This document shows positions 1 through 64,000 of a DNA stretch of 64,000 nt, piece after piece. Every line of letters starts with the position of its first letter. Positions within the stretch are counted from its first letter, which is position 1. The stretch is taken from assembly GCF_006540305.1 (NCBI RefSeq), contig NZ_BJOR01000001.1, positions 7,006,001-7,070,000 on the forward strand, read 5' to 3'. This DNA is from Streptomyces sp. 6-11-2. Its GTDB lineage: Bacteria; Actinomycetota; Actinomycetes; Streptomycetales; Streptomycetaceae. The position numbers were made by a program, and so were the translations under genes. The notes below the pieces were generated by a model that was given only the letters and a program-made list of their open reading frames with translations, did no database searches and was not told the DNA's origin.

Positions 1-731
1 CAGGCCTCCCAGCGCCGCCACGACGCGAGCGTCCGCTCCCGCTCCTCCGAGCCGAGCCCGGCCAGCTCCTCCCCGGTCGGTTCGGTGGACTGCTGTGCGC
101 CCGGCAGCAGGTTCAGGTGCACGCCGATCACCCGGCCGGGGTGGGCGCGGCCCAGCTCGCGGGAGATCATCGCGCCCCAGTCGCCGCCCTGCGCGCCGAA
201 CCGCTCGTAACCGAGCCGCCGCATCAGCTCGGCCCACGCGTCGGCGACCCGTCCCGCCTCCCAGCCCCGCTCGGTGGTGGGCCCGGACAGTCCGAAGCCC
301 GGAATGGTCGGCAGCACGACGTGGAAGGCGTCGGCCGGGTCGCCGCCGTGGGCGGCCGGGTCCGTGAGCGGGCCCACGATGTCGAGGAACTCCACGATCG
401 ATCCCGGCCAGCCGTGCGTGACGACCAGTGCGGTGGCGTCCGGCTCCGGGGAGCGGACGTGGACGAAGTGCACGTTCGCCCCGTCGATCGTGGTCGTGAA
501 CTGCGGCCACCGGTTCAGCAGCGCCTCGGCCGCCCGCCAGTCGTACTCGTGCCGCCAGTACCGTACGAGCTCGCGCAGGTAGTCGACGGGAACGCCGTAG
601 TCCCAGCCCGTGTCCGGCAGCTCGTCCGGCCAGCGGGTGCGGTCGAGGCGGTCGTGGAGGTCGTCCAGATCGCTCTGCGGGACGCTGAGCCGGAAGGGCC
701 GGATGCCGTCGGCGGGCGGTGACGTCGTCAT
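1..731 (-). CDS. Epoxide hydrolase, alpha/beta fold (C-terminus cut by window edge)
   Basis: The protein opens epoxides to diols through an aspartate nucleophile in an alpha/beta-hydrolase fold. The first roughly 100 residues match the EHN cap region of microsomal-type epoxide hydrolases (WPDELP, YLRELVRYW). An HGWPGS oxyanion motif starts at His106, and the nucleophile motif GGDWG places the catalytic Asp at residue 184. The frame stays open to base 1, so the catalytic Asp/Glu and His near the C-terminus lie outside the window. ATG at 731 is the first start in frame. The family assignment is firm; the substrate is unknown. Confidence 0.88.
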   Translation of the reverse strand, partial: MTTSPPADGIRPFRLSVPQSDLDDLHDRLDRTRWPDELPDTGWDYGVPVDYLRELVRYWRHEYDWRAAEALLNRWPQFTTTIDGANVHFVHVRSPEPDATALVVTHGWPGSIVEFLDIVGPLTDPAAHGGDPADAFHVVLPTIPGFGLSGPTTERGWEAGRVADAWAELMRRLGYERFGAQGGDWGAMISRELGRAHPGRVIGVHLNLLPGAQQSTEPTGEELAGLGSEERERTLASWRRWEA

Positions 732-900
732 GCCCGCGATGCTAGTGGCGACGCCGCTCCCTCACCGGCGACCGGTGCCTGCCGCGGCACTGGTTCCGGC
801 CCGCCGAAGCGCCCGCGGATTTTCTCCGGAAGCGCCGATGAGTTTCGCGGCGCGGGCCGGTCGATACACATGACCGCGTCGCACACCCCAGGAGGAACCC

Positions 901-1383
901 GTGGCCACCGAAGGATTCACCACCTGTCTCTGGTTCGACGGCCAGGCCGAGGAAGCCGCCCACCACTACGTCTCGATCTTCAAGAACTCCACCATCGGGC
1001 GGATCGGCCGCTACACGGAGGCCGGGCCCGGCCCGGCCGGATCGGTGATCGCGGTCGACTTCGTGGCCAACGGCCAGAAGTTCGTGGCGCTGAACGGCGG
1101 TCCCCAGTTCACCTTCAACGAGTCGATCTCCTTCCAGATCCACTGCGAGAACCAGGAGGAGATCGACCACTACTGGACCAAGCTCACCGAGAACGGCGGC
1201 GAGCCCGGCCCCTGCGGCTGGCTCAAGGACAAGTACGGCGTCTCCTGGCAGGTGGTCCCGGACAAGCTCATCGACATGATCGGCGACCCCGACGCCGAGA
1301 AGGCGGCCCGCACCACGCGGGCGATGCTCGCCATGCGCAAGCTCGACATCGCCGCCCTGGAAAGGGTGTACGCGGGCGAGTGA
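901..1383 (+). CDS. VOC-family protein, PhnB-like
   Basis: A 160-residue protein of the vicinal-oxygen-chelate/PhnB type (often named 3-demethylubiquinone methyltransferase-like). It carries the usual blocks: CLWFDGQAEEA at the start, NGQKFVALNGGP in the middle, and CGWLKDKYGVSWQVVP near residue 115. The start is GTG at 901, with an AGGAGG ribosome binding site about 8 bases upstream. No enzymatic activity can be assigned. It stands alone, and a strong hairpin follows it. Confidence 0.85.
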   Translation: MATEGFTTCLWFDGQAEEAAHHYVSIFKNSTIGRIGRYTEAGPGPAGSVIAVDFVANGQKFVALNGGPQFTFNESISFQIHCENQEEIDHYWTKLTENGGEPGPCGWLKDKYGVSWQVVPDKLIDMIGDPDAEKAARTTRAMLAMRKLDIAALERVYAGE

Positions 1384-1394
1384 CGGCGGGCGAC

Positions 1395-1432
1395 GGGGCC
1401 GGTCCACCCATCCGGGGGAGTGGACCGGCCCC
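1395..1432. terminator. Perfect 13-bp hairpin between convergent genes
   Basis: GGGGCCGGTCCAC at 1395-1407 pairs perfectly with GTGGACCGGCCCC at 1420-1432 around a 12-base loop. It lies between the ends of a plus-strand and a minus-strand gene and probably terminates transcription in both directions. There is no T-tract, as is usual in Streptomyces. Confidence 0.75.
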
Positions 1433-1473
1433 GCCATCCTGTGCAGGGGCCGGGCGTGAGGTGCGGGCCCCGG

Positions 1474-2511
1474 TCAGGGCAGGTCGTTCACCAGCACCGC
1501 GGCCCCGTCGAAGCGGCCGGCCTTGAGGTCCTCCAGTGCCTGCGGGGCCCGGGAGAGCGGATAGGCGTGCGTGGTGGCGCGCACCCCGTGCCGGGCGGCC
1601 AGGGCGAGGAAGTCCCGGCCGTCCTCGCGTGTGTTCGAGGTGACGCTGCGCAGCTCCTTCTCGTAGAAGAGCTCGCTCTCGTAGCGCAGCGGCGGTGTGT
1701 CGCTCAGGTGGATACCGGCCACGGACAGGACACCGCCGCGGTCGAGGGCCCGCAGCGCCACGGGCACCAGATCGCCCACGGGGGCGAACAGGATCGCGCT
1801 GTCCAGCGGCTCGGGCGGCACCGCGTACGCGTCCTGGGCCGAGGCCGCGCCCAGCTCCAGAGCGAGTCGCCGCGCGGCCGCCCCGCGGGTCATGACGTGC
1901 ACCCTGGCGCCCTCCGCGAGTGCCACCTGCGCGCACAGGTGGGCGCTGCCGCCGAACCCGTACAGGCCGAGGCGTCCGCCGGGCGGCAGGGCGGCCCGGC
2001 GCAGCGCCCGGTAGCCGATGATGCCCGCGCACAGCAAAGGCGCGAGCGCGACGTCGTCGACCTCGCCGGGCAGCCGGTAGGCGAAGGCGGCCGGGACGGT
2101 CGTGTACTCGGCGTAGCCGCCGTCGGCGTCCCAGCCGGTGTACCGGGAGGCCGGGCACAGGTTCTCGGCGCCGCGCAGACAGTACGCGCAGGTGCCGTCG
2201 GTGCGGCGCAGCCAGGCCACGCCCACCCGGTCGCCGGGCGCGAAGCCGTTCACCGCCCGCCCCCGGCCCGCGACCACGCCCACGACCTCGTGGCCGGGCG
2301 TGATCCCGGCCCTGTGCACCGGCAGATCGCCCTCGGTCACGTGCAGATCGGTGCGGCACACCCCGCACGCCCGCACGTGCACCAGCAGCTCGTCGTCCCC
2401 CGGCACGGGAACCGGCTTCGCCGTCAGCCGCAGAGGACCCTCCTCCACCGGCCGGGGCCCGGTCACCGTCCACGCCCGCATCGTGCCGTCCGTCATCCCG
2501 CCGTCCGCCAT
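1474..2511 (-). CDS. Zinc-dependent alcohol dehydrogenase (MDR superfamily)
   Basis: An NAD(P)-dependent medium-chain dehydrogenase of about 345 residues. The catalytic zinc site is visible as CGVCRTDLH followed by PGHEVVG. The structural zinc loop reads TDGTCAYC...ENLC, so the first of the four usual cysteines is Asp. The nucleotide-binding loop is [10 protein letters not shown]. Three in-frame ATG starts lie five codons apart (2511, 2496, 2481). The longest is given, but 2481 begins MRAW, typical of the family, and may be the true start. No partner gene indicates the substrate. Confidence 0.88.
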
Positions 2512-2670
2512 CTCGCGCCCCGTCCGCCGAAGGCCGCCCGGTCCGCCCCTGTCCGGTACACCTCTGTCCGTCCCAGTGTGGAACAGGCGGGCCCGCTCGG
2601 CGCGCGACCGGACCCGGGAGTCACTAGCGTGAGGGCGGGACACATCACCGAACGGGAGAGGGCGGCGGCC

Positions 2671-3468
2671 ATGGCGGTACGACCCGAGGGAACCCCCTGC
2701 TGGGCCGATGCGATGTTCAGCGACCTCGAGGGAGCCAAGAGCTTCTACGCCGACGTCCTCGGCTGGACCTTCGGCGAGTCCTCGTCGGAGTACGGCAACT
2801 ACACCCAGGCCTACGCGGACGGCAAGGCGGTGGCCGCCGTCGTACCGCCGATGCCCGGGCAGGAGGGGCAGTCGCAGTGGTGTCTGTACTTCGCCTCGCC
2901 GGACGCCGCCGCCACCGCCCGCAGGATCCGCGACAAGGGCGGCGAGGTGCTGATGGAGCCCATGCAGGTCGGCGACTTCGGCACCATGTGCCTGGCCCGG
3001 GAGCCCAGCGGCGCCGTGTTCGGTGTCTGGCAGGGCGGCATCCATGAGGGCTTCGAGGCGACCGCGGTTCCCGGCGCCTACTGCTGGGCGGAGGTCTTCA
3101 CCCGCGAGCCCGCGAAGGCCGACAGCTTCCTCTCCGCCGTCTTCGGCTACACCGCCAAGCAGCTCCAGGACGAGGCGATCGACTTCCGCCTGTTCGACGT
3201 GGGCGGCGAGACCGTTCTCGGCCGGATGACGATGACGGAGGACTTCCCGCCCGAGGTGCCGTCGTACATCAACGTCTACTTCACCGTCGCGAACTGCGAC
3301 GAGGCGGTCGCCGCCGCCACCGGGCGGGGCGGTGTGCTGCGCTTCGGCCCGCACGACAGCCCCTTCGGCCGGTTCGCGGCGCTCACCGATCCACAGGGTG
3401 CGAACTTCTCGGTGATCGACATCACCACGACGCAGGGGGAGAAGCCGCAGGCCGCGGACGTGTCCTAG
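2671..3468 (+). CDS. Two-domain VOC (glyoxalase/bleomycin-resistance fold) protein
   Basis: A 265-residue protein made of two glyoxalase-like halves. The first starts near [18 protein letters not shown] and the second near [18 protein letters not shown]. Each half ends in the usual LTDPQGA-type strand ([12 protein letters not shown] and [13 protein letters not shown]). Such tandem VOC proteins are common in actinomycetes and mostly uncharacterised. The start is ATG at 2671. A long minus-strand open frame covers this gene but has no coding features. Confidence 0.87.
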
Positions 3469-3511
3469 GCGGCGGTCCGGAGGGCCCGGCCGGCGTGGCA
3501 TGATCGGGCCC

Positions 3512-4204
3512 ATGCGTGAACGTGTGGTGGCCGCCTGCGACGGGGCGTCGAAGGGAAATCCGGGTCCGGCGGGCTGGGCGTGGGTCGTCTCGGACGACGC
3601 CCGGACCCCCGCCCGCTGGGAGGCGGGAGCACTCGGCATCGCCACCAACAACGTCGCTGAACTCACCGCGCTGGAGCGGCTGTTGACGGCGACCGACGCG
3701 GACGTGCCGCTTGAGGTGCGGATGGACTCGCAGTATGCGATGAAGGCCGTGACCACCTGGCTGCCCGGCTGGAAGCGCAACGGCTGGAAGACGGCCGCGG
3801 GCAAGCCGGTCGCCAACCAGGAACTGGTCGTGCGGATCGACGAGCTGCTCCAGGGCCGCTCGGTCGACTTCCGCTACGTGCCCGCCCACCAGGTCGACGG
3901 CGACCCGCTGAACGACTTCGCCGACCGGGCGGCCAGCCAGGCGGCGAGCGTGCAGCAGTCCGCGGGCAGCACCCTCGGCTCGCCGGAGCCGCCGCCGGCC
4001 GCCCCCGCGTCCGCCGCCCCGCGCCGCCGCGCGAACGGGACCAAGGCGGCGCGGCCGGGCGCCGGCGGCGCGTCGTCCCGCACGATCAAGGCGAAGTTCC
4101 CCGGCCGCTGCGCGTGCGGCCGCTCCTACGCGGCCGGCGAGTCCATCGCCCGCAACGACCAGGGCTGGGGCCACCCGGAGTGCCGCACGGCGGCCGCCGG
4201 ATAG
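3512..4204 (+). CDS. Ribonuclease H I-type protein with C-terminal Cys/His tail
   Basis: This should cleave the RNA strand of RNA-DNA hybrids. The four RNase H carboxylates are present: Asp10 in [11 protein letters not shown], Glu50 in NNVAEL, Asp72 in MDSQY and Asp138 in DFADRA. The catalytic core ends near residue 145. A Pro/Ala-rich linker of about 50 residues follows, then a Cys/His tail (CACG ... GHPEC) that looks like a small zinc ribbon. That extension is not part of E. coli RNase HI. ATG at 3512 is preferred over ATG at 3500 because it begins close to the first beta strand. Confidence 0.88.
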
Positions 4205-4320
4205 CCTGTTCGGCACGCACGGGACACCGGCCCCAGCGGTCGCCGCCGGCGCCCCTGCCCGGGTGAGCACCCGGAGCGGCCCGCTCCGTGCGGGCGGACG
4301 GCTGATGACAGACTGTCGCC

Positions 4321-5304
4321 ATGGACGAACGTGAATTCGGCAGGTCGCACCAGCACGCGTCGGTCGTCGGGCTCGGCACCTGGCAACTGGGCGCCGACTG
4401 GGGCGACGTGGACGACAAGGAAGCCGTCTCCGTACTGGAGGCGGCCGCCGAGTCGGGGGTGACCTTCTTCGACACGGCCGACGTCTACGGCGACGGGCGC
4501 AGCGAGTCGGCCATCGCCACCTTCCTCGGCAGCCGGCCGGACCACCACGTGTTGCTCGCCACCAAGATGGGCCGGCGCGTCGAGCAGGTCCCGGAGAACT
4601 ACGTCCTGGACAACTTCCGCGCCTGGAACGACCGTTCGCGGCGCAACCTGGGCGTCGACCGCATCGACCTGGTGCAGCTGCACTGCCCGCCCACCCCCGT
4701 GTACTCCAGCGACGCGGTGTTCGACGCGCTGGACACCCTGGTGGAGGAGGAGCGGATCGCCGCCTACGGCGTCAGCGTGGAGACCTGCGCCGAGGCGCTG
4801 ACGGCGATCGCCCGGCCGAACGTGGCGAGCGTGCAGATCATCCTCAACCCGTTCCGCATGAAACCGCTGCGCGAGGTGCTGCCCGCGGCGCGGGAGGCGG
4901 GCGTCGGCATCATCGCCCGGGTCCCGCTCGCCTCCGGGCTGCTGTCGGGCAAGTACACCAAGGACACCGCCTTCGCCGCCGACGACCACCGCACCTTCAA
5001 CCGGCACGGCGAGGCCTTCGACCAGGGCGAGACCTTCTCCGGCGTCGACTTCGCCACGGGCGTGGAGGCCGCGGCCGAGTTCGCCGCGCTCGCCCCCGAG
5101 GGGTGGACCCCGGCCCAGCTCGCGCTGCGCTGGATCATCCAGCAGCCCGGCGTCACCACGGTCATCCCGGGCGCCCGCTCGCCGGAACAGGCACGCGCGA
5201 ACGCCGCCGCCGCGAAGCTGCCCCCGCTGGGCGAGGAGACTCTCACGGCGATCCGGGACCTCTACGAGCGCCGGATCAAGGACCAGGTGCAGGTCCGCTG
5301 GTAG
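4321..5304 (+). CDS. Aldo/keto reductase
   Basis: A 327-residue NADPH-dependent TIM-barrel oxidoreductase. The catalytic tetrad is visible: Asp51 and Tyr56 in FFDTADVYG, Lys82 in ATKMGRR and His121 in VQLHCPP. The C-terminal cofactor-binding part includes TTVIPGARSPEQARAN. The pattern resembles the YajO/GSP69-like branch of AKRs. It appears monocistronic and the substrate cannot be inferred. Confidence 0.93.
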   Translation: MDEREFGRSHQHASVVGLGTWQLGADWGDVDDKEAVSVLEAAAESGVTFFDTADVYGDGRSESAIATFLGSRPDHHVLLATKMGRRVEQVPENYVLDNFRAWNDRSRRNLGVDRIDLVQLHCPPTPVYSSDAVFDALDTLVEEERIAAYGVSVETCAEALTAIARPNVASVQIILNPFRMKPLREVLPAAREAGVGIIARVPLASGLLSGKYTKDTAFAADDHRTFNRHGEAFDQGETFSGVDFATGVEAAAEFAALAPEGWTPAQLALRWIIQQPGVTTVIPGARSPEQARANAAAAKLPPLGEETLTAIRDLYERRIKDQVQVRW

Positions 5305-5349
5305 CGGCGGGTCGGAGACGGCTCGCCGGGGAACCCGCATGACACAGGG

Positions 5350-5372
5350 GCCGGCCCGGGACGCGGGCCGGC
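5350..5372 (+). terminator. GC-rich hairpin after the aldo/keto reductase gene
   Basis: GCCGGCCC at 5350-5357 pairs with GGGCCGGC at 5365-5372 around a 7-base loop, 45 bases after the stop codon. It could terminate the reductase transcript before the next gene. Confidence 0.45.
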
Positions 5373-5399
5373 TCCGGGGGCCGGAAGCCGGGAGGCGGA

Positions 5400-5897
5400 A
5401 TGGCGGTGACGGGAGACGGCGACGCGGGGCGCTGGGGGCGCCACGAGACCGAGGAGGAGCGGGCCGACCGCAGATGGGCGGAGCTCATCCAGGAGGTGCG
5501 GGTGGCCCAGACGGGTGTGCAGATCCTCTTCGGCTTCCTGCTCACCGTCGTGTTCCAGCCGAAGTACGACCACCTGAGCCACACCGACCAGGTGATCTAC
5601 GTCGTCACCGTCGTCCTCGGTGCCGCGACGACCGGCGCGCTCACCGGCCCGGTGTCCCTGCACCGCCTGGTCTCCGGGCGCCGGGTCAAGCCCCAGGCCG
5701 TGGCCTGGGCCTCACGGCTGACCTTCGTCGGTCTCCTCCTGCTGCTCGCCACCATGACCTCCTCCCTGCTGCTGATCCTCAGGGTGGCGACGCACGGCGG
5801 GTTCGTGTCCTGGCTGGTTGCCGCGGTGGTGGCCTGGTACCTGCTGTGCTGGTTCGCGCTGCCCCTGTGGACCCGGCGCCGCCACACCACCCGGTGA
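5400..5897 (+). CDS. DUF6328-like four-helix membrane protein
   Basis: A 165-residue protein. A short charged N-terminus is followed by four hydrophobic segments (TGVQILFGFLLTVVF, VIYVVTVVLGAATTGAL, LTFVGLLLLLATM, WLVAAVVAWYLLCW). The block ELIQEVRVAQTGVQILFGFLL and the helix layout match the actinobacterial DUF6328 family as I remember it; no function is known. The start ATG at 5400 follows a GGGAGGCGG ribosome binding site. Confidence 0.8.
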   Translation: MAVTGDGDAGRWGRHETEEERADRRWAELIQEVRVAQTGVQILFGFLLTVVFQPKYDHLSHTDQVIYVVTVVLGAATTGALTGPVSLHRLVSGRRVKPQAVAWASRLTFVGLLLLLATMTSSLLLILRVATHGGFVSWLVAAVVAWYLLCWFALPLWTRRRHTTR

Positions 5898-5905
5898 GGC
5901 ACTGT

Positions 5906-5950
5906 GCCAGGGCCGGCGAGCCCGGCATGATCCAAACGAGCGGCCCTGGC
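5906..5950. terminator. Inverted repeat between convergent genes
   Basis: GCCAGGGCCG at 5906-5915 is the exact complement of CGGCCCTGGC at 5941-5950, with a 25-base loop. It sits between the ends of two convergent genes, which suggests a bidirectional terminator. Confidence 0.6.
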
Positions 5951-6376
5951 TCAGCTCCCCGCGAGCACCTCCGCGAGGAAGTCGTCGACACCGGCCTCCT
6001 CCTCGCCCGGCGCCACCACGGCATGGGTCTCCCTCAGGAAGGCCGCGACGGCGGACGCCCACAAGAACACCGCCGCGTGCTGCCGGCCCCCGTCGGCGTG
6101 GGCGTCGCCGTAGAACTCCATGCACAGCTCCTCCGACGGGCCGTCCGCGACGGGACGGAAGCGGACGTCGCCGACGCCGACCGGCTTCGTCAGCCCCTCG
6201 CCGAGCATGCCCCGGTCCACCCTCCACCGGGCCAGCACCCGCCCGTCGTGGGCGAAGACGACCGTGACGGCGAACGGGTCGTCGGCGTCGTACTCCAAGT
6301 GCGCCAGCACGGGGAAGCGCTCCGTGCCGTGCGCCTGCAACTGCACCACGAGACTCTTGTGCACCAACGCGTTCAC
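5951..6376 (-). CDS. SsgA-like sporulation/cell-division regulator
   Basis: A 141-residue member of the SsgA-like protein family, found only in morphologically complex actinomycetes. These proteins help place septa or control peptidoglycan remodelling in sporulating hyphae. Family signatures visible are LEYDADDPFAVTVVF, WRVDRGMLGEGL and GVGDVRFRP. The start is GTG at 6376 with a GGAGG motif about 9 bases upstream. Several paralogues exist per genome, so no specific gene name is given. Confidence 0.9.
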   Translation of the reverse strand: MNALVHKSLVVQLQAHGTERFPVLAHLEYDADDPFAVTVVFAHDGRVLARWRVDRGMLGEGLTKPVGVGDVRFRPVADGPSEELCMEFYGDAHADGGRQHAAVFLWASAVAAFLRETHAVVAPGEEEAGVDDFLAEVLAGS

Positions 6377-6499
6377 GAATTCGGCCCTCCGAGGACGACA
6401 TCGGGACGTAGACCCCTCTGGTACCCCTGATCCGCGGGAGATGCCCGGCCGTCCGACCGGATCTCCCCGTGCCGCGACGGCCGGGACCGGGGGCGCGTG

Positions 6500-7459
6500 T
6501 CAGCGCAGTCCGAACCGGTCCGCCCAGGACATGACGTCGGCGACCGCCGCGTTGCCGCCGCACACCACCAGGCCGAGCCGGACGTCCGGGCCCATCCGCT
6601 CCCGGACGTGCCGGGCGGCCGGCAGCAGGCAGCCCGCCGCGGGCTCGGCCCAGACCTTGGCGTGCTCGGCGAGGTCGAGGCAGCCTCGCACGGCCTCCCG
6701 GTCGGGCACCACGAGCACCTCGTGGACGAGGGCGCGGACATGGTCGTACGTCAGCTGCGACACCGCCGGGGCGCTCAGCGTCGTCACGATCGAGGAGAGG
6801 GCGACCGGCACCGGGCCACCGGACGCCAGCGCCTCGGACATGGCCTGGGCGCCCTCGGTCTCCACGCCCCAGATCCGCACCCCGGGCCGCAGCGTGCGCA
6901 GCGCCGCGGCGACGCCCGCGATCAGCCCGCCGCCACCGATGCTGACGAGCACGTCGGTCAGCTCGCCGGCGTCCGCGGCCAGTTCGAGGCCGACGGTGCC
7001 CTGCCCGGCGACCACCACCGCGTCGTCGAAGGGATGGACCAGGGTGAGCCCCTCGTCCCGCAGCCGTGCGGCCGTGGCGAACGCCTCGTCCATGCCGTCG
7101 GTCAGCCGCACCGACGCCCCGGCCTCCTCCGCGATCGCGACGGACCGGGCGGGCGCGGAGCGCGGCATGACGACGGTGGCCTTCACATGCAGCGCGGCGG
7201 CCATCACCGCGAGCGCGATCCCGTGGTTGCCGCCGCTGACCGCGACCACGCCCGCGGCCCGCTCCGCCTCGTCGAGCGACAGCAGTCGCGCCGTCGCGCC
7301 GCGCGCCTTGAAGGAGCCCGTGCGCTGCAACAGCTCCAGCTTCGCGGTCACCGGGGCGCCGAGCAGCGCGGACAGGCCGGGACTCGGCACGGTCGGGGTG
7401 CGCACGACGTGTCCGGCGATCCGCTCGGCCGCGGTTTCGATCTCCGAGATGCCGATCAA
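6500..7459 (-). CDS. PLP-dependent threonine/serine dehydratase family protein
   Basis: A fold-type II pyridoxal-phosphate enzyme of 319 residues, probably deaminating threonine, serine or hydroxy-aspartate. The PLP lysine is Lys51 in TGSFKARGA. The substrate loop is SGGNHG and the phosphate-binding loop is SIGGGGLIAG. There is no C-terminal ACT regulatory domain, so it resembles catabolic or racemase-like members rather than biosynthetic IlvA. The chosen start is TTG at 7459, preceded by GGAAAGG at good spacing; no ATG lies upstream in frame. Confidence 0.88.
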   Translation of the reverse strand: MIGISEIETAAERIAGHVVRTPTVPSPGLSALLGAPVTAKLELLQRTGSFKARGATARLLSLDEAERAAGVVAVSGGNHGIALAVMAAALHVKATVVMPRSAPARSVAIAEEAGASVRLTDGMDEAFATAARLRDEGLTLVHPFDDAVVVAGQGTVGLELAADAGELTDVLVSIGGGGLIAGVAAALRTLRPGVRIWGVETEGAQAMSEALASGGPVPVALSSIVTTLSAPAVSQLTYDHVRALVHEVLVVPDREAVRGCLDLAEHAKVWAEPAAGCLLPAARHVRERMGPDVRLGLVVCGGNAAVADVMSWADRFGLR

Positions 7460-7576
7460 GGCAGTCCACCTTTCCGGCGCGGGGTGGTGATCCGCGCCGA
7501 CCCGACCCTCACCTGTCGGGGGCACGCAGGTCAACAGGTCTCGCCGGATCCCGGCCCGCGAGAGGGACCGGCTCCC

Positions 7577-8254
7577 TCAGTGCTGCTGCGGCCGGTGCGG
7601 CGTCGCCTCGCTCGGCCGGACGACGACGACCCCCTCGCCCTCCAGCATCAGCTGCACCGTCTCGCCCGACCCGCCGCGCAGCATCGAGCCGAACGACTGC
7701 GAGCGGTGCAGCGACGTCCGGAGGCGGGCGGTCCAGCCGACGACTGCGTCCGTGTCGACGTACACCGGCTGCCGCGGCGTGACCGGTATGACCAGCGGAC
7801 TGCCCTCGCACACCAGGCCCAGGAGCCCCTGCCCGGTGAACACGCTGTTGAACAGCCCGCCGCCCGCTACGCCCGAGCCCTTGACCGTCCTGATCTGGTA
7901 CGACAGCGTCGCGTCGAAGCACAGTACGTTGCGGCCGTTGACGGTGAACTCGTCACCCGGGTCGACCTCGACGACGAAGCAGTTCTGGGCCTCCTGCGCG
8001 AACCAGGCCTCGCCCTGCCCGCGCACCGCCATCAGCGGCAGCCCCTCCCCGGTGACCGCGCGCTTGAGCATGCCGCCGACGCCCTGGCCCTTGCGCTCGA
8101 ACCGCAGATCGCCGCGGTAGGCCACCATCGAGCCCTGGCGGGCGAACATCTCGCCGTCCACCGTGTACTTGACGCACTTGGAGTTCTCGACGGACATGCC
8201 CGGCGCGGTCGCGGGGCCCACCACGTACTCACTGGAAAACAGGTCACCCTTCAT
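7577..8254 (-). CDS. AIM24-family protein
   Basis: A 225-residue beta-rich protein of the AIM24 (TIGR00266-like) family. It shows the features KYTVDGEMFARQGSMVAYRG, GEAWFAQEAQNCFVVEV and GLVCEGSPLVIPV. The yeast namesake is mitochondrial; the bacterial role is unknown. The start is ATG at 8254. It is followed upstream on the same strand by a secreted serine hydrolase (38-base gap), so the two could be co-transcribed. Confidence 0.85.
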   Translation of the reverse strand: MKGDLFSSEYVVGPATAPGMSVENSKCVKYTVDGEMFARQGSMVAYRGDLRFERKGQGVGGMLKRAVTGEGLPLMAVRGQGEAWFAQEAQNCFVVEVDPGDEFTVNGRNVLCFDATLSYQIRTVKGSGVAGGGLFNSVFTGQGLLGLVCEGSPLVIPVTPRQPVYVDTDAVVGWTARLRTSLHRSQSFGSMLRGGSGETVQLMLEGEGVVVVRPSEATPHRPQQH

Positions 8255-8292
8255 GCGGGCATCCTGGCCCGGAGTCGCCCGTTCCGCCAAGG

Positions 8293-9837
<1,545 letters not shown>

Positions 9838-11634
9838 GTGCACAGACCCCATATACGCACCGTGGCGCTCGCCGTCGCGGTGGCGACGGCCGTCACGGGC
9901 CTGGCCGGCCCGGCGCTGGCCGCCCCTGCCGGGGGGCGGGACCACACCGTGTCGTCCGCCGGCACATCCACCGACTCGGTGGTGGCCGCCGCCGGCGCCG
10001 CGGCCTTCGCGCACGCGTCGGCGACCGGCGTCACCCAGGGGGACGAACTGCGGGCCCGGGACGTGCTGCTCGACCCCGAGGGCGCGCGCCACGTCCGGTT
10101 CATACGCACCCACCGGGGACTGCCGGTCCTCGGCGGCGACCTCGTCGTCCACCTCGACCGGCAACTGAGGTACACCGGCGTCACCCGGGCCGCCGGTCGC
10201 ACCGTCCGGCCCGCCGTCATCCGGGCCGCGCTGACCCCGGGACAGGCGGCGGTCAGGGCCGCCTCGGCCGCCCACGGAGAGGCGGGCACCACGCGGCTCG
10301 TCGTGGACGCCCGCGGCGGCGCCTCCGCCCTCGCCTACGAGGTGCGGGTCACGGCCCCCGCGACCACCGGGAGCGGCGGTTCCCGGACCGTCGTCGTCGA
10401 CGCCGTCACCGGCGAGGTGCGCAGCGACATGCCCGACCGGGACGGGTTCCTCTCGCCCCGGCTGGTCGAGACCCTGCGCAGGCGTGGCGAGACGCTCGAC
10501 CCGGCCACCGGCAACACCCCGCGGCCCGCCGCCCTCGCCGCGACGCGGTCGGCCACGGCCGCCGGCTATCCGCGGACCGCGACGGGCACCGGCTCCTCCC
10601 TGTTCGTGGGCAAGGTCTCCCTGACCACCACCCAGACGGCGAGCAAGAGCTTCCTGCTGAAGGACCCCAGCCGGTACGGCACGGAGACCCGGGACGCCAA
10701 GAACAAACCGCTGGAGAACTTCGCGCGGGGTACGAAGTTCACCAGCACCACCGACACGTGGGGCAACGGCGCCGTCTCCAGCCGCGCCAGCGCCGCCGTG
10801 GACGCGCAGTACGGGATCACCAGGACCCTGGACTTCTACAAGAAGTCCTTCGGGCGCAAGGGCATCAAGAACAACGGCAAGGGCGCCCAGGCCATGGTCC
10901 ACTTCGGCAACAAGGTCGCGAACGCGTTCTGGGATCCGGCGTGCACCTGCATGCTGTACGGCGACGGCGACGGCGGGATGTTCAAGAAGCCGCTCGTCGC
11001 CCTCGACGTCACCGGCCACGAACTCACCCACGGGGTCGTCGACGCCACCGCCGGACTCGAACCCACCTTCGTGGACTCCGCCGGCAACCAGTACGGCGAG
11101 CCGGGGTCGCTGAACGAGTCACTGGCCGACATCTTCGGCTCCGGCGTCGAGTTCCACGCCGACAACCCCAAGAACCCGCCGAACTACCTGATCGGCGAGA
11201 AGCTGGGCCTGGCGCAGAAGTTCCTGCGCCGGCTCGACCGGCCGTCCCTGGACAGGCTCGAGGGCGCGATCGACTACTGGTCGCCCGAGGTGTACTTCAC
11301 CGAGGTGCACGCCGGTTCCGGTGTCTCCTCGCACGCGTACTACCTGCTCGCCGAGGGCAGCGGCAGCAAGAGGATCGGCGCCGTCACCTACAACTCGCCG
11401 ACCTACGACGGACTGCCGGTCAAGGGCATCGGCCGTACCAAGGCCACGGCCGTGTTCTACCGGGCGCTGACCCGCTACATGGTGTCCACGACCGACTTCC
11501 ACGACGCGCGCGTCGCGACGCTGAAGGCGGCCAGGGACCTCTACGGCGCGACCGGCACCGAGTACAAGGCGGTGGACCGGGCCTGGGCCGCGGTCAACGT
11601 CACCGCCGCCAACACCCCGGCCGCCGGCCGCTGA
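9838..11634 (+). CDS. Secreted M4-family (thermolysin-like) neutral metalloprotease
   Basis: A 598-residue preproenzyme. A signal peptide ends near ALAAP (about residue 30). It is followed by a propeptide with FTP/PepSY-like strands (residues about 60-210) and the catalytic domain. The zinc motif HELTH is at residues 394-398 and the third ligand is Glu427 in LNESLADIFG. Thermolysin has 24 residues between the first His and that Glu; here there are 33, because of an insert after ATAGL. SSHAYYLLAEG probably carries the transition-state histidine. The start is GTG at 9838 with a GAAGGAAC-type site upstream. Confidence 0.93.
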   Translation: MHRPHIRTVALAVAVATAVTGLAGPALAAPAGGRDHTVSSAGTSTDSVVAAAGAAAFAHASATGVTQGDELRARDVLLDPEGARHVRFIRTHRGLPVLGGDLVVHLDRQLRYTGVTRAAGRTVRPAVIRAALTPGQAAVRAASAAHGEAGTTRLVVDARGGASALAYEVRVTAPATTGSGGSRTVVVDAVTGEVRSDMPDRDGFLSPRLVETLRRRGETLDPATGNTPRPAALAATRSATAAGYPRTATGTGSSLFVGKVSLTTTQTASKSFLLKDPSRYGTETRDAKNKPLENFARGTKFTSTTDTWGNGAVSSRASAAVDAQYGITRTLDFYKKSFGRKGIKNNGKGAQAMVHFGNKVANAFWDPACTCMLYGDGDGGMFKKPLVALDVTGHELTHGVVDATAGLEPTFVDSAGNQYGEPGSLNESLADIFGSGVEFHADNPKNPPNYLIGEKLGLAQKFLRRLDRPSLDRLEGAIDYWSPEVYFTEVHAGSGVSSHAYYLLAEGSGSKRIGAVTYNSPTYDGLPVKGIGRTKATAVFYRALTRYMVSTTDFHDARVATLKAARDLYGATGTEYKAVDRAWAAVNVTAANTPAAGR

Positions 11635-11657
11635 CAGACCGTCCGAACACGGTGACC

Positions 11658-11686
11658 CGGATGGCCCCGCCGCGGCGGGGCATCCG
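11658..11686. terminator. Hairpin between convergent protease and zinc-finger genes
   Basis: CGGATGGCCCCGCC (11658-11671) pairs with GGCGGGGCATCCG (11674-11686) with a single bulged G. It lies 24 bases after the protease stop and just before the end of the opposing gene. Confidence 0.7.
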
Positions 11687-11708
11687 CATGTACGGCAGGG
11701 GGCGCGGC

Positions 11709-12059
11709 TCAGCGCAGGGTGTCCGCCCAGTCCGCCGGGACGCGTCCCTCCGGGCCCGGGGCCGGCTGGTTCGCCGGGTGGCTCTCGGGCGGCGCGAGTG
11801 CGGGTCCGGACTCGTAGAACTCGTTCGTGTCGTAGTTCCAGAACCAGCCCTCGCCCGGCTCGTAGCTGCGGATCACCGGGTGCCCGGTGGCCCGGTGGTG
11901 GGCGGTGGCGTGCTTGCCGGGGGAGTCGTCGCAGCAGCCGATGTGGCCGCAGCGGGCGCAGCGCCGCAGATGGAACCACCAGCCGCCGGCCGCGTCGCAC
12001 TCGGCACAGCCGGAGCCGCTGGGGGGCACGCTCGGGTCGATTCCGGTGTCACGGGTCAT
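11709..12059 (-). CDS. UBP-type zinc-finger protein
   Basis: A 116-residue protein whose N-terminal 75 residues form a ubiquitin-hydrolase-type (ZnF-UBP) finger: CAEC, RRCARCGHIGCC, GKHATAHH and TGHPVIRSYEPGE. These give the Cys and His zinc ligands. The C-terminal 35 residues are Pro-rich. Bacterial UBP fingers of this kind are common in Streptomyces and are of unknown role. The start overlaps the end of the histidine kinase gene by 4 bases, so it is the third gene of a translationally coupled operon. Confidence 0.88.
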   Translation of the reverse strand: MTRDTGIDPSVPPSGSGCAECDAAGGWWFHLRRCARCGHIGCCDDSPGKHATAHHRATGHPVIRSYEPGEGWFWNYDTNEFYESGPALAPPESHPANQPAPGPEGRVPADWADTLR

Positions 12060-13558
12060 GTCGGCTCCTCGGATGTCGGGCGGTCCTCGGCGGTGAGCGG
12101 CGATCCGGCCGCCGTCGGTCCGTCGCCTTCACCGGCGGTCAGTGGCAGCAGCACCTGGAACCGGGTGTCGCCGGGCACCGACTCCACGTGGATGGCACCG
12201 TGGTGCTTGTTGGCGACGATCCGCCAGGAGATGTCAAGACCGAGTCCGGTGCCCTGGCCGACCGGCTTGGTGGTGAAGAACGGGTCGAAGATGCGGTCCC
12301 GGATCTCCGGCGGCACCCCCGGCCCGGTGTCCCGGAACTCGACCAGCAGCCGGTCGTCGTGGAGCGCGGTCCGCACGGTCAGGGTGCCCTCGCCGCCCGC
12401 GCCGTTCATGGCGCACACCGCGTTGTCGATCAGATTGGTCCACACCTGGTTGAGTTCGGCCGGGTAGGCGGGGATCCGCGGCAGCGTACGGTCGTACTCC
12501 TTGACGACCTCGATACGCGGACCGATCTTGCCCGACAGCATCAGCAGGGTGCTGTCGAGGAGTTCGTGCACATCGGCGACCTGGTAGGGGGCACGGTCCA
12601 GCTGGGAGTACTGCTTGGCGGCGTCCACGAGACGGGAGATCCGGGTGGTGGAGTCCCCGATCTCGTCCATCAGCAGCTCCGTCTCCACCGTGTAGTTGAG
12701 CCACCCCACGGCACCCGGCAGGATCTCCTCGTCGACGGCCGCCGCGACCTGCTCCAGCCAGTCGACGTCAAGGCCCGCCTGCACGAACGTGGGCGCCAGT
12801 TGCGGGCCCTGGTCGATGCCGTGGTCCTCCAGCCAGTCGGTGAGCGCGTCCTCGCGGTCGGCGGCCTGGAGCGGGCTGAGATCCGGGGCCTTGGCGACCC
12901 GCTCGGCCGTACGCTCCTGGATCTCCATGAGGCTGGTCAACTGGTCCCGGGTGAACGGTCCTTCGGCGATCAAGGCGAGCTTGCGCCGCATCTTGGCCAC
13001 CCGCTCCCGCAGCGTGGCGGTGGCCCGAACGGCCGCCGCCGCGGGGTTGTTGAGCTCATGGGTCAGTCCGGCGGACAGTGAGCCGAGCGCGAGCAGCCGC
13101 TCACGCTGCCCGACGGCCGCCTGGGTGCTCTTGGACCCGAAGAACAGCCCCTCCAGAAGGTGCACCGCCATCGGGAACCATTCCCGCATGATGTCCGCGA
13201 ACGCGTCGGCGGGCAGCACGAAGAACCGCGTCGGCTCCGTGACCCGCATCGAGTTGATGTAGACCTGCCGCAGCCGGTCCCCGAGGTACGCCTGCATGGC
13301 GCCCGAGTACACCCCGCGCTGCGAGGTCCGGGTGACCTCCACGTCGTCGCCGCCGACCCGGCGGGAGAGCACCACCGTGCCCTCGATCATCACGTAGAAG
13401 CAGGTGGCCGGCTCGCCCTCGGTGTACACCGGGCCGGGCTCGAACATCTCCACCCGCCCCTCGGCGCACAGCCGGCCCAGCTGCTCGGGCCGGAGCTTCT
13501 CGAACAGGAACAGCGAGCCGATCTCACCGGCGCCGCACGGCATCCTCCTGCCGCTCAC
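12056..13558 (-). CDS. Histidine kinase with N-terminal cyclic-nucleotide-binding domain
   Basis: A soluble sensor kinase of 500 residues. Residues about 15-125 form a cNMP-binding/Crp-like sensor barrel. The phospho-acceptor is His167 in LSAGLTHELNNP. The ATPase domain has an N box (NLIDNAVCAMN), a G1 box (DTGPGVPP), an F box (DPFFTTKP) and a G2 box (GTGLGL). It has no membrane segment. GTG at 13558 overlaps the stop of the upstream reductase gene (GTGA); ATG at 13543 is an alternative. Its receiver partner is very likely the receiver domain fused to that reductase. Confidence 0.9.
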   Translation of the reverse strand: MSGRRMPCGAGEIGSLFLFEKLRPEQLGRLCAEGRVEMFEPGPVYTEGEPATCFYVMIEGTVVLSRRVGGDDVEVTRTSQRGVYSGAMQAYLGDRLRQVYINSMRVTEPTRFFVLPADAFADIMREWFPMAVHLLEGLFFGSKSTQAAVGQRERLLALGSLSAGLTHELNNPAAAAVRATATLRERVAKMRRKLALIAEGPFTRDQLTSLMEIQERTAERVAKAPDLSPLQAADREDALTDWLEDHGIDQGPQLAPTFVQAGLDVDWLEQVAAAVDEEILPGAVGWLNYTVETELLMDEIGDSTTRISRLVDAAKQYSQLDRAPYQVADVHELLDSTLLMLSGKIGPRIEVVKEYDRTLPRIPAYPAELNQVWTNLIDNAVCAMNGAGGEGTLTVRTALHDDRLLVEFRDTGPGVPPEIRDRIFDPFFTTKPVGQGTGLGLDISWRIVANKHHGAIHVESVPGDTRFQVLLPLTAGEGDGPTAAGSPLTAEDRPTSEEPT

Positions 13559-15231
13559 GACTGCTCCAGGTAACGGTGGACGAGCAACACGGCCATGGCT
13601 CCCTCTCCGACGGCGGACGCGACCCGCTTGGCGGACTCCGCCCGCGCGTCACCGGCGACGAACACGCCGGGCACATTGGTCTCCAGGTGGTACGGCGGCC
13701 GGTCCAGCTCCCACCCCGGGGGCGGCCGGCCGTCGGCGGTGAGGTCGGGCCCGGACAGGATGAACCCGCGCCCGTCCCGCAGCACCGTGCCGTCCAGCCA
13801 GTCGGTCCGCGGCGCCGCGCCGATGAAGACGAACATCCACTGCGTGTCGACGAGTTCGGTCTCCCCGGTGGCCGTGTCGCGCAGGGCCAGCTTCTCCAGA
13901 TGGCCCGAGCCGTGCGCGGCGTCCACGACGGTGCCCGTGCGCACCGTGATGTTGGAGGCCTCTTCGATCTGCTGGATCAGGTAGTACGACATCGACGCCG
14001 CCAGCGACGCCCCGCGCACCAGCAGGGTCACCGACTTCGCACCCCGCGACAGGTACATCGCGGCCTGCCCCGCGGAGTTGGCGCCGCCGACGATGTAGAC
14101 GTCCTGCCCCTGGCAGGCGGGCGCCTCGGTCAGCGCCGAACCGTAGAACACCCCGCACCCGGTCAGCTCCTCCACGCCGGGTGCCGGAAGCTGCCGGTAG
14201 GACACGCCCGTCGCCAGGATCACGCTGTGCGCGGCGACCGCCGAACCGTCGGAGAACCGCACGGTCCGCGCCGCGCCGCAGATCTCCAGGCCGGTCACCT
14301 CGCGCGCGGTCAGGATCTCCGCGCCGAACCTCGTCGCCTGCCGTCGGGCCCGGTCGGTGAGCTGGGCGCCGGAGACGCCGTCCGGGAACCCGAGGTAGTT
14401 CTCGATCCGGGAGCTCTGCCCCGCCTGCCCGCCGGTCGCCGAGCGCTCCACGAGCACCGTCCGCAGCCCCTCGGAGGCCCCGTAGACGGCCGCGCCGAGC
14501 CCGGCCGGGCCGCCGCCGACCACCACCAGGTCGTAGAAGTCGGCCGCCGGTGTCGTCGCGAGCCCCACGTGGGCCGCGAGCTCGGCCGGCTCCGGTTCGA
14601 GCAGCGGGGTGCCGTCCGGGGTGACCACCAGCGGCAGCCGCTGACCGTCCTGCCCGGCCGCGGTCAGCAGCCGCCTGCCCTCCGGTTCGTCCGAGGAGTA
14701 CCAGCGATACGGCACCTGGTTGCGGGCCAGGAACTCCCGCACCTGGGAGGACCGCGCCGACCAGCGGTGCCCGACCACCTTCGTGCTCGGCACCGGCCGG
14801 TAGTCGCCGGCCCGCCAGACCTGGAGCAGGTCGTCCAGGACCGGGTACAGCTTCTCCTCGGGCGGGTCCCAGGGCTTGAGGAGGTAGTGGTCGAGGTCGA
14901 CGACGTTGATCGCGTCGATCGCCGCGTCGGTGTCCGCGTACGCGGTCAGCAGCACCCGCCGGGCGCCCGGGTGGATGTCCAGGGCGCGTTCGAGGAACTC
15001 GATGCCGTTCATCCGCGGCATGCGGAAGTCGGCCAGGATGACGGCGACGGGGTCACCGCGCAGCTTCAGCTCGCTCAGCGCGTCCAGCGCGGACTCGCCG
15101 GACTCCGCGCGCACGATCCGGTACGACCCGCCGTAGCGCCGCCTGAGGTCCCGGGCGACGGCGCGGGAGACCCCCGGATCGTCGTCCACGGTCATGATGA
15201 CGGTCCGCGCCTGCTCCACGGCCTGTGTCAT
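13555..15231 (-). CDS. Response-regulator receiver fused to thioredoxin-reductase-like flavoprotein
   Basis: A 558-residue fusion. A receiver domain occupies residues 1-130 (phospho-acceptor Asp68 in LADFRMPRMNG; acidic pocket VDDDP; conserved Lys in LLKPW). A linker segment with thioredoxin-like spacing (about 150-235) follows. Then comes a TrxB-type FAD/NAD module with VVVGGGPAGLGAAVYG near 250, VYIVGGANSAGQAAMYLS near 400 and FVAGDARAE near the end. The redox CxxC of true thioredoxin reductases is absent. It is the first gene of a three-gene operon with the kinase and the zinc finger. It probably couples phosphorylation to an NAD(P)H-dependent redox reaction. Confidence 0.9.
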   Translation of the reverse strand: MTQAVEQARTVIMTVDDDPGVSRAVARDLRRRYGGSYRIVRAESGESALDALSELKLRGDPVAVILADFRMPRMNGIEFLERALDIHPGARRVLLTAYADTDAAIDAINVVDLDHYLLKPWDPPEEKLYPVLDDLLQVWRAGDYRPVPSTKVVGHRWSARSSQVREFLARNQVPYRWYSSDEPEGRRLLTAAGQDGQRLPLVVTPDGTPLLEPEPAELAAHVGLATTPAADFYDLVVVGGGPAGLGAAVYGASEGLRTVLVERSATGGQAGQSSRIENYLGFPDGVSGAQLTDRARRQATRFGAEILTAREVTGLEICGAARTVRFSDGSAVAAHSVILATGVSYRQLPAPGVEELTGCGVFYGSALTEAPACQGQDVYIVGGANSAGQAAMYLSRGAKSVTLLVRGASLAASMSYYLIQQIEEASNITVRTGTVVDAAHGSGHLEKLALRDTATGETELVDTQWMFVFIGAAPRTDWLDGTVLRDGRGFILSGPDLTADGRPPPGWELDRPPYHLETNVPGVFVAGDARAESAKRVASAVGEGAMAVLLVHRYLEQS

Positions 15232-15431
15232 GCGGCTGTCACCCCGCGTGCTCGGATCGGCTGCCCGGTGCGCCCCCGTCGTCACCACGCCGGCTCCTGC
15301 CCATCGTATGTGCGGCCGTCCCGCTTCGCCCGGGTACGCCGGAGGCGGCATCCCCGGCCGCCCGCTTCGGTGATCGGCCGGTAGGGGAGACTGGCACCGA
15401 CGACGGCACACCACACAGGGAGGCACACGGC

Positions 15432-16304
15432 ATGACGCGCCCGATCACGGCAGGGGTGGACGGATCGGAGGAGAGCCTCGCCGCACTGGCGTGGGCCGCT
15501 CGGGAGGCAGAGCGCCGCGGGCTGCCGCTGCGCGTGGTGCGGGCCTGGCGCCACGAGGTGCACGACGCCTTCGACGTGGGCGACCGGGACACCCAGCGCC
15601 AGTGGGTGCGCGAGTCGGTCAGCGGGGCCGTCCGGACCGTCACCGAGCGCCACCCGGGCCTGACCGTGACCGCCGACGCCGTGGAGGACGACGCCGTGCC
15701 GGCCCTGCTCGGTGCCGCTGCGGAGTCGGAGGCGCTGGTGCTCGGCTCGCGCGGACGGGGCGCACTCGTCGGGTTCCTGGTCGGCTCCGTCGGACAGCAG
15801 GTGATCGCCGGGACCGAACGGCCCGTCGTCCTGGTGCGCGCCGGGGACCGGCCTTCCGTCGAGGCCGCGGGCCGGGAGGTCGTCGTGGGCCAGCAGGGTG
15901 CCCCCGAGGACAGCGCCGCGGCCCTGGCGTTCGCGTTCGGGACCGCCGCCGCGCGCGGCGCCGGGGTGCGGGCGGTACGCGCCTGGACGCTGCCGCCGGT
16001 GTTCGCCTACAGCCCCGGCTCGCTCAAGCTGCTCGACGAGGCCGGCGGCCTGGAACCGTACGAGCGGAAGGCGCTGTCCGCGGCGCTCCAGCCGTGGCGG
16101 GAGCGCTTCCCGGACGTCCCCGTCGTCGAGCACGTGGAGATGGGCAGCGCGGGCCAGGTGCTGCTGGCCGCGGCCGAGCACGCCCAGCTGCTGGTCGTGG
16201 GGCGCCGGGCGCGCCGTACGGCGGTGGGCGCGCGGATCGGCTCCGTCGCGAGCGGGATGCTGCACCACGCCGGCTGCCCGGTGGCCGTCGTCCCGCACCC
16301 GTGA
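15432..16304 (+). CDS. Universal stress protein with two USP domains
   Basis: A 290-residue tandem USP protein. Domain 1 (about 1-140) starts ITAGVDGSEES and has the ATP-loop pattern GSRGRG...GSVGQQV. Domain 2 (about 150-290) has VVGQQGAPED and GRRARR...GSVASGML. The second loop lacks the exact glycine pattern, so ATP binding may be limited to domain 1. The start is ATG at 15432. It is transcribed divergently from the redox-signalling operon across a 200-base gap. Confidence 0.92.
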   Translation: MTRPITAGVDGSEESLAALAWAAREAERRGLPLRVVRAWRHEVHDAFDVGDRDTQRQWVRESVSGAVRTVTERHPGLTVTADAVEDDAVPALLGAAAESEALVLGSRGRGALVGFLVGSVGQQVIAGTERPVVLVRAGDRPSVEAAGREVVVGQQGAPEDSAAALAFAFGTAAARGAGVRAVRAWTLPPVFAYSPGSLKLLDEAGGLEPYERKALSAALQPWRERFPDVPVVEHVEMGSAGQVLLAAAEHAQLLVVGRRARRTAVGARIGSVASGMLHHAGCPVAVVPHP

Positions 16305-16305
16305 G

Positions 16306-17565
16306 TCACCCGGGCGTCGCGTCCGGCGCCCGGCGTGCCCCGGGCAGGACGTTCCTGACGTAGTCCTGCACCGCGGTGTCGAGGCCGATGTCGTGCTGCG
16401 CCCGCTCGGACAGGTACCAGCGGTGCTCCAGCAGCTCGTGGTACAGCTCGGCCGGGTCCATGGTGCCGCGCAGCCCGCCCGGCACCGCCCGCACGGTGGG
16501 GCGGAACACCTCCCGCACCCAGCGGTGCGCCAGCACCTCCGGGCGGGCGGCGAGCGCATGCCCGCCGCCCGGCCCGGGCCGGGTGCCGCCCGGCGCGTAG
16601 TCGTCCTGGGTGGCCATCCAGCTCTCCAGGTCGGTCAGCAGCCGCCGCGCCTGGTTCTCCTCGGTGTCCAGGCCGGTCAGGCGCAGCAACTGCCGCTGGT
16701 GGTGGCCGGCGTCGACGACCTTGGGCACGAAGGTGACCGTGTCGCCGGTGGCGGAACTCTCGATCTGCATCTCGGCCACGTCGAAGCCGAGGTCGTTGAG
16801 CCGCCTGATCCGGCGCTCGATGTAGTGGTACTTGCCCGCAGGGTAGACCGAGGTGCGGGTCAGCTCCTGCCACAGGCCGCGGTAGCGGGCGCAGATCTCG
16901 GTGCCGAACTCGACCGGGTCCACCAAGGGGTGCAGCGCCCCGGAGGCCTCCAGGTCCAGCAGCTCGCCGCTGATGTTGACGCGGGCCAGGTCGAGGTCGT
17001 ACTCCCGCTGTCCGGGGCTCAGCCGCCGGTGCAGCTCGCCGGTCTCGGCGTCCACCAGGTAGGCGGCGTACGCGCCGGCGTCGCGCCGGAACAGCGTGTT
17101 GGACAGCGAGCAGTCGCCCCAGGCGAACCCGGCCAGGTGCAGCCGCACCAGCAGGACGGCCAGGGCGTCCATCAGGCGGTGCATCGTGGCCGGGCGCAGG
17201 GTGGTCTCGAACATCGAGCGGTACGGCATCGACCCGCCCAGGTGCCGGGTGATCAGCACCGGCTCCAGCGGCTCGCCCGTGCGGTCGGTGCGGCCGGTGA
17301 CCACGGCCAGCGCGTCCACCGCGGGGATGCCGAGCCGGTCCAGGTCGCGCAGCAGCTCGTACTCGCGCAGCGCCGGGCGTTCGGCGAGTTCCTTGACGGC
17401 GACCACCTCGTCGCCGGCGCGGGCGTAGCGCACCACGTGCCGGGAGATGCCGCGCGGCAGTGGCACGAGGTACTCCTCGGGCCACTCCTCCAGTGGGGTC
17501 CGCCACGGCAGTTCGAGCAGGAGCGCGGGGTGCTCCGGGTTGGTGGCACTGATCTGCAAGCCCAT
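16306..17565 (-). CDS. DUF4032 protein-kinase-like protein
   Basis: A 419-residue protein of the actinobacterial DUF4032 family. Parts of a kinase-like fold can be seen: an ATP-site lysine in VVAVKEL, a GDCSLSNTLF loop that resembles the HGDxxxxN catalytic loop, and LVDAETGE in the DFG position. The C-terminal half carries the DUF4032-specific region. The start is ATG at 17565, 10 bases after the stop of the MBL-fold gene, so the two probably form an operon. It ends one base from the stop of the convergent USP gene. Confidence 0.85.
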   Translation of the reverse strand: MGLQISATNPEHPALLLELPWRTPLEEWPEEYLVPLPRGISRHVVRYARAGDEVVAVKELAERPALREYELLRDLDRLGIPAVDALAVVTGRTDRTGEPLEPVLITRHLGGSMPYRSMFETTLRPATMHRLMDALAVLLVRLHLAGFAWGDCSLSNTLFRRDAGAYAAYLVDAETGELHRRLSPGQREYDLDLARVNISGELLDLEASGALHPLVDPVEFGTEICARYRGLWQELTRTSVYPAGKYHYIERRIRRLNDLGFDVAEMQIESSATGDTVTFVPKVVDAGHHQRQLLRLTGLDTEENQARRLLTDLESWMATQDDYAPGGTRPGPGGGHALAARPEVLAHRWVREVFRPTVRAVPGGLRGTMDPAELYHELLEHRWYLSERAQHDIGLDTAVQDYVRNVLPGARRAPDATPG

Positions 17566-17575
17566 GGCACGAACC

Positions 17576-18322
17576 CTAGAGGGCGCGCTCCCGCGCCTGC
17601 AGTGCCGCCTGCGGCACCGGACCGCGGAGCAGGGGGCCGTGCCCGGGCAGCAGCAGGTCTCCATCGAGGCGTTCGAGTCTGTCCAACGAGGCCAGCGCCT
17701 GGGCGCGTTGGTGGTGGAACATGTCGGGCAGCAGTTGCGGGCCGGCCAGGCGTGAGGTGGGGTGGCCGCTCACCAGGGCGTCGCCGGAGACCAGCACGCC
17801 GGTGTCGGGGACGTGGAACGCGGTGTGGCCCTGGGTGTGGCCGGGTGTGTGCACGGGCACGGGCCGCCCCGGCAGGTCCAGCGGCCCGGCGGCCGGGAAC
17901 GGCTCGGGCGCGGCGACCGGGACGTGCGCGGTGCCGCCGAGGCGCAGCGCGTGCACCGCCCAGGGCAGCACACCGGGCCGCCAGCCGTTGCGCAGCACCT
18001 GTCCGACGGTCACCTGGTGCAGGAACTCCCGCCGTGCGTGCGGCAGTTCGGCCTCGTGCAGATACACCGGGGTGCCGTGGGCGCGGCGCAGGTACTCGGC
18101 GTTGCCCAGGTGGTCGTTGTGCGCGTGGGTGATCAGCACGGCCGCCACCGCCTGGGGCGAACTGCCCACCGCCGCCAGCGAGTCGAGCAGCCGCTGCCGG
18201 TCGCCGGGGTAGCCGGTGTCGATCAGTGTGGCGGCGTCGCCCTCGGTCAGGATCACCCAGTTCGTGTTGCTGCCGTGCACCAGATAGGTGCCGTCGGCGA
18301 CCTGCTGGACGTCCGCGCGCAT
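17576..18322 (-). CDS. MBL-fold metallo-hydrolase
   Basis: A 248-residue metallo-beta-lactamase-fold enzyme. The metal motif is THAHNDHLG (HxHxDH), with further ligands in HTPGHTQGH, VSGDALVSG and LLPGHGP. The arrangement fits glyoxalase II, lactonase or arylsulfatase-like members; none can be chosen. The start ATG at 18322 follows an AGGAGAACG ribosome binding site. Confidence 0.9.
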   Translation of the reverse strand: MRADVQQVADGTYLVHGSNTNWVILTEGDAATLIDTGYPGDRQRLLDSLAAVGSSPQAVAAVLITHAHNDHLGNAEYLRRAHGTPVYLHEAELPHARREFLHQVTVGQVLRNGWRPGVLPWAVHALRLGGTAHVPVAAPEPFPAAGPLDLPGRPVPVHTPGHTQGHTAFHVPDTGVLVSGDALVSGHPTSRLAGPQLLPDMFHHQRAQALASLDRLERLDGDLLLPGHGPLLRGPVPQAALQARERAL

Positions 18323-18421
18323 CGTTCTCCTCGCTCCAGGGTGACTGCCCGACGAGGGACAGCCAACCAGATGGGTCCGGGGGCAGTGCAAGCGCGGACG
18401 CCCACAGTGTCGGTGGGCCGG

Positions 18422-21139
18422 TCACAGCCAGCTGTCGAACCGCCGGATGAACCAGGTCTTCACCAGCTGGGTGAGGACGCAGTATGCCAGCAATGTGCCG
18501 ATCAGCCACGGGAAGTAGCTCACGGGCAGCGGCTGCAGACCGAGGGACGCACCGAGCGGGGTGAAGGGCAGCGCGACTCCGAAGGCCATCACGGCCGCCG
18601 TCATGACCATCACCGGCACGGACGCCCTGGACTGGATGAACGGGATCTTGCGGGTGCGGATCATATGCACGATCAGGGTCTGGGAGAGCAGGCCCTCGAT
18701 GAACCAGCCCGACTGGAAGAGACTCTGGCTGCCGGTGGTGTTGGCGGAGAAGACGTGCCACATCAGCAGGAAGGTCGTGATGTCGAAGATCGAGCTGATC
18801 GGTCCGATGAACACCATGAAGCGGCCGATCCCGCGCGCGTCCCAGTTCCGCGGCTTGCGCAGGTACTCGGGGTCCATGCGGTCCCAGGGGGTGGCGAGCT
18901 GTGAGATGTCGTAGGACAGGTTCTGCACCAGCAGGTGCAGCGGCAGCATCGGCTGGAACGGGATGAAGGCGCTGGCGACCAGGACCGAGAAGACGTTGCC
19001 GAAGTTCGAGCTGGCCGTCATCTTGATGTACTTGATGGTGTTGCCGAACGTCTGCCGGCCCTGCAGCACTCCCTGTTCGAGGACGGTGAGGCCCTTCTCC
19101 AGCAGGATGATGTCGGCCGACTCCTTGGCTATGTCGACGGCGGTGTCGACGGAGATGCCGACGTCCGCGTCGCGCAGCGCGGCCGCGTCGTTGATGCCGT
19201 CGCCGAGGAAGCCGACGGTGTGGCCGTCGCGCCGCAGAGCGCGTACGATACGCGCCTTCTGCACCGGGTTGACCTTGGCGAAGACCGTGGTGCGGGCGGC
19301 GAGTTCGGTCAGCCGGCCGTCGTCGAGGCCGTCGATGACGGCTCCGGTGACGACCTCGCCCACGTCGATGCCGACGTCGGCGCAGACCCGGGCGGCGACC
19401 AGTTCGTTGTCGCCGGTGACGACCTTGACGGTGATGCCCTTGTCGGCGAGGGCGCGCAGCGCCCGGGCAGCGTCGTCCTTGGGCGGGTCGAGGAAGGCGA
19501 GGAAGCCGGCAAGGGTGAGTTGGTCCTCGTCGGCCACGGTGTAGGTGTCGCGGGTGGCGGGCAGGGAGTGGGTGGCGACGGCCAGGACGCGCAGGCCCCG
19601 CCGGTTGTGGTCCTGGGCGATGCGGGTGACCTGACGGCGAAGCTCCCCGGTCAGTTCGACCCGCCGTCCGCGATCGAGTACGTGGGTGCACAGTGCGAGG
19701 ACCTCCTCGACCGCGCCCTTGGTGATCAGGGTGTGCTCGGCGGCGCTGTCCACGCCGTCGTCGTACGTCGTGCGGCTCAGGACCACGGACATGCGGCGGC
19801 GGGCGAAGTCGAACGGGATCTCGTCGACCAGGGTGAAGCGGGCGTCGACGACGATCTCCTCGGCCTCGGCGACGCGGTCGAGGACCGCCTGGTCCATCAG
19901 GTTGCGCAGGCCGGTCTGGAAGTGGCTGTTGAGGTAGGCGTACTGCAGCACCTCGTCGTCGTCGCGGTCGTGCGCGTCCAGGTAGCGGTCCAGGACGATA
20001 CGGTCCTCGGTGAGCGTGCCGGTCTTGTCGGTGCACAGCACGTCCATCGCGCCGAAGTCCTGGATCGCGTTGAGCCGCTTGACCACGACCTTGCGCCTGG
20101 ACAGGGCCACCGCGCCCCGCGCCAGGTTCGCGGAGACGACCATGGGCAGCATCTCCGGGGTGAGTCCGACCGCCACCGCGACGCCGAACAGGAACGCCTG
20201 GCCCCAGTCGCCCTTGGTGAGGCCGTTCACCGCGAACACCACCGGGACCATGACGAGCATGAACTTGATCAGCAGGTAGCTGACCCTGCGTACGCCGGTG
20301 TCGAAGTTCGTCTGCGGGCGCGTGCCCGCCAGGGAGCCGGCCATGGACCCGAAATAGGTGCCGGATCCGGTGGCCACCACGACACCGGTGGCGGTTCCGG
20401 AGGTCACGGAGGTGCCCATCAGGCAGAGGTTGTCGGCCTCGACGGGATCGTCGGTCTCCTGCTGACCGAGGTCCCGGGTGCGGGTGTCGGCCTTGTGCAC
20501 CGGCAGGGACTCACCGGACAGGGCGGCTTGACTGACCGTCAGGGCCTTGGCGCTCAGCAGCCGGAGGTCGGCGGGCACCAGATCTCCGGCGGCGAGCTCG
20601 ATCAGGTCGCCTCCGACGACTTGCTCCATGGGCACGTCGAGGGCGGAGGGAGCCGAGCCGCCCGCCGGGTACCGGCGCACCCTGGTCGTCGTGGTCACCA
20701 GCGCCTTGAGCGCGGCGGCCGCCTTGGCGGACCGGTACTCCTGCCAGAACCGGAGCAGCCCGCTGAGCAGCACCATCGTCGACAGGATCAGGACGCCCGG
20801 GTCGGCCGGGTCCTGCCAGTACATCACGGTGGCCAGGAAGAGCAGTACGGCGATGAACGGGTTCCCGTACGCCTTGAGCAACTGGATGTACCACCCCGGC
20901 GTGCGCTCGTGAGCGACCACGTTGGCGCCGTCCCGCTCCAACCGGGCCGCCGCCTCGGCACAGGTCAGGCCCGGCCCGGGGCTGTCGGCGTCCCGCAGCA
21001 CCTGCGCGGCGGGTGTGCGGCTGATCTCCGCCAGCCGCCTGCCTGCCGCACGGGTGCGGGCCTCCAGTTCCGCGGTCCGGCGCTCGCGGCGGCTGCGGCC
21101 GGGCGGGGCCAGGCGCTCCGGGGTCAACGTGTTGGTCAT
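18422..21139 (-). CDS. mgtA: Magnesium-translocating P-type ATPase
   Basis: A 905-residue P3B ATPase that imports Mg2+ across the membrane. It shows TGE-type motif LSGESLPVHK, phosphorylated Asp371 in CTDKTGTLTE, nucleotide site TGDNELVA and hinge GDGINDAAAL. C-terminal membrane helices include a Trp/Phe-rich SLFQSGWFIEGL segment typical of MgtA/MgtB. The start ATG at 21139 follows GGGAGGTACTTCG. The roughly 600-base leader upstream has an M-box riboswitch, a leader peptide and a hairpin, so expression should rise at low Mg2+. The substrate assignment is supported by that riboswitch. Confidence 0.95.
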   Translation of the reverse strand: MTNTLTPERLAPPGRSRRERRTAELEARTRAAGRRLAEISRTPAAQVLRDADSPGPGLTCAEAAARLERDGANVVAHERTPGWYIQLLKAYGNPFIAVLLFLATVMYWQDPADPGVLILSTMVLLSGLLRFWQEYRSAKAAAALKALVTTTTRVRRYPAGGSAPSALDVPMEQVVGGDLIELAAGDLVPADLRLLSAKALTVSQAALSGESLPVHKADTRTRDLGQQETDDPVEADNLCLMGTSVTSGTATGVVVATGSGTYFGSMAGSLAGTRPQTNFDTGVRRVSYLLIKFMLVMVPVVFAVNGLTKGDWGQAFLFGVAVAVGLTPEMLPMVVSANLARGAVALSRRKVVVKRLNAIQDFGAMDVLCTDKTGTLTEDRIVLDRYLDAHDRDDDEVLQYAYLNSHFQTGLRNLMDQAVLDRVAEAEEIVVDARFTLVDEIPFDFARRRMSVVLSRTTYDDGVDSAAEHTLITKGAVEEVLALCTHVLDRGRRVELTGELRRQVTRIAQDHNRRGLRVLAVATHSLPATRDTYTVADEDQLTLAGFLAFLDPPKDDAARALRALADKGITVKVVTGDNELVAARVCADVGIDVGEVVTGAVIDGLDDGRLTELAARTTVFAKVNPVQKARIVRALRRDGHTVGFLGDGINDAAALRDADVGISVDTAVDIAKESADIILLEKGLTVLEQGVLQGRQTFGNTIKYIKMTASSNFGNVFSVLVASAFIPFQPMLPLHLLVQNLSYDISQLATPWDRMDPEYLRKPRNWDARGIGRFMVFIGPISSIFDITTFLLMWHVFSANTTGSQSLFQSGWFIEGLLSQTLIVHMIRTRKIPFIQSRASVPVMVMTAAVMAFGVALPFTPLGASLGLQPLPVSYFPWLIGTLLAYCVLTQLVKTWFIRRFDSWL

Positions 21140-21222
21140 CGAAGTACCTCCCTCCGCGCACGACGGCAGGCGTGAGCACACGGCTGGGCCGGCCGCGGCG
21201 CGGAGCGGTTCAGGAAGACACC

Positions 21223-21244
21223 GGGGCGGCGGGAGCGCCGCCCC
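21223..21244 (-). terminator. Perfect hairpin in the mgtA leader, candidate attenuator
   Basis: GGGGCGGC (21223-21230) and GCCGCCCC (21237-21244) form an 8-bp perfect stem with a 6-base loop, about 85 bases before the mgtA start. On the transcribed strand it is followed by a pyrimidine-rich GTGTCTTCCT. It may be the terminator arm of the riboswitch control region, but the alternative pairing was not worked out. Confidence 0.35.
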
Positions 21245-21409
21245 TGGGTCCAAAAGTGATGGGCAGTCGGGATCGGGAAGGCCGGGGAGGACGCCGCCGC
21301 GACGCGAGTGCGCCCCGAAGTGCGCGGGTGTCCGTGCGGCGACGCGGGCGAGGCTCAGCCGTGGCTCACAGGGCCGCGCGTGCGCGGTGCGCGGGCGGGC
21401 GCGGGTCGG

Positions 21410-21481
21410 TCAACGCCGCCGGAACGAGGCGGCCGTCGAGGCGGTGCGACTGTGACTCGGACCATTGCTGTCGCGGTCCAT
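21410..21481 (-). CDS. Leader peptide between riboswitch and mgtA
   Basis: A 23-codon reading frame starting ATG at 21481 and ending TGA at 21410-21412. It begins MDRDSNGPSH and ends SFRRR. It has one of the strongest ribosome binding sites in the region: GGAAGGAGG, 8 bases from the ATG. It lies after the M-box and before mgtA on the same transcript. The peptide is Ser/Arg-rich. Its small size and position suggest a regulatory upstream ORF whose translation could affect folding or Rho access downstream; this is inference. Confidence 0.55.
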   Translation of the reverse strand: MDRDSNGPSHSRTASTAASFRRR

Positions 21482-21559
21482 GTCTCTCGCCTCCTTCCGG
21501 CCGGGGCGCGCGGTGCGCCGTACGACTAGGCAAGGAGCGACCGGGCGGATCCCGGCTCA

Positions 21560-21725
21560 CCCCAACTCGTCAGAGCTTTGGCACTCCACGGCGTGATCCC
21601 CTTCGCGGGGAAGCCACTTGGGGTCACCCCTTGGGCCGGGGAGACCTGTCCTGATCCGGAGCGTCTCTCGACGGGTGGGATCAGTGGCCTGTGTCCGTGA
21701 AGACGCCTCACCGAACGAGGTGCCT
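21560..21725 (-). ncRNA. M-box (ykoK) magnesium riboswitch
   Basis: Read on the minus strand, the segment starts CCTCGTTCGGTGAGGCGTCT (21720 down to 21701) and ends near GAGTGCCAAAGCTCTGACGA (21586 down to 21567). Both blocks match the conserved ends of M-box RNAs, which in Bacillus read GUUAGGUGAGGC and AGUGCUAAAGCUCUACGA. Between them are GGACACAGGCCACTGATCC and further paired arms. M-box RNAs bind Mg2+ and switch off Mg2+ transporter genes. The downstream gene is mgtA, as expected. Boundaries are approximate. Confidence 0.88.
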
Positions 21726-21745
21726 GCTGCCTTCGAACGTCCCAC

Positions 21746-21776
21746 ATGGTAGCCCACTACTTGCGTATGGACGCAA
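21746..21776 (-). promoter_or_regulatory. Predicted mgtA promoter
   Basis: On the minus strand TTGCGT (complement of 21771-21776) and TACCAT (complement of 21746-21751) are separated by 19 bases. Transcription would start near 21738, just before the riboswitch. The -35 box is one half of an inverted repeat described as operator A. Confidence 0.45.
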
Positions 21777-21780
21777 CTAG
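21757..21780. promoter_or_regulatory. Operator-like inverted repeat A
   Basis: TTGCGT-ATGG-ACGCAA at 21761-21776, extended by CTAC and CTAG on the two sides, forms a 24-bp near-perfect palindrome. The same pattern occurs at 21856, 24083 and 26579. Here it overlaps the -35 box of the predicted mgtA promoter. Confidence 0.6.
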
Positions 21781-21851
21781 GTCTTCGAAGCGATCCGAAA
21801 AATGCCTGTATTTGACACAGTTGAAGGGCGTCGCGATCCCTCGAAAATTGC

Positions 21852-21875
21852 TCACTTGCGTGATCGTGCAACTGT
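21852..21875. promoter_or_regulatory. Operator-like inverted repeat B
   Basis: TTGCGT-GATC-GTGCAA at 21856-21871 with flanking AC and CT. It lies about 100 bases before the DUF6542-like gene. TTGAAG (21821-21826) and AAAATT (21844-21849), 17 bases apart, would place a transcription start close to this repeat, so a bound protein could block that promoter. Confidence 0.55.
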
Positions 21876-21969
21876 TGGCGCCGCTTCTTCGTCTCACGGG
21901 TGGCAGGGCGGCGATGTCGAGGGCGACCGGGACCCGTCGCCGCATTCCAGGATCAGCGAAAGCGGACGT

Positions 21970-22512
21970 ATGCGTGATCAGCAGGAACGGACCGTCGGTG
22001 GCGTCGGTGCGCAGGGGCGGGGTCGCTCGACCGGGCAGGTGCGAGTGGTCTCGCAGCGCGGTGCCGGGGAGCGCGCGCACTCCCGGGGTGCGTCGCGCAG
22101 GAGGCGCCCGCAGCGAGGAACAGGTGGCGCGTCCCAGGTCGGCGGGCCCGGGATCGGCATCGCCGTCGCGGCGCTGGCAGGCCCTGCGCTGCTGGGGGCG
22201 GCCGTGGATGCGGTCGCCGGTCACGGTCCCGGCTGGGGCGTGGTGTCCGGGGCGACGGCAGGCGCACTCCTCGCGGCTCTGCTGGCGGTCCGCGGTCGCG
22301 TCCTGGGATGGGTGGCCCCGTTGCCGGTTCTGGCCGTGGCCGCTGTCACGGCCGGCTGGGCGCTGACATCCGGCGGTCCGCCTGCCACACGACTGGTGCG
22401 CTGGGCCGTGGAGGCGTTCCCGGCGATGGCCGCCGCGGAGTGTGCGGTGCTCGGCGTCGTGTCGGCGGCGGCCGTCCTCCGGTCCGGTGCGGGGAGGGCC
22501 CGCCGTGTCTGA
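21970..22512 (+). CDS. Small membrane protein, DUF6542-like
   Basis: A 180-residue protein. The first 80 residues are Arg/Gly/Gln-rich and probably cytoplasmic. They are followed by four hydrophobic segments (IGIAVAALAGPALLGAAV, VVSGATAGALLAALLAV, VAPLPVLAVAAVTAGWAL, AAAECAVLGVVSAAAVL). The layout resembles actinobacterial DUF6542 proteins, but the assignment is from memory. ATG at 21970 is chosen because the frame upstream crosses operator B and has no coding character. It overlaps the LCP gene by 8 bases and is translationally coupled to it. Confidence 0.65.
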   Translation: MRDQQERTVGGVGAQGRGRSTGQVRVVSQRGAGERAHSRGASRRRRPQRGTGGASQVGGPGIGIAVAALAGPALLGAAVDAVAGHGPGWGVVSGATAGALLAALLAVRGRVLGWVAPLPVLAVAAVTAGWALTSGGPPATRLVRWAVEAFPAMAAAECAVLGVVSAAAVLRSGAGRARRV

Positions 22513-24022
22513 GGCCATGGGGCGCCGTCGGCGCCGCGCCGCTGTCCGCGGTGGGCGACGGTCGCTGGGGATACGCATGCTGCGCGTGGTGGTGTGGACG
22601 GTGTCGTCGGCCCTGCTGCTGGGATGCGGAGCGACCTGGTACGCGTACCACACCCTGATCAGTGGGCTCACGACGTCCGACGCGCTGGACGCGGTGCGCA
22701 AGAAGGCGCCTCCGCGCCTGGACGACGCCGTGAACCTGCTGCTGATCGGTCTGGATTCGCGCAAGGACATGAACGGCAACGACCTGCCCCGGAAGTTCGT
22801 GCAGCGCGAACTGCACGCCGGGTCCAGCAGTATCGGCTACTACAACACCAACACCCTGATCCTCATGCACATCCCGGCCGGCGGCGGCAGGGTCCAGGCG
22901 TTCTCCATACCCCGCGACGACTACGTGCAGACCCTCAACGGCGACGGGTCCGTACAGGGCCACTACAAGATCAAGGAAGCGTACGCCAACGCCTACACCG
23001 GCGCCCACGACAGGTACGCCCGGCAGGGGGTCGAGGGCGCCGAGCTGGAGGCCAGGAGCCGTGAGGCCGGACGCGAGGCGACGCTGGCGACGGTGCAGGA
23101 CTTCAGCGGCGTGCCCATTGACCACTTCGCCGAGGTCAACCTGCTGGGTTTCTACGACATCGCCAAGGTCCTGCAGCCCATCACGGTGTGCCTCAACCAC
23201 CCGGTTCAGGACCGCTATTCGGGAGCGGACTTCCCGGCGGGCGTGCAGCGGCTGAACGCCCGGCAGGCCCTGGCCTTCGTGCGCCAGCGGCATGGCCTGG
23301 ACGCCGGGGACCTGGACCGCACCCGCCGGCAGCAGGCATTCATCTCCAGCGTCACCCACCAGCTCAAGAGCCAGGGAGTGTGGAGCAGCCCGTCCAAGCT
23401 CCAGGGACTGTTCGGCACGGTGAAGAAGGACATCGTCCTCGACACCTCCTGGAACGTCCTCGACTTCGCCCAGCAGGCCACCAACCTCACCGGCGGGAAC
23501 GTCGTGTTCCACACCCTGCCCATCGAGGGCTTCGCGACCCGCAACGGCCAGGACGTCAACCTGGTCGACCCGGCGAAGATCAAGGCGATGGTGCGACAGG
23601 AGTTCGGTGCGACCCCGTCGCCGACCGATGGCGCGGCGGGCACCGCCGCGGCAGCGCCCGCCACCGTCGACGTACGCAACGGAAACGGCGCCGAGGGCGA
23701 AGCCTCCGCCGCGCTGTCCTACCTGGCCGAGCTCGGATACACGGCCGGCACGACCGGCAACGTGGCCGCGCAGCCCGCCACCACCGTCGTCTACGGACCC
23801 GGTGCGCAGCAGGCGGCGCAGCAGATCGCCGGCCACTTCAACGCCGCTGCCCCGGCTGCCGGTTCTGCCGTGCCGGCCGGACATGTCCTGGTCACCCTGG
23901 GTGAGAGCTACGCGCTGCCCAGCCGGCAGGCGCCGTCACCCGCCGCCACGGAGCCGAGCTCGTCGTCTCCCGCCGACTCGGGCCCCGCTGTGAAGGCGGG
24001 TGGGGTGCCGTGCGTCAACTGA
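22505..24022 (+). CDS. LCP (LytR-CpsA-Psr) family protein with LytR_C domain
   Basis: A 505-residue membrane-anchored enzyme that in known members joins anionic polymers to peptidoglycan on the outer face of the membrane. One transmembrane helix (about 25-45) precedes the LCP domain (about 75-270), with LLIGLDSR, SIPRDDYV and FVRQRHGLDAGDLDRTRRQQ. The usual SDT acid motif reads TNT here (Asn116 replaces Asp). A LytR_C domain (VDVRNGNGAEGEA) and a Ser/Pro-rich tail follow. The start is GTG at 22505 with GGGGAGG upstream. It shares an operon with the small membrane protein. Confidence 0.9.
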   Translation: MSEAMGRRRRRAAVRGGRRSLGIRMLRVVVWTVSSALLLGCGATWYAYHTLISGLTTSDALDAVRKKAPPRLDDAVNLLLIGLDSRKDMNGNDLPRKFVQRELHAGSSSIGYYNTNTLILMHIPAGGGRVQAFSIPRDDYVQTLNGDGSVQGHYKIKEAYANAYTGAHDRYARQGVEGAELEARSREAGREATLATVQDFSGVPIDHFAEVNLLGFYDIAKVLQPITVCLNHPVQDRYSGADFPAGVQRLNARQALAFVRQRHGLDAGDLDRTRRQQAFISSVTHQLKSQGVWSSPSKLQGLFGTVKKDIVLDTSWNVLDFAQQATNLTGGNVVFHTLPIEGFATRNGQDVNLVDPAKIKAMVRQEFGATPSPTDGAAGTAAAAPATVDVRNGNGAEGEASAALSYLAELGYTAGTTGNVAAQPATTVVYGPGAQQAAQQIAGHFNAAAPAAGSAVPAGHVLVTLGESYALPSRQAPSPAATEPSSSSPADSGPAVKAGGVPCVN

Positions 24023-24082
24023 GTCGCTGACGCTCGTGCCGAACTCCGCCCGGGCGCAGCGCCGTCTGGCATACTTCTTCTA

Positions 24083-24113
24083 TTGCGCAATTGAACAAGT
24101 ATTGGGGTTTGCT
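24083..24113 (+). promoter_or_regulatory. Predicted promoter with weaker operator-like repeat C
   Basis: TTGCGC (24083-24088) and TTTGCT (24108-24113) are 19 bases apart, a layout like the mgtA promoter. TTGCGC-AATT-GAACAA at 24083-24098 matches operators A, B and D except for two bases in the right arm. It lies 84 bases before the TPM-like gene. Confidence 0.45.
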
Positions 24114-24181
24114 CGTTCCCTCCGTGCACCGACCTGGTTCCGGAGGCGGGGCGGTCACTCCCTCGCAAGGAGGTCTCAGCC

Positions 24182-25549
24182 ATGCCTGTTTCGCCACGGT
24201 CTCGCTTCGCCCGGGTCCTCGCGGCCGTGGGCGTGACAGCTCTTGTGGGGCTCGCCCCGCCGGCTTTCGGTGCGCCGGCGGCCACGGACCCCGGCACGGG
24301 GGCTGTGGCGGAGGCCTTCAAGAAGGGGCCGGTGTACGTCGACCCGCGAGCCGCGGGGGAGTTGCCGAAGTCCGCGGCCGACAAGCTCGCGGCGAAGATC
24401 GAGGCCGCGGACAAGCCGGTCTTCGTCGCGGTGCTGCCCCGGTCCGCCGACTACCCGCAGGCGTCCCTGTTGCCCGACCTGCGCTCACTCACCGGCATCA
24501 GCGGGGTGTACGCCGTGCGCCTGGGCGACTTGTTCAACGCCAAGGCGGACCATCAGGTGATGTCGCAGAGCGCCGTCGACAACCTCCGTGGAGCGGTGCA
24601 GCGTTCCTACGCCTCGGACACGGAGAGACAGCTGAACGTGTTCGTCGACCAGGCCGTCCGGCAGGCGCAGGGGCACGCCCCAGCGTCCTGGAAGGACAGC
24701 GATATGGGCGGCTCCGGCAGCGGCGGGCTGATGGTCGGCGGCCTGCTCGCGGCCGGGGCGGCCGGGGGCGGATACGCGCTGTACCGGCGGGCGAGGAAGC
24801 GGCGGGAGGCCCAGCAGAGGGAGTTGGAGGCGTTGCGGGTGGTGGTGGACGAGGACATCACCGCCTTCGGCGAGGAACTGGACCGGCTGGCCTTCTCCCC
24901 GTCCGAGCCAGGGGCCACCGACGAGATGCGCAACGACTACTCCCACGCTCTCGACGCCTATGAGCTGGCCAAACGGCAGATGGCCGCCGCGGTCGAGCCG
25001 CAGGACGTGCAGCCGGTGACCGCCACGCTGGCCGACGGCCGCTTCGCTCTGGCCACCCTGGCCGCCCGTCGCGGTGGAACCCCCCTGCCCGAGCGTCGTG
25101 TGCCCTGCTTCTTCGACCCCCGTCACGGTCCCTCGGCCGACGATGTGAACTGGTGCCCGCCCGGCGGCGTGCCGCGGCTGGTCCCCGCCTGTGCGGAGGA
25201 CGCCGCCCGCGTCACTCAGGGCGGGCAGCCGATGACGCGAATGGTCGACACCGGCCAGGGCGCCCAGCCTTACTGGAACGCCGGCCCGGCCTACGCGCCT
25301 TGGGTGGGCGGTTACTTCGGCGGCGCGGGTGCGGTGGTCGGCGGCCTGCTCGCCGGCACGCTGCTGGGCAGCCTGCTCAGCGCGCCGTCCGCCTTCGCCG
25401 GCTCCGGTGACGGCGTCGCGTCCGCGCCCGATCTGCCGGACGGCGGCGAGTTCTCCGGGGCGGACTTCAGAGCCTCCGACTTCGCGGGGGGATTCGACGG
25501 TGGTTTCGGGGCGGACGGCGGGGGCGACTTCGGTGGCGACTGGGGGTGA
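24182..25549 (+). CDS. Exported/membrane protein with TPM-like domain
   Basis: A 455-residue protein of unknown function. It has a signal peptide (about 1-30, ending AFGAP). A TPM-like alpha/beta region (about 40-165) contains VFVAVLPRSA, GVYAVRLGDLF and VDQAVRQA. A membrane helix (GGLMVGGLLAAGAAGGGYALY) follows, then a charged helical segment (RRARKRREAQQRELEALR). A second hydrophobic stretch (VVGGLLAGTLLGSLLS) precedes a Gly/Asp/Phe-rich tail (FDGGFGADGGGDFGGDWG). TPM proteins often act in membrane or photosystem maintenance. The start is ATG at 24182, with AAGGAGG upstream. Confidence 0.75.
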   Translation: MPVSPRSRFARVLAAVGVTALVGLAPPAFGAPAATDPGTGAVAEAFKKGPVYVDPRAAGELPKSAADKLAAKIEAADKPVFVAVLPRSADYPQASLLPDLRSLTGISGVYAVRLGDLFNAKADHQVMSQSAVDNLRGAVQRSYASDTERQLNVFVDQAVRQAQGHAPASWKDSDMGGSGSGGLMVGGLLAAGAAGGGYALYRRARKRREAQQRELEALRVVVDEDITAFGEELDRLAFSPSEPGATDEMRNDYSHALDAYELAKRQMAAAVEPQDVQPVTATLADGRFALATLAARRGGTPLPERRVPCFFDPRHGPSADDVNWCPPGGVPRLVPACAEDAARVTQGGQPMTRMVDTGQGAQPYWNAGPAYAPWVGGYFGGAGAVVGGLLAGTLLGSLLSAPSAFAGSGDGVASAPDLPDGGEFSGADFRASDFAGGFDGGFGADGGGDFGGDWG

Positions 25550-25614
25550 TCACACGACCCCCTCGGGGGGAGAGAGACAGGCGGTCAATTGCACAACAGG
25601 GGAGGGGTGGAGCC

Positions 25615-25881
25615 GTGCCGGACACGACCACGGCCGAGGGTCTGCTGGAAGAACTGACCGGGGGATGTCCGCCGCCGCCGGAAGAGCAGGTGCGGAGCAC
25701 CTACCGGCCGGTCGAGGTGTGTGACGGGGCCGGGTGGACGTGGCCGGGCACCGTCACCGGATGGTGGAGCAGCCCTGAGGGGGCCACCATGTGCCGGCTG
25801 AGGCTGTCGGGGTGCGCCTCTTCACGCTGGGTGGAATTCGACTCCGACCGGATCGCCTTGCTGGTCCAGGGCGGCACATGA
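25615..25881 (+). CDS. Small hypothetical protein
   Basis: An 88-residue soluble protein with no domain I recognise. It has an acidic helix (TTAEGLLEELTGG), a Pro run, and a Trp-rich beta part (GAGWTWPGTVTGWWSS, SSRWVEFDSDRIALL) that resembles small barrel proteins. The GTG start at 25615 follows GGGGAGGGG at good spacing. It lies 65 bases after the TPM-like gene and may be in its operon. Confidence 0.65.
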   Translation: MPDTTTAEGLLEELTGGCPPPPEEQVRSTYRPVEVCDGAGWTWPGTVTGWWSSPEGATMCRLRLSGCASSRWVEFDSDRIALLVQGGT

Positions 25882-26010
25882 CGCCTTCCGCTCCGACCGG
25901 CGGCGAGTTCCCGCTGTCGCTTCTGCCGGCCGGTTGAAGGCGTTCCGGTGGGCCGCGTCCGGATCCCGCAGGCGCTGCTGATCCCCAACGGGACGGCGCC
26001 GCGGCCGTGG

Positions 26011-26463
26011 TCAGTCCCGCAGGCGGGCGGCAGCGGCGTCGGTCAGCAACCGGGCCACGTCCGCGGGCAGGCCGAGGTGGCGTACGAGCCAGGTGGCGTC
26101 ATGGCCGCGGGCGGCGAACGCCCACGCGGTGTAGAGGTGGTTGAGGGAAGGCGCACTCGGCCCCAGCAGGCGGGGGCGGACCGCTTCCATGGGGAAGCCC
26201 TCCAGGGCACGGGCGGTGAACGAGGACGTGTCCATCACCTCCAGAACGCGGCGCCGCGCCTGCCGAGTCGCCTTGCGATCAGCGCGCAGCACCACTGCGA
26301 GCAGGGCGAACGCCGTGACGGCCGCTCCCAGCAGGGCGCCGCTGATGGCCGGACGGTACGCCGCTGGGGCGGTGGTCAGGACGGTCATCTCCAGCGTGGT
26401 GAACGCGAGCACGCCGAGGACGGCGGTGCCGGCGCCGTCGCGCGGGTGTGGCAGGGCCTTCAT
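26011..26463 (-). CDS. Small two-helix membrane protein, unknown
   Basis: A 150-residue protein with two hydrophobic segments (TAVLGVLAFTTLEMTVLTTA and ISGALLGAAVTAFALLAVVL). A basic stretch (RADRKATRQARRR) and a soluble C-terminal half with LYTAWAFAARGHDATWLVRHLGLPADVARLLTDA follow, suggesting a small helical domain. No family is recognised. The start ATG at 26463 follows GGAAGGACGG. Its promoter appears to contain operator D, which ties it to mgtA and the TPM-like gene. Confidence 0.7.
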   Translation of the reverse strand: MKALPHPRDGAGTAVLGVLAFTTLEMTVLTTAPAAYRPAISGALLGAAVTAFALLAVVLRADRKATRQARRRVLEVMDTSSFTARALEGFPMEAVRPRLLGPSAPSLNHLYTAWAFAARGHDATWLVRHLGLPADVARLLTDAAAARLRD

Positions 26464-26564
26464 CACCAACCGTCCTTCCTTCTTTCCGTGTTCGCTCGTC
26501 GTGCCGGAGGACGATGGAGGCGCGCGGGACGGGATGACGAGGCGCCTCCTGTTGCCGTCCAGCA

Positions 26565-26598
26565 GCATAACCCCGTACTTGCGTGATCGCGCAAATAC
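26565..26598 (-). promoter_or_regulatory. Predicted promoter overlapping operator-like repeat D
   Basis: TTGCGT-GATC-GCGCAA at 26579-26594, flanked by GTAC and ATAC, is the most symmetric member of the repeat set. On the minus strand TTGCGC (complement of 26589-26594) and TTATGC (complement of 26565-26570) are 18 bases apart, so the repeat again covers the -35 box of the gene ending at 26011. Confidence 0.55.
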
Positions 26599-26618
26599 GG
26601 GCGCCAGGGTTCCCGCTC

Positions 26619-26890
26619 GTGACCCGATCCTCCTCCCACCTCGATGCGACCGCCGACGCCTACAGTGCCGTCTCCGTCCGGTATGCCGACCTCTTCCGCG
26701 ACGCGCTCGACGCACTTCCGCTGGACCCGCGGTGATCGGCGCGTTCGCCGAGCCGGCCCGGACCAGCGGTCTGTCCGGCGGCTCGGCACGGCACGGCCAC
26801 CGGCCTTCTCGTCCCGGCGCACCTCGCGATGCGGGCGCGGGCCGCCCCGCCGCCGGGTGCAGCCGCACGTCGACCCGGGCGTCGCCGCCG
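26619..26890 (+). pseudogene. Decayed SAM-dependent methyltransferase remnant
   Basis: From GTG at 26619 the frame encodes TADAYSAVSVRYADLFRDAL and DALPLDP, typical of the N-terminus of class I methyltransferases (TAAYDAVA..YAELF..L...PLDRA). It hits a TGA near 26732. The expected continuation IGAFAE appears directly in another frame. A degraded glycine-rich SAM site may be seen around 26765-26800 in a third frame. No intact C-terminal part follows, so this is probably a dead fragment. Confidence 0.6.
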
Positions 26891-26989
26891 TGACGTGAGC
26901 GCGGCTGACGGGCCCGACTGACCGCGGGCGTCGCGGTAAAACCTCGCGCCCTCCCGGCGCCGGTGGCCGAGGTGCTTCCACGGCCCTTT

Positions 26990-27023
26990 CGATACAACGG
27001 TGTATCGGATACATTCGCGTATC
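26990..27023. promoter_or_regulatory. Tandem palindromes, probable TetR operator
   Basis: GATACA-ACGG-TGTATC (26991-27006) is directly followed by GATAC-ATTCGC-GTATC (27008-27023). Both lie just upstream of a TetR gene start (27039) and very likely form its autoregulatory operator. Confidence 0.65.
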
Positions 27024-27038
27024 GAACGGAGGTCCGGC

Positions 27039-27671
27039 ATGGCGGTCGAGGGTGCGGAAAGGCGCGTCACCCGGCGTCGGCAGCGGACGCGGGCCAACCT
27101 GCTCGACGCCGCCTTCACGGTGTTCGCCGCCAAGGGCTTCGGCCGGGTGTCGATCGAGGAGGTCTGCGAGGCCGCGGGCTACAGCAGGGGCGCCTTCTAC
27201 TCCAACTTCGACACCCTCGACGAGCTGTTCTTCGCCCTGTACCGGGAACGGGCCGAGCTGATCGCCGACCAGGTGACCGGAGCGCTCGCCCTCGACGGCC
27301 CGGACCTCGACGTGCCCGCCGCCGTCGACCGGGTCACCGACGTGCTGCTGCTGGACCTGGACTGGCTCCTGGTCAAGACGGACTTCCTGGTGTACGCCGC
27401 CCGCGACGCGGCCGTGGCGCGGACGCTGCTGGAGCACCGCGCGCGGCTGCGCCGGGCCGTAGCCGACCGGCTCGCCCGCGCCCGCACCCCCCTGCCCGCC
27501 GTCCTCGGTGACGCCGACGGCGCCGCGCACGCGGTCGTCGCCGCGTACGACGGAGTCACCACCCGACTGCTGCTGGACAAGGACGTCGAGGGCGCCCGCG
27601 CCTGGCTCGGACAGCTGCTCACCGCGCTGCTCACCGACGGCGGCACCGCACGCGCATCACGAGAAGACTGA
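27039..27671 (+). CDS. TetR-family transcriptional regulator
   Basis: A 210-residue repressor. The helix-turn-helix is in residues about 14-60 (LLDAAFTVFAAKGFGRVSIEEVCEAAGYSRGAFYSNF). The C-terminal ligand domain is alpha-helical and unassigned. The start ATG at 27039 follows CGGAGGTCCGGC. It lies 81 bases before an FAD-dependent dehydrogenase gene, probably in one operon with it, so the ligand may be a substrate of that enzyme. Confidence 0.92.
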   Translation: MAVEGAERRVTRRRQRTRANLLDAAFTVFAAKGFGRVSIEEVCEAAGYSRGAFYSNFDTLDELFFALYRERAELIADQVTGALALDGPDLDVPAAVDRVTDVLLLDLDWLLVKTDFLVYAARDAAVARTLLEHRARLRRAVADRLARARTPLPAVLGDADGAAHAVVAAYDGVTTRLLLDKDVEGARAWLGQLLTALLTDGGTARASRED

Positions 27672-27680
27672 CGGAAAGCA

Positions 27681-27743
27681 AGAGCACCAAGAAATCCAAG
27701 AAATCCAAGAAGTCCAAGAAAACCGAGGAAACCGAGGAAGGGG
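27681..27743 (+). repeat. Seven 9-bp tandem repeats between regulator and dehydrogenase genes
   Basis: The segment consists of seven degenerate 9-mers: AGAGCACCA, AGAAATCCA twice, AGAAGTCCA, AGAAAACCG, AGGAAACCG and AGGAAGGGG. It is purine-rich on the plus strand and much less GC-rich than the surroundings. The last copy serves as the ribosome binding site of the dehydrogenase. Copy-number change here would alter the spacing between the two genes. Confidence 0.75.
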
Positions 27744-27752
27744 ACGGTCGTC

Positions 27753-29426
27753 ATGGACGCCGACGTCATCGTCGTCGGAGCGGGCCTCGCGGGCCTGGTC
27801 GCCGCGCACGAACTGACCAGCCGGGGCCGCAGGGTCGCGCTCGTCGACCAGGAGAACGCCGCCAACCTCGGCGGGCAGGCGTACTGGTCCTTCGGCGGGC
27901 TGTTCCTCGTCGACACCCCGCAGCAGCGCAGGCTCGGCGTCAAGGACTCCTTCGAGCTGGCCTGGAACGACTGGCAGGGCAGCGCGCGGTTCGACCGGCT
28001 GGACGACGAGGACTCCTGGGCGGTGCGCTGGGCGCGCGCCTACGTCGAGTTCGCGGCGGGGGAGAAGCGGTCCTGGCTGGAAGGGCACGGCATCACGCTG
28101 CTGCCCACGGTCGGCTGGGCCGAGCGCGGCGATCTGCGCGCCGACGGCCACGGCAACTCCGTACCCCGCTTCCACATCGCCTGGGGCACCGGCACGGGCG
28201 TCGTGGAACCCTTCGCCGCGTACGCCCTCCAGGCCGCGCGCGAGGGCCTGCTCACCTTCCACCACCGCCACCGGGTCGACGAGCTCGTCGTCCAGGACGG
28301 CGCGGCACGCGGAGTGCGGGGCGCGGTCCTCGCCGAGGACGACTCGCCCCGCGGTGTCGCCTCCAACCGCGAGGAGACCGGCGCCTTCGAACTCACCGCG
28401 CAGGCCGTGGTCCTCACCACCGGCGGCATCGGCGCCGGCCACGACCTCGTCCGCCGCTACTGGCCCGAGCGCCTCGGCACCCCGCCGTCGCGGATGGTCA
28501 CCGGCGTCCCGGCGTACGTCGACGGCCGGATGCTGGACATCAGCGCCGAGGCCGGCGTACGGCTCGTCAACCGGGACCGCATGTGGCACTACACCGAGGG
28601 GCTGCGGAACTGGAACCCGATCTGGCCCGGCCACGGCATCCGCATCCTGCCCGGCCCGTCCTCGGTGTGGCTGGACGCCCTCGGCCGCCGGCTGCCCGAC
28701 CCCTGCCTGCCCGGCTACGACACGCTCAGCACCCTCAAACACCTGCGCACCACCGAGGACATCGCCGGGTACGACCACTCCTGGTTCGTGCTGACCCGCA
28801 GGATCGTCGAGAAGGAGTTCGCCCTGTCGGGCTCCGAGCAGAACCCCGACATCACGGCCAAGGACCGCAAGGCGGTGCTGCGCGACCGGCTGCTCGGCAA
28901 GGGGGCACCCGGACCCGTACGGGACTTCCTGCGGCACGGCGAGGACTTCCTGATCGCCGACACCCTGGAGCAACTGGTCGAGAAGATGAACCAGTCGACC
29001 GACAAGCCCCTCCTGGACGCCGCCGAGGTGCGGCGCCGGATCGAGGCCCGCGACCTCCAGATCGCCAACCCCTACAGCAAGGACACCCAGATCCAGGGCA
29101 TCCACAACGCCCGCCGCTACATCGGCGACCGCCTCGGCCGGGTGGCCGCCCCGCACCGCGTTCTGGACCCGGCGGCCGGCCCGCTGATCGCCGTCAAGCT
29201 GCACATCCTGACCCGCAAGACGCTCGGCGGCATCCAGACCGACCTGGACTCGCGCGCGCTCGGCAGCGACGGGCAGGTGATCGACGGCCTCTACGCGGCC
29301 GGCGAGGTCGCCGGCTTCGGCGGCGGCGGCGTCCACGGCTACAACGCCCTGGAGGGCACCTTCCTCGGCGGGTGCCTGTTCTCCGGGCGTGCGGCCGGGC
29401 GGGCCGCCGCACGGCAGACCGCCTGA
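27753..29426 (+). CDS. FAD-binding dehydrogenase of the fumarate reductase/3-ketosteroid dehydrogenase superfamily
   Basis: A 557-residue flavoprotein. The N-terminal dinucleotide motif is VVGAGLAGLVAAHEL and the C-terminal FAD motif is GLYAAGEVAGFGGGGVHGYNALEGTFLGG. Signatures ANLGGQAYWSFGGLFLVD and AAGEKRSWLEGHGI match the PRK12834-like 'FAD-binding dehydrogenase' group, related to KstD and fumarate reductase. The substrate is unknown; a steroid-like or ketone compound is possible. It follows a TetR gene and precedes a strong terminator. Confidence 0.88.
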   Translation: MDADVIVVGAGLAGLVAAHELTSRGRRVALVDQENAANLGGQAYWSFGGLFLVDTPQQRRLGVKDSFELAWNDWQGSARFDRLDDEDSWAVRWARAYVEFAAGEKRSWLEGHGITLLPTVGWAERGDLRADGHGNSVPRFHIAWGTGTGVVEPFAAYALQAAREGLLTFHHRHRVDELVVQDGAARGVRGAVLAEDDSPRGVASNREETGAFELTAQAVVLTTGGIGAGHDLVRRYWPERLGTPPSRMVTGVPAYVDGRMLDISAEAGVRLVNRDRMWHYTEGLRNWNPIWPGHGIRILPGPSSVWLDALGRRLPDPCLPGYDTLSTLKHLRTTEDIAGYDHSWFVLTRRIVEKEFALSGSEQNPDITAKDRKAVLRDRLLGKGAPGPVRDFLRHGEDFLIADTLEQLVEKMNQSTDKPLLDAAEVRRRIEARDLQIANPYSKDTQIQGIHNARRYIGDRLGRVAAPHRVLDPAAGPLIAVKLHILTRKTLGGIQTDLDSRALGSDGQVIDGLYAAGEVAGFGGGGVHGYNALEGTFLGGCLFSGRAAGRAAARQTA

Positions 29427-29437
29427 GCGGACTCGCC

Positions 29438-29466
29438 GCCCGCCCCCGTGCGACGCGGGGGCGGGC
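29438..29466. terminator. Strong hairpin between convergent genes
   Basis: GCCCGCCCCCG (29438-29448) pairs perfectly with CGGGGGCGGGC (29456-29466) around a 7-base loop, just after the dehydrogenase stop and before the end of the opposing gene. Confidence 0.75.
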
Positions 29467-29470
29467 GGGC

Positions 29471-29824
29471 TCACTTACTCTTCAGCAGTCCGGCCACCAC
29501 CGAGGCGTGGCTCTGCTCCGGCGCCTTGGAGGCGGTCAGCAGGGTCACCGGGCCCCGGCGGGCCAACTTGCGGATGTGGTCGAGCAGTTCGGCCGCCTCC
29601 GGCTCGGCCAGCTCGGCCTCGTAACGGCGCTGGAACTCCTCGTAGGACCCTTCGCCGGCGTGGTACCAGCGGCGCAGCTCGGTGGACGGCGTCATGGCCT
29701 TCGGCCACTCGTCGATGTGCACGTCCTCCTTGGAGACACCGCGCGGCCAGAGCCGGTCGACCAGGACCCGCACGCCGTCGTCGGGCTCGGGCGGATCGTA
29801 GATGCGACGCACGCGGACGCTCAC
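29471..29824 (-). CDS. DUF488-family protein
   Basis: A 117-residue protein with the hallmark DRLWPRGVSKEDVHIDEWPKAM and a C-terminal RGPVTLLTASKAPEQSHA segment. These are typical of the YeaO-like DUF488 group; function is unknown. The start is GTG at 29824, with GAAAGG upstream. The longer open frame upstream (to 29920) lacks family similarity. Confidence 0.87.
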   Translation of the reverse strand: MSVRVRRIYDPPEPDDGVRVLVDRLWPRGVSKEDVHIDEWPKAMTPSTELRRWYHAGEGSYEEFQRRYEAELAEPEAAELLDHIRKLARRGPVTLLTASKAPEQSHASVVAGLLKSK

Positions 29825-29942
29825 GGTCGGGCCTTTCTCGGGTGCGGGCGGTTCCGGTGCGGAGCGTACTGCGGTGCGGCCGGGAGCCGGCCGCACCGCG
29901 CGCGTGAGGGGACCCGACATGACCTGAACGGGCCGGACCCGG

Positions 29943-31160
29943 TCACTGCTCGCGCATGCCCCACGGGGAGCCGTACTCCGTCAGCAGGTCCAGGAAGGGG
30001 CGGGCCGGGAACGCCTCGGGGCCCAGGACCCCCGCTCCGGACCAGGCCCCGGTGGCCAGCAGTTCCAGGGCGACCACGGGATTGACCGCCGTCTGCCACA
30101 CCACCGCCTGGCACCCGTACTCGGCCATGGACCACTCGTTGTCGACCACGTGGTACAGGTACACCTCGCGCGGCGCGCCGTCCCGGGTGCCGCGTACCCA
30201 GGTGCCCGCGCAGGTCTTGCCGCGCATCCGCTCGCCCAGGGTCGCCGGGTCGGGCAGGCAGGCGGCGACGACGTCCCGGGGCGAGACGGCGACCGGCCCG
30301 TCCGGGCCCGGGACGGTGACCGGGTCGGTGCGGTCCAGACCCAGCAGGTGCAGCGTCTTGAGGGTGTCGATGAACTCGCGGCCCAGACCGTACTTGAAGG
30401 TCACCCGCCGCGCGTCCACCCAGCGCGGGACCAGCAGCACCTCCTCGTGCTCCACGTTCACGCACTCGACCTCGCCGATGCCCTCGGGGAAGTCGAACAC
30501 CTCCGGCTCGCTGAACGGCTCGGTGGTGAACCAGCCGCGCCCGGCCTCGTACACCACCGGCGGGTTCAGGCACTCCTCGATGGTGGTCCAGATGCTGAAG
30601 GACGGCGCGAAGTCGTAGCCGTCGACGGTCAGGTTCGCGCCGTCGCGGACGCCGATCTCCTCGATCTCGTCGAAGAGTTCGTCGGCGGCATACCGCGCGA
30701 ACACGTCGGACAGGCCCGGCTCCACCCCCATGCCGACCAGCGCGAGCGCGCCGGCCTTCTCCCAGTCCTCCGCCCGCGCGAACTGCTCGTCGCCCAGTCT
30801 GACCCCGCACTCCTCGTACGGCCGCTCCGGGTGCGGCCGGGACAGGGACATCGCCATGTCGAGGTAGCCCGCGCCGGCCGTGCGGGCCGCGCGGAACAGC
30901 GGCATCACGAAACGCGGGTCGGTCGCGTTCAGCAGCACGTCGCAGCGGTGCCGGGCGAGCAGGTCCGCCACCGCCGCCTCGTCGCTCGCGTCGACGCGCT
31001 CGGCGACGAACCGGCCGTCGTCGCCGACGGCCGCCACGGCGGACTCGGCCCGCCCGCGGTCGTAGTCCGCGACGACCACCGACTCGAGGAACGGACGACG
31101 GGCGGCGATCCGGGTGATGGCGGTACCCACACCGCCGGCGCCCACGAGCAGTACACGCAT
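29943..31160 (-). CDS. Saccharopine dehydrogenase-family NAD(P)-binding protein
   Basis: A 405-residue oxidoreductase with an N-terminal Rossmann motif (VLLVGAGGVGTAITRIAARR). The family's next blocks are VDASDEAAVADLL and DVLLNATDP, and the catalytic-like part includes GVEPGLSDVFARYA. Such proteins act on carboxylated amino-acid adducts such as saccharopine or carboxynorspermidine; the exact reaction is unknown. The start ATG at 31160 follows AAGGGAG. It is divergent from a TetR gene that probably regulates it. Confidence 0.88.
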   Translation of the reverse strand: MRVLLVGAGGVGTAITRIAARRPFLESVVVADYDRGRAESAVAAVGDDGRFVAERVDASDEAAVADLLARHRCDVLLNATDPRFVMPLFRAARTAGAGYLDMAMSLSRPHPERPYEECGVRLGDEQFARAEDWEKAGALALVGMGVEPGLSDVFARYAADELFDEIEEIGVRDGANLTVDGYDFAPSFSIWTTIEECLNPPVVYEAGRGWFTTEPFSEPEVFDFPEGIGEVECVNVEHEEVLLVPRWVDARRVTFKYGLGREFIDTLKTLHLLGLDRTDPVTVPGPDGPVAVSPRDVVAACLPDPATLGERMRGKTCAGTWVRGTRDGAPREVYLYHVVDNEWSMAEYGCQAVVWQTAVNPVVALELLATGAWSGAGVLGPEAFPARPFLDLLTEYGSPWGMREQ

Positions 31161-31200
31161 GACCAGAACTCCCTTTCGGTCTCTGTCCTGACCGTCGATA

Positions 31201-31234
31201 CAACGCCGCGCACCACGTAAGGTCAATGGCGTTG
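31201..31234. promoter_or_regulatory. Inverted repeat in the divergent TetR/saccharopine dehydrogenase promoter
   Basis: CAACGCC (31201-31207) and GGCGTTG (31228-31234) are exact inverted repeats 20 bases apart, in the 107-base gap between the two divergent genes. This spacing would suit two helical turns and may mark a TetR operator. Confidence 0.4.
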
Positions 31235-31267
31235 GCATAAGCCTGCGAGGAGTCCGAGGAGGTCGGG

Positions 31268-32023
31268 ATGCCCAAACCGGTGGTCCCCGAGGAGAAGCGA
31301 CGGCGGCGCCGCCCCACCCGGAGCGGCACCGTGCTGTCCGAGACACTCATCGTCGACACCGCCCTGCGCCTGCTGCGGGAGCACGGCAGCACGGGGCTGA
31401 CCGCCCGCCGCCTCGGCCTGGCGCTCGACTGCGACCCGAGCACCCTCTACCGCTACTTCCGCGGCATGGACGACCTCACCCTGGCGATCGGCGACGCGCT
31501 CATCGGGCGGGCACTGGCCGGCTGGGAGCCGACCGGGCGGTGGCGGGCCGACCTGCGCGAGGTGGGCCTGCGCATCCACTCCGCGTACGTCGCGCATCCG
31601 CAGGCCGCGGTGGTGACCGCCAACCGCGTCTCCGGCCGGGCCAACGAACTGGCCGCCGACGAGGCTGTTCTGGGCGTGCTGCGGCGGGCCGGCTTCCCGC
31701 TGCCCGACACGGTGCGGATCTACCACGCCTTCGTCGACCAGACCCTCGCCTTCGCCGCGCTCGACGCCGCCTCCCTCGCCCTGCCGAGCGACGCGCTGCG
31801 CGCCGACGAGGAGATGTGGCACTCGACCTACGCCCGGCTGCCCGCCACCACGCATCCGCGCATCGCCGAGGCGGCGCCCCTGCTCGCCACCCGCATGGTC
31901 ACCAGCGCCTACCCGACCGCCCTGGACATGCTGCTCGACAGCGCGGCGGCCCGGTTGGCTCGCGTACGCGGCAGCGGTCCGGATCCGGGCGGTCCCCGGG
32001 CCCGGCCGGTGCTGCGACACTGA
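31268..32023 (+). CDS. TetR-family transcriptional regulator
   Basis: A 251-residue regulator. The DNA-binding region (about residues 20-70) has TALRLLREHGSTGLTARRLGLALDCDPSTLYRYF. The C-terminal part resembles TetR_C domains that bind small hydrophobic ligands. The start ATG at 31268 follows GGAGGTCGGG. Neighbours are a divergent saccharopine-dehydrogenase-like gene and a downstream MFS exporter, both possible targets. Confidence 0.9.
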   Translation: MPKPVVPEEKRRRRRPTRSGTVLSETLIVDTALRLLREHGSTGLTARRLGLALDCDPSTLYRYFRGMDDLTLAIGDALIGRALAGWEPTGRWRADLREVGLRIHSAYVAHPQAAVVTANRVSGRANELAADEAVLGVLRRAGFPLPDTVRIYHAFVDQTLAFAALDAASLALPSDALRADEEMWHSTYARLPATTHPRIAEAAPLLATRMVTSAYPTALDMLLDSAAARLARVRGSGPDPGGPRARPVLRH

Positions 32024-32062
32024 ACATCGCACCGATAGATGTAACGAGCAGCCAGGAAGCCC

Positions 32063-33370
32063 GTGGACACCAGCGAGAGCACCGACAGCAGCACGCCACC
32101 GCACGGTGACGCCCCGGACCCGCCCGGAGCCGGCCGGCGTGGCTGGCGCCGCTGGGCCATGGACACCCGGCCGCTGCGCCGCCCCGCCTTCCGCCGGCTG
32201 TGGTCCTCGACCATCGTCACCGCGGTCGGCAGCCAGCTCACCGCCGTCGCCGTGCCCAAGCAGATCTACGACATCACCGGCTCCTCGGCCTGGGTCGGCT
32301 ACGCCAGCCTCGCCGGCCTGGTCCCGATGGTGGTGTTCGCGCTGTGGGGCGGCGCGGTCGCCGACACGATGGACCGCCGCAAACTGCTGCTGATCACCAA
32401 CAGCGGTGTCGCCGTCACCTCGGTGCTGTTCTGGTTGCAGGCCGTGGCCCGGTTCGACTCGGTCGTGGTGCTGATGGTGCTGCTCGCCGTGCAGCAGGCC
32501 TTCTTCGGGCTGAACTCCCCGGCCCGCAACGCCTCCATCGCCCGGCTGGTCCCGGCCGAGGAACTGCCCGCCGCCAACGCCCTGGGGTCGACCGTCATGC
32601 AGACCGGTCTGGTGGCCGGACCGCTGCTGGCCGGCGCGCTCATCCCCGTCATCGGGCTGCCCGAGCTGTACCTCATCGACGCCGTGGCCCTGTGCGTCAC
32701 CGTGTGGGCGGTGCTGCGTCTGCCCGCGCTGCCGCCCCTGGCCGGGTCCGCCGTACGGCGTGCGGGGGTGCGGGAGATAGCCGACGGGTTCCGCTACATC
32801 TCCGGGCACAAGGTGCTGCTGCTGTCGTTCCTCGCCGACAGCATCGCCATGGTCTTCGGGATGCCCCGCGCCCTGTTCCCGCAGCTCGCCGCCGAGACGT
32901 ACGCCCCCTACGGCGAGGGACTCGCGCTCGGCCTGCTGTTCGCGGCCATCCCGGTCGGCGCGGTGGTCGGCGGGCTGTTCTCCGGCACCTTCTCCCGGGC
33001 GCGCCGGCACGGCTGGATGGTGATCGGCGCGGTCACCGCCTGGGGGGCGGCCGTCACCGGGTTCGGGCTGAGCCGCAGCCTGTGGTTCGCGGTGGTGTTC
33101 CTGGCGGCCGCCGGAGTCGCCGACATGGTCTCCATGGTGTTCCGCGGCGCCATCCTGCTGTCCGCCGCCACCGACGAGATGCGCGGCCGTATGCAGGGCG
33201 TCTTCACCGTCGTCGTCGCGGGCGGTCCGCGCCTGGCGGACGTCCTGCACGGCACGGCCGGCTCGGCCTTCGGCCCGCGCGCGGCGGTGGCCGGCGGCGG
33301 CCTGCTGGTGGTCGCCCTGATGCTGGGCCTGGCGGCGGCCGTCCCGGCGCTGCGCCGCTACCGGATCTGA
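32063..33370 (+). CDS. MFS transporter, enterobactin-exporter-like (MFS_3)
   Basis: A 435-residue permease with about 12 hydrophobic segments after a Pro/Asp-rich cytoplasmic N-terminus. The loop 2-3 signature is GGAVADTMDRRKLLL, followed by NSPARNASIARLVPAEELPAANAL, typical of the EntS/MFS_3 drug and siderophore exporters. The start is GTG at 32063, with AGGAAG upstream; ATG at 32159 is an alternative. It is 40 bases after the TetR gene and probably co-transcribed. Confidence 0.9.
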   Translation: MDTSESTDSSTPPHGDAPDPPGAGRRGWRRWAMDTRPLRRPAFRRLWSSTIVTAVGSQLTAVAVPKQIYDITGSSAWVGYASLAGLVPMVVFALWGGAVADTMDRRKLLLITNSGVAVTSVLFWLQAVARFDSVVVLMVLLAVQQAFFGLNSPARNASIARLVPAEELPAANALGSTVMQTGLVAGPLLAGALIPVIGLPELYLIDAVALCVTVWAVLRLPALPPLAGSAVRRAGVREIADGFRYISGHKVLLLSFLADSIAMVFGMPRALFPQLAAETYAPYGEGLALGLLFAAIPVGAVVGGLFSGTFSRARRHGWMVIGAVTAWGAAVTGFGLSRSLWFAVVFLAAAGVADMVSMVFRGAILLSAATDEMRGRMQGVFTVVVAGGPRLADVLHGTAGSAFGPRAAVAGGGLLVVALMLGLAAAVPALRRYRI

Positions 33371-33388
33371 CCGACCGGATCCGGCGGC

Positions 33389-33841
33389 TCAGTGGGAGCG
33401 CCGGGGGATGGTGTACTGCTCCAGGAGCTTGCCCCGGGTCAGCTCCAGCCGGTGGGCGAGGATCTCGGCGACGGTCCGCACCAGCGACAGGCCGAGCAGC
33501 GGATCCTCCACGGACAGTGCCAGCACCGCCGAGGCGTCGAACTCGTAGGCGCGGACCTGGCTGTACGCCTCCGCCCCGAAGTCCCACTGGTACGGCGGGA
33601 ACAGCCAGGACCAGCCGAGCAGGTCGCCCGCGCCGAGGGACGCCACCGTCACCTTGCGGGTGGGCGTCACCTGCTGGTCCAGGTGCACGGCGCCGGAGCG
33701 GATGACCCAGAAGCGGTCGGCCGTGCCCCCCGCCTCGAAGATCCTCGTGTCCTCGGGGAAGGAGACCTCCCGCGCGACCTCCATCAGGCGCTCGCGTTGT
33801 TTCTGGGGGAGGGCGGTCAGCAGTTTTATCGCTTTGGTCAT
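33389..33841 (-). CDS. Single-domain cyclic-nucleotide-binding (Crp/Fnr-type sensor) protein
   Basis: A 150-residue protein that is only a cNMP-binding barrel (DTRIFEAGGTADRFWVIRSGAVHLD, GAGDLLGWSWLFPP) with a short C-terminal helix and no DNA-binding domain. The arginine and glutamate that bind the cyclic phosphate are not clearly conserved, so the ligand may differ or be absent. It may act through protein contacts. It ends 19 bases from the convergent MFS gene. Confidence 0.85.
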   Translation of the reverse strand: MTKAIKLLTALPQKQRERLMEVAREVSFPEDTRIFEAGGTADRFWVIRSGAVHLDQQVTPTRKVTVASLGAGDLLGWSWLFPPYQWDFGAEAYSQVRAYEFDASAVLALSVEDPLLGLSLVRTVAEILAHRLELTRGKLLEQYTIPRRSH

Positions 33842-34393
33842 GACCCGAAGCTCCTCGCCGGCGATGGGTTCCGCGCATGTGCCTCCTCCCCATTTCAGCC
33901 GCTGCGGGTTCCCAGGGCACCTCGGCGGAGGCGACTTCTCGTCTTCCCGTGCCGCACGTCCACAGGATCGCCGCGACCGCCGGGGCGGCGGCCCCGCGGG
34001 CGGCCACGAAACGCCGCCGGGCCGGCGGGCCGGGACCGGCGAGGCCGCCCACGGCGCTGACGATCACCGTCGGAATGTCCGGTGGTCAGCCTCCCTCCGT
34101 CGCCCGGCGGACCGCGTACACGGCGAGCACCCTCGGCCCGGAGAGCAGAGCGCGCGTCACGAGAACCGCCCGTACCCGGCTGGGGTGGCCGGAACCGGGA
34201 CGCTTCGCCGGTCTCCGGGCGAGGACATGAAAAAGCCCTGGCTGGACGGGGGAGGCCAGCCAGGGCCGTACATGGCGGTGTGCGGGGGACGTTTCGAGTC
34301 GACCCCGTCGCCGCGTATGGATGAAACCGTAAACCATCTTGGCCGGTTCCACGCAGCCGGAACCGGGTCACGTGAGCGGACTCACTCCAGCCG
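33842..34393. other. Gene-free interval of about 550 bases
   Basis: No frame on either strand shows start, ribosome binding site and codon pattern together. It holds a strong terminator-like hairpin at 34235-34266 and an inverted repeat near 34343-34369 (CCGGTTCC ... GGAACCGG). The rest is unexplained. Confidence 0.6.
34230..34266 (-). terminator. Rho-independent terminator
   Basis: GCCCTGGCTGG (34235-34245) pairs perfectly with CCAGCCAGGGC (34256-34266). On the minus strand the stem is followed by TTTTT (complement of 34230-34234), which is rare in this genome. It should end the transcript of the small gene at 34394-34624, although it lies about 130 bases after its stop. Confidence 0.85.
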
Positions 34394-34624
34394 TCAGTCC
34401 CGCTCGGTGTGCCGGCCCGGAGCCAGGATCTCGTCCAGCACCCGCAGGACGGCCTCGTAGGTCAGGACGCGTACGGCCGCCTCGCGCGAGGCGTCCGGAT
34501 CGCTCGCCCCGAGGATGTCGCGGCGGTCCTGCCACCGGCGCTCCTCCTGCACCGCGCACGCCCTCGCACGCTGGATGCGCCGCAGCAGTTCGTCCGAGTG
34601 CACCACATCGGTCATGTCCTCCAC
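34394..34624 (-). CDS. Small helical hypothetical protein
   Basis: A 76-residue charged, mostly helical protein (SDELLRRIQRARACAVQEERRW; REAAVRVLTYEAVLRVLDEIL). No family is recognised. GTG at 34624, with GGGAGCGGG upstream, is preferred over ATG at 34615, which is too close to its GGAGG. It is divergent from the sigma-factor gene. Confidence 0.6.
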   Translation of the reverse strand: MEDMTDVVHSDELLRRIQRARACAVQEERRWQDRRDILGASDPDASREAAVRVLTYEAVLRVLDEILAPGRHTERD

Positions 34625-34853
34625 CTACCCGCTCCCGCGCGCCGCGATGGCGGCTCGAATCGGTCGTTACGGAGAAGAACTACGCGAAGCGGAGTTTGTC
34701 GCTCCCGCCGCCGGGCAGACGGAACCTCGTGCTTCGGACCGGAGGCGCGTCAGCGGAAGCTGTTTCTGCTGCTCCGGGAGGTCTCCAGGCGGACCGGACG
34801 GCACCACTCCTTCCGCGGTCAGTCCCTGAAACACCGTTCAGGAGCCATACCGC

Positions 34854-35726
34854 ATGCTCATCGACATTTCGACAAGCCGCCCCGACGCTTCCGCGGACCA
34901 GGCGGCTCCCGCCCGCCGGCCGCACGACGACGCCCCCGACACCGCCGCCCTCTTCCAACGCCTCGCCGCCGCGGAGGACGGCCCGGAACGGGAGGCCGTG
35001 CGCGACGAACTCGTCGGTGCGTGGCTGCCCATGGCCCACCGCATCGCCGGCCGCTTCCGCGACCGCGGCGAGTCCATCGAGGACCTGCGGCAGGTGGCGG
35101 CACTCGGGCTGGTCAAGGCGATCGACCGGTTCGACCCGGATCGCGGCGCCTTCGAGAGCTACGCCGTGCCGACCATCACCGGAGAGGTCAAGCGGCACTT
35201 CCGGGACCGGATGTGGGCGCTTCGGGTGCCCCGCCGCGTCCAGGAACTGCGCAACAAGGTACGGGTCGCGCGCCGCGAACTCACCCAGAACCCCGGCAGC
35301 CCCGAACCCTCGGTCGCGTCGATCGCCGCGCACGCCGGGCTGACGGAGGAGGAGGTCAACGCGGGGATGGAGGCGATCGACAGCTTCAGCACCCTGTCCC
35401 TGGACGCCGAACTGTCGGCCGGCGGCGACGGCTACAGCCTCGCCGACAGCCTCGGCGCGTCGGACTCCTCCTACGACACCGTCGTCGACCGGGAGTCGGC
35501 CAAGGAAGGACTGCGCCGGCTGCCCGAACGCGAACGCGCCATCCTCTACATGCGCTTTTTTGAGGACATGACACAGAGCCGTATCGCGGACCGGCTCGGC
35601 ATCTCCCAGATGCACGTCTCCCGGCTCATCAGCCGCAGCTGCGCGCGCGTGCGCGACGAGGTGCTGTCGGAACGGGCGAACCGCTCCGGCGACGGACCGG
35701 GACCGGCGACGGAACCCACGACGTGA
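34854..35726 (+). CDS. RNA polymerase sigma factor, SigB/SigF family
   Basis: A 290-residue sigma-70 group 3 factor. Region 2 is in residues about 55-125 (IEDLRQVAALGLVKAIDRFDPDRG, FESYAVPTITGEVKRHFRD). Region 3 is about 130-190 and region 4 about 220-275 (LPERERAILYMRFFEDMTQSRIADRLGISQMHVSRLI). Streptomyces has about nine such paralogues, which serve osmotic, oxidative and developmental responses and are controlled by anti-sigma kinases and STAS antagonists. By position near the glg genes it may be SigM, but that rests on memory of the S. coelicolor map. Confidence 0.93.
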   Translation: MLIDISTSRPDASADQAAPARRPHDDAPDTAALFQRLAAAEDGPEREAVRDELVGAWLPMAHRIAGRFRDRGESIEDLRQVAALGLVKAIDRFDPDRGAFESYAVPTITGEVKRHFRDRMWALRVPRRVQELRNKVRVARRELTQNPGSPEPSVASIAAHAGLTEEEVNAGMEAIDSFSTLSLDAELSAGGDGYSLADSLGASDSSYDTVVDRESAKEGLRRLPERERAILYMRFFEDMTQSRIADRLGISQMHVSRLISRSCARVRDEVLSERANRSGDGPGPATEPTT

Positions 35727-35815
35727 GGGACCCCCTCCCCGGCTCGTGCCGCCGGCCCCCGCCGCCGATCGCGCGTTCCGCGTCTGAGCGGGCGCACGCG
35801 GGGAACACGGAGCCA

Positions 35816-36247
35816 ATGAACGAAGACGAGCTTCCGCCCGACGGCCGGGCCGTGGAGGTGTATCTCGACCTGCTGCGTGTCCGGATGCCCGAGGAGGAGT
35901 ACGAACTGCTGCTCGACGTCGTCGACCCGGTCCTGCGGGCCATCGACGAACGCGGCGTACCCTCCGCCGACTTCCCGCTGGAAGGAGCCCAGGCGCAGGG
36001 CCTCCCTCAGGAGATACGGGACGAGGCCGCCCTGGTCATCGCCACCGCGGTGACCGGACGGCTGGACAACGAGCTGGTCGTCCTCGACATCGAGGAGACC
36101 GGCCCGGTCCGGGTCGTCACCGACGCGGCGACCGCCGCCGACCCGGCGCGCCTGACCGAGATCGCCGACTACATCCGCGACCGGCACCGGGAGACCGAGG
36201 AGCTGCGGGGCATCGCCGAGGCCAGCGACATGCCCACCGACTTCTGA
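35816..36247 (+). CDS. Hypothetical protein downstream of the sigma factor
   Basis: A 143-residue acidic soluble protein with no family I recognise. It has a helical N-terminal half (VYLDLLRVRMPEEEYELLLDVVDPVLRAIDE) and a C-terminal strand/helix part (ELVVLDIEETGPVRVV, LTEIADYIRDRHRETEEL). It follows the sigma gene by 89 bases and could be co-transcribed. ATG at 35816 is chosen because the upstream frame is Pro/Arg noise. Confidence 0.65.
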   Translation: MNEDELPPDGRAVEVYLDLLRVRMPEEEYELLLDVVDPVLRAIDERGVPSADFPLEGAQAQGLPQEIRDEAALVIATAVTGRLDNELVVLDIEETGPVRVVTDAATAADPARLTEIADYIRDRHRETEELRGIAEASDMPTDF

Positions 36248-36251
36248 GCGG

Positions 36252-36276
36252 CGGGCCGGGGCCGGACCCCGGCCCG
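36252..36276. terminator. Perfect 10-bp hairpin between convergent genes
   Basis: CGGGCCGGGG (36252-36261) pairs with CCCCGGCCCG (36267-36276) around a 5-base loop, immediately before the stop of the opposing FUSC gene. Confidence 0.75.
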
Positions 36277-38529
36277 TCACGGCGCCGGTTTCGACACCGG
36301 GACGTCCAGCGGGCGGGCGAGGCCGACCACCGCCTCGTCCAGGCGCTGGAGATGCCGCAGCACCCGGTCGGTGATGCGTCCGTACCGCGGGACGCCGGGC
36401 GTCCCGCCCGCCTCCAGCAGCGAGGCGATGCTCGGACCCCGCTCGACCTCGGCGGAGGTGGGCTCGTCGGCCACGTGCGCGCGGATCGTCTCGATGTTGC
36501 GGGTGATCCGGGCACAGGTCCGACGCAGCCGGGGATCCGCGGCTATCGACGGATGGGTGGGCAGCAGCTCGGCGGTCGCCGCCAGCGACCGCGCGTGATA
36601 GGCACAGGTCTCCAGCAGCGCCACGACGTACTGGACGGTGTTCCGCCGCGCCCGCAGGGGCGTGATCGGATGCGTCAGCGGCTGCGTGGCCGCCCGCAGA
36701 TCGCCCAGCGCCTGGTCCAGTTCGCGCGCTCGGTCGAGCAGATCGACCGCCGGGCCGCCGCTGAGCTGCTCGACCGCGGCGGTCGTGACGTCCGTCAGCC
36801 GCTCCAGCGCCTTGCCGAGCAGCTCGTTCGTACGGCGGTCGGTGTGCACCGGCAGCACCAGCGCGGCCGCGATGATCCCGCAGGCCGCCCCCAGCGCCGT
36901 CTCCTCCACACGCAGCACGAGCACCGCCGCGCTGTACCTGTGCAGCAGCGTGTACAGCAGTCCCAGCGCCGCGGTGACGAAGAAGGACATCAGCGTGTAC
37001 GACAGCGGGGCCGTGTAGAACATCGCGAAAATGAACAGCAGCACCAGAGCCAGCGCCGTCCACGTGTGCGGCCCGACCAGCCCCGCCAGCACGATGCCGG
37101 CCACGACGCCGAGCACCGTGCCCACCAGACGGCGGTATCCCTTGACCAGGATCTCGCCCGTGGACGACGTGTTGATGAAGACGATCCAGCAGGTCAGCAC
37201 CGCCCAGTACCAGCGCTGGCTGGAAAGGAACTCGCCGCCGACGATGGCCAGCGACGAGCCCACCGCGACCTGCACGGCCGCCCGCGTGGTGGGCCGCCGC
37301 CACCCGGTCGGGACCTGCTCCTCCCGCTCGGCCTCCTCGACGCCCTCGATGGCGGCGTTCTCCGCGTCCAGCTCCTCCCGGGAGCGGACCGTCGCGGGCG
37401 CGTCGTCGGACTCGTCCTGCGGGCCGTCCAGCGCGATCCGCAGCCCCAACACGGCCCGCGCGGTCTCGCCGATCCCGCGGAAGACGTCCTGCACGGCGGG
37501 CGAGGCGGGCGGCAGGTTCTCCTCCTCGCGGTAGCCGAGGAGCCGGTTGCGCACGTGGGCCAGCGCCGTCCCACCGCCCTCCCCGACGGGCCGCAGCACC
37601 AGCATTGCCAGCGCCCGCAGATCGCGGCGCAGTGTCTCGGTCGCCTCGTCCCGCACCGGCAGCCGGCCGCTGGACGGGACGGACGCGCCGGGCAGGTGGA
37701 GGGTGAGTGTGTTGGTCCGCTCGGCGCTGCGGGCGTTCAGCAGGAGCAGCCCCAGTCGCTCGGCGGCGATCTCGGCGTCCGCGATCCGCCGCTGCACCAG
37801 CCGCGCCACGGCCTCGTCGGAGGTGCCCTCCGCCAGCCGGGACTGGATCATCATCGCCGTCTCGTGCAGCCGGGCCGTGCCCTCCCGCACCGCCTCCAGG
37901 ACCTTCTCCACCTCGTCCGGACCGGCGTCCAGCAGCTCCAGCTGGGCGGTCACCAGCTGCGCCAGACGCACCCGGAACGCCTCGCGCAGGCGTTGCAGGA
38001 CGCCCGCCGGCGTCTCGTACACGATCACGAACCGGACGAGGGCGCTGGAGGCGAACGCGACCGCGATGACGACGTAGAGCCCGGGCAGCGCCGACGCGGT
38101 GGCGCCGACGAACAGGGACATGAAGTAGAGCTGGAAGCCGATCAGGCCGAGCGCGTTGCCCCGGTCGCCGAACCGGCGGCTGTAGACCGCGCAGAAGATC
38201 AGGACGACGAAGACGACGTCCCCGGCCACCACGAGCGGGTTGAGCACCGCGCCGAGCGAGACGGACGCCAGCGCCACCGGAAGGCCGAGGGCGAGCGTGA
38301 CCGCCTGCTGCGAGCGCTGCTTCTCCCGGATGGCGAAGGTGGCCGCCATCGACGCGATCGCCCCGGCCACCAGGAGTGTCACGGGCACGCGCAGCACGCC
38401 CAGTACGGCCAGCGTCAGCGCGATCGAGCCCGCCGTCCGCGATCCGGCGGCCAGCCGCAGCAGGCCGGGATCGGACGCCGTGAAGCGATCACGCAGCCCC
38501 GACCGGACCGGCCTCTGTGCTGCTCCCAC
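36277..38529 (-). CDS. FUSC-family membrane protein
   Basis: A 750-residue integral membrane protein of the fusaric-acid-resistance/YccS type, thought to export aromatic acids or similar compounds. It has two membrane blocks (about residues 25-165 and 410-560), each followed by long soluble helical regions. The C-terminal block contains the FUSC signature RRLVGTVLGVVAGIVLAGLV. The start is GTG at 38529, preceded by GGGAGG 8 bases away. The frame is open far upstream through the next gene, but that part is out of phase with the real coding sequence there. Confidence 0.87.
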   Translation of the reverse strand: MGAAQRPVRSGLRDRFTASDPGLLRLAAGSRTAGSIALTLAVLGVLRVPVTLLVAGAIASMAATFAIREKQRSQQAVTLALGLPVALASVSLGAVLNPLVVAGDVVFVVLIFCAVYSRRFGDRGNALGLIGFQLYFMSLFVGATASALPGLYVVIAVAFASSALVRFVIVYETPAGVLQRLREAFRVRLAQLVTAQLELLDAGPDEVEKVLEAVREGTARLHETAMMIQSRLAEGTSDEAVARLVQRRIADAEIAAERLGLLLLNARSAERTNTLTLHLPGASVPSSGRLPVRDEATETLRRDLRALAMLVLRPVGEGGGTALAHVRNRLLGYREEENLPPASPAVQDVFRGIGETARAVLGLRIALDGPQDESDDAPATVRSREELDAENAAIEGVEEAEREEQVPTGWRRPTTRAAVQVAVGSSLAIVGGEFLSSQRWYWAVLTCWIVFINTSSTGEILVKGYRRLVGTVLGVVAGIVLAGLVGPHTWTALALVLLFIFAMFYTAPLSYTLMSFFVTAALGLLYTLLHRYSAAVLVLRVEETALGAACGIIAAALVLPVHTDRRTNELLGKALERLTDVTTAAVEQLSGGPAVDLLDRARELDQALGDLRAATQPLTHPITPLRARRNTVQYVVALLETCAYHARSLAATAELLPTHPSIAADPRLRRTCARITRNIETIRAHVADEPTSAEVERGPSIASLLEAGGTPGVPRYGRITDRVLRHLQRLDEAVVGLARPLDVPVSKPAP

Positions 38530-38654
38530 GCCGCCGCACCCTCCCGTTTCCCGTCCCCGTCTCCCGTCATGATCCGCCCGACCAGCATGGCATGTCACGG
38601 CCGGACCGCCCTTCGCGGCCCAGGTCGTACCGGCGGGAGAGGCGCCGCGGGGCG

Positions 38655-40019
38655 TCACACCTGCCGGGGGCCGGCCCGCTCGACGTGCTCCCGCACCTGC
38701 TCGGGCGTCATGTACGCGTCGGTGTACTCGAAGTCCTTCAGCTTGGCGGGCTTGCGGGCCTGGAATCCGGTGCGGACGAAATCGTCCCCGGCGACCGCGT
38801 TCAGCAGCCAGTTGATCGCGACCCTGGTCTTGGCGACGTTGGTGCGCAGCGCCCCGAGGTGGTAGCCGCGGGCCACGGCCTGGGCCGGGACGCCGCGCAG
38901 TTCCACGCCGAGGGGCTTGGAGACCGCGTCCGCGCCGCCGAGGTCGACGACGAGACCGAGGTCTTTGTGCTCGTACGGCCGCAGGGGCTGCCCGCGCAGC
39001 GTCGCGATGACGTTCTCCGCGACCCGCCGGCCCTGCCGTGTGGCGTGCTGCGCGGTCGGCGGGCACACCGCGTCGCCGCCCTTGGCCAGGTCGGGTACGG
39101 CGGCCGAGTCCCCGAGCGCGAACACCCCGTCGTGGCCAGGCAGGCACATCTCGGCGGTCACCGCGAGCCGGCCCCTGACCGTCTCCGCGCCGAGGGTCGC
39201 GATGAGCGGGCTGGCCACCACGCCGGCGGTCCAGATCAGGGTGCGGGTCGGCACCACCCGGCCGTCGGTGAAGGTGACCTCCTCCGACCCGGCCTTGGCG
39301 ATGGACACCCCGAGTGAGATCTCGACGCCCCGGCGGCCCAGCACCTCCTGGGCGCTGCGGCCCAGCTTGTCGCCCAGCTCCGGCATCAGCTTCGGCGCGA
39401 TGTCGATCAGGTGCCACTTGATCAGCGCCGGGTTCAGCCGCGGGTAGCGCTTGACGGCGGCGTGCGTCAGCCGTTGCAGGCACGCCGCGGTCTCGGTGCC
39501 CGCGTATCCGCCGCCGACCACCACGAACTGGAGCCGCGAGGCGCGCTCGGCCGGGTCCTCGCTGGCGTCGGCGAGATCCAGCTGAGTGATGACGTGGTCG
39601 CGGATATAGGCGGCCTCCGCCAGCGTCTTCATGCCGAAGGCGTGGTCCAGGAGCCCCGGGATGTCGAACGTCCGGGTGACGCTGCCGGGGGCCAGTACCA
39701 GGTAGTCGTACGGCTCGTCGACGACGCGGTCGGTGAGCGTGCGGACGACGCACACCTTGGCCCTCAGGTCCACGCCGACGGCTCCGCCCGGGATGATCCG
39801 GGTGCGGTACTTCCTGCTGCGGCGCAGGGAGATGGCGACCGACTGGGGTGTCAGCACCCCGGAGGCGACCTGAGGCAGCAGCGGCAGATACAGCTGGTAG
39901 GACCGCGGCGTCACCAGGGTGATGTCCGCCTCGCCGGGGGAGAGCCTGCGCTCCAGGCGGCGGACGCACGCCACACCGGCGAAGCCTGCGCCGACCACCA
40001 GGATCCTGGGTCGTGTCAC
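38655..40019 (-). CDS. Type II NADH dehydrogenase-like NAD(P)/FAD oxidoreductase
   Basis: A 454-residue flavoprotein that should pass electrons from NADH to quinone at the inner membrane face without pumping protons. The FAD motif RILVVGAGFAGVACVRRL is at the N-terminus. The NADH motif is FVVVGGGYAGTETAA near residue 165, and GHDGVFALGDSAAVPD follows. GTG at 40019 is chosen because AGAAGGG lies at a proper distance; ATG at 40028 is nearly on top of that motif. Confidence 0.88.
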   Translation of the reverse strand: MTRPRILVVGAGFAGVACVRRLERRLSPGEADITLVTPRSYQLYLPLLPQVASGVLTPQSVAISLRRSRKYRTRIIPGGAVGVDLRAKVCVVRTLTDRVVDEPYDYLVLAPGSVTRTFDIPGLLDHAFGMKTLAEAAYIRDHVITQLDLADASEDPAERASRLQFVVVGGGYAGTETAACLQRLTHAAVKRYPRLNPALIKWHLIDIAPKLMPELGDKLGRSAQEVLGRRGVEISLGVSIAKAGSEEVTFTDGRVVPTRTLIWTAGVVASPLIATLGAETVRGRLAVTAEMCLPGHDGVFALGDSAAVPDLAKGGDAVCPPTAQHATRQGRRVAENVIATLRGQPLRPYEHKDLGLVVDLGGADAVSKPLGVELRGVPAQAVARGYHLGALRTNVAKTRVAINWLLNAVAGDDFVRTGFQARKPAKLKDFEYTDAYMTPEQVREHVERAGPRQV

Positions 40020-40318
40020 GATGTTCATCCCTTCTGCGGGGCTCCGGGCAGCTGCATCGACGTCCTTGCGTCTGCCCGTGGACGGCTGCTTCGCACCTCA
40101 CTGATCCATCGGGTCCGTCGAGTCCGTCGAGCACAACGATGCCCCCACCGGGCCATGTGCGCACCGGACGCCGCCGTCCCCGCCGTCCGGAACGCGGCCG
40201 TACGGCAGGGGCCGCCTCGACGGGTTCCCGGGATCCGGTGCCGTACCGGAAGCGCTCACGGGCAGCCGGAGGGCCCTTTCGTCCCGGCGGCCGTGCGCGG
40301 GGTGCGCGTCGCGCGGCG

Positions 40319-42088
40319 CTACCGCGGGTGGTCAGCGCCCGCCGGGACCCGGCCCGGCTCCCCGCCGGCCGCGCGGTCGATGTGGCAGAGCAGGAGACAG
40401 ACGTCGTCGTCGCGTTCGGAGTCGCTCAGCAGCGGGCCCAGGATGCGGTCCGCCGAGCCGTCCAGGTCGGTGTCCAGGCCGGCCGGGTCGAACGCCTCGA
40501 GGGCGGCGGCGAGGCGGTCGATGCCGGGGTCGATGCCCCGTGCCCGGCGCTCCACGAGACCGTCCGTGTACAGCGCCAGGGTCGCGCCGGGGGAGAGGCG
40601 CACCGTGTGGTCCTCGATCTCCTGCCTCAGCGGGATGCCGAGCATCGCGCCCGGCTTGGCGTCGAGGACGCGCACCCGGCCGTCCGGCAGCCGCAGCACG
40701 GGCGGCGGATGGCCCGCGGCGGCCCAGGTGACGGTGGGATCGTCCGGGCTGAACCGGGCGATCACCGCGGTCGCGAACAGGTCGGGCTGGAGATGGTGCA
40801 GGAACACGTGCAGCCGCGTCAGCAGCCGGCCGGGGCTGCCGCCGTCCACGGCGTAGGCGCGCAGCGCGGTGCGCAGCTGGCTCATCATCACGGCCGCGTG
40901 CAGCCCGTGGCCGGTGACGTCGCCGATGACGGTGATCAGGCTCCCGTCGGGCTGCCGGAAGGCGTCGTACCAGTCCCCGCCGATGTTCAACCCGTGCGTG
41001 GCCGGCAGATAGCGTGCGGCCAGGCGCAGGCCCGGCGTGGTGGGCAGATCGGTGAGCAGCGCGCGCTGCAACGTCTCGGCGATGTCGCGGTTGTGCTCGA
41101 AGCGGCGCGCGTTGTCGAGGGCGACGCTGGCCCGCCGGGCCAGCTCGATCAGCATGACCGCGTCGTCGGGGTCCCAGCGGGCGCCGGGCGGCGACAGGGT
41201 CAGCACACCGAGCGGTGCCCGCCGCGCGAGCAGCGGGACGCACAGCAGGGGCCGGCCGGGGTTCAGCGCGGACGGCGGCTGGTCGTCGACGTCCGGCAGG
41301 TCGCCGGGGTGGTCGGCCGCGTACTGCGGTCGGCCGGTACGGGCCGCGAGCACCGCGGCCGCCGGATGCGGGGCGGACCGGAGCCGCTCGTCCCCGTGGT
41401 CGAACAGCCATACGTCGACCCGGTCGGCGTACTGGGGCACGAGCAGGTCCGGCAGCCGCCGCAGGATCTCCTCGTGGTTGAGCGAGGTCGTCAGGAGCGC
41501 GCTGGCGTCGGCCAGGAACCTCAGCCTGCGGCGGGCCTCCTCCGCCTCGGTGCGCGCCGCGCGCTCGGCGGCGAACGCCTCCCGCTGAGCCCGCCAGGCG
41601 GCGTCCAGATCGGCGTGCAGGGCAAGGACTCCCTGGTTGGTCTGGTGCAACTCCTCGCGGTGGAAGGCGACCAGTTCCTCCTGCTCCGCGAGTCTCCCCA
41701 GGGCCACCGCCGTGTCCTCGTCGGCGCCCAGCAGCGCCTCGGCCAGGAGGGCCGTGTCGTCGGGCACCACGGGGTCCGGCGGCGCGCCGGCCTCCGGGCA
41801 GGTCACGGACACCTGCCACGGCGGTTCCCCGTCGTCCCGCGTGCCACCGGCCGGAGCCACGGCGACGTGCAGCGTGCCCGCGTCCTCTTCGGGGGCCGGG
41901 GCCCGGGCCCCGAGGACGACCGTCCAGGTGCCGCCCTCGGTCAGGCACTGCCGCAGGCGGGCGCTGAGGGCCGTGGCCAGACGGACCCGTTCGAGCGGCG
42001 GCACCCCGTGCGCGGCCGCCGCGCGGACCGTGGCGACACGGGCCCGGGCGGCGTCGGTGACGGTGGTGATCCGCAAGTTGTGCGTCAT
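40319..42088 (-). CDS. PP2C/SpoIIE-type phosphatase with GAF domain
   Basis: A 589-residue serine phosphatase, predicted to dephosphorylate STAS anti-sigma antagonists. An unassigned N-terminal region (1-150) is followed by a coiled coil (about 150-205), a GAF domain (about 210-345) and a PP2C/SpoIIE domain (about 360-575). The PP2C domain shows GGDWYDAF, IGDVTGHGLHAA, YTDGLVER and DDDVCLL for metal binding. It is the last gene of the stressosome operon, and its ATG overlaps the stop of the preceding gene (ATGA). In position it corresponds to RsbU of Bacillus. Confidence 0.9.
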   Translation of the reverse strand: MTHNLRITTVTDAARARVATVRAAAAHGVPPLERVRLATALSARLRQCLTEGGTWTVVLGARAPAPEEDAGTLHVAVAPAGGTRDDGEPPWQVSVTCPEAGAPPDPVVPDDTALLAEALLGADEDTAVALGRLAEQEELVAFHREELHQTNQGVLALHADLDAAWRAQREAFAAERAARTEAEEARRRLRFLADASALLTTSLNHEEILRRLPDLLVPQYADRVDVWLFDHGDERLRSAPHPAAAVLAARTGRPQYAADHPGDLPDVDDQPPSALNPGRPLLCVPLLARRAPLGVLTLSPPGARWDPDDAVMLIELARRASVALDNARRFEHNRDIAETLQRALLTDLPTTPGLRLAARYLPATHGLNIGGDWYDAFRQPDGSLITVIGDVTGHGLHAAVMMSQLRTALRAYAVDGGSPGRLLTRLHVFLHHLQPDLFATAVIARFSPDDPTVTWAAAGHPPPVLRLPDGRVRVLDAKPGAMLGIPLRQEIEDHTVRLSPGATLALYTDGLVERRARGIDPGIDRLAAALEAFDPAGLDTDLDGSADRILGPLLSDSERDDDVCLLLCHIDRAAGGEPGRVPAGADHPR

Positions 42089-43152
42089 GGGCGGTCCGGC
42101 GGGGTGGGGGTCAGAACGGCCACGGCGGTGTCGTCCCGGACCGGGCGGGCGGAGCTGCTGGCGTCACGCACCGTCACGGCGGCCGTCACCGCGGGGTCGG
42201 TCGCCGTGAGCGGACCGGCCGCGCCGGGCGGCGCCCACCGGCTGGGCAGGCCGTCGCTGTGCAGAACGAGCAGGCGGTCGGCCCCCCAGGGCACCTCGGT
42301 CTCGGGCAGCGTCGTGGGCCGGTGCACGCCGACGATGCCCGGCCGGGACAGCAGATGACGCCAGGTGCCGCCCTCACACAGTCGGGCCCCCACGTTGCCG
42401 ATACCGGCGAAGCGCAGCCGCCCGGCCCGCAGGTCCAGCTGGGCCACGGCGACGGCCGCCCCCCGGGTGCCACGCAGCGCCGTGTCGAGTCGCCGGAGCA
42501 GCTCGGCCGGCGTCAGACGGGCCGAGCGGCGCAGGGTCTCGACCGCCGCCGACGAGGCGCGGGCCGCTTCCCGGCCGTGGCCGAGACCGTCCACCAGCAT
42601 GAGGGTCACCCGGTCCTCGGCGCCGGCCCAGGACCAGGCGTCACCCGAGTACTCCGCCCCCGCGAACGGGATGGTGACACCGCCCGCCCGTACCGCGGCC
42701 GACCGCGGTACGGCCACGGCACGCGGTACGGCGGCGCCCACGCGGGCGAGTGCCACCGTGCCGCGGCCGGGTGCGCTGTGCAGGTGGAACTCGTCGGCCA
42801 CGCGATGGCAGGTGCCGAGTCCGGCTCCGAGCGACCCGCTGGTGGAGAACCCGTCGCGCCGGGCGGCGGCGACGTCGGCCATGCCGGGACCGTGGTCGAC
42901 GGCCGCTATCTGCACCACCGGCGCCGGATCGCCGTGCCCGCCCGGGGCACTCGGCGGGGGCACGACCTCGATCAGGAGCCGCCCGCCCTCGGCGTACTTG
43001 AGCAGGTTGGTGGCGAGTTCGGTCGCCACCAGCGCCGCGGCGGCGGTGCGGGACTCGCCCAGGCCGGCCAGCGCGGCCGCGTCCTCGGCGGCGACCCGCG
43101 CGTCGCGCACCCGGGTCGAGTCGGGCACCGGGACCTCCCAGACGCGCGGCAT
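42085..43152 (-). CDS. RsbT-like kinase domain fused to RsbX-like PP2C phosphatase
   Basis: A 355-residue protein with two opposing activities. Residues about 1-140 are a GHKL anti-sigma kinase (ELATNLLKYAEGG, VDHGPGMAD, GSLGAGLG). Residues about 150-350 are a small PP2C phosphatase (VDGLGHGREAA, HSDGLPS, DDTAVAVL). In Bacillus, RsbT and RsbX are separate proteins that phosphorylate and dephosphorylate the stressosome. It overlaps both neighbours by 1-4 bases, so the operon is tightly coupled. Confidence 0.88.
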   Translation of the reverse strand: MPRVWEVPVPDSTRVRDARVAAEDAAALAGLGESRTAAAALVATELATNLLKYAEGGRLLIEVVPPPSAPGGHGDPAPVVQIAAVDHGPGMADVAAARRDGFSTSGSLGAGLGTCHRVADEFHLHSAPGRGTVALARVGAAVPRAVAVPRSAAVRAGGVTIPFAGAEYSGDAWSWAGAEDRVTLMLVDGLGHGREAARASSAAVETLRRSARLTPAELLRRLDTALRGTRGAAVAVAQLDLRAGRLRFAGIGNVGARLCEGGTWRHLLSRPGIVGVHRPTTLPETEVPWGADRLLVLHSDGLPSRWAPPGAAGPLTATDPAVTAAVTVRDASSSARPVRDDTAVAVLTPTPPDRP

Positions 43153-43592
43153 CAGGGCCCCTCGTACGGCCGCGGCGCCCGGGTCGCCCAGGAGGTGACG
43201 GTGACCGTGGTGCCGGCGCCCGGGGTGCTGTCGATCGTGAACTCGTGCACCAGGCGCCGGGCGCCGCCCAGGCCCATGCCCAGACCGTCGCCCGAGGTGT
43301 AGCCGTCGCTGAGCGCGCGGTCCAGGTCCGTGATGCCCGGCCCCTCGTCGCTGAACGCCAGCCGGAGCCCGTGCACGTGCCCGTCGACGACGAGGGCCGC
43401 CTCCATCTGCCCGCCCCCGCCGTGCACCAGCGTGTTGCGTGCCAGCTCACTGGCCGCGGTGATCAGCTTCGTCTGGTCGACCAGGCCGAAGCCGAGCCGG
43501 GCGGCCGCCTGCCGCACATGCTGCCGTACCCACACCAGATCCATGTCCGACCGGATCGGCAGGCAGGCCTGGATGCCCGCTGCTGTCTCCAT
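43152..43592 (-). CDS. rsbT: Anti-sigma regulatory kinase RsbT
   Basis: A 146-residue GHKL kinase. The N box is ASELARNTLVHGG, the G1 box FSDEGPGI and the G2 box GLGMGLGGARRL. In the stressosome RsbT phosphorylates RsbR and RsbS and then leaves to activate the phosphatase partner. ATG at 43592 overlaps the rsbS stop; GTG at 43595 is equally possible. Gene order and overlap with rsbS support the name. Confidence 0.88.
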   Translation of the reverse strand: METAAGIQACLPIRSDMDLVWVRQHVRQAAARLGFGLVDQTKLITAASELARNTLVHGGGGQMEAALVVDGHVHGLRLAFSDEGPGITDLDRALSDGYTSGDGLGMGLGGARRLVHEFTIDSTPGAGTTVTVTSWATRAPRPYEGP

Positions 43593-44011
43593 CACCGGCT
43601 CCCCGCCCGGGCGCCGCCGGGGCGCGGGAGCGCGGTGTGCTCGGTGACGAGCCGCAGGGCGTCCTCGGCGGTGAGCGCGGTGCGCAGTCCGGGCAGCGTC
43701 AGACCCAGTTCGACCATGGTGATGGCCACCGCGGGACGCATCCCCGCCACCACGGTCTGCGCGGCCAGCAGCTTGGCGCTGGCCGCGATCTCGGCCAGCA
43801 CCCGGCCGAGGAAGGAGTCCACGATCTCCACACCGGAGATGTCGATGACCACCCCCGTTGCCGCGTTGTTCGCGATGGCCTCGCCGATGTCCTGCTGGAG
43901 CTGTTCGGCGGTGCTGTCGTGCAGATCTCCCTGGAGCGTGACCAGGAGCACGTCGCCGAGTCGGAGCACCGGCACGTGTCCCGTGCCGGGCGTCGGGAAA
44001 CGGTCGGTCAC
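43592..44011 (-). CDS. rsbS: Stressosome STAS protein RsbS
   Basis: A 139-residue STAS-domain protein. The phosphorylated serine is conserved as Ser66 in DISGVEIVDSFLGR, matching Ser59 of Bacillus RsbS. RsbS and RsbR together form the stressosome core that holds RsbT. The start is GTG at 44011, overlapping the end of rsbR by 4 bases. Confidence 0.9.
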   Translation of the reverse strand: MTDRFPTPGTGHVPVLRLGDVLLVTLQGDLHDSTAEQLQQDIGEAIANNAATGVVIDISGVEIVDSFLGRVLAEIAASAKLLAAQTVVAGMRPAVAITMVELGLTLPGLRTALTAEDALRLVTEHTALPRPGGARAGSR

Positions 44012-44907
44012 CGGTCACCCACACCATGCGGTGCCCGGCTCACGATGTCGGCGCCCAGTTGGTGCAGGGCGTGGGCGAGCGCGTCGGCGAGGGTGGCGCG
44101 GGTGACGACCGTGCCCAGGTCCAGGCCGAGGTGGACGATGGTCTGGGCGATGGCGGGGCGGATGCCGGAGACCACGCACTCGGCGCCCATCAGCCGGGCG
44201 GCCGCCACGGTCTTCATCAGGTGCTGGGCGACCAGCGAGTCGACGGTCGGCACCCCGGTGATGTCGAGGATCGCGTAGCGCGCCTGCTGGTCGACGACCG
44301 CCTCGAGCAGTGTCTCCATGACCACCTGGCTGCGGGCGCTGTCGAGCGTTCCGATCAGGGGCACCGCGACGATGCCGTCCCACAGCTTGATGACCGGAGT
44401 GGCCACCTCCAGCAGCTGGAGCCGCTGGCGGTCGATGAGGGCCTGTCCCTCGCTGAGCGCCGTCTGCATCACCACGAGGCGCAGGGTGCCCGTCAGGACC
44501 GTCAGGACGCCGGCGCACTCCCGCAGATGCTCCGCCGGGGCGTCGGCGAGCTCGGCGGTCAGCAGCTCCACCGCGGGCGGCCGCAGGGCGTCCACGTCCC
44601 GAGAGACCTCCGAGGCGGTCAGACCGGTCCTGCCGCGCGCGGCGCCCATCCGCGCCAACTGCTCGCGCACCAGCAGAAAACCGTGGGCGTCCGGGTCGGA
44701 CACCCGCTCGGAGGCGGCCACCTCGGCCAGGGCGTCGACGACGGCGCGGCCCCCCTCCACCGCCTCGTCCCGGGAGACGGTGAACACGGTCCGGAAGAGC
44801 GGCTCCTCGGCCCACCGCTGGGCGATCTGCTCCCTGCGGCGGCGCAGGAAGTCCGCGACCTCGTGCGCCGGCGACCCGTGCTGTGCTGCCGCTGCCTGCT
44901 CCGGCAC
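44008..44907 (-). CDS. rsbR: Stressosome sensor protein RsbR
   Basis: A 299-residue protein. The N-terminal half is all-helical and looks like the RsbRD_N sensor rather than the globin-like N-terminus of Bacillus RsbRA. The C-terminal STAS domain (about 165-285) has DITGVPTVDSLVAQHL and GIRPAIAQTIVHLGLDL. The second phosphorylation site of RsbRA (Thr205) is kept as Thr in IAQTIV; the first (Thr171) is Ser in VDSLVA. The start is GTG at 44907, preceded by AGGAG. It is the first gene of the operon. Confidence 0.9.
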   Translation of the reverse strand: MPEQAAAAQHGSPAHEVADFLRRRREQIAQRWAEEPLFRTVFTVSRDEAVEGGRAVVDALAEVAASERVSDPDAHGFLLVREQLARMGAARGRTGLTASEVSRDVDALRPPAVELLTAELADAPAEHLRECAGVLTVLTGTLRLVVMQTALSEGQALIDRQRLQLLEVATPVIKLWDGIVAVPLIGTLDSARSQVVMETLLEAVVDQQARYAILDITGVPTVDSLVAQHLMKTVAAARLMGAECVVSGIRPAIAQTIVHLGLDLGTVVTRATLADALAHALHQLGADIVSRAPHGVGDR

Positions 44908-45112
44908 CTGCTCAACTCCTCATCCGCGTTGCACCGTTGCGAATCCGCCCCCGGGCGGCACGGCGGTGCGACCGTTGCCGGGCGACAACTGTAACCACAG
45001 GCCGACTTCGCACGACACGGCGTCCGGACGGCGCGGCCCGGGCCCCGAAATCGGCCGGGACGGGCCACCGGGGCGAGCCGACAGCCCGCGTCAACCCTGC
45101 GAGAGTGCCGGC

Positions 45113-45718
45113 GTGACGTCCTCCCGCCCGCCGGGCGAGGTGGCGCGCGCGACCTCCACGGCGGCCGAGCTGCTGGAGGTCCTGTGGGGCCGCGCGCCCA
45201 CTGCGCCCGTCTCCGCCGCCCGGCTCAGGGTGCTGCTCATCCTGGAACACGACGAAGGCATCAACCTGCGCACCCTCGCCGGAGCCCTGGGCTCCCCACC
45301 GCCGTCCACGAGCAGGCTCCGCGACCGGCTGGAGGCGGGGGGCTTCGTACGGCGGCAGGTGGCCGCCAGCAGCCGCCGGGAGGGGGAACCGCGCCTCAGC
45401 CGCCGCGGCCGGGCGCTCCTGGCCGACGTGCGTGGGCGCCGGGAGACGGAGCTGCGGTCCGTGCGCGAGCAGATGCCGACGCGCCGGCGGACGGCGCTGC
45501 TGACCGGGCTCGAGGGGTTCTGCGCGGCCGCGTCGGCACTGATCCACGACGGCGGCGCGGCGGGCGACGCCCGCACGGCCCGACACCGCGCCCGTACGCG
45601 CTCCGCGCTCCTGGCGCTCCCCGCGCCTGCCGACGCGCTCACGTCGCCTCCGGCTCCTCCGGCTGCCGGTCCACCAGGGCCAGCGCCTCCTCGGCGGTCC
45701 GCGAGACCGGCACCGTGA
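45113..45718 (+). CDS. MarR-family transcriptional regulator
   Basis: A 201-residue winged-helix protein. The DNA-binding part (about residues 35-105) reads LLILEHDEGINLRTLAGALGSPPPSTSRLRDRLEAGGFVRR and ends with a wing (RREGEPRLSRRGRALL). A Pro/Ala-rich tail follows and overlaps the opposing STAS gene by 80 bases. The start is GTG at 45113. The adjacent stressosome operon starts about 200 bases upstream, divergently, and could be a target. Confidence 0.82.
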   Translation: MTSSRPPGEVARATSTAAELLEVLWGRAPTAPVSAARLRVLLILEHDEGINLRTLAGALGSPPPSTSRLRDRLEAGGFVRRQVAASSRREGEPRLSRRGRALLADVRGRRETELRSVREQMPTRRRTALLTGLEGFCAAASALIHDGGAAGDARTARHRARTRSALLALPAPADALTSPPAPPAAGPPGPAPPRRSARPAP

Positions 45719-46025
45719 TGCTGACCCCCGTGAGATCGAGGATCCGCAGCACCGCCGGGGCCGGGGCGATGATGTGCACGCTGCCCGCCCGCTCCCGGGC
45801 CTCCTGGTACACCCGCAGGATGATGTTCATCCCCGAGGAGTCCATGAAGGGGACCGCGGACAGCTCCAGCAGGAAGTGCCGTCGGCCGTGGTGGAGCTGG
45901 TTGGCCAGATGGGCCTGCAACTCGGTCGCGGTGTCGACGTCCAGGTAACCCTCGACCGTGAGCAGGGCGACATCCTCCCGGGGCAGGGTGACCTCCACGG
46001 ACAGCGGGTTGTGGGCAAGGGGCAC
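45639..46025 (-). CDS. STAS-domain anti-sigma factor antagonist
   Basis: A 128-residue SpoIIAA/RsbV-type protein. The phosphorylation site is in ELSAVPFMDSSGMNIIL. Dephosphorylated, such proteins bind anti-sigma kinases and free the sigma factor. The start is GTG at 46025 with GGAGG 5 bases upstream, better than the TTG at 46037. It ends inside the tail of the convergent MarR gene and stands apart from the rsbR operon. Confidence 0.9.
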   Translation of the reverse strand: MPLAHNPLSVEVTLPREDVALLTVEGYLDVDTATELQAHLANQLHHGRRHFLLELSAVPFMDSSGMNIILRVYQEARERAGSVHIIAPAPAVLRILDLTGVSITVPVSRTAEEALALVDRQPEEPEAT

Positions 46026-46218
46026 GGATACCTCCAACGGGTGCTGACGGCCGGCCAGTGGCGGCTACCCCCGTCGACGCCTTCGACGCACACCGGTCGT
46101 GCACCGGCGACGTGATCCATTTCGCATCACCGGCGACGGGCGGCACCCAGCACTGCGCCTCCGCGCCTACCCCTGAACGGGGCGGCCATGCGCCGGACCG
46201 GGCAGCGACCGCTCGCCG

Positions 46219-48660
46219 TCAGGCGACCCGGATGCCCACGATGCACGTGTCGTCGTCCGTGTCCGACCTGCTGTAGGTCAGCAGCCGGTCCAGCTGCTGG
46301 TCCAGGGGTCCGGGCGCCGAACGGACCGTGGTCAGCAGATGACTGAGCGACTCCTCCACGGAGCGGTCCCGGCGCTCGATCAGACCGTCGGTGTACATCA
46401 ACAGCGTGTCCTGCGGCGCGAACCGAAGCTCCGCCTCCTCGTACGCCGCCTCCGCCACCGCGCCCAGCAGCATGCCCCGGACCAGGGGCAGCGGCGCCGC
46501 CTCCGTGCCGCTGACCAGCACGGGCGGCAGATGCCCCGCCCGGGCCCAGCGCAGGGTGCGCCGCCGGGGGTCGTACAGGGCGCAGACCGCGGTGGCGGTG
46601 ACGGCACCGGTCAGATGGTGCGCCACGATGTTGAGCCACGACAGCAGCTGGCCGGGCCCGGCCCCGGTCACGGCCAGGCCCCGCAGCGCGTTGCGCAGCA
46701 CCACCATGCTGGTGGCCGCCTCGATGCCGTGGCCGGCGACGTCGCCGACGCACAGCAGCACGAGCCCGGAGGGCAGCACCACGGCGTCGTACCAGTCGCC
46801 GCCCACCAACTGCTCGGTCTCCGCCGGCCGGTAGCGCACCGCGACCTCCAGCCCGCTCACCCGCAGCGGCGCCCGGGTCGGAGGCATGATGGCGTGCTGC
46901 AACTGGAGCGTCAGCCGGTTGCGTTCGGTCGCCTGCTGCTCGGTGTGCGCGAGCTGGTCGCGCGTGGCGGCGAGCGCGACCTCCGTCCAGTGCTGCGCGG
47001 AGATGTCCTGGTAGGCGCCGCGCACCACGAACAGCCGCCCGTCGGTGTCCAGGACCGGCTCGGCCACCACCCGGATGTGCCGCGTCACCCCGTCGGGCCG
47101 CTGGAGCCGGAAGGCCGCGGAGGCCGGGTGGCGGTGGTGCAGCAGCGTGCGCAGGAACCGCCCGATGGCCACGGCGTCGTCCGGGTGGGCGTGCGCGGGC
47201 AGCTCCTCCAACGGCACCGGGGTGCTCGACGGGGCGCGGCCGTAGAGGCCGAACAGCTGGTCGTTCCAGGTGATCTCGCCCGTCAGCAGGTTCTCCTCGA
47301 AGCCGCCGATGCGGCCGAGGCGCTGCGCGTGCTGGAGCAGGCTCGCCAGCCGTGCCGTCTCGTCCTCGATGCGCCATATCAGCAGCACGCTGCCGCCGTG
47401 CCGGCTGATGCTGATGTCCGCCACCGCCGACAGCGGCACCTGGTCGACCAGCGCCGTCAGATGCATCCGGTGCGCCCGGTACACCTCACCCGTGGCGTAC
47501 ACCCGCTCCACCCGCTGGAACAGCTCGCTCTTCCCGGCGGCCATGGGAAAGGCCTCCAGGAGCAGCGCGCCGTTGACCACGGCCCGCGGCCGGCCCGCCG
47601 GATCCAGGAAGCGGCTGTTGACGTGCTGGATGCGGAAGTCCACCAGCTGCCCGTCGCCGTCGACGTGCGGGACCAGCACCAGGGCCGGGTCGTGCAGTCC
47701 GTCGGCCAGGTCCATCAGCTCGGCGGTGTCCGGCAGCACCCGCGGTTCCCGTCCCGCGTCCTGGCCCGGCGTGGACGTCTCCAGGGTGTGCGCGCACAGT
47801 TCGGCGAGGGCCTCCACCTGACGTACGACCTGGGGTGGCTGCGGCTCCAGCGGTCCGGGCCAGGCGATCTCCAGCACCCCGTGGATCCGGCCGCCGGTGC
47901 CGGCGGGCACCGCCACCCGGCCCCCGTCCGGGTGCAGGTGCCGCCCGATGGTGGGCAGTCCGGTCGTGGCGAGCGAGGTGAACCACTGGCCGGTGCGTTC
48001 GGTGAGTCCACGGCGGGCCACGGTGGCGACCTCCGGCGGCACATAGCGCCACCGGGTGGCCTCCGCCGGGGAGAAACCGGCGCTGCCCGACAGGGCCAGC
48101 GAGCCGTCGGCGCCCGCCGCCCAGACCGCCACGGCCACCGCGCCCAGCGGGCGCAGTGCGTGCTCCAGCAGCGAGTCGGCGACGGCCTGGGTGTCGTCCG
48201 CCGCCAGTGCCCCGCTCTCCGCGGCCCGCAGCCGCACGGCCGAGTCGCGCTCCGCCGCCCTCTCGGCGGCGGCCAGGAAGGCGTCGGTGACCTCGGAGAC
48301 GCGGTCGCGGGCGGCCTGGTTGATGACCTCCACCGCGAACTCCAGCGGCGTCACCCGGGCCTGCCCGGCCAGCTCGGCGAGCTGCCGGGCGGCCTGCGCC
48401 GGACCGCAGCCCAGCCGCTCCACCAGGATGCCCTTGGCGAGTTCGATCAGGGCCCGGCCCTCGGCCTCCGCCTGCGCGGCGCGTACTTCGCGGCGCAGCC
48501 GCTCCACGGTGGCGGCCAGCCGCCCCACGGGGGACGTGGGGGAGGCCCCCGAGGGATCGGCCGGTGCCGGGCCGCCGGCGGGCGGCTGCGCCCCCGACAC
48601 GGACGGCTCCGGAACCGGCCCGGCGCCGGCCGGATCGCGCTGCTGCTCGGACGTGCTCAC
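46219..48660 (-). CDS. ANTAR-GAF-PAS-PP2C multidomain phosphatase
   Basis: An 813-residue regulator. A Pro/Ala-rich N-terminus is followed by an ANTAR-like helical region (about 65-110: ALIELAKGILVERLGCGPAQAARQLAELA). A GAF domain (about 120-310), two PAS-type domains (about 315-440 and 450-575) and a PP2C/SpoIIE phosphatase (about 600-813) follow. The phosphatase has GGDWYDAVVL, VGDVAGHGIEAA, YTDGLIERR and DDDTCIV. ANTAR domains bind RNA in other proteins; whether this one does is not known. GTG at 48660 has GAGGAG upstream. Confidence 0.9.
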   Translation of the reverse strand: MSTSEQQRDPAGAGPVPEPSVSGAQPPAGGPAPADPSGASPTSPVGRLAATVERLRREVRAAQAEAEGRALIELAKGILVERLGCGPAQAARQLAELAGQARVTPLEFAVEVINQAARDRVSEVTDAFLAAAERAAERDSAVRLRAAESGALAADDTQAVADSLLEHALRPLGAVAVAVWAAGADGSLALSGSAGFSPAEATRWRYVPPEVATVARRGLTERTGQWFTSLATTGLPTIGRHLHPDGGRVAVPAGTGGRIHGVLEIAWPGPLEPQPPQVVRQVEALAELCAHTLETSTPGQDAGREPRVLPDTAELMDLADGLHDPALVLVPHVDGDGQLVDFRIQHVNSRFLDPAGRPRAVVNGALLLEAFPMAAGKSELFQRVERVYATGEVYRAHRMHLTALVDQVPLSAVADISISRHGGSVLLIWRIEDETARLASLLQHAQRLGRIGGFEENLLTGEITWNDQLFGLYGRAPSSTPVPLEELPAHAHPDDAVAIGRFLRTLLHHRHPASAAFRLQRPDGVTRHIRVVAEPVLDTDGRLFVVRGAYQDISAQHWTEVALAATRDQLAHTEQQATERNRLTLQLQHAIMPPTRAPLRVSGLEVAVRYRPAETEQLVGGDWYDAVVLPSGLVLLCVGDVAGHGIEAATSMVVLRNALRGLAVTGAGPGQLLSWLNIVAHHLTGAVTATAVCALYDPRRRTLRWARAGHLPPVLVSGTEAAPLPLVRGMLLGAVAEAAYEEAELRFAPQDTLLMYTDGLIERRDRSVEESLSHLLTTVRSAPGPLDQQLDRLLTYSRSDTDDDTCIVGIRVA

Positions 48661-48757
48661 GATGGACAAGCTCCTCGGCTGAACGGCGCTGGGGTGCGGG
48701 AGGTGCCGCGGCGGACCGGGCCCGCCCCGCCGCTGCGCGGGGCGGACACCGACGCGC

Positions 48758-51700
48758 TCACGCGGACAGCCAGTGCCGGACGCAGGCGATGAGGTCGTCC
48801 GTGTCGACGGGCTTGGTGACGTAGTCGCTCGCCCCGGACGCCAGTGACTTCTCCCGGTCCCCGGGCATCGCCTTCGCGGTGACGGCGATGATCGGCAGCT
48901 CGGCGTACTGCGGCAGCCTGCGGATCTCGGACGTCGCGGTGTAGCCGTCCATCTCCGGCATCATCACGTCCATCAGGACGAGCGCGACGTCGGGGTTGCC
49001 GACGAGCGTCTCGATGCCCTTGCGCCCGTTCTCCGCGTGCAGCACCCGGAAGCCGTGCAGCTCCAGGATCCCGCTCAGCGCGAACAGGTTGCGCGCGTCG
49101 TCGTCGACGACGAGGACGGTATGGCCCGAGAAGGCACCGTCGACGGGTGGCGCGAGGTCCTGCGGCTCGTCGGCCCGTACCAGGGACAGCACGTCCCCGG
49201 GTTCCTCGGCCGACAGGTGCAGGGCGACGCGCTCGCGCAACTCGTCGAGGCTGGAGAGGAATTCGAGCGATCCGTCGTCCCCGCGCGAGCGCAGCGCCTC
49301 CGCCCGGGCCACGTCCGGACGCCGACCGCTGTGCACGAGCACCGGTACGCCCGCCAGCGCCGAGTCGCCCTGGAGCGCCCGGAGGAACCGGGACGCCTCC
49401 CGCTCGGGCATGTCCAGGTCGAGGACGACGCAGTGGCACGGCTCGGCGGCCAGCGCCCCCGCCGCCTCCTGCGCCCCCATGGCGGTGATGACGTCCACGG
49501 TGGGCAGCGCGCCCGCGTCGTCGGCGCTGTGCCGGACCACGTCCGCGACCACGCTCTCGGCCACCAGGGTCAGCAGCCCGCGGGAACGCTCCTCGACGAC
49601 CAGCAGCCGCCGCCTGCGCGGCCCGTCGCCGCCCGAGTGCGCCCGCCCGGCCTCCCGGTCCGCCGTGGCGGCCGGCACCAGCTCGGCCGGGGCCTTCTGC
49701 GGGGTCCTGCCGCCGCCCAGCACCTGCTCGAAGTCGGGGCGGGCCACCGGCAGGAAGAGCGTGAACGTGCTGCCCCGGCCGGGCACGCTGTCCACGGCGA
49801 CGGCACCGCCGAGCAGATGCGCGATCTCCCGCGTGATGGACAGCCCGAGGCCGGTCCCGCCGTACTTGCGGCTGGTGGTGCCGTCCGCCTGCTGGAAGGC
49901 GCCGAAGATCGTCTCCAGGTGCTGTTCCGGGATGCCGATGCCGGTGTCCCTGACCCGGAAGGCCACGACCGCGCCGCCCCGCACGACGCCTCCGGGCACC
50001 TCGTCGTCCGCGGCCGGTTCGATGCACAGCTCGACGCCGCCCTGCTCGGTGAACTTCACCGCGTTGGACAGCAGGTTGCGCAGGATCTGGCGCAGCCGTG
50101 AGTCGTCGGTGAGCAGGTCCGCGGGCGCGCCCGCCGCGGTGGTGACCGCGAACTGAAGGCCCTTCTGCGTCGTCATCGGCTGGAAGGTGGCCTCGACGTA
50201 GTCGATGAGCTGGCGCAGCGACACCCGCTCCGGGGTGACGTCCATCTTGCCCGCCTCGACCTTCGACAGGTCCAGGATGTCGTTGATCAGCTGGAGCAGG
50301 TCACTGCCCGCGGAGTGGATGATCCCCGCGTACTCGACCTGCTTCGGGGTGAGGTTGCGCGAGGGGTTCTGGGCGAGCAACTGGGCGAGGATGAGCAGGC
50401 TGTTGAGCGGGGTGCGCAGCTCGTGGCTCATGTTCGCCAGGAACTCCGACTTGTACTTGGAGGCCAGCGACAACTGCTGGGCGCGGGCCTCCAGTTCCTG
50501 CCGGGCCTGCTCGATCTGGAGGTTCTTCGCCTCGATGTCGCGGTTCTGCTCCGCCAGCAGCGAGGCCTTGTCCTCCAGTTCGGCGTTGGAGCGCTGGAGC
50601 TCGTCCTGCTGGGACTGCAACTCGGCCGAGCGGGCCTGGAGTTCGGCCGTCAGCCGCTGGGACTCGTCGAGCAGCTCATCCGTGCGGGCGTTGGCCACGA
50701 TGGTGTTGACGTTGACCCCGAGGGCCTCGCGCAACTGCTCCAGGAAGTCCCGGTGGACCGGAGTGAACGCGGTGACCGACGCCAGCTCGATGACGCCGAG
50801 GACCTGGTCCTCGAACAGGATCGGCAACAGGATCAGCGCGGTCGGCACCGCCTGGCCGAGTCCGGAGGAGATGGTGACGTACCCCGCCGGCAGTTCGCCG
50901 ACCGTGATGGTACGGCGGCTGCGCGCGGCCTGGCCGACCAGTGAGCGGCCGAAGGAGAACCGGGTGGGCCGGTCGTCGTCGGGCCTGCCGTAGGAGCCGA
51001 CGAGCCGCAGCTCGGGGCCGCGCTCGCCGTCCTCGGCCAGATAGAAGGCGCCGTACTGGGCCGACACCAGCGGGGTCAGCTCATCCATGATCAGCTCGGC
51101 CACGACCGGCAGGTCGCGGTGCCCCTGCATCAGGCTGGTGATCCGCGCCAGGTTGGACTTGAGCCAGTCCTGCTCCTGGTTGGCCCGGGTGGTCTCGCGC
51201 AGGGACTCCACCATGGAGTTGATGTTGTCCTTGAGTTCGGCGACCTCGCCGGAGGCCTCCACGGTGATCGAGCGGGTCAGGTCGCCCTCCGCCACGGCGC
51301 TGGCCACCGCGCCGATCGCCCGCACCTGCCGGGTCAGGTTGCCGGCCAGTTCGTTGACGTTCTCCGTGAGCCGCTTCCAGGTGCCCGAGACGCCCTCGAC
51401 CTCGGCCTGTCCGCCGAGGCGTCCCTCGGTGCCGACCTCGCGGGCGACGCGGGTGACCTCGTCGGCGAAGGCGGAGAGGGTGTCGACCATCGTGTTGATG
51501 GTCGTCTTCAGCTCCAGGATCTCCCCGCGCGCGTCGACGTCGATCTTCTTCGACAGGTCGCCCCTGGCCACCGCGGTCGTCACCAGCGCGATGTTGCGCA
51601 CCTGACCGGTGAGGTTGTTCGCCATCGAGTTGACGTTGTCGGTCAGGTCCTTCCAGGTGCCCGCGACGTTGGGCACGTGTGCCTGTCCGCCGAGGCGTCC

Positions 51701-52756
51701 CTCGGTGCCGACCTCGCGGGCGACGCGGGTGACCTCGTCGGCGAACGCGGACAGGGTGTCGACCATCGTGTTGATCACGTCGGCCAGGGCCGCGACCTCG
51801 CCCTCGGCCTCTACCGTGATCTTGCGGGACAGATCGCCGCGGGCCACGGCAGTGGCGACCTGGGCGATCGAGCGGACCTGCCCGGTCAGGTTGGACGCCA
51901 TCACGTTGACGTTGTCGGTGAGGTCCTTCCACGTCCCGGAGACGCCCTGGACGTCGGCCTGTCCGCCGAGGCGCCCTTCCGTTCCGACCTCCCGGGCGAC
52001 GCGGGTGACCTCGTCGGCGAAGGCGGAGAGCTGGTCGACCATCGTGTTGATGGTGTTCTTGAGTTCGAGGATCTCGCCGCGGGCGTCGACGGTGATCTTC
52101 TGGGAGAGGTCGCCCTCGGCGACCGCGGTCGTCACCTGGGCGACGTTGCGGACCTGGGCGGTGAGGTTGCCCGCCATGAAGTTGACGGAGTCGGTCAGAT
52201 CCCGCCACACACCCGCCACTCCGGGCACCTTGGCCTGTCCGCCGAGGCGTCCTTCGGTGCCGACTTCCCGGGCGACGCGGGTGACCTCGTCGGCGAACGC
52301 GGAGAGCTGGTCGACCATCGTGTTGACGGTCTCCTTCAGTTGCAGGATCTCGCCGCGCGCGGGCACGTCGATCTTCTGCGACAGATCACCCTTGGCCACC
52401 GCCGTCGCCACCTGCGCGATGTCGCGCACCTGGGTGGTGAGGTTGCCCGCCATGGCATTGACCGAGTCGGTCAGATCGGCCCAGGTGCCCGAGACCCCCG
52501 GCACCTCCGCCTGACCGCCGAGCGTGCCCTCGGTGCCGACCTCCCGGGCCACCCGGGTGACTTCGGAGGTGAACACGGACAACTGGTCGACCATCCCGTT
52601 GAACACGGTCGCGATGTCGCCCATGAGCCCGTCCGTGTCCTCCGGCAGGCGCGTGCCGAAGTCGCCGTCCCGCACGGCCGTCAGGCCGGCCAGGAGCTGC
52701 CGCAGCTCCCGGTCGCCCGGAACGGCGTCGAGGACCTCGGTTCTGTCGCTGGTCAT
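48758..52756 (-). CDS. HAMP-repeat hybrid histidine kinase with two receiver domains
   Basis: A 1,332-residue soluble hybrid kinase. Residues about 30-530 hold six HAMP-type units; five are encoded by exact 276-bp repeats. A GAF domain (about 545-690) is followed by a long coiled coil (about 690-765). The kinase core has phospho-acceptor His778 in [15 protein letters not shown] box [10 protein letters not shown] and [10 protein letters not shown] degenerate receiver (about 1050-1165) and a full receiver (about 1190-1332; Asp1263 in [11 protein letters not shown]) follow. The domain order resembles nuf-like kinases such as Streptomyces OsaA, which act in osmoadaptation. ATG at 52756 follows GAGGGTGCGC. 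Confidence 0.9.
51300..52680 (-). repeat. Five tandem 276-bp repeats encoding HAMP units
   Basis: The anchor GTGACCTCGTCGGCGAA recurs with its last bases at equivalent positions from 51461, 51737, 52013 and 52289, with a variant at 52565. The spacing is exactly 276 bases (92 codons) each time. The translated unit runs [19 protein letters not shown] to [11 protein letters not shown]. Nucleotide identity between copies is high, which suggests recent duplication or gene conversion. The outer limits are approximate. Confidence 0.85.
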
Positions 52757-52967
52757 GCGCACCCTCGTCCCGCTCCCCAGGAGTCCCCGCCGGTGAGGAC
52801 TCGGACATCTCCAACGGGCCGCCGCGGGCCCGCCGACGTGCGTGCATTTCCGCGATTTTCACGGATCTGCGTGATGAGAAATACGCCGCAGGCTAACCCA
52901 CTCGGCCCGCCCCGAACAAAACACGTGCGTCAATATCCGGCCCGGTGAATTCGCCCCCGTACGCCGT

Positions 52968-52992
52968 GCATGACCTCGTGGTTCAGGGGTAC
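52968..52992 (+). promoter_or_regulatory. Candidate SigB-type promoter in the 315-base divergent gap
   Basis: GCAT (52968-52971) and GGGTAC (52987-52992), 15 bases apart, fit the SigB/SigH-type consensus (GNNT, 14-16 bases, GGGTAC/T). It would direct transcription of the STAS gene starting at 53072. The remaining gap between the hybrid kinase and this gene (52757-53071) shows nothing else clear. Confidence 0.4.
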
Positions 52993-53071
52993 GCGGGTGT
53001 TTTGACCGCACGGCGTACCGCATGACGTCCCGTGCGGAAGAACCCGAAGACCCCGGCCCCGGAAACCCCGT

Positions 53072-53479
53072 ATGACAACAATGCCGCCTTCGCCCTTCAG
53101 CCTCTCCGCGGAGACCCGTGGATCCGTCGCCGTGGTGCGCGTGGGAGGCGACCTCGACTACCTCACCCGCGGCCAACTCCTGGACACGGTGACCGTGGTG
53201 CTCACCCGGCGCCACGCGGCACGGCACCCGGTCGCCGCCGTACGCCTGGAGTTCTCGCGACTCGAGAGCGTCGACTCCTCCGGCCTGTCCGCGCTGCTCC
53301 AGATCCGGCGCCTCCTGGACGAGGCGGGCGTCGCACTCCACCTGGACGAGCGTCCGGCCGTCATGGAACGGCTGCTGGACATGACCGGAACGCTGGAACT
53401 GCTCACCTGCCCGCACGGGAACACCTGCCCGCCCGAGAACATCTCCGCGCCCGGGCCCGCCCGTCCGCCGGCGAACTGA
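53072..53479 (+). CDS. STAS-domain anti-sigma factor antagonist
   Basis: A 135-residue STAS protein. The phosphorylation-site region is SRLESVDSSGLSALLQI. A Pro/Cys-rich tail of about 25 residues follows the domain. The start is ATG at 53072. It is divergent from the hybrid kinase and is the third free STAS antagonist-type protein in the hub, counting RsbS. Confidence 0.88.
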   Translation: MTTMPPSPFSLSAETRGSVAVVRVGGDLDYLTRGQLLDTVTVVLTRRHAARHPVAAVRLEFSRLESVDSSGLSALLQIRRLLDEAGVALHLDERPAVMERLLDMTGTLELLTCPHGNTCPPENISAPGPARPPAN

Positions 53480-53634
53480 GCCCGCGTGGCGACCGCGGCT
53501 CCCGCACCCCCGCTCTTCACGGCGCGGCGCCGAATGCCGTGGTCGGAGAAGGGTAGTTGGTGCGGTGGGAGCCGACGGACCGGGACCGCCGGCCCGAGGC
53601 TCGTGACACGTCAGCCCGGGGAGGAAGGAGCAGC

Positions 53635-54006
53635 GTGACCATAGACAGAATCTGGTCGTATCCGCCGCAGGTCGCTCGTACCGAGGAAGAGGACCTGACC
53701 GGCTTCACCGTCGTCGCCACCGACGGCACCGTGGGCCACGTGGACCGGGAGGGCGGCCACTCCGGGATGCGGCACCTGGTCGTGGACACCGGGGTGTGGG
53801 TGTTCGGCAGGAGCATGCTGGTGCCGGTCGGCATGGTCGCCGGGATCGACCCCTCGGAGAGGAGGATCACGGTGGCCTGTTCGCGCGGCCAGATCAAGGC
53901 GGCGCCGCCCTTCAGGACCGACAGCGAGACCAGGGACCCGGAGTATCTGACGCGCGTGGCCGCCTACTACCACGGGCTTCCGCCGCGCGAGGCGACCAGC
54001 GCCTGA
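53635..54006 (+). CDS. PRC-barrel domain protein
   Basis: A 123-residue small protein with a PRC-barrel-like fold (LTGFTVVATDGTVGHVDREG, LVVDTGVWVFGRSMLVPVGMVAGID). In Streptomyces such proteins often sit in stress loci; their role is unknown. The start is GTG at 53635 with a strong GGGGAGGAAGGAG upstream. It follows the STAS gene by 155 bases. Confidence 0.82.
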   Translation: MTIDRIWSYPPQVARTEEEDLTGFTVVATDGTVGHVDREGGHSGMRHLVVDTGVWVFGRSMLVPVGMVAGIDPSERRITVACSRGQIKAAPPFRTDSETRDPEYLTRVAAYYHGLPPREATSA

Positions 54007-54089
54007 ACCGGCGCGGCCCGCGGGGCGGGTCGCGACACCGCGACCGAGCCCGGACCCCGTTCGCAGCCGGGGCTCCGGGTGATCGGGGC

Positions 54090-54584
54090 TCACCAGGGCA
54101 GGAAGACGTGCACGTCCTTGCCGTGATCGTTGACCACCACGCTCACCTGGTCGCACAGGGTGTGGATCAGGTGCCAGCCGATGCCGCCGCCGCCCCGGCT
54201 GGGGCGGAACGGCCGCGGGGCCGGCCGTGTGGTGCTGGTGTCGCTGAGCGTCACGTGCACCCCGTCGAAGGTACGCCGCATCCGCAGCTCGAACGGCCCC
54301 GGCGCGTACTGCACCGCGTTCGCCGCGAGTTCCGTGACGACCAGCAGGATGTCGTCCCAGTGTTCGGGTGCCGCCGGCAGCGAGAGCCGTGCGACCTCGT
54401 CGAGGAACTCCTCCGCGGCGAGTCGCGCACCCGTGACATGGTGCAGCGCACCCGCGAAGCGGGCGGTGCGGCTCGGAATGCCCTCGCTGGCCAGCGTGTC
54501 GTCCCCAGGCGGCTCGAATGCCATCTCGCCTTCCGGCCCGGCCCCGTCGGCCGGGCTGTCGTCCTTTCTTTCCCTTGCGTCCAC
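54090..54584 (-). CDS. Anti-sigma regulatory kinase (GHKL/HATPase_c_2)
   Basis: A 164-residue RsbW-like kinase domain. The N box is VVTELAANAVQYAPG and the G2-like motif is GGGGIGWHLI. The G1 box is altered (LSDTSTTRP instead of DxGxG), which may weaken ATP binding. Such proteins bind a sigma factor or phosphorylate STAS partners. GTG at 54584 is given, but its ribosome binding site is weak; ATG at 54524 with GAAGG upstream is plausible. Confidence 0.82.
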   Translation of the reverse strand: MDARERKDDSPADGAGPEGEMAFEPPGDDTLASEGIPSRTARFAGALHHVTGARLAAEEFLDEVARLSLPAAPEHWDDILLVVTELAANAVQYAPGPFELRMRRTFDGVHVTLSDTSTTRPAPRPFRPSRGGGGIGWHLIHTLCDQVSVVVNDHGKDVHVFLPW

Positions 54585-54799
54585 TGTCTTGTTCCCAGGG
54601 GCGCGGAGCCTACGCTTGGGCGTCGCAGGCAGCGGAAGGCAGGCGGCCGGCAGGGGGCGGACGACGGTACGGAGCGGGCAGCACGAAGCCGACAGGAGGC
54701 TGACGGCAGCAGGTCGGCGCCAGGTCGGGGCAGGTCGGCGGCAGGGGAAAGGGCAGCGGGCAGCCGGCCCCGTACGGGTCCCGTGTCCTGCGGCCCGCG

Positions 54800-56707
54800 T
54801 CAGCGGAAGACGTTGTCGGAGTCGTCCCAGTCCGCCATCGGGTCGTGCGCGGTGTCCCGGCGCGGGGAGCGGCTCCGCGCCTGGTACATGGTGTCGATCT
54901 CGACCGCGTAGTGCCGCACTATGGCGTCCCTGCGCAGCTTCATCGACGGTGTGAGCAGCCCGCTGGCCACGTCGAAGGGCGCGGGCAGCACCCGGAAGAC
55001 CCGGATGGACTCCGACCGGGAGACGGCGCTGTTCGCGGCGGCCACCGCCCGCTCGATCTCCTCACGCAGCGCGTTCTCCTCGCGCGCCTCCTGCCCCGGC
55101 GCGTCCCCCTGCAACGCCAGCGCCGCACGCCAGTGGGCCAGGAACTCCGGATCCAGGGTGATCAGCGCGCCCACGCAGGGCCGGTTGTCGCCCACGACCA
55201 CCGCCTGGTGGACCAGCGGATGCATCCGCAGCCGCTGCTCCAGCGGCGCCGGGGCCACGCTCTTGCCGCCGCTGGTGACGATGATGTCCTTCTTGCGCCC
55301 GGTGATCGTCAGATAACCCTCGGCGTCCAGCTTCCCGATGTCCCCCGTGGCCAGCCAGCCGCCGCGCAGCGCGGCCCCGGTCGCGTCCTCGTCGCCCACG
55401 TACCCCTGGAACACCGACGGCCCCTGGACCAGGATCTCCCCGTCGTCCGCCACCTCGATCGCCGTGCCCGGCAGCGCCGTGCCGACGGTCCCCGACTTCT
55501 CCCGGCCCAGCGGCTGCATGGTGATGCCGCCGGCGGTCTCCGTGAGCCCGTATCCGTCGTGCACGTAGATGCCGATGCCCTCGTAGAACAAGGTGAGTTC
55601 GCGGCTCAGCGGGGAGCCGCCGGAGGTGGCGCGGAGCACCCTGCCGCCCAGCGCGGTCCGCAGCTTGCGGTACACCGTCCGCTCGTACAGGGCGTGTTGC
55701 AGCCGCAGGTCGAGCCCGGGGCCCGGACCCTGGCCCAGCCGCTGCCGCTCCGACGCCGCGGCGAAGTCCCGGGCCGTGTCGGCCGCCCGCTCGAACAGCG
55801 CGCCGCGGCCGGCCTGCCCGGCCGCGTGCAGGAAGTTCTTGTAGATCTTCTCGAAGACGGAGGGTACGGCGTAGAAGTACGTGGGCCTGAACGTGCGCAG
55901 CGCCGACGTCAGCGCCTCCTCGCCCAGCTCCGGTTCGTGGCCCATCAGGACGCCGCCGCGGATGCACAGGCCCTGGACCATCAGTCCGTACACGTGCGAG
56001 AAGGGCAGGAAGGCGAGCACCGACGCCTGCTCACCCGGCGGTGCGGCGGTGTGCCCCCAGCCGGCCAGCAGCGTGTCGCAGGGGCTCGCCAGCGCGCGGT
56101 GGCTCAGCGCGCAGCCCAGGGCGCGGCCCGTCGTGCCGGAGGTGTACGCGATCGCCGCGGTCGCGTCCGGCAGCACGATCCGGCGCAGCGAGTCCACCGT
56201 GGTCGGCGGTATCACCGCTCCCCGTTCCACCAGATGCTCCAGCGCCCCCGCGTCCAGCTGCCACACGTGCTGGAGCCGGGGCAGCGTCGCGCACACCGGG
56301 CCGACGGTCATCACGCCCTGCTCGTCCTCGACGACGACGGCCACGCACTCGGAGTCCCGCAGGATCCACTCGACCTGCTCGCGCGAGGAGGTCGGGTAGA
56401 TCGGGACGACCTCGGCGCCGACCGCCCACAGCGCGTACGCGAGGACCGTCCACTCGTACCGGGTGCGGGCCATGACCGCCACGCGGTGGCCCGGCGAGAT
56501 CCTGGCGGCCACCAGCCCCCTGGCCAGGTCGACCACCTGGTCCCGCAGCTCCACGGCGGTCACCTCCTCCCACACCGGGGAGGAGGGGTCGGCGCGGCGC
56601 GCGAGCACTGGCAGGGTGGGACGGGTCTCCGCGGTCTCGAAGACGCTGTCGGCGAGCCCGCCGGCCAGCGGGGCGACGGCGGACGGAGCGAGGGCGAAGT
56701 CGCGCAT
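54800..56707 (-). CDS. AMP-binding long-chain acyl-CoA synthetase-like protein
   Basis: A 635-residue ANL-superfamily enzyme similar in layout to FadD15. The P-loop is YTSGTTGRALG, where the usual PKG lysine is Leu197. Further motifs are DGYGLTETAGG, GWLATGDIG and GRKKDIIVTSGGKSVAP. The C-terminal catalytic lysine is present in TPSMKLRRDAIV. It should activate fatty acids with ATP and CoA, although the P-loop change may lower activity. The start is ATG at 56707. It lies upstream of nothing obviously linked and ends about 200 bases from the anti-sigma kinase. Confidence 0.85.
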   Translation of the reverse strand: MRDFALAPSAVAPLAGGLADSVFETAETRPTLPVLARRADPSSPVWEEVTAVELRDQVVDLARGLVAARISPGHRVAVMARTRYEWTVLAYALWAVGAEVVPIYPTSSREQVEWILRDSECVAVVVEDEQGVMTVGPVCATLPRLQHVWQLDAGALEHLVERGAVIPPTTVDSLRRIVLPDATAAIAYTSGTTGRALGCALSHRALASPCDTLLAGWGHTAAPPGEQASVLAFLPFSHVYGLMVQGLCIRGGVLMGHEPELGEEALTSALRTFRPTYFYAVPSVFEKIYKNFLHAAGQAGRGALFERAADTARDFAAASERQRLGQGPGPGLDLRLQHALYERTVYRKLRTALGGRVLRATSGGSPLSRELTLFYEGIGIYVHDGYGLTETAGGITMQPLGREKSGTVGTALPGTAIEVADDGEILVQGPSVFQGYVGDEDATGAALRGGWLATGDIGKLDAEGYLTITGRKKDIIVTSGGKSVAPAPLEQRLRMHPLVHQAVVVGDNRPCVGALITLDPEFLAHWRAALALQGDAPGQEAREENALREEIERAVAAANSAVSRSESIRVFRVLPAPFDVASGLLTPSMKLRRDAIVRHYAVEIDTMYQARSRSPRRDTAHDPMADWDDSDNVFR

Positions 56708-56840
56708 GCGCTGCTCCTGGGGTTTACGGAGGTGACTCCGCCGATGAGTGGGGTGGTCGACGCGGATCGAATGTAGCCCAGGTCAGCGCGTCACGGGCCC
56801 CGAACCGGGAAGTAGCCCCGTTCCCCGCGCCCCCGCCCGC

Positions 56841-59075
56841 TCAGGCGGGGTGCGGAGTCAGCCAGAGAGTGGCCAGCGGTGGCAGCGTGAGCGTGAGGTG
56901 CCCGTCCTCCGGCCCGCCCTCCGGTTCGAGCGGTCCGGGGTTGGCGACGCCGCCGCCGCCGTAGCGGGCGGCGTCGGTGTTCAGGACCTCCCGCCACGCG
57001 GTGATCCCGCCCGGCACGTCCAGGCGGTAGCCCTCGCGTACCGCGGGGGAGAAGTGCGACACCGCCAGCAGCGGGGCGCCGACCGCGTCGTGGCGCAGGA
57101 ACGCGTAGACGTTGTCGTCGGCGGCGTCCACGGCCACCCAGCGGAAGCCCTCGGGCCGGGTGTCGCGCTGCCACAGGGCCGGTGTGGCCCGGTAGAGCGT
57201 GTTGAGGTCGCGCACCAGGTCCCGCACCCCGCGGTGGTCGCCCGCGGCGCAGTAGTCCTCGTCGAGCAGCCACCACTCGGGCCCGTGTTGCTCGGAGAAC
57301 TCGCCTCCCTGGGCGAACTCCTGGCCCATGAACAGCAGTTGCTTGCCCGGGTGGGCCCACATGAAGCCCAGGTACGCGCGGTGGTTCGCGCGTCGCTGCC
57401 ACCAGTCTCCGGGCATCTTCGACACCAGCGCGCGCTTGCCGTGCACCACCTCGTCGTGCGAGATCGGCAGGACGTAGTTCTCGCTGTAGGCGTACACCAT
57501 CGCGAAGGTCATCTCGTGGTGGTGGTACTTGCGGTGCACCGGCTCCTTGCTCATGTACTGGAGCGAGTCGTGCATCCAGCCCATGTTCCACTTCAGCCCG
57601 AAGCCCAGGCCGCCGCTGTCGGTCGGCGCGGTCACCCCGCCCCAGGCGGTCGACTCCTCGGCGATGGTCACCACGCCCGGGGCGCGCCGGTACACGGTGG
57701 CGTTCATCTCCTGGAGGAACGCCATCGCGTCCAGGTCCTCCCGGCCGCCGTACGCGTTGGGCGTCCACTGGCCGGAGTCGCGCGAGTAGTCCAGGTAGAG
57801 CATGGAGGCGACCGCGTCCACCCGCAGGCCGTCGACGTGGAACTCCTCGCACCAGTACACAGCGTTCGCGACCAGGAAGTTGCGCACCTCCGTGCGGGCG
57901 AAGTCGAACTCGTACGTCCCCCAGTCGGGGTGCTCGGCGCGCTGCGCGTTCCCCGGCTCGTACAACGGGTCCCCGTCGAAGCGGGCCAGCGCCCAGTCGT
58001 CCTTGGGGAAGTGCGCCGGCACCCAGTCCATGATCACGCCGATCCCGGCCCGGTGGCAGGCGTCGACGAAGTAGCGGAAGTCGTCCGGGGAGCCGAGGCG
58101 CGCGGTGGGGGCGTAGTAGGAGGTGACCTGGTAGCCCCAGGACGGGCCGAAGGGGTGCTCGGCGACCGGCATCAGCTCCACGTGCGTGAAGCCCAGGTCC
58201 TTGACGTACGCGGGCAGTCGTTCGGCCAGTTCGCGGTACGTCAGCCCCGGCCGCCAGGACGGCAGGTGGACCTCGTACACCGAGAACGGCGCCTCGTGCA
58301 CCGGGATGTCCGCGCGGTGCGCCATCCACTCCTGGTCGCCCCACTCGTGGTGGGCGGCCGTCACGACGGACGCGGTGGCGGGCGGCACCTCGGTGCGCCG
58401 TGCCATCGGATCGGCCTTGAGGAACCGGCCGCCGTACTGCGAGGTGATCTCGAACTTGTACTTCGCGCCCTCGCCGATCCCGGGCAGGAACAGCTCCCAG
58501 ACGCCCGCCGCGCCCAGCGAGCGCATCGGGAAGGCCGTTCCGTCCCAGTGGCTGAAGTCGCCGGCCACCCGCACGCCCCGGGCGTTCGGCGCCCACACCG
58601 TGAACCGGGTGCCCCGCACGCCCTGGTGGGTCATCGGCTCCGCGCCCAGCGCCTGCCACAGCTGCTCGTGCCGGCCCTCCCGGACGAGGTGCAGGTCCAG
58701 CTCGCCGAGGGCGGGCAGGAAGCGGTAGGGGTCGTGGACCTCGTACTCGTCCCGCTCGTAGCCGACCACCAGGGTGTAGTCGGGGATCGCGGCCAGGGGC
58801 AGTACGGCCGAGAACAGTGCGTCGCCCTCCGAGGCGAGCGGGGTGCGCTCGCCGTCCACGACCACGCTCACCGCGCGGGCGAAGGGACGCAGCACCCGCA
58901 GGGCGATCCCGCCCGGAACCGGATGGGCGCCGAGCAGCGCGTGCGGGTCGTGGTGGGCGCCGGACAGCAGGCGCTCACGGTCGGCGGGATCGAGCGGCGG
59001 GGCCGTCCGGGTCCGTACCGCCGGGGGCAGGACGGGGCCGGACGGCTCGGGAAGTGACGTGTCGCGCAGTGCCAC
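56841..59075 (-). CDS. glgB: 1,4-alpha-glucan branching enzyme
   Basis: A 744-residue GH13 enzyme that makes alpha-1,6 branches in glycogen. N-terminal carbohydrate-binding strands (TRFTVWAPNARGVRVAGDFSHW) precede the catalytic barrel. Catalytic residues are the Asp in GLRVDAVASMLY, the Glu in VTIAEESTAW and the Asp in ISHDEVVHGK. The start is GTG at 59075 with GGAGG about 9 bases upstream. It lies 4 bases after the maltokinase gene and is the last gene of the GlgE operon. Confidence 0.96.
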   Translation of the reverse strand: MALRDTSLPEPSGPVLPPAVRTRTAPPLDPADRERLLSGAHHDPHALLGAHPVPGGIALRVLRPFARAVSVVVDGERTPLASEGDALFSAVLPLAAIPDYTLVVGYERDEYEVHDPYRFLPALGELDLHLVREGRHEQLWQALGAEPMTHQGVRGTRFTVWAPNARGVRVAGDFSHWDGTAFPMRSLGAAGVWELFLPGIGEGAKYKFEITSQYGGRFLKADPMARRTEVPPATASVVTAAHHEWGDQEWMAHRADIPVHEAPFSVYEVHLPSWRPGLTYRELAERLPAYVKDLGFTHVELMPVAEHPFGPSWGYQVTSYYAPTARLGSPDDFRYFVDACHRAGIGVIMDWVPAHFPKDDWALARFDGDPLYEPGNAQRAEHPDWGTYEFDFARTEVRNFLVANAVYWCEEFHVDGLRVDAVASMLYLDYSRDSGQWTPNAYGGREDLDAMAFLQEMNATVYRRAPGVVTIAEESTAWGGVTAPTDSGGLGFGLKWNMGWMHDSLQYMSKEPVHRKYHHHEMTFAMVYAYSENYVLPISHDEVVHGKRALVSKMPGDWWQRRANHRAYLGFMWAHPGKQLLFMGQEFAQGGEFSEQHGPEWWLLDEDYCAAGDHRGVRDLVRDLNTLYRATPALWQRDTRPEGFRWVAVDAADDNVYAFLRHDAVGAPLLAVSHFSPAVREGYRLDVPGGITAWREVLNTDAARYGGGGVANPGPLEPEGGPEDGHLTLTLPPLATLWLTPHPA

Positions 59076-59079
59076 CGGT

Positions 59080-60468
59080 TCAGCCTCCTCTCACGGCGAG
59101 ACGTTCGATCGCCGCCATCGGTACGGCGAGCCAGTCGGGGCGGTGCCGGGCCTCGTACAGCACTTCGTACACGGCACGGTCCGTCTCGTAGGCCCGCAGC
59201 AGGGCGTGTCTCTTACGGGGGTCCCAGCCGGCCCGGGAGGCGTAGCCGGCGCAGTACGCCTCCCGGCAGCGGCGCGCCCACTCCGGGCGCCAGGGGCGGC
59301 GCTGGCGGGCGGCGTAGTCGAAGGAGCGCAGCATCCCCGCCACGTCCCGCACCGGGGACTCGGGGATGCGGCGCTCGGCGAGCGGACGCGACGGCTCGCC
59401 CTCGAAGTCGATGACGAACCACTCGCGCCCGGCCCGCAGCACCTGGCCGAGGTGCAGATCGCCGTGCACGCGCTGGGCGGGCGGCCCGGCGTCGTAGCTG
59501 GCCAGCGCGGCGAACGCGGTGCGCAGCCGGGTCGCGTACGGCCGCAGCGCGGGGACGCTGTGCGCGGCGGACTCCAGATGCTCGGTCATCGTCGCGGCGG
59601 TGCGCGCGATGTCCTGGTGGGCGCCGGTGGGGAAGGCACCGGCCAGCGCCAGGTGGACCTCCGCGGTCGCCTGCCCCAACTGGTGCGCCTGGGTGGTGAA
59701 GTCGTCACCGGTGGCCAGCGCCCGCAGGGCCAGCGTCCAGCCGTCCGCCGCGTCGCGCAGGAACGGCTGGAGCACCCCGAGCGTCGCCGGCTCCGGTTGC
59801 GTGGTGCGGAACCAGGCCACCGGGGCGGGCACCCGGGTGCAGTCCTGCCCGGCCAGGGCCCACGGCACCTCCAGGTCCGGGTTGACGCCCGGCTGGATGC
59901 GGCGGAACACCTTCAGGATGAACTCGTCCCCGTACACGATCGAGGAGTTGGACTGCTCGGCGTCCAGCAGCCTGGGCATCAGGGCACCGGGGATCGGTAC
60001 GGACGCGTCCGCCTCGAAGTGCAGCGGGCCCGAGGCCCCGGGGTGGCGCATCCGCTCCAGGAGCAACTGGGCCGAACGCGGGTCGCACAGCGCGTCGTAG
60101 ATCGCGAGGCCGGCCAGCGGCCCCTCCTCGGGGCGGCCGATGAACGCCCGGTGCAGCCGCGGGGCCGGCTGCCGCCGTACGCCGAGCAGCAGTTGGTAGC
60201 AGTCGGCGGGCGGCGGGGCGGGCGTGCCGGTGGGGGCGGGGACCGTGCCGGGACCGGAGGGGACGCCCGCGTGCTCGGCGTGGACGAGCAGATGCAGACA
60301 GTCCGGGAACAGCTCCGTCATCGACAGCAGACGCAGATCGGTGACGGGCCGGTCCTTGCCGGCGAACCAGCGCTGCCGCGGCAGCCATGCGCGCAGCAGT
60401 GAGCCGAGCGAGGCCATGGGCCCGGCCAGGCTCCCGGCGCTCGGCGACAGCGACGCGGTCTTCGGCAT
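59080..60468 (-). CDS. pep2: Maltokinase (Pep2/Mak)
   Basis: A 462-residue kinase that makes maltose 1-phosphate from maltose and ATP. The N-terminal cap begins LRAWLPRQRWFAGKDRP. The kinase site is RVHGDLHLGQVL with VIDFEGEPSRPLAERR, as in mycobacterial Pep2. ATG at 60468 follows a strong AAAGGAGGTG and is preferred over GTG at 60501. It sits between treS and glgB in the operon. Confidence 0.94.
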   Translation of the reverse strand: MPKTASLSPSAGSLAGPMASLGSLLRAWLPRQRWFAGKDRPVTDLRLLSMTELFPDCLHLLVHAEHAGVPSGPGTVPAPTGTPAPPPADCYQLLLGVRRQPAPRLHRAFIGRPEEGPLAGLAIYDALCDPRSAQLLLERMRHPGASGPLHFEADASVPIPGALMPRLLDAEQSNSSIVYGDEFILKVFRRIQPGVNPDLEVPWALAGQDCTRVPAPVAWFRTTQPEPATLGVLQPFLRDAADGWTLALRALATGDDFTTQAHQLGQATAEVHLALAGAFPTGAHQDIARTAATMTEHLESAAHSVPALRPYATRLRTAFAALASYDAGPPAQRVHGDLHLGQVLRAGREWFVIDFEGEPSRPLAERRIPESPVRDVAGMLRSFDYAARQRRPWRPEWARRCREAYCAGYASRAGWDPRKRHALLRAYETDRAVYEVLYEARHRPDWLAVPMAAIERLAVRGG

Positions 60469-60497
60469 GGTCACACCTCCTTTCGTCGGCCGCACGC

Positions 60498-62215
<1,718 letters not shown>

Positions 62216-62219
<4 letters not shown>

Positions 62220-64000
62220 GGCGCTGGGGGCCTTCCGATCTCGGGAGAGGTGGACGATCGCTGGACGTGGAGCACGTGCGCGGGTCGTTCGCCTGGTACC
62301 AGACGTACGTAGTTGGCCCTGCCCCAGTGGTGGGTCTCACCGGTGAGCTCGTCGCGCACCGGCACCGACTCGTGCCAGTCCAGGCCGAGTTGCGGCATGT
62401 CCAACGAGACCGTGGCCTCCTGGGTGTGGTGGGGGTCGAGGTTGGCGACCACGACGACCGTGTCCGGTCCCTCGCTCTTGCTGTAGGCGATGACGGCATC
62501 GTTGTCGGTCGCGTGGAAGCGCAGATTGCGCAGGCGGTGCAGCGCGGGGTGGCGGCGGCGGATGTCGTTGAGCCTGGTGATGAGGGGGGCGATGGTGCGG
62601 CCCTCGCGTGCGGCGGCTGTCCAGTCGCGGGGTTTGAGCTGGTACTTCTCCGAGTCGAGGTATTCCTCGCTGCCCGGTTTGAGCGGGGTGTTCTCGCACA
62701 GTTCGTAGCCGCTGTAGATGCCCCAGGAGGGGGCGAGGGTGGCGGCCAGGACGGCGCGGACCTCGAAGGCGGGGCGGCCGCCGTGCTGGAGGTAGGCGTG
62801 CAGGATGTCGGGGGTGTTGGTGAAGAGGTTCGGCCGCATCCAGGCCGCCGCCTCGCCGGACAGCTCGGTCAGGTACTCGGTGAGTTCCTGTTTGGTGTTG
62901 CGCCAGGTGAAGTAGGTGTAGGACTGCTGGAAGCCGGTCTGGGCCAGGGTGTGCATCATCGCGGGGCGGGTGAACGCCTCGGCCAGGAAGATCACGTCGG
63001 GGTCGGTGGCGTTGATGCCGGCGATCACGCGTTCCCAGAAGACGACGGGTTTGGTGTGCGGGTTGTCGACGCGGAAGATCCGTACTCCGTGGTCCATCCA
63101 GTGCCGCAGTACGCGCAGGGTCTCGTCGATCAGGCCGTCCATGTCGGCGTCGAAGGCGATGGGGTAGATGTCCTGGTACTTCTTGGGCGGGTTCTCGGCG
63201 TAGGCGATGGTGCCGTCGGGGCGGTGGTGGAACCACTGGGGGTGTTTGTGCACCCAGGGGTGGTCCGGGGAGCACTGGAGGGCGAAGTCCAGTGCGATCT
63301 CCAGGTTCAGTTCGCGGGCGCGGGTCACGAAGTGGTCGAAGTCGTGGATCGTGCCCAGGGCGGGGTGGACGCTGTCGTGGCCGCCCTCGGGGGAGCCGAT
63401 GGCCCAGGGCACGCCGACGTCGTCGGGGCCGGCGTCCAGGGAGTTGTTGCGGCCTTTGCGGAAGGTGGTGCCGATGGGGTGGACGGGGGGCAGGTAGACG
63501 ACGTCGAAGCCCATGGCGGCGATCGCGGGCAGGCGGCGGGCGGCGGTGCGGAAGGTGCCGTGCGGCTGCTCGGGGGTGCCCTCGGAGCGGGGGAAGAACT
63601 CGTACCAGGCCCCGTACAGCGCGCGTTCCCGCTCGACGAGCAGGTCGAGCGGTGCGGAGGCGGTGACCAGGTCCCGCAGCGGATGCCGGGCGAGGACCGC
63701 GTCCACCTCCGGCGTCAACGCCGCCGCCAGCCGGGTCATCACCGGCAGCGAGTCGTCCTCGAGCGCCGCCGCCGCCGCGAGCACGGTGTCCCGCTCCGGC
63801 CCCTGCGGCGCTCCGGCCGCCGCCCGGGTGTGCAGAGCGGCCCCCTCCTCCAGCACCAGCCCGGCGTCGATGCCGGCCGGAACCTTGACGGAGGCGACGC
63901 GGCGCCAGGTGACGACCGGATCCGCCCAGGCCTCCACGTGGTACGTCCAGCGGCCGGCCGCACCTGGAGTGACCTCGGCGCCCCAGCGGTCGGTGCCGGG
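62216..64000 (-). CDS. glgE: Alpha-1,4-glucan:maltose-1-phosphate maltosyltransferase (N-terminus beyond window)
   Basis: GlgE extends alpha-1,4 glucans with maltose from maltose 1-phosphate. The catalytic nucleophile is the Asp in [15 protein letters not shown] and the acid is the Glu in [11 protein letters not shown]. The block [15 protein letters not shown] is also diagnostic. The frame is open to base 64000, and the terminal part encodes DRWGAEVTP, typical of residues about 60-70 of GlgE. The real start therefore lies outside the window; the GTG at 63937 is internal. It is the first visible gene of the glgE-treS-pep2-glgB operon. Confidence 0.95.

Follow-up and report, generated by a model that had tools for sequence, protein, structure and literature searches.

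Control of Mg2+ uptake at the protein level is known mainly from PhoP/PhoQ, which in enteric bacteria, together with mgtL/mgtA, joins transcriptional control to control by RNA and leader peptide; for Gram-positive bacteria, the usual Mg2+ control is the M-box riboswitch. Leader peptides of the MgtL/MgtP type are translated from a short ORF, have acidic and proline residues near their start and control the downstream gene. Among the ArsR/SmtB repressors, sensors of the alpha5 type use the C-terminal helix for their metal ligands, an Asp/His...His/Glu set. In mycobacteria an M-box is followed by a conserved small ORF (Rv1805A) before the regulated gene, and the peptide of this ORF is called specific for mycobacteria (PMC12810186). 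NrmT, an NRAMP-related Mg2+ transporter found mostly in Clostridia and Deltaproteobacteria, has an M-box upstream of its gene (PMC4072509).

Here, we describe a palindrome that, as judged from genome comparison, marks the putative switch sites of a previously unnamed magnesium-uptake gene set in some Streptomyces. This palindrome likely serves as the operator in a small regulon for Mg2+ homeostasis controlled, in a subset of Streptomyces, by an unlinked winged-helix repressor of the ArsR/SmtB family. The locus shares the M-box (RF00380) with the ykoK class, but here the predicted promoter of the transcript also carries a putative palindromic operator, and the aptamer is followed by a leader ORF. 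The order of M-box and short ORF is that of the mycobacterial system, to which it is likened by arrangement and not by sequence, whereas neither an operator nor an ArsR protein of the Streptomyces kind appears in the parts of that source considered (PMC12810186); likewise, an M-box upstream of an NRAMP-family gene recalls NrmT by arrangement and not by clade (PMC4072509). The two-level logic would be the same as in PhoP/PhoQ-mgtL/mgtA, except that a one-component ArsR-type regulator would replace the two-component system. The candidate regulator shares its winged-helix fold and the operator at its own start with ArsR/SmtB repressors such as HlyU, NolR, SqrR, SrnR, SmtB and CzrA, but it apparently governs uptake rather than efflux or detoxification, lacks both conserved Cys and the alpha5 ligand set, and would serve a dispersed regulon with several transporter types. 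If true, this would give Streptomyces a one-component repressor for several types of Mg2+ transporter, with protein and RNA control combined on one transcript, and it flags an ABC transporter as a possible Mg2+ importer. A survey of the literature on the regulator or motif, limited to titles and abstracts and with subscription papers mostly outside its scope, found no description of either.

The whole stretch of DNA analysed, 64 kb in length and hereafter called the window, contains the exact palindrome TTGCGYNNNNRYGCAA at 21761-21776, 21856-21871 and 26579-26594 and nowhere else, as the first-pass annotation had claimed; the consensus at the three sites is TTGCGY-N4-RYGCAA. In 200 dinucleotide shuffles of the window the mean was 0.02 exact sites and the maximum 1. 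A fourth site that had been proposed at 24083, upstream of a TPM-like gene, was dropped, since its two mismatches place it at chance level (19 such matches in the window against 24.5 expected) and a model built from the sites of other genomes did not report it at E<=10. The features of the window considered here are the following:

18422..21139, minus strand: mgtA, Mg2+-translocating P-type ATPase (NCBIfam NF011702, 1316.7 bits; TIGR01524, 1291.5 bits), start codon picked by eye
21410..21481, minus strand: putative leader ORF MDRDSNGPSHSRTASTAASFRRR, assigned from its translation and its relatives to the MDxxSSPGHxRP leaders, among which it is divergent
21554..21726, minus strand: aptamer of an M-box (ykoK) Mg2+ riboswitch, within the leader of mgtA (129.7 bits to Rfam RF00380, gathering threshold 44)
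21746..21776, minus strand: predicted mgtA promoter, -35 TTGCGT (21776-21771) inside operator 1, 19-bp spacer, -10 TACCAT (21751-21746)
21757..21780, no strand assigned: putative operator 1, palindrome TAGTTGCGTCCATACGCAAGTA read on the minus strand, upstream of the M-box/mgtA transcript (R1 18.1 bits)
21851..21874, no strand assigned: putative operator 2, upstream of the DUF/LCP operon (R1 15.4 bits)
21970..22512, plus strand: conserved protein, earlier labelled DUF6542, 59% identical to the copy in L041, after which its start was revised by eye
22505..24022, plus strand: LytR-CpsA-Psr (LCP) protein (PF03816, 2.1e-37; PF13399), 77% identity in L041
26011..26466, minus strand: small protein of 151 aa, called a membrane protein in the first-pass annotation, with homologs in Mg loci
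26564..26594, minus strand: predicted promoter of the small membrane protein gene, -35 TTGCGC inside operator 3, 19-bp spacer, -10 TATGCT (26569-26564)
26574..26599, no strand assigned: putative operator 3, ahead of the gene for the small membrane protein (R1 17.2 and 17.1 bits on the two strands)

The R1 scores are held-out values, from a model that contains no site of this genome. The earlier proposal that the left half of the palindrome coincides with a -35 box holds for mgtA and for the small membrane protein gene, and was not borne out for the LCP operon. Between operator 1 and mgtA lie the M-box and the leader ORF, both absent from the first reading of the sequence; the mgtA transcription start is predicted upstream of them, near 21739, from the promoter-like sequence. 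The leader motif MD..SPGH occurs in 17 distinct DNA versions, and the bases of the ORF are strongly conserved, with a possible GGGCC/GGCCC hairpin seen by eye, so that the function may lie with the peptide, the RNA or both.

In related Streptomyces the palindrome takes the extended form TAnTTGCRY-N4-RYGCAAnTA and lies upstream of mgtA with an M-box, of M-box NRAMP genes, of MgtC, of an ABC transporter and of the leader ORF (MDxxSSPGHxRP). This recurrence at other Mg2+ genes supports the regulon suggested around mgtA, and conservation upstream of orthologous genes, which had been named as a test, was found: operator 1 has counterparts upstream of M-box genes in other genomes, and operator 2 has one at the corresponding position before the orthologous operon of L041. 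Among 295 genomes of the genus, 10 contain 12 exact matches of TTGCGYNNNNRYGCAAGTA, 10 of which precede an M-box and/or the leader ORF, the other two being the window site at 26579 and a site before a LacI-family gene (L026) that we take, from its protein sequence, to be MalR-like. Overall, TTGCGYNNNNRYGCAAGTA is not commoner than its reversed control (12 vs about 32), and the argument that genomes without the ArsR gene have fewer such sites was dropped, because several genomes with ArsR also have one exact match. Few genomes of the genus have an M-box (3 of 101 under strict filters); of the 10 scanned loci that contain an NRAMP gene, 7 have one. Eight of the nine M-boxes seen in the window and 16 scanned loci have the palindrome 28-64 nt upstream; the palindrome is thus not part of the aptamer, and the riboswitch as sole explanation was rejected. 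A [TC]ANNNT box follows TTGCRY after 17-19 bp at 21 of 30 non-arsR sites, against a mean of 1.6 and a maximum of 7 in 2000 runs with shuffled downstream sequence and none in the opposite reading direction; at the ABC promoters this -10-like box lies at 17-18 bp.

In the 8.7-Mb genome to which the window belongs, the exact 16-mer occurs in eight places, three of them inside one 4.8-kb part of the window. Random genome-wide frequency had been named as a result that would speak against the motif, and the outcome is divided: the total is not enriched (12 strand matches vs 8 for the reversed control pattern), but five of the eight places are promoters of the set, the remaining three not being placed in it. 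A 20-bp pattern with three mismatches gave 136 places genome-wide vs 361 for the reversed control and was set aside, as it carries no information at such looseness. The six best places of model R1, made from 36 sites of other genomes and none of this one, are arsR, mgtA, a leader/mgtC remnant on C2, window sites 3 and 2 and the ABC promoter, with E-values that are individually marginal (0.015-0.2, with 150 of 1205 candidates scored). At E<=0.1 in a 150-genome set R1 recovered five of the six training genomes included there and missed G051, so its sensitivity is limited. No Mg gene was recognised alongside the exact or model matches C1:744742, C1:7142960 and C2:33319, and none of nine module query proteins matched within the 19 kb surrounding the model match in G011.

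The first-pass annotation had seen no regulator gene next to the sites, which is true locally; elsewhere in the same genome, unlinked to the window, an ArsR/SmtB-family gene at C1:749407-749817 bears a palindrome of this kind where its start codon lies and is probably the missing regulator. In 13 of 14 orthologs (E<=1e-20) the predicted start codon lies inside the palindrome, so that the gene carries, as far as sequence can tell, a palindromic operator over its own start, the feature typical of autoregulation in this family; the ArsR gene of G219 has half a site only and that of G191 no palindrome. Among the best 80 of 578 relatives in named genomes, TTGC-N8-GCAA lies within 120 bp of the match start in 15 of the 22 top-ranked and 2 of the next 58, a split fixed after looking and including L107, which is the same genome as G146. 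The ArsR gene, the ABC operon and the palindrome co-occur strongly across the 295 genomes: the operon is present in 13 of 15 genomes with ArsR vs 10 of 280 others (12 of 14 vs 11 of 281 without G191, whose ArsR was added through a second query that covered just three genomes), and, among the 23 genomes with the operon, the palindrome precedes it in 11 of 13 with ArsR vs 1 of 10 without. Fisher values overstate this association, because the genomes counted are related. Two orthologs match HTH_5 and HTH_20 above cut-off, as expected for a winged helix-turn-helix, and NCBIfam NF033788 with 81.1 and 89.7 bits (cut-off 55). The structure model (pLDDT 75.8) has helices and wing in the order of the family and PDB matches from E 3.4e-7, the nearest solved relatives including HlyU, NolR, SqrR and SrnR; another model, made from 11 sequences, was of low quality (pLDDT 62.5) and was set aside together with the fold search based on it. 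As for metal ligands of the alpha3/alpha3N type, 2 of 54 aligned proteins have a Cys among residues 1-100, and no Cys column is conserved, and among D/E/H/C in helix 86-98 only E90 is conserved (40 of 54), which leaves no alpha5 set.

From these patterns we infer that the ArsR-type protein binds the palindrome and represses, and that the signal is Mg2+, acting when abundant. A dimer would cover the -35 box at most transporter promoters, where TTGCRY would double as half-site and -35 with the -10-like box 17-19 bp on, and at arsR, where the palindrome contains the ATG or GTG of a predicted leaderless mRNA, it would sit on the start of that mRNA, leading to autorepression. With ample Mg2+ the repressor would silence the mgtA, NRAMP-type, MgtC and ABC transporter genes, which falling Mg2+ would release, and a second, RNA-level check would be exerted by the M-box and the short leader ORF at mgtA and most NRAMP genes seen. 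Several points count against this proposal. ArsR repressors normally leave DNA at metal excess, which is opposite to what uptake genes would need, and this protein lacks the metal ligands typical of the family. The palindromes of G014, G035 and G051, which have no ortholog of this ArsR, also weigh against it, as do the half site of G219, the missing one of G191, the palindrome at the MalR-like gene and the second ArsR-type gene of L082 and L083. A bolder version, in which cytoplasmic Mg2+ is sensed directly as a co-repressor through a site unlike known ArsR metal sites, ArsR, M-box and leader ORF form a three-layer DNA-RNA-ribosome control, and the NitT/TauT-like ABC transporter is a new class of Mg2+ importer, is speculative and rather unlikely.

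Chance recurrence of the palindrome is scarcely credible: the loose patterns stay at or below their controls, and exact counts genome-wide and genus-wide are not clearly above the reversed ones, but chance would explain neither the three exact sites in the window nor the recurrence upstream of orthologs in many genomes. That the palindrome is a MalR/LacI-family operator with an incidental magnesium link, as the L026 match might suggest, is very improbable, given that the other 11 matches are Mg-related promoters or the window site and that the site tracks the ArsR and ABC genes. The same LacI-family gene would also fit binding by another unlinked transcription factor, with arsR as one further target, as would G014, G035 and G051, which retain the palindrome at an ABC or M-box promoter without an ortholog of the C1:749407-749817 gene, and L082 and L083, where a second, different ArsR-type gene lies nearby; this is nevertheless unlikely, since the ArsR start overlaps the site in nearly all orthologs and the palindrome is missing at 9 of 10 ABC operons in genomes without ArsR.

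Within the ArsR reading, a role as activator is quite unlikely. The spacers of 19 bp at mgtA, the small gene and several NRAMP promoters, where 17 is usual, might need help, but a site over the -35 at targets and over the gene's own start is the ordinary position of a repressor, and the ABC promoters have their box at 17-18. It is possible, and deserves to be taken seriously, that the repressor answers to a signal other than Mg2+ (another metal, pH or envelope stress), the Mg2+ genes being its output: the protein has almost no Cys and no canonical metal ligands, HlyU, NolR, SqrR and SrnR are among its solved relatives, and some sites precede LCP or lytic-transglycosylase genes. Against this, the genes behind the palindrome belong to Mg2+ systems (MgtA, M-box genes and MgtC), arsR has CorA genes as neighbours in some genomes, and Mg2+ is what the M-box of these transcripts reads; a Mg2+-responsive ArsR-type repressor is the reading we retain.

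Profile matches uphold the earlier labels of mgtA and LCP, whereas the proteins called DUF6542 and TPM-like had no Pfam match at E<=0.001. The envelope and Mg2+ set first envisaged keeps its Mg2+ part; its envelope part is weaker and the TPM-like gene is removed from it. The small membrane protein is retained for its homologs in Mg loci (L108, 59%; L110, 47%; L043, 51% over 73 aa), its sequence having no Pfam match and no known family. LCP lies downstream of the palindrome in two genomes (the window and G146), and in G191 a lytic-transglycosylase gene comes after one similar site. L042:9576 and L087:8625 were rejected as LCP sites, as neither an LCP nor a DUF homolog turned up there by tblastn, and both remained in R1; L042:9576 is followed by a transglycosylase gene. 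The OsdR/DevR dormancy regulon was considered on account of nearby genes for a universal stress protein and a cNMP-binding protein, and was not adopted.

The new element in this analysis is, by prediction, an ArsR-type repressor and its operator set; full-text searches of the literature turned up no account of the regulator, the motif or the regulon. The palindrome TTGCGY-N4-RYGCAA occurs in the exact form TTGCGYNNNNRYGCAA three times in the window, at 21761 (site 1), 21856 (site 2) and 26579 (site 3), against a mean of 0.02 and a maximum of 1 exact site in 200 dinucleotide shuffles of the window, and an exact search of the window gave no further copy; the first-pass annotation had noticed none elsewhere. 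A fourth, weaker site that it had placed at 24083 was dropped as an operator, its frequency being at chance level. The source genome (8.7 Mb, 3 contigs) holds eight exact places, three of them inside the window, a total by itself unremarkable: counted by strand, the palindrome matches 12 times and its reversed control 8 times. Across the genus set of 295 genomes, a 19-base form of the motif has 12 exact matches in 10 genomes, which is no enrichment in itself because its reversed control, of different composition, gives about 32 in that set.

The evidential weight rests on the positions of these genus-wide matches, not on their number. Five of the 12 precede M-boxes (the window's mgtA and four genomes with an NRAMP-type gene), and another five lie upstream of a leader ORF, either MDxxSSPGHxRP itself or a variant of it; what follows there is MgtC, a remnant of mgtC or a small protein. 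The remaining two are site 3 and a MalR-like gene. The latter, of the LacI family (locus L026, genome G211), has several more TTGCG repeats besides the upstream palindrome, which is perhaps a different operator fitting the pattern by accident. In wider loci, palindromes were found upstream of ABC transporter, MgtC and NRAMP genes, an LCP operon and an ArsR-family gene.

The gene after site 1 matches NF011702 and TIGR01524, identifying it as mgtA, and two features lie on the way to it:

21554-21726, minus strand: M-box Mg2+ riboswitch (Rfam, 129.7 bits), between site 1 and mgtA
21410-21481, minus strand: leader ORF of 23 residues, between the M-box and mgtA

Few genomes of the genus have an M-box (3 of 101 under strict filters), and both genomes other than the source genome among those three likewise carry the palindrome upstream. 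Eight of the nine M-boxes found in the window and 16 scanned loci have a palindrome 28-64 nt upstream, the exception being locus L110. M-box control of NRAMP genes is already known (PMC4072509). The riboswitch scan found an M-box in 7 of 10 NRAMP-containing loci and none in the other three (L041, L118, L119). An M-box plus upstream ORF is known in mycobacteria (PMC12810186), resembling the window's order of M-box and then leader ORF. The leader ORF MDxxSS(S)SPGHxRP is conserved in the window and in loci L036, L038-L045, L087, L089, L108, L110, L118 and L119, in the interval from M-box to transporter or directly 5' of mgtC. Its DNA retains AGT as the codon for serine and could form a GGGCC/GGCCC hairpin, so the element may work at the RNA level, as a peptide, or in both ways. 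On C2, a 713-kb contig of the source genome, operator and leader ORF (C2:49165, L036) are followed by an apparently decayed mgtC (45% over 65 aa).

From 43 assigned sites (42 distinct) the consensus is TAnTTGCRY-N4-RYGCAAnTA, of which the outer TA pairs and the R/Y positions count as motif evidence; the invariant TTGC/GCAA core does not, because the search itself demanded it. A matrix scan with a profile of 36 sites, all from other genomes, was run on the source genome (150 of 1205 candidates scored), and its top six places were arsR, mgtA, the C2 leader/mgtC remnant, site 3, site 2 and an ABC promoter. Recovery of the window sites is just partly independent because they defined the first pattern, in which this genome's own arsR and ABC sites had no role. 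Two unassigned places scored lower (C2:33315 and C1:7142958). At C2:33319 (L183:7320) a related palindrome, TTGCATCATTGCGCAA, scoring 14.2 bits with the model, is followed by a TATAGT box and a gene downstream. On 150 genomes the profile gave a match at E<=0.1 in eight: the source genome, five of the six training genomes included (all but G051), G014, whose held-out match lies at an ABC promoter, and G011, where none of the nine query proteins of the module matched in the surrounding 19 kb.

As the first-pass annotation noted, no regulator gene lies beside the window sites; the probable regulator is an unlinked ArsR gene at C1:749407, with its own predicted start inside a palindrome. The best ArsR match in the source genome is at C1:749434 (57% identity), and the ORF starts at 749407 within TTGC-ATG-GATGTGCAA. 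This ArsR was found in 14 of 295 genomes at E<=1e-20, and in 13 of these orthologs, including one (L064) read separately from the others, the palindrome spans the ATG or GTG predicted as start codon; a fifteenth, in G191, has no palindrome at its start. Among the best 80 of 578 relatives in a named collection, TTGC-N8-GCAA lies at most 120 bp from the start of the match in 15 of the 22 top-ranked and in 2 of the next 58, a rank cut chosen post hoc. These 22 include Streptomyces, Dactylosporangium and MAGs assigned to Cellulomonas and Micromonosporaceae, and one record of this collection, L107, duplicates G146. The protein model is a winged helix; the aligned proteins lack conserved cysteines and the alpha5 ligand set, and D9, D25, E39, H52, H59 and E74 are conserved polar positions. 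Two CorA genes (PF01544) adjoin arsR in L082, and relatives occur in L105, L112 and L122, with L083 and L086 added from inspection by eye. L082 (12072-12422) and L083 (12035-12379) also have a second, distinct ArsR-type gene, which lies downstream of the CorA genes.

A NitT/TauT-like ABC transporter with two fused permease domains and a PF09821 ATPase (L037:4838-8333 on C1, and orthologs) co-occurs with ArsR, often also with MgtC; a binding protein was not noticed next to it. Its operon is present in 13 of 15 ArsR genomes vs 10 of 280 others (12/14 vs 11/281 without G191). Nine genomes carry the motif at an M-box or leader, and seven of them have ArsR. Of the 23 genomes with the ABC operon, 13 have ArsR, and in 11 of those the palindrome stands upstream of the operon; of the 10 lacking ArsR, one has it there. 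Fisher values for these three comparisons are 7e-15, 6e-9 and 6e-4, but they come from non-independent genomes, and shared descent or joint transfer accounts for part of the signal. In G014, G035 and G051 the palindrome stands at an ABC or M-box promoter and no ArsR ortholog was found; these would be orphan sites or sites of another binder.

A [TC]ANNNT box lies 17-19 bp after TTGCRY at 21 of the 30 non-arsR sites (shuffled sequence averages 1.6, maximum 7; opposite direction 0), a spacing at which a palindrome-bound protein would cover the -35 box. The earlier proposal that the TTGCGY half is a -35 box with a -10 holds for the predicted site 1 promoter, which lies immediately before the M-box, and for most of the 30 sites, but not for the LCP-type sites, none of which has the box at that spacing. 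ArsR bound at most of its other targets would cover the -35 box, and at its own gene the point where a leaderless transcript would begin, each of them a position expected of a repressor. Because the targets are uptake systems, the coherent sign would be repression at sufficient Mg2+.

The regulon proposed at first pass, mgtA with the DUF/LCP operon, a TPM-like gene and a small protein, stands in part: mgtA is kept, the DUF/LCP operon and the small protein have counterparts elsewhere, and the TPM-like gene falls away with site 24083. A counterpart of site 2 lies upstream of the orthologous DUF/LCP operon in G146 (L041; 59% and 77% identity), and in G191 a similar site precedes a lytic-transglycosylase gene. 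The small protein after site 3 has homologs in three further Mg loci (L108, L110, L043). After this operator, 26520-26570 on the minus strand, TATGCTGCTGGACG...AGGCGCCTCGT, resembles the M-box leader start TATGCTGCTGGACG...AGGCACCTCGT, and the promoter looks, from this resemblance, as if it were derived from a lost M-box copy.
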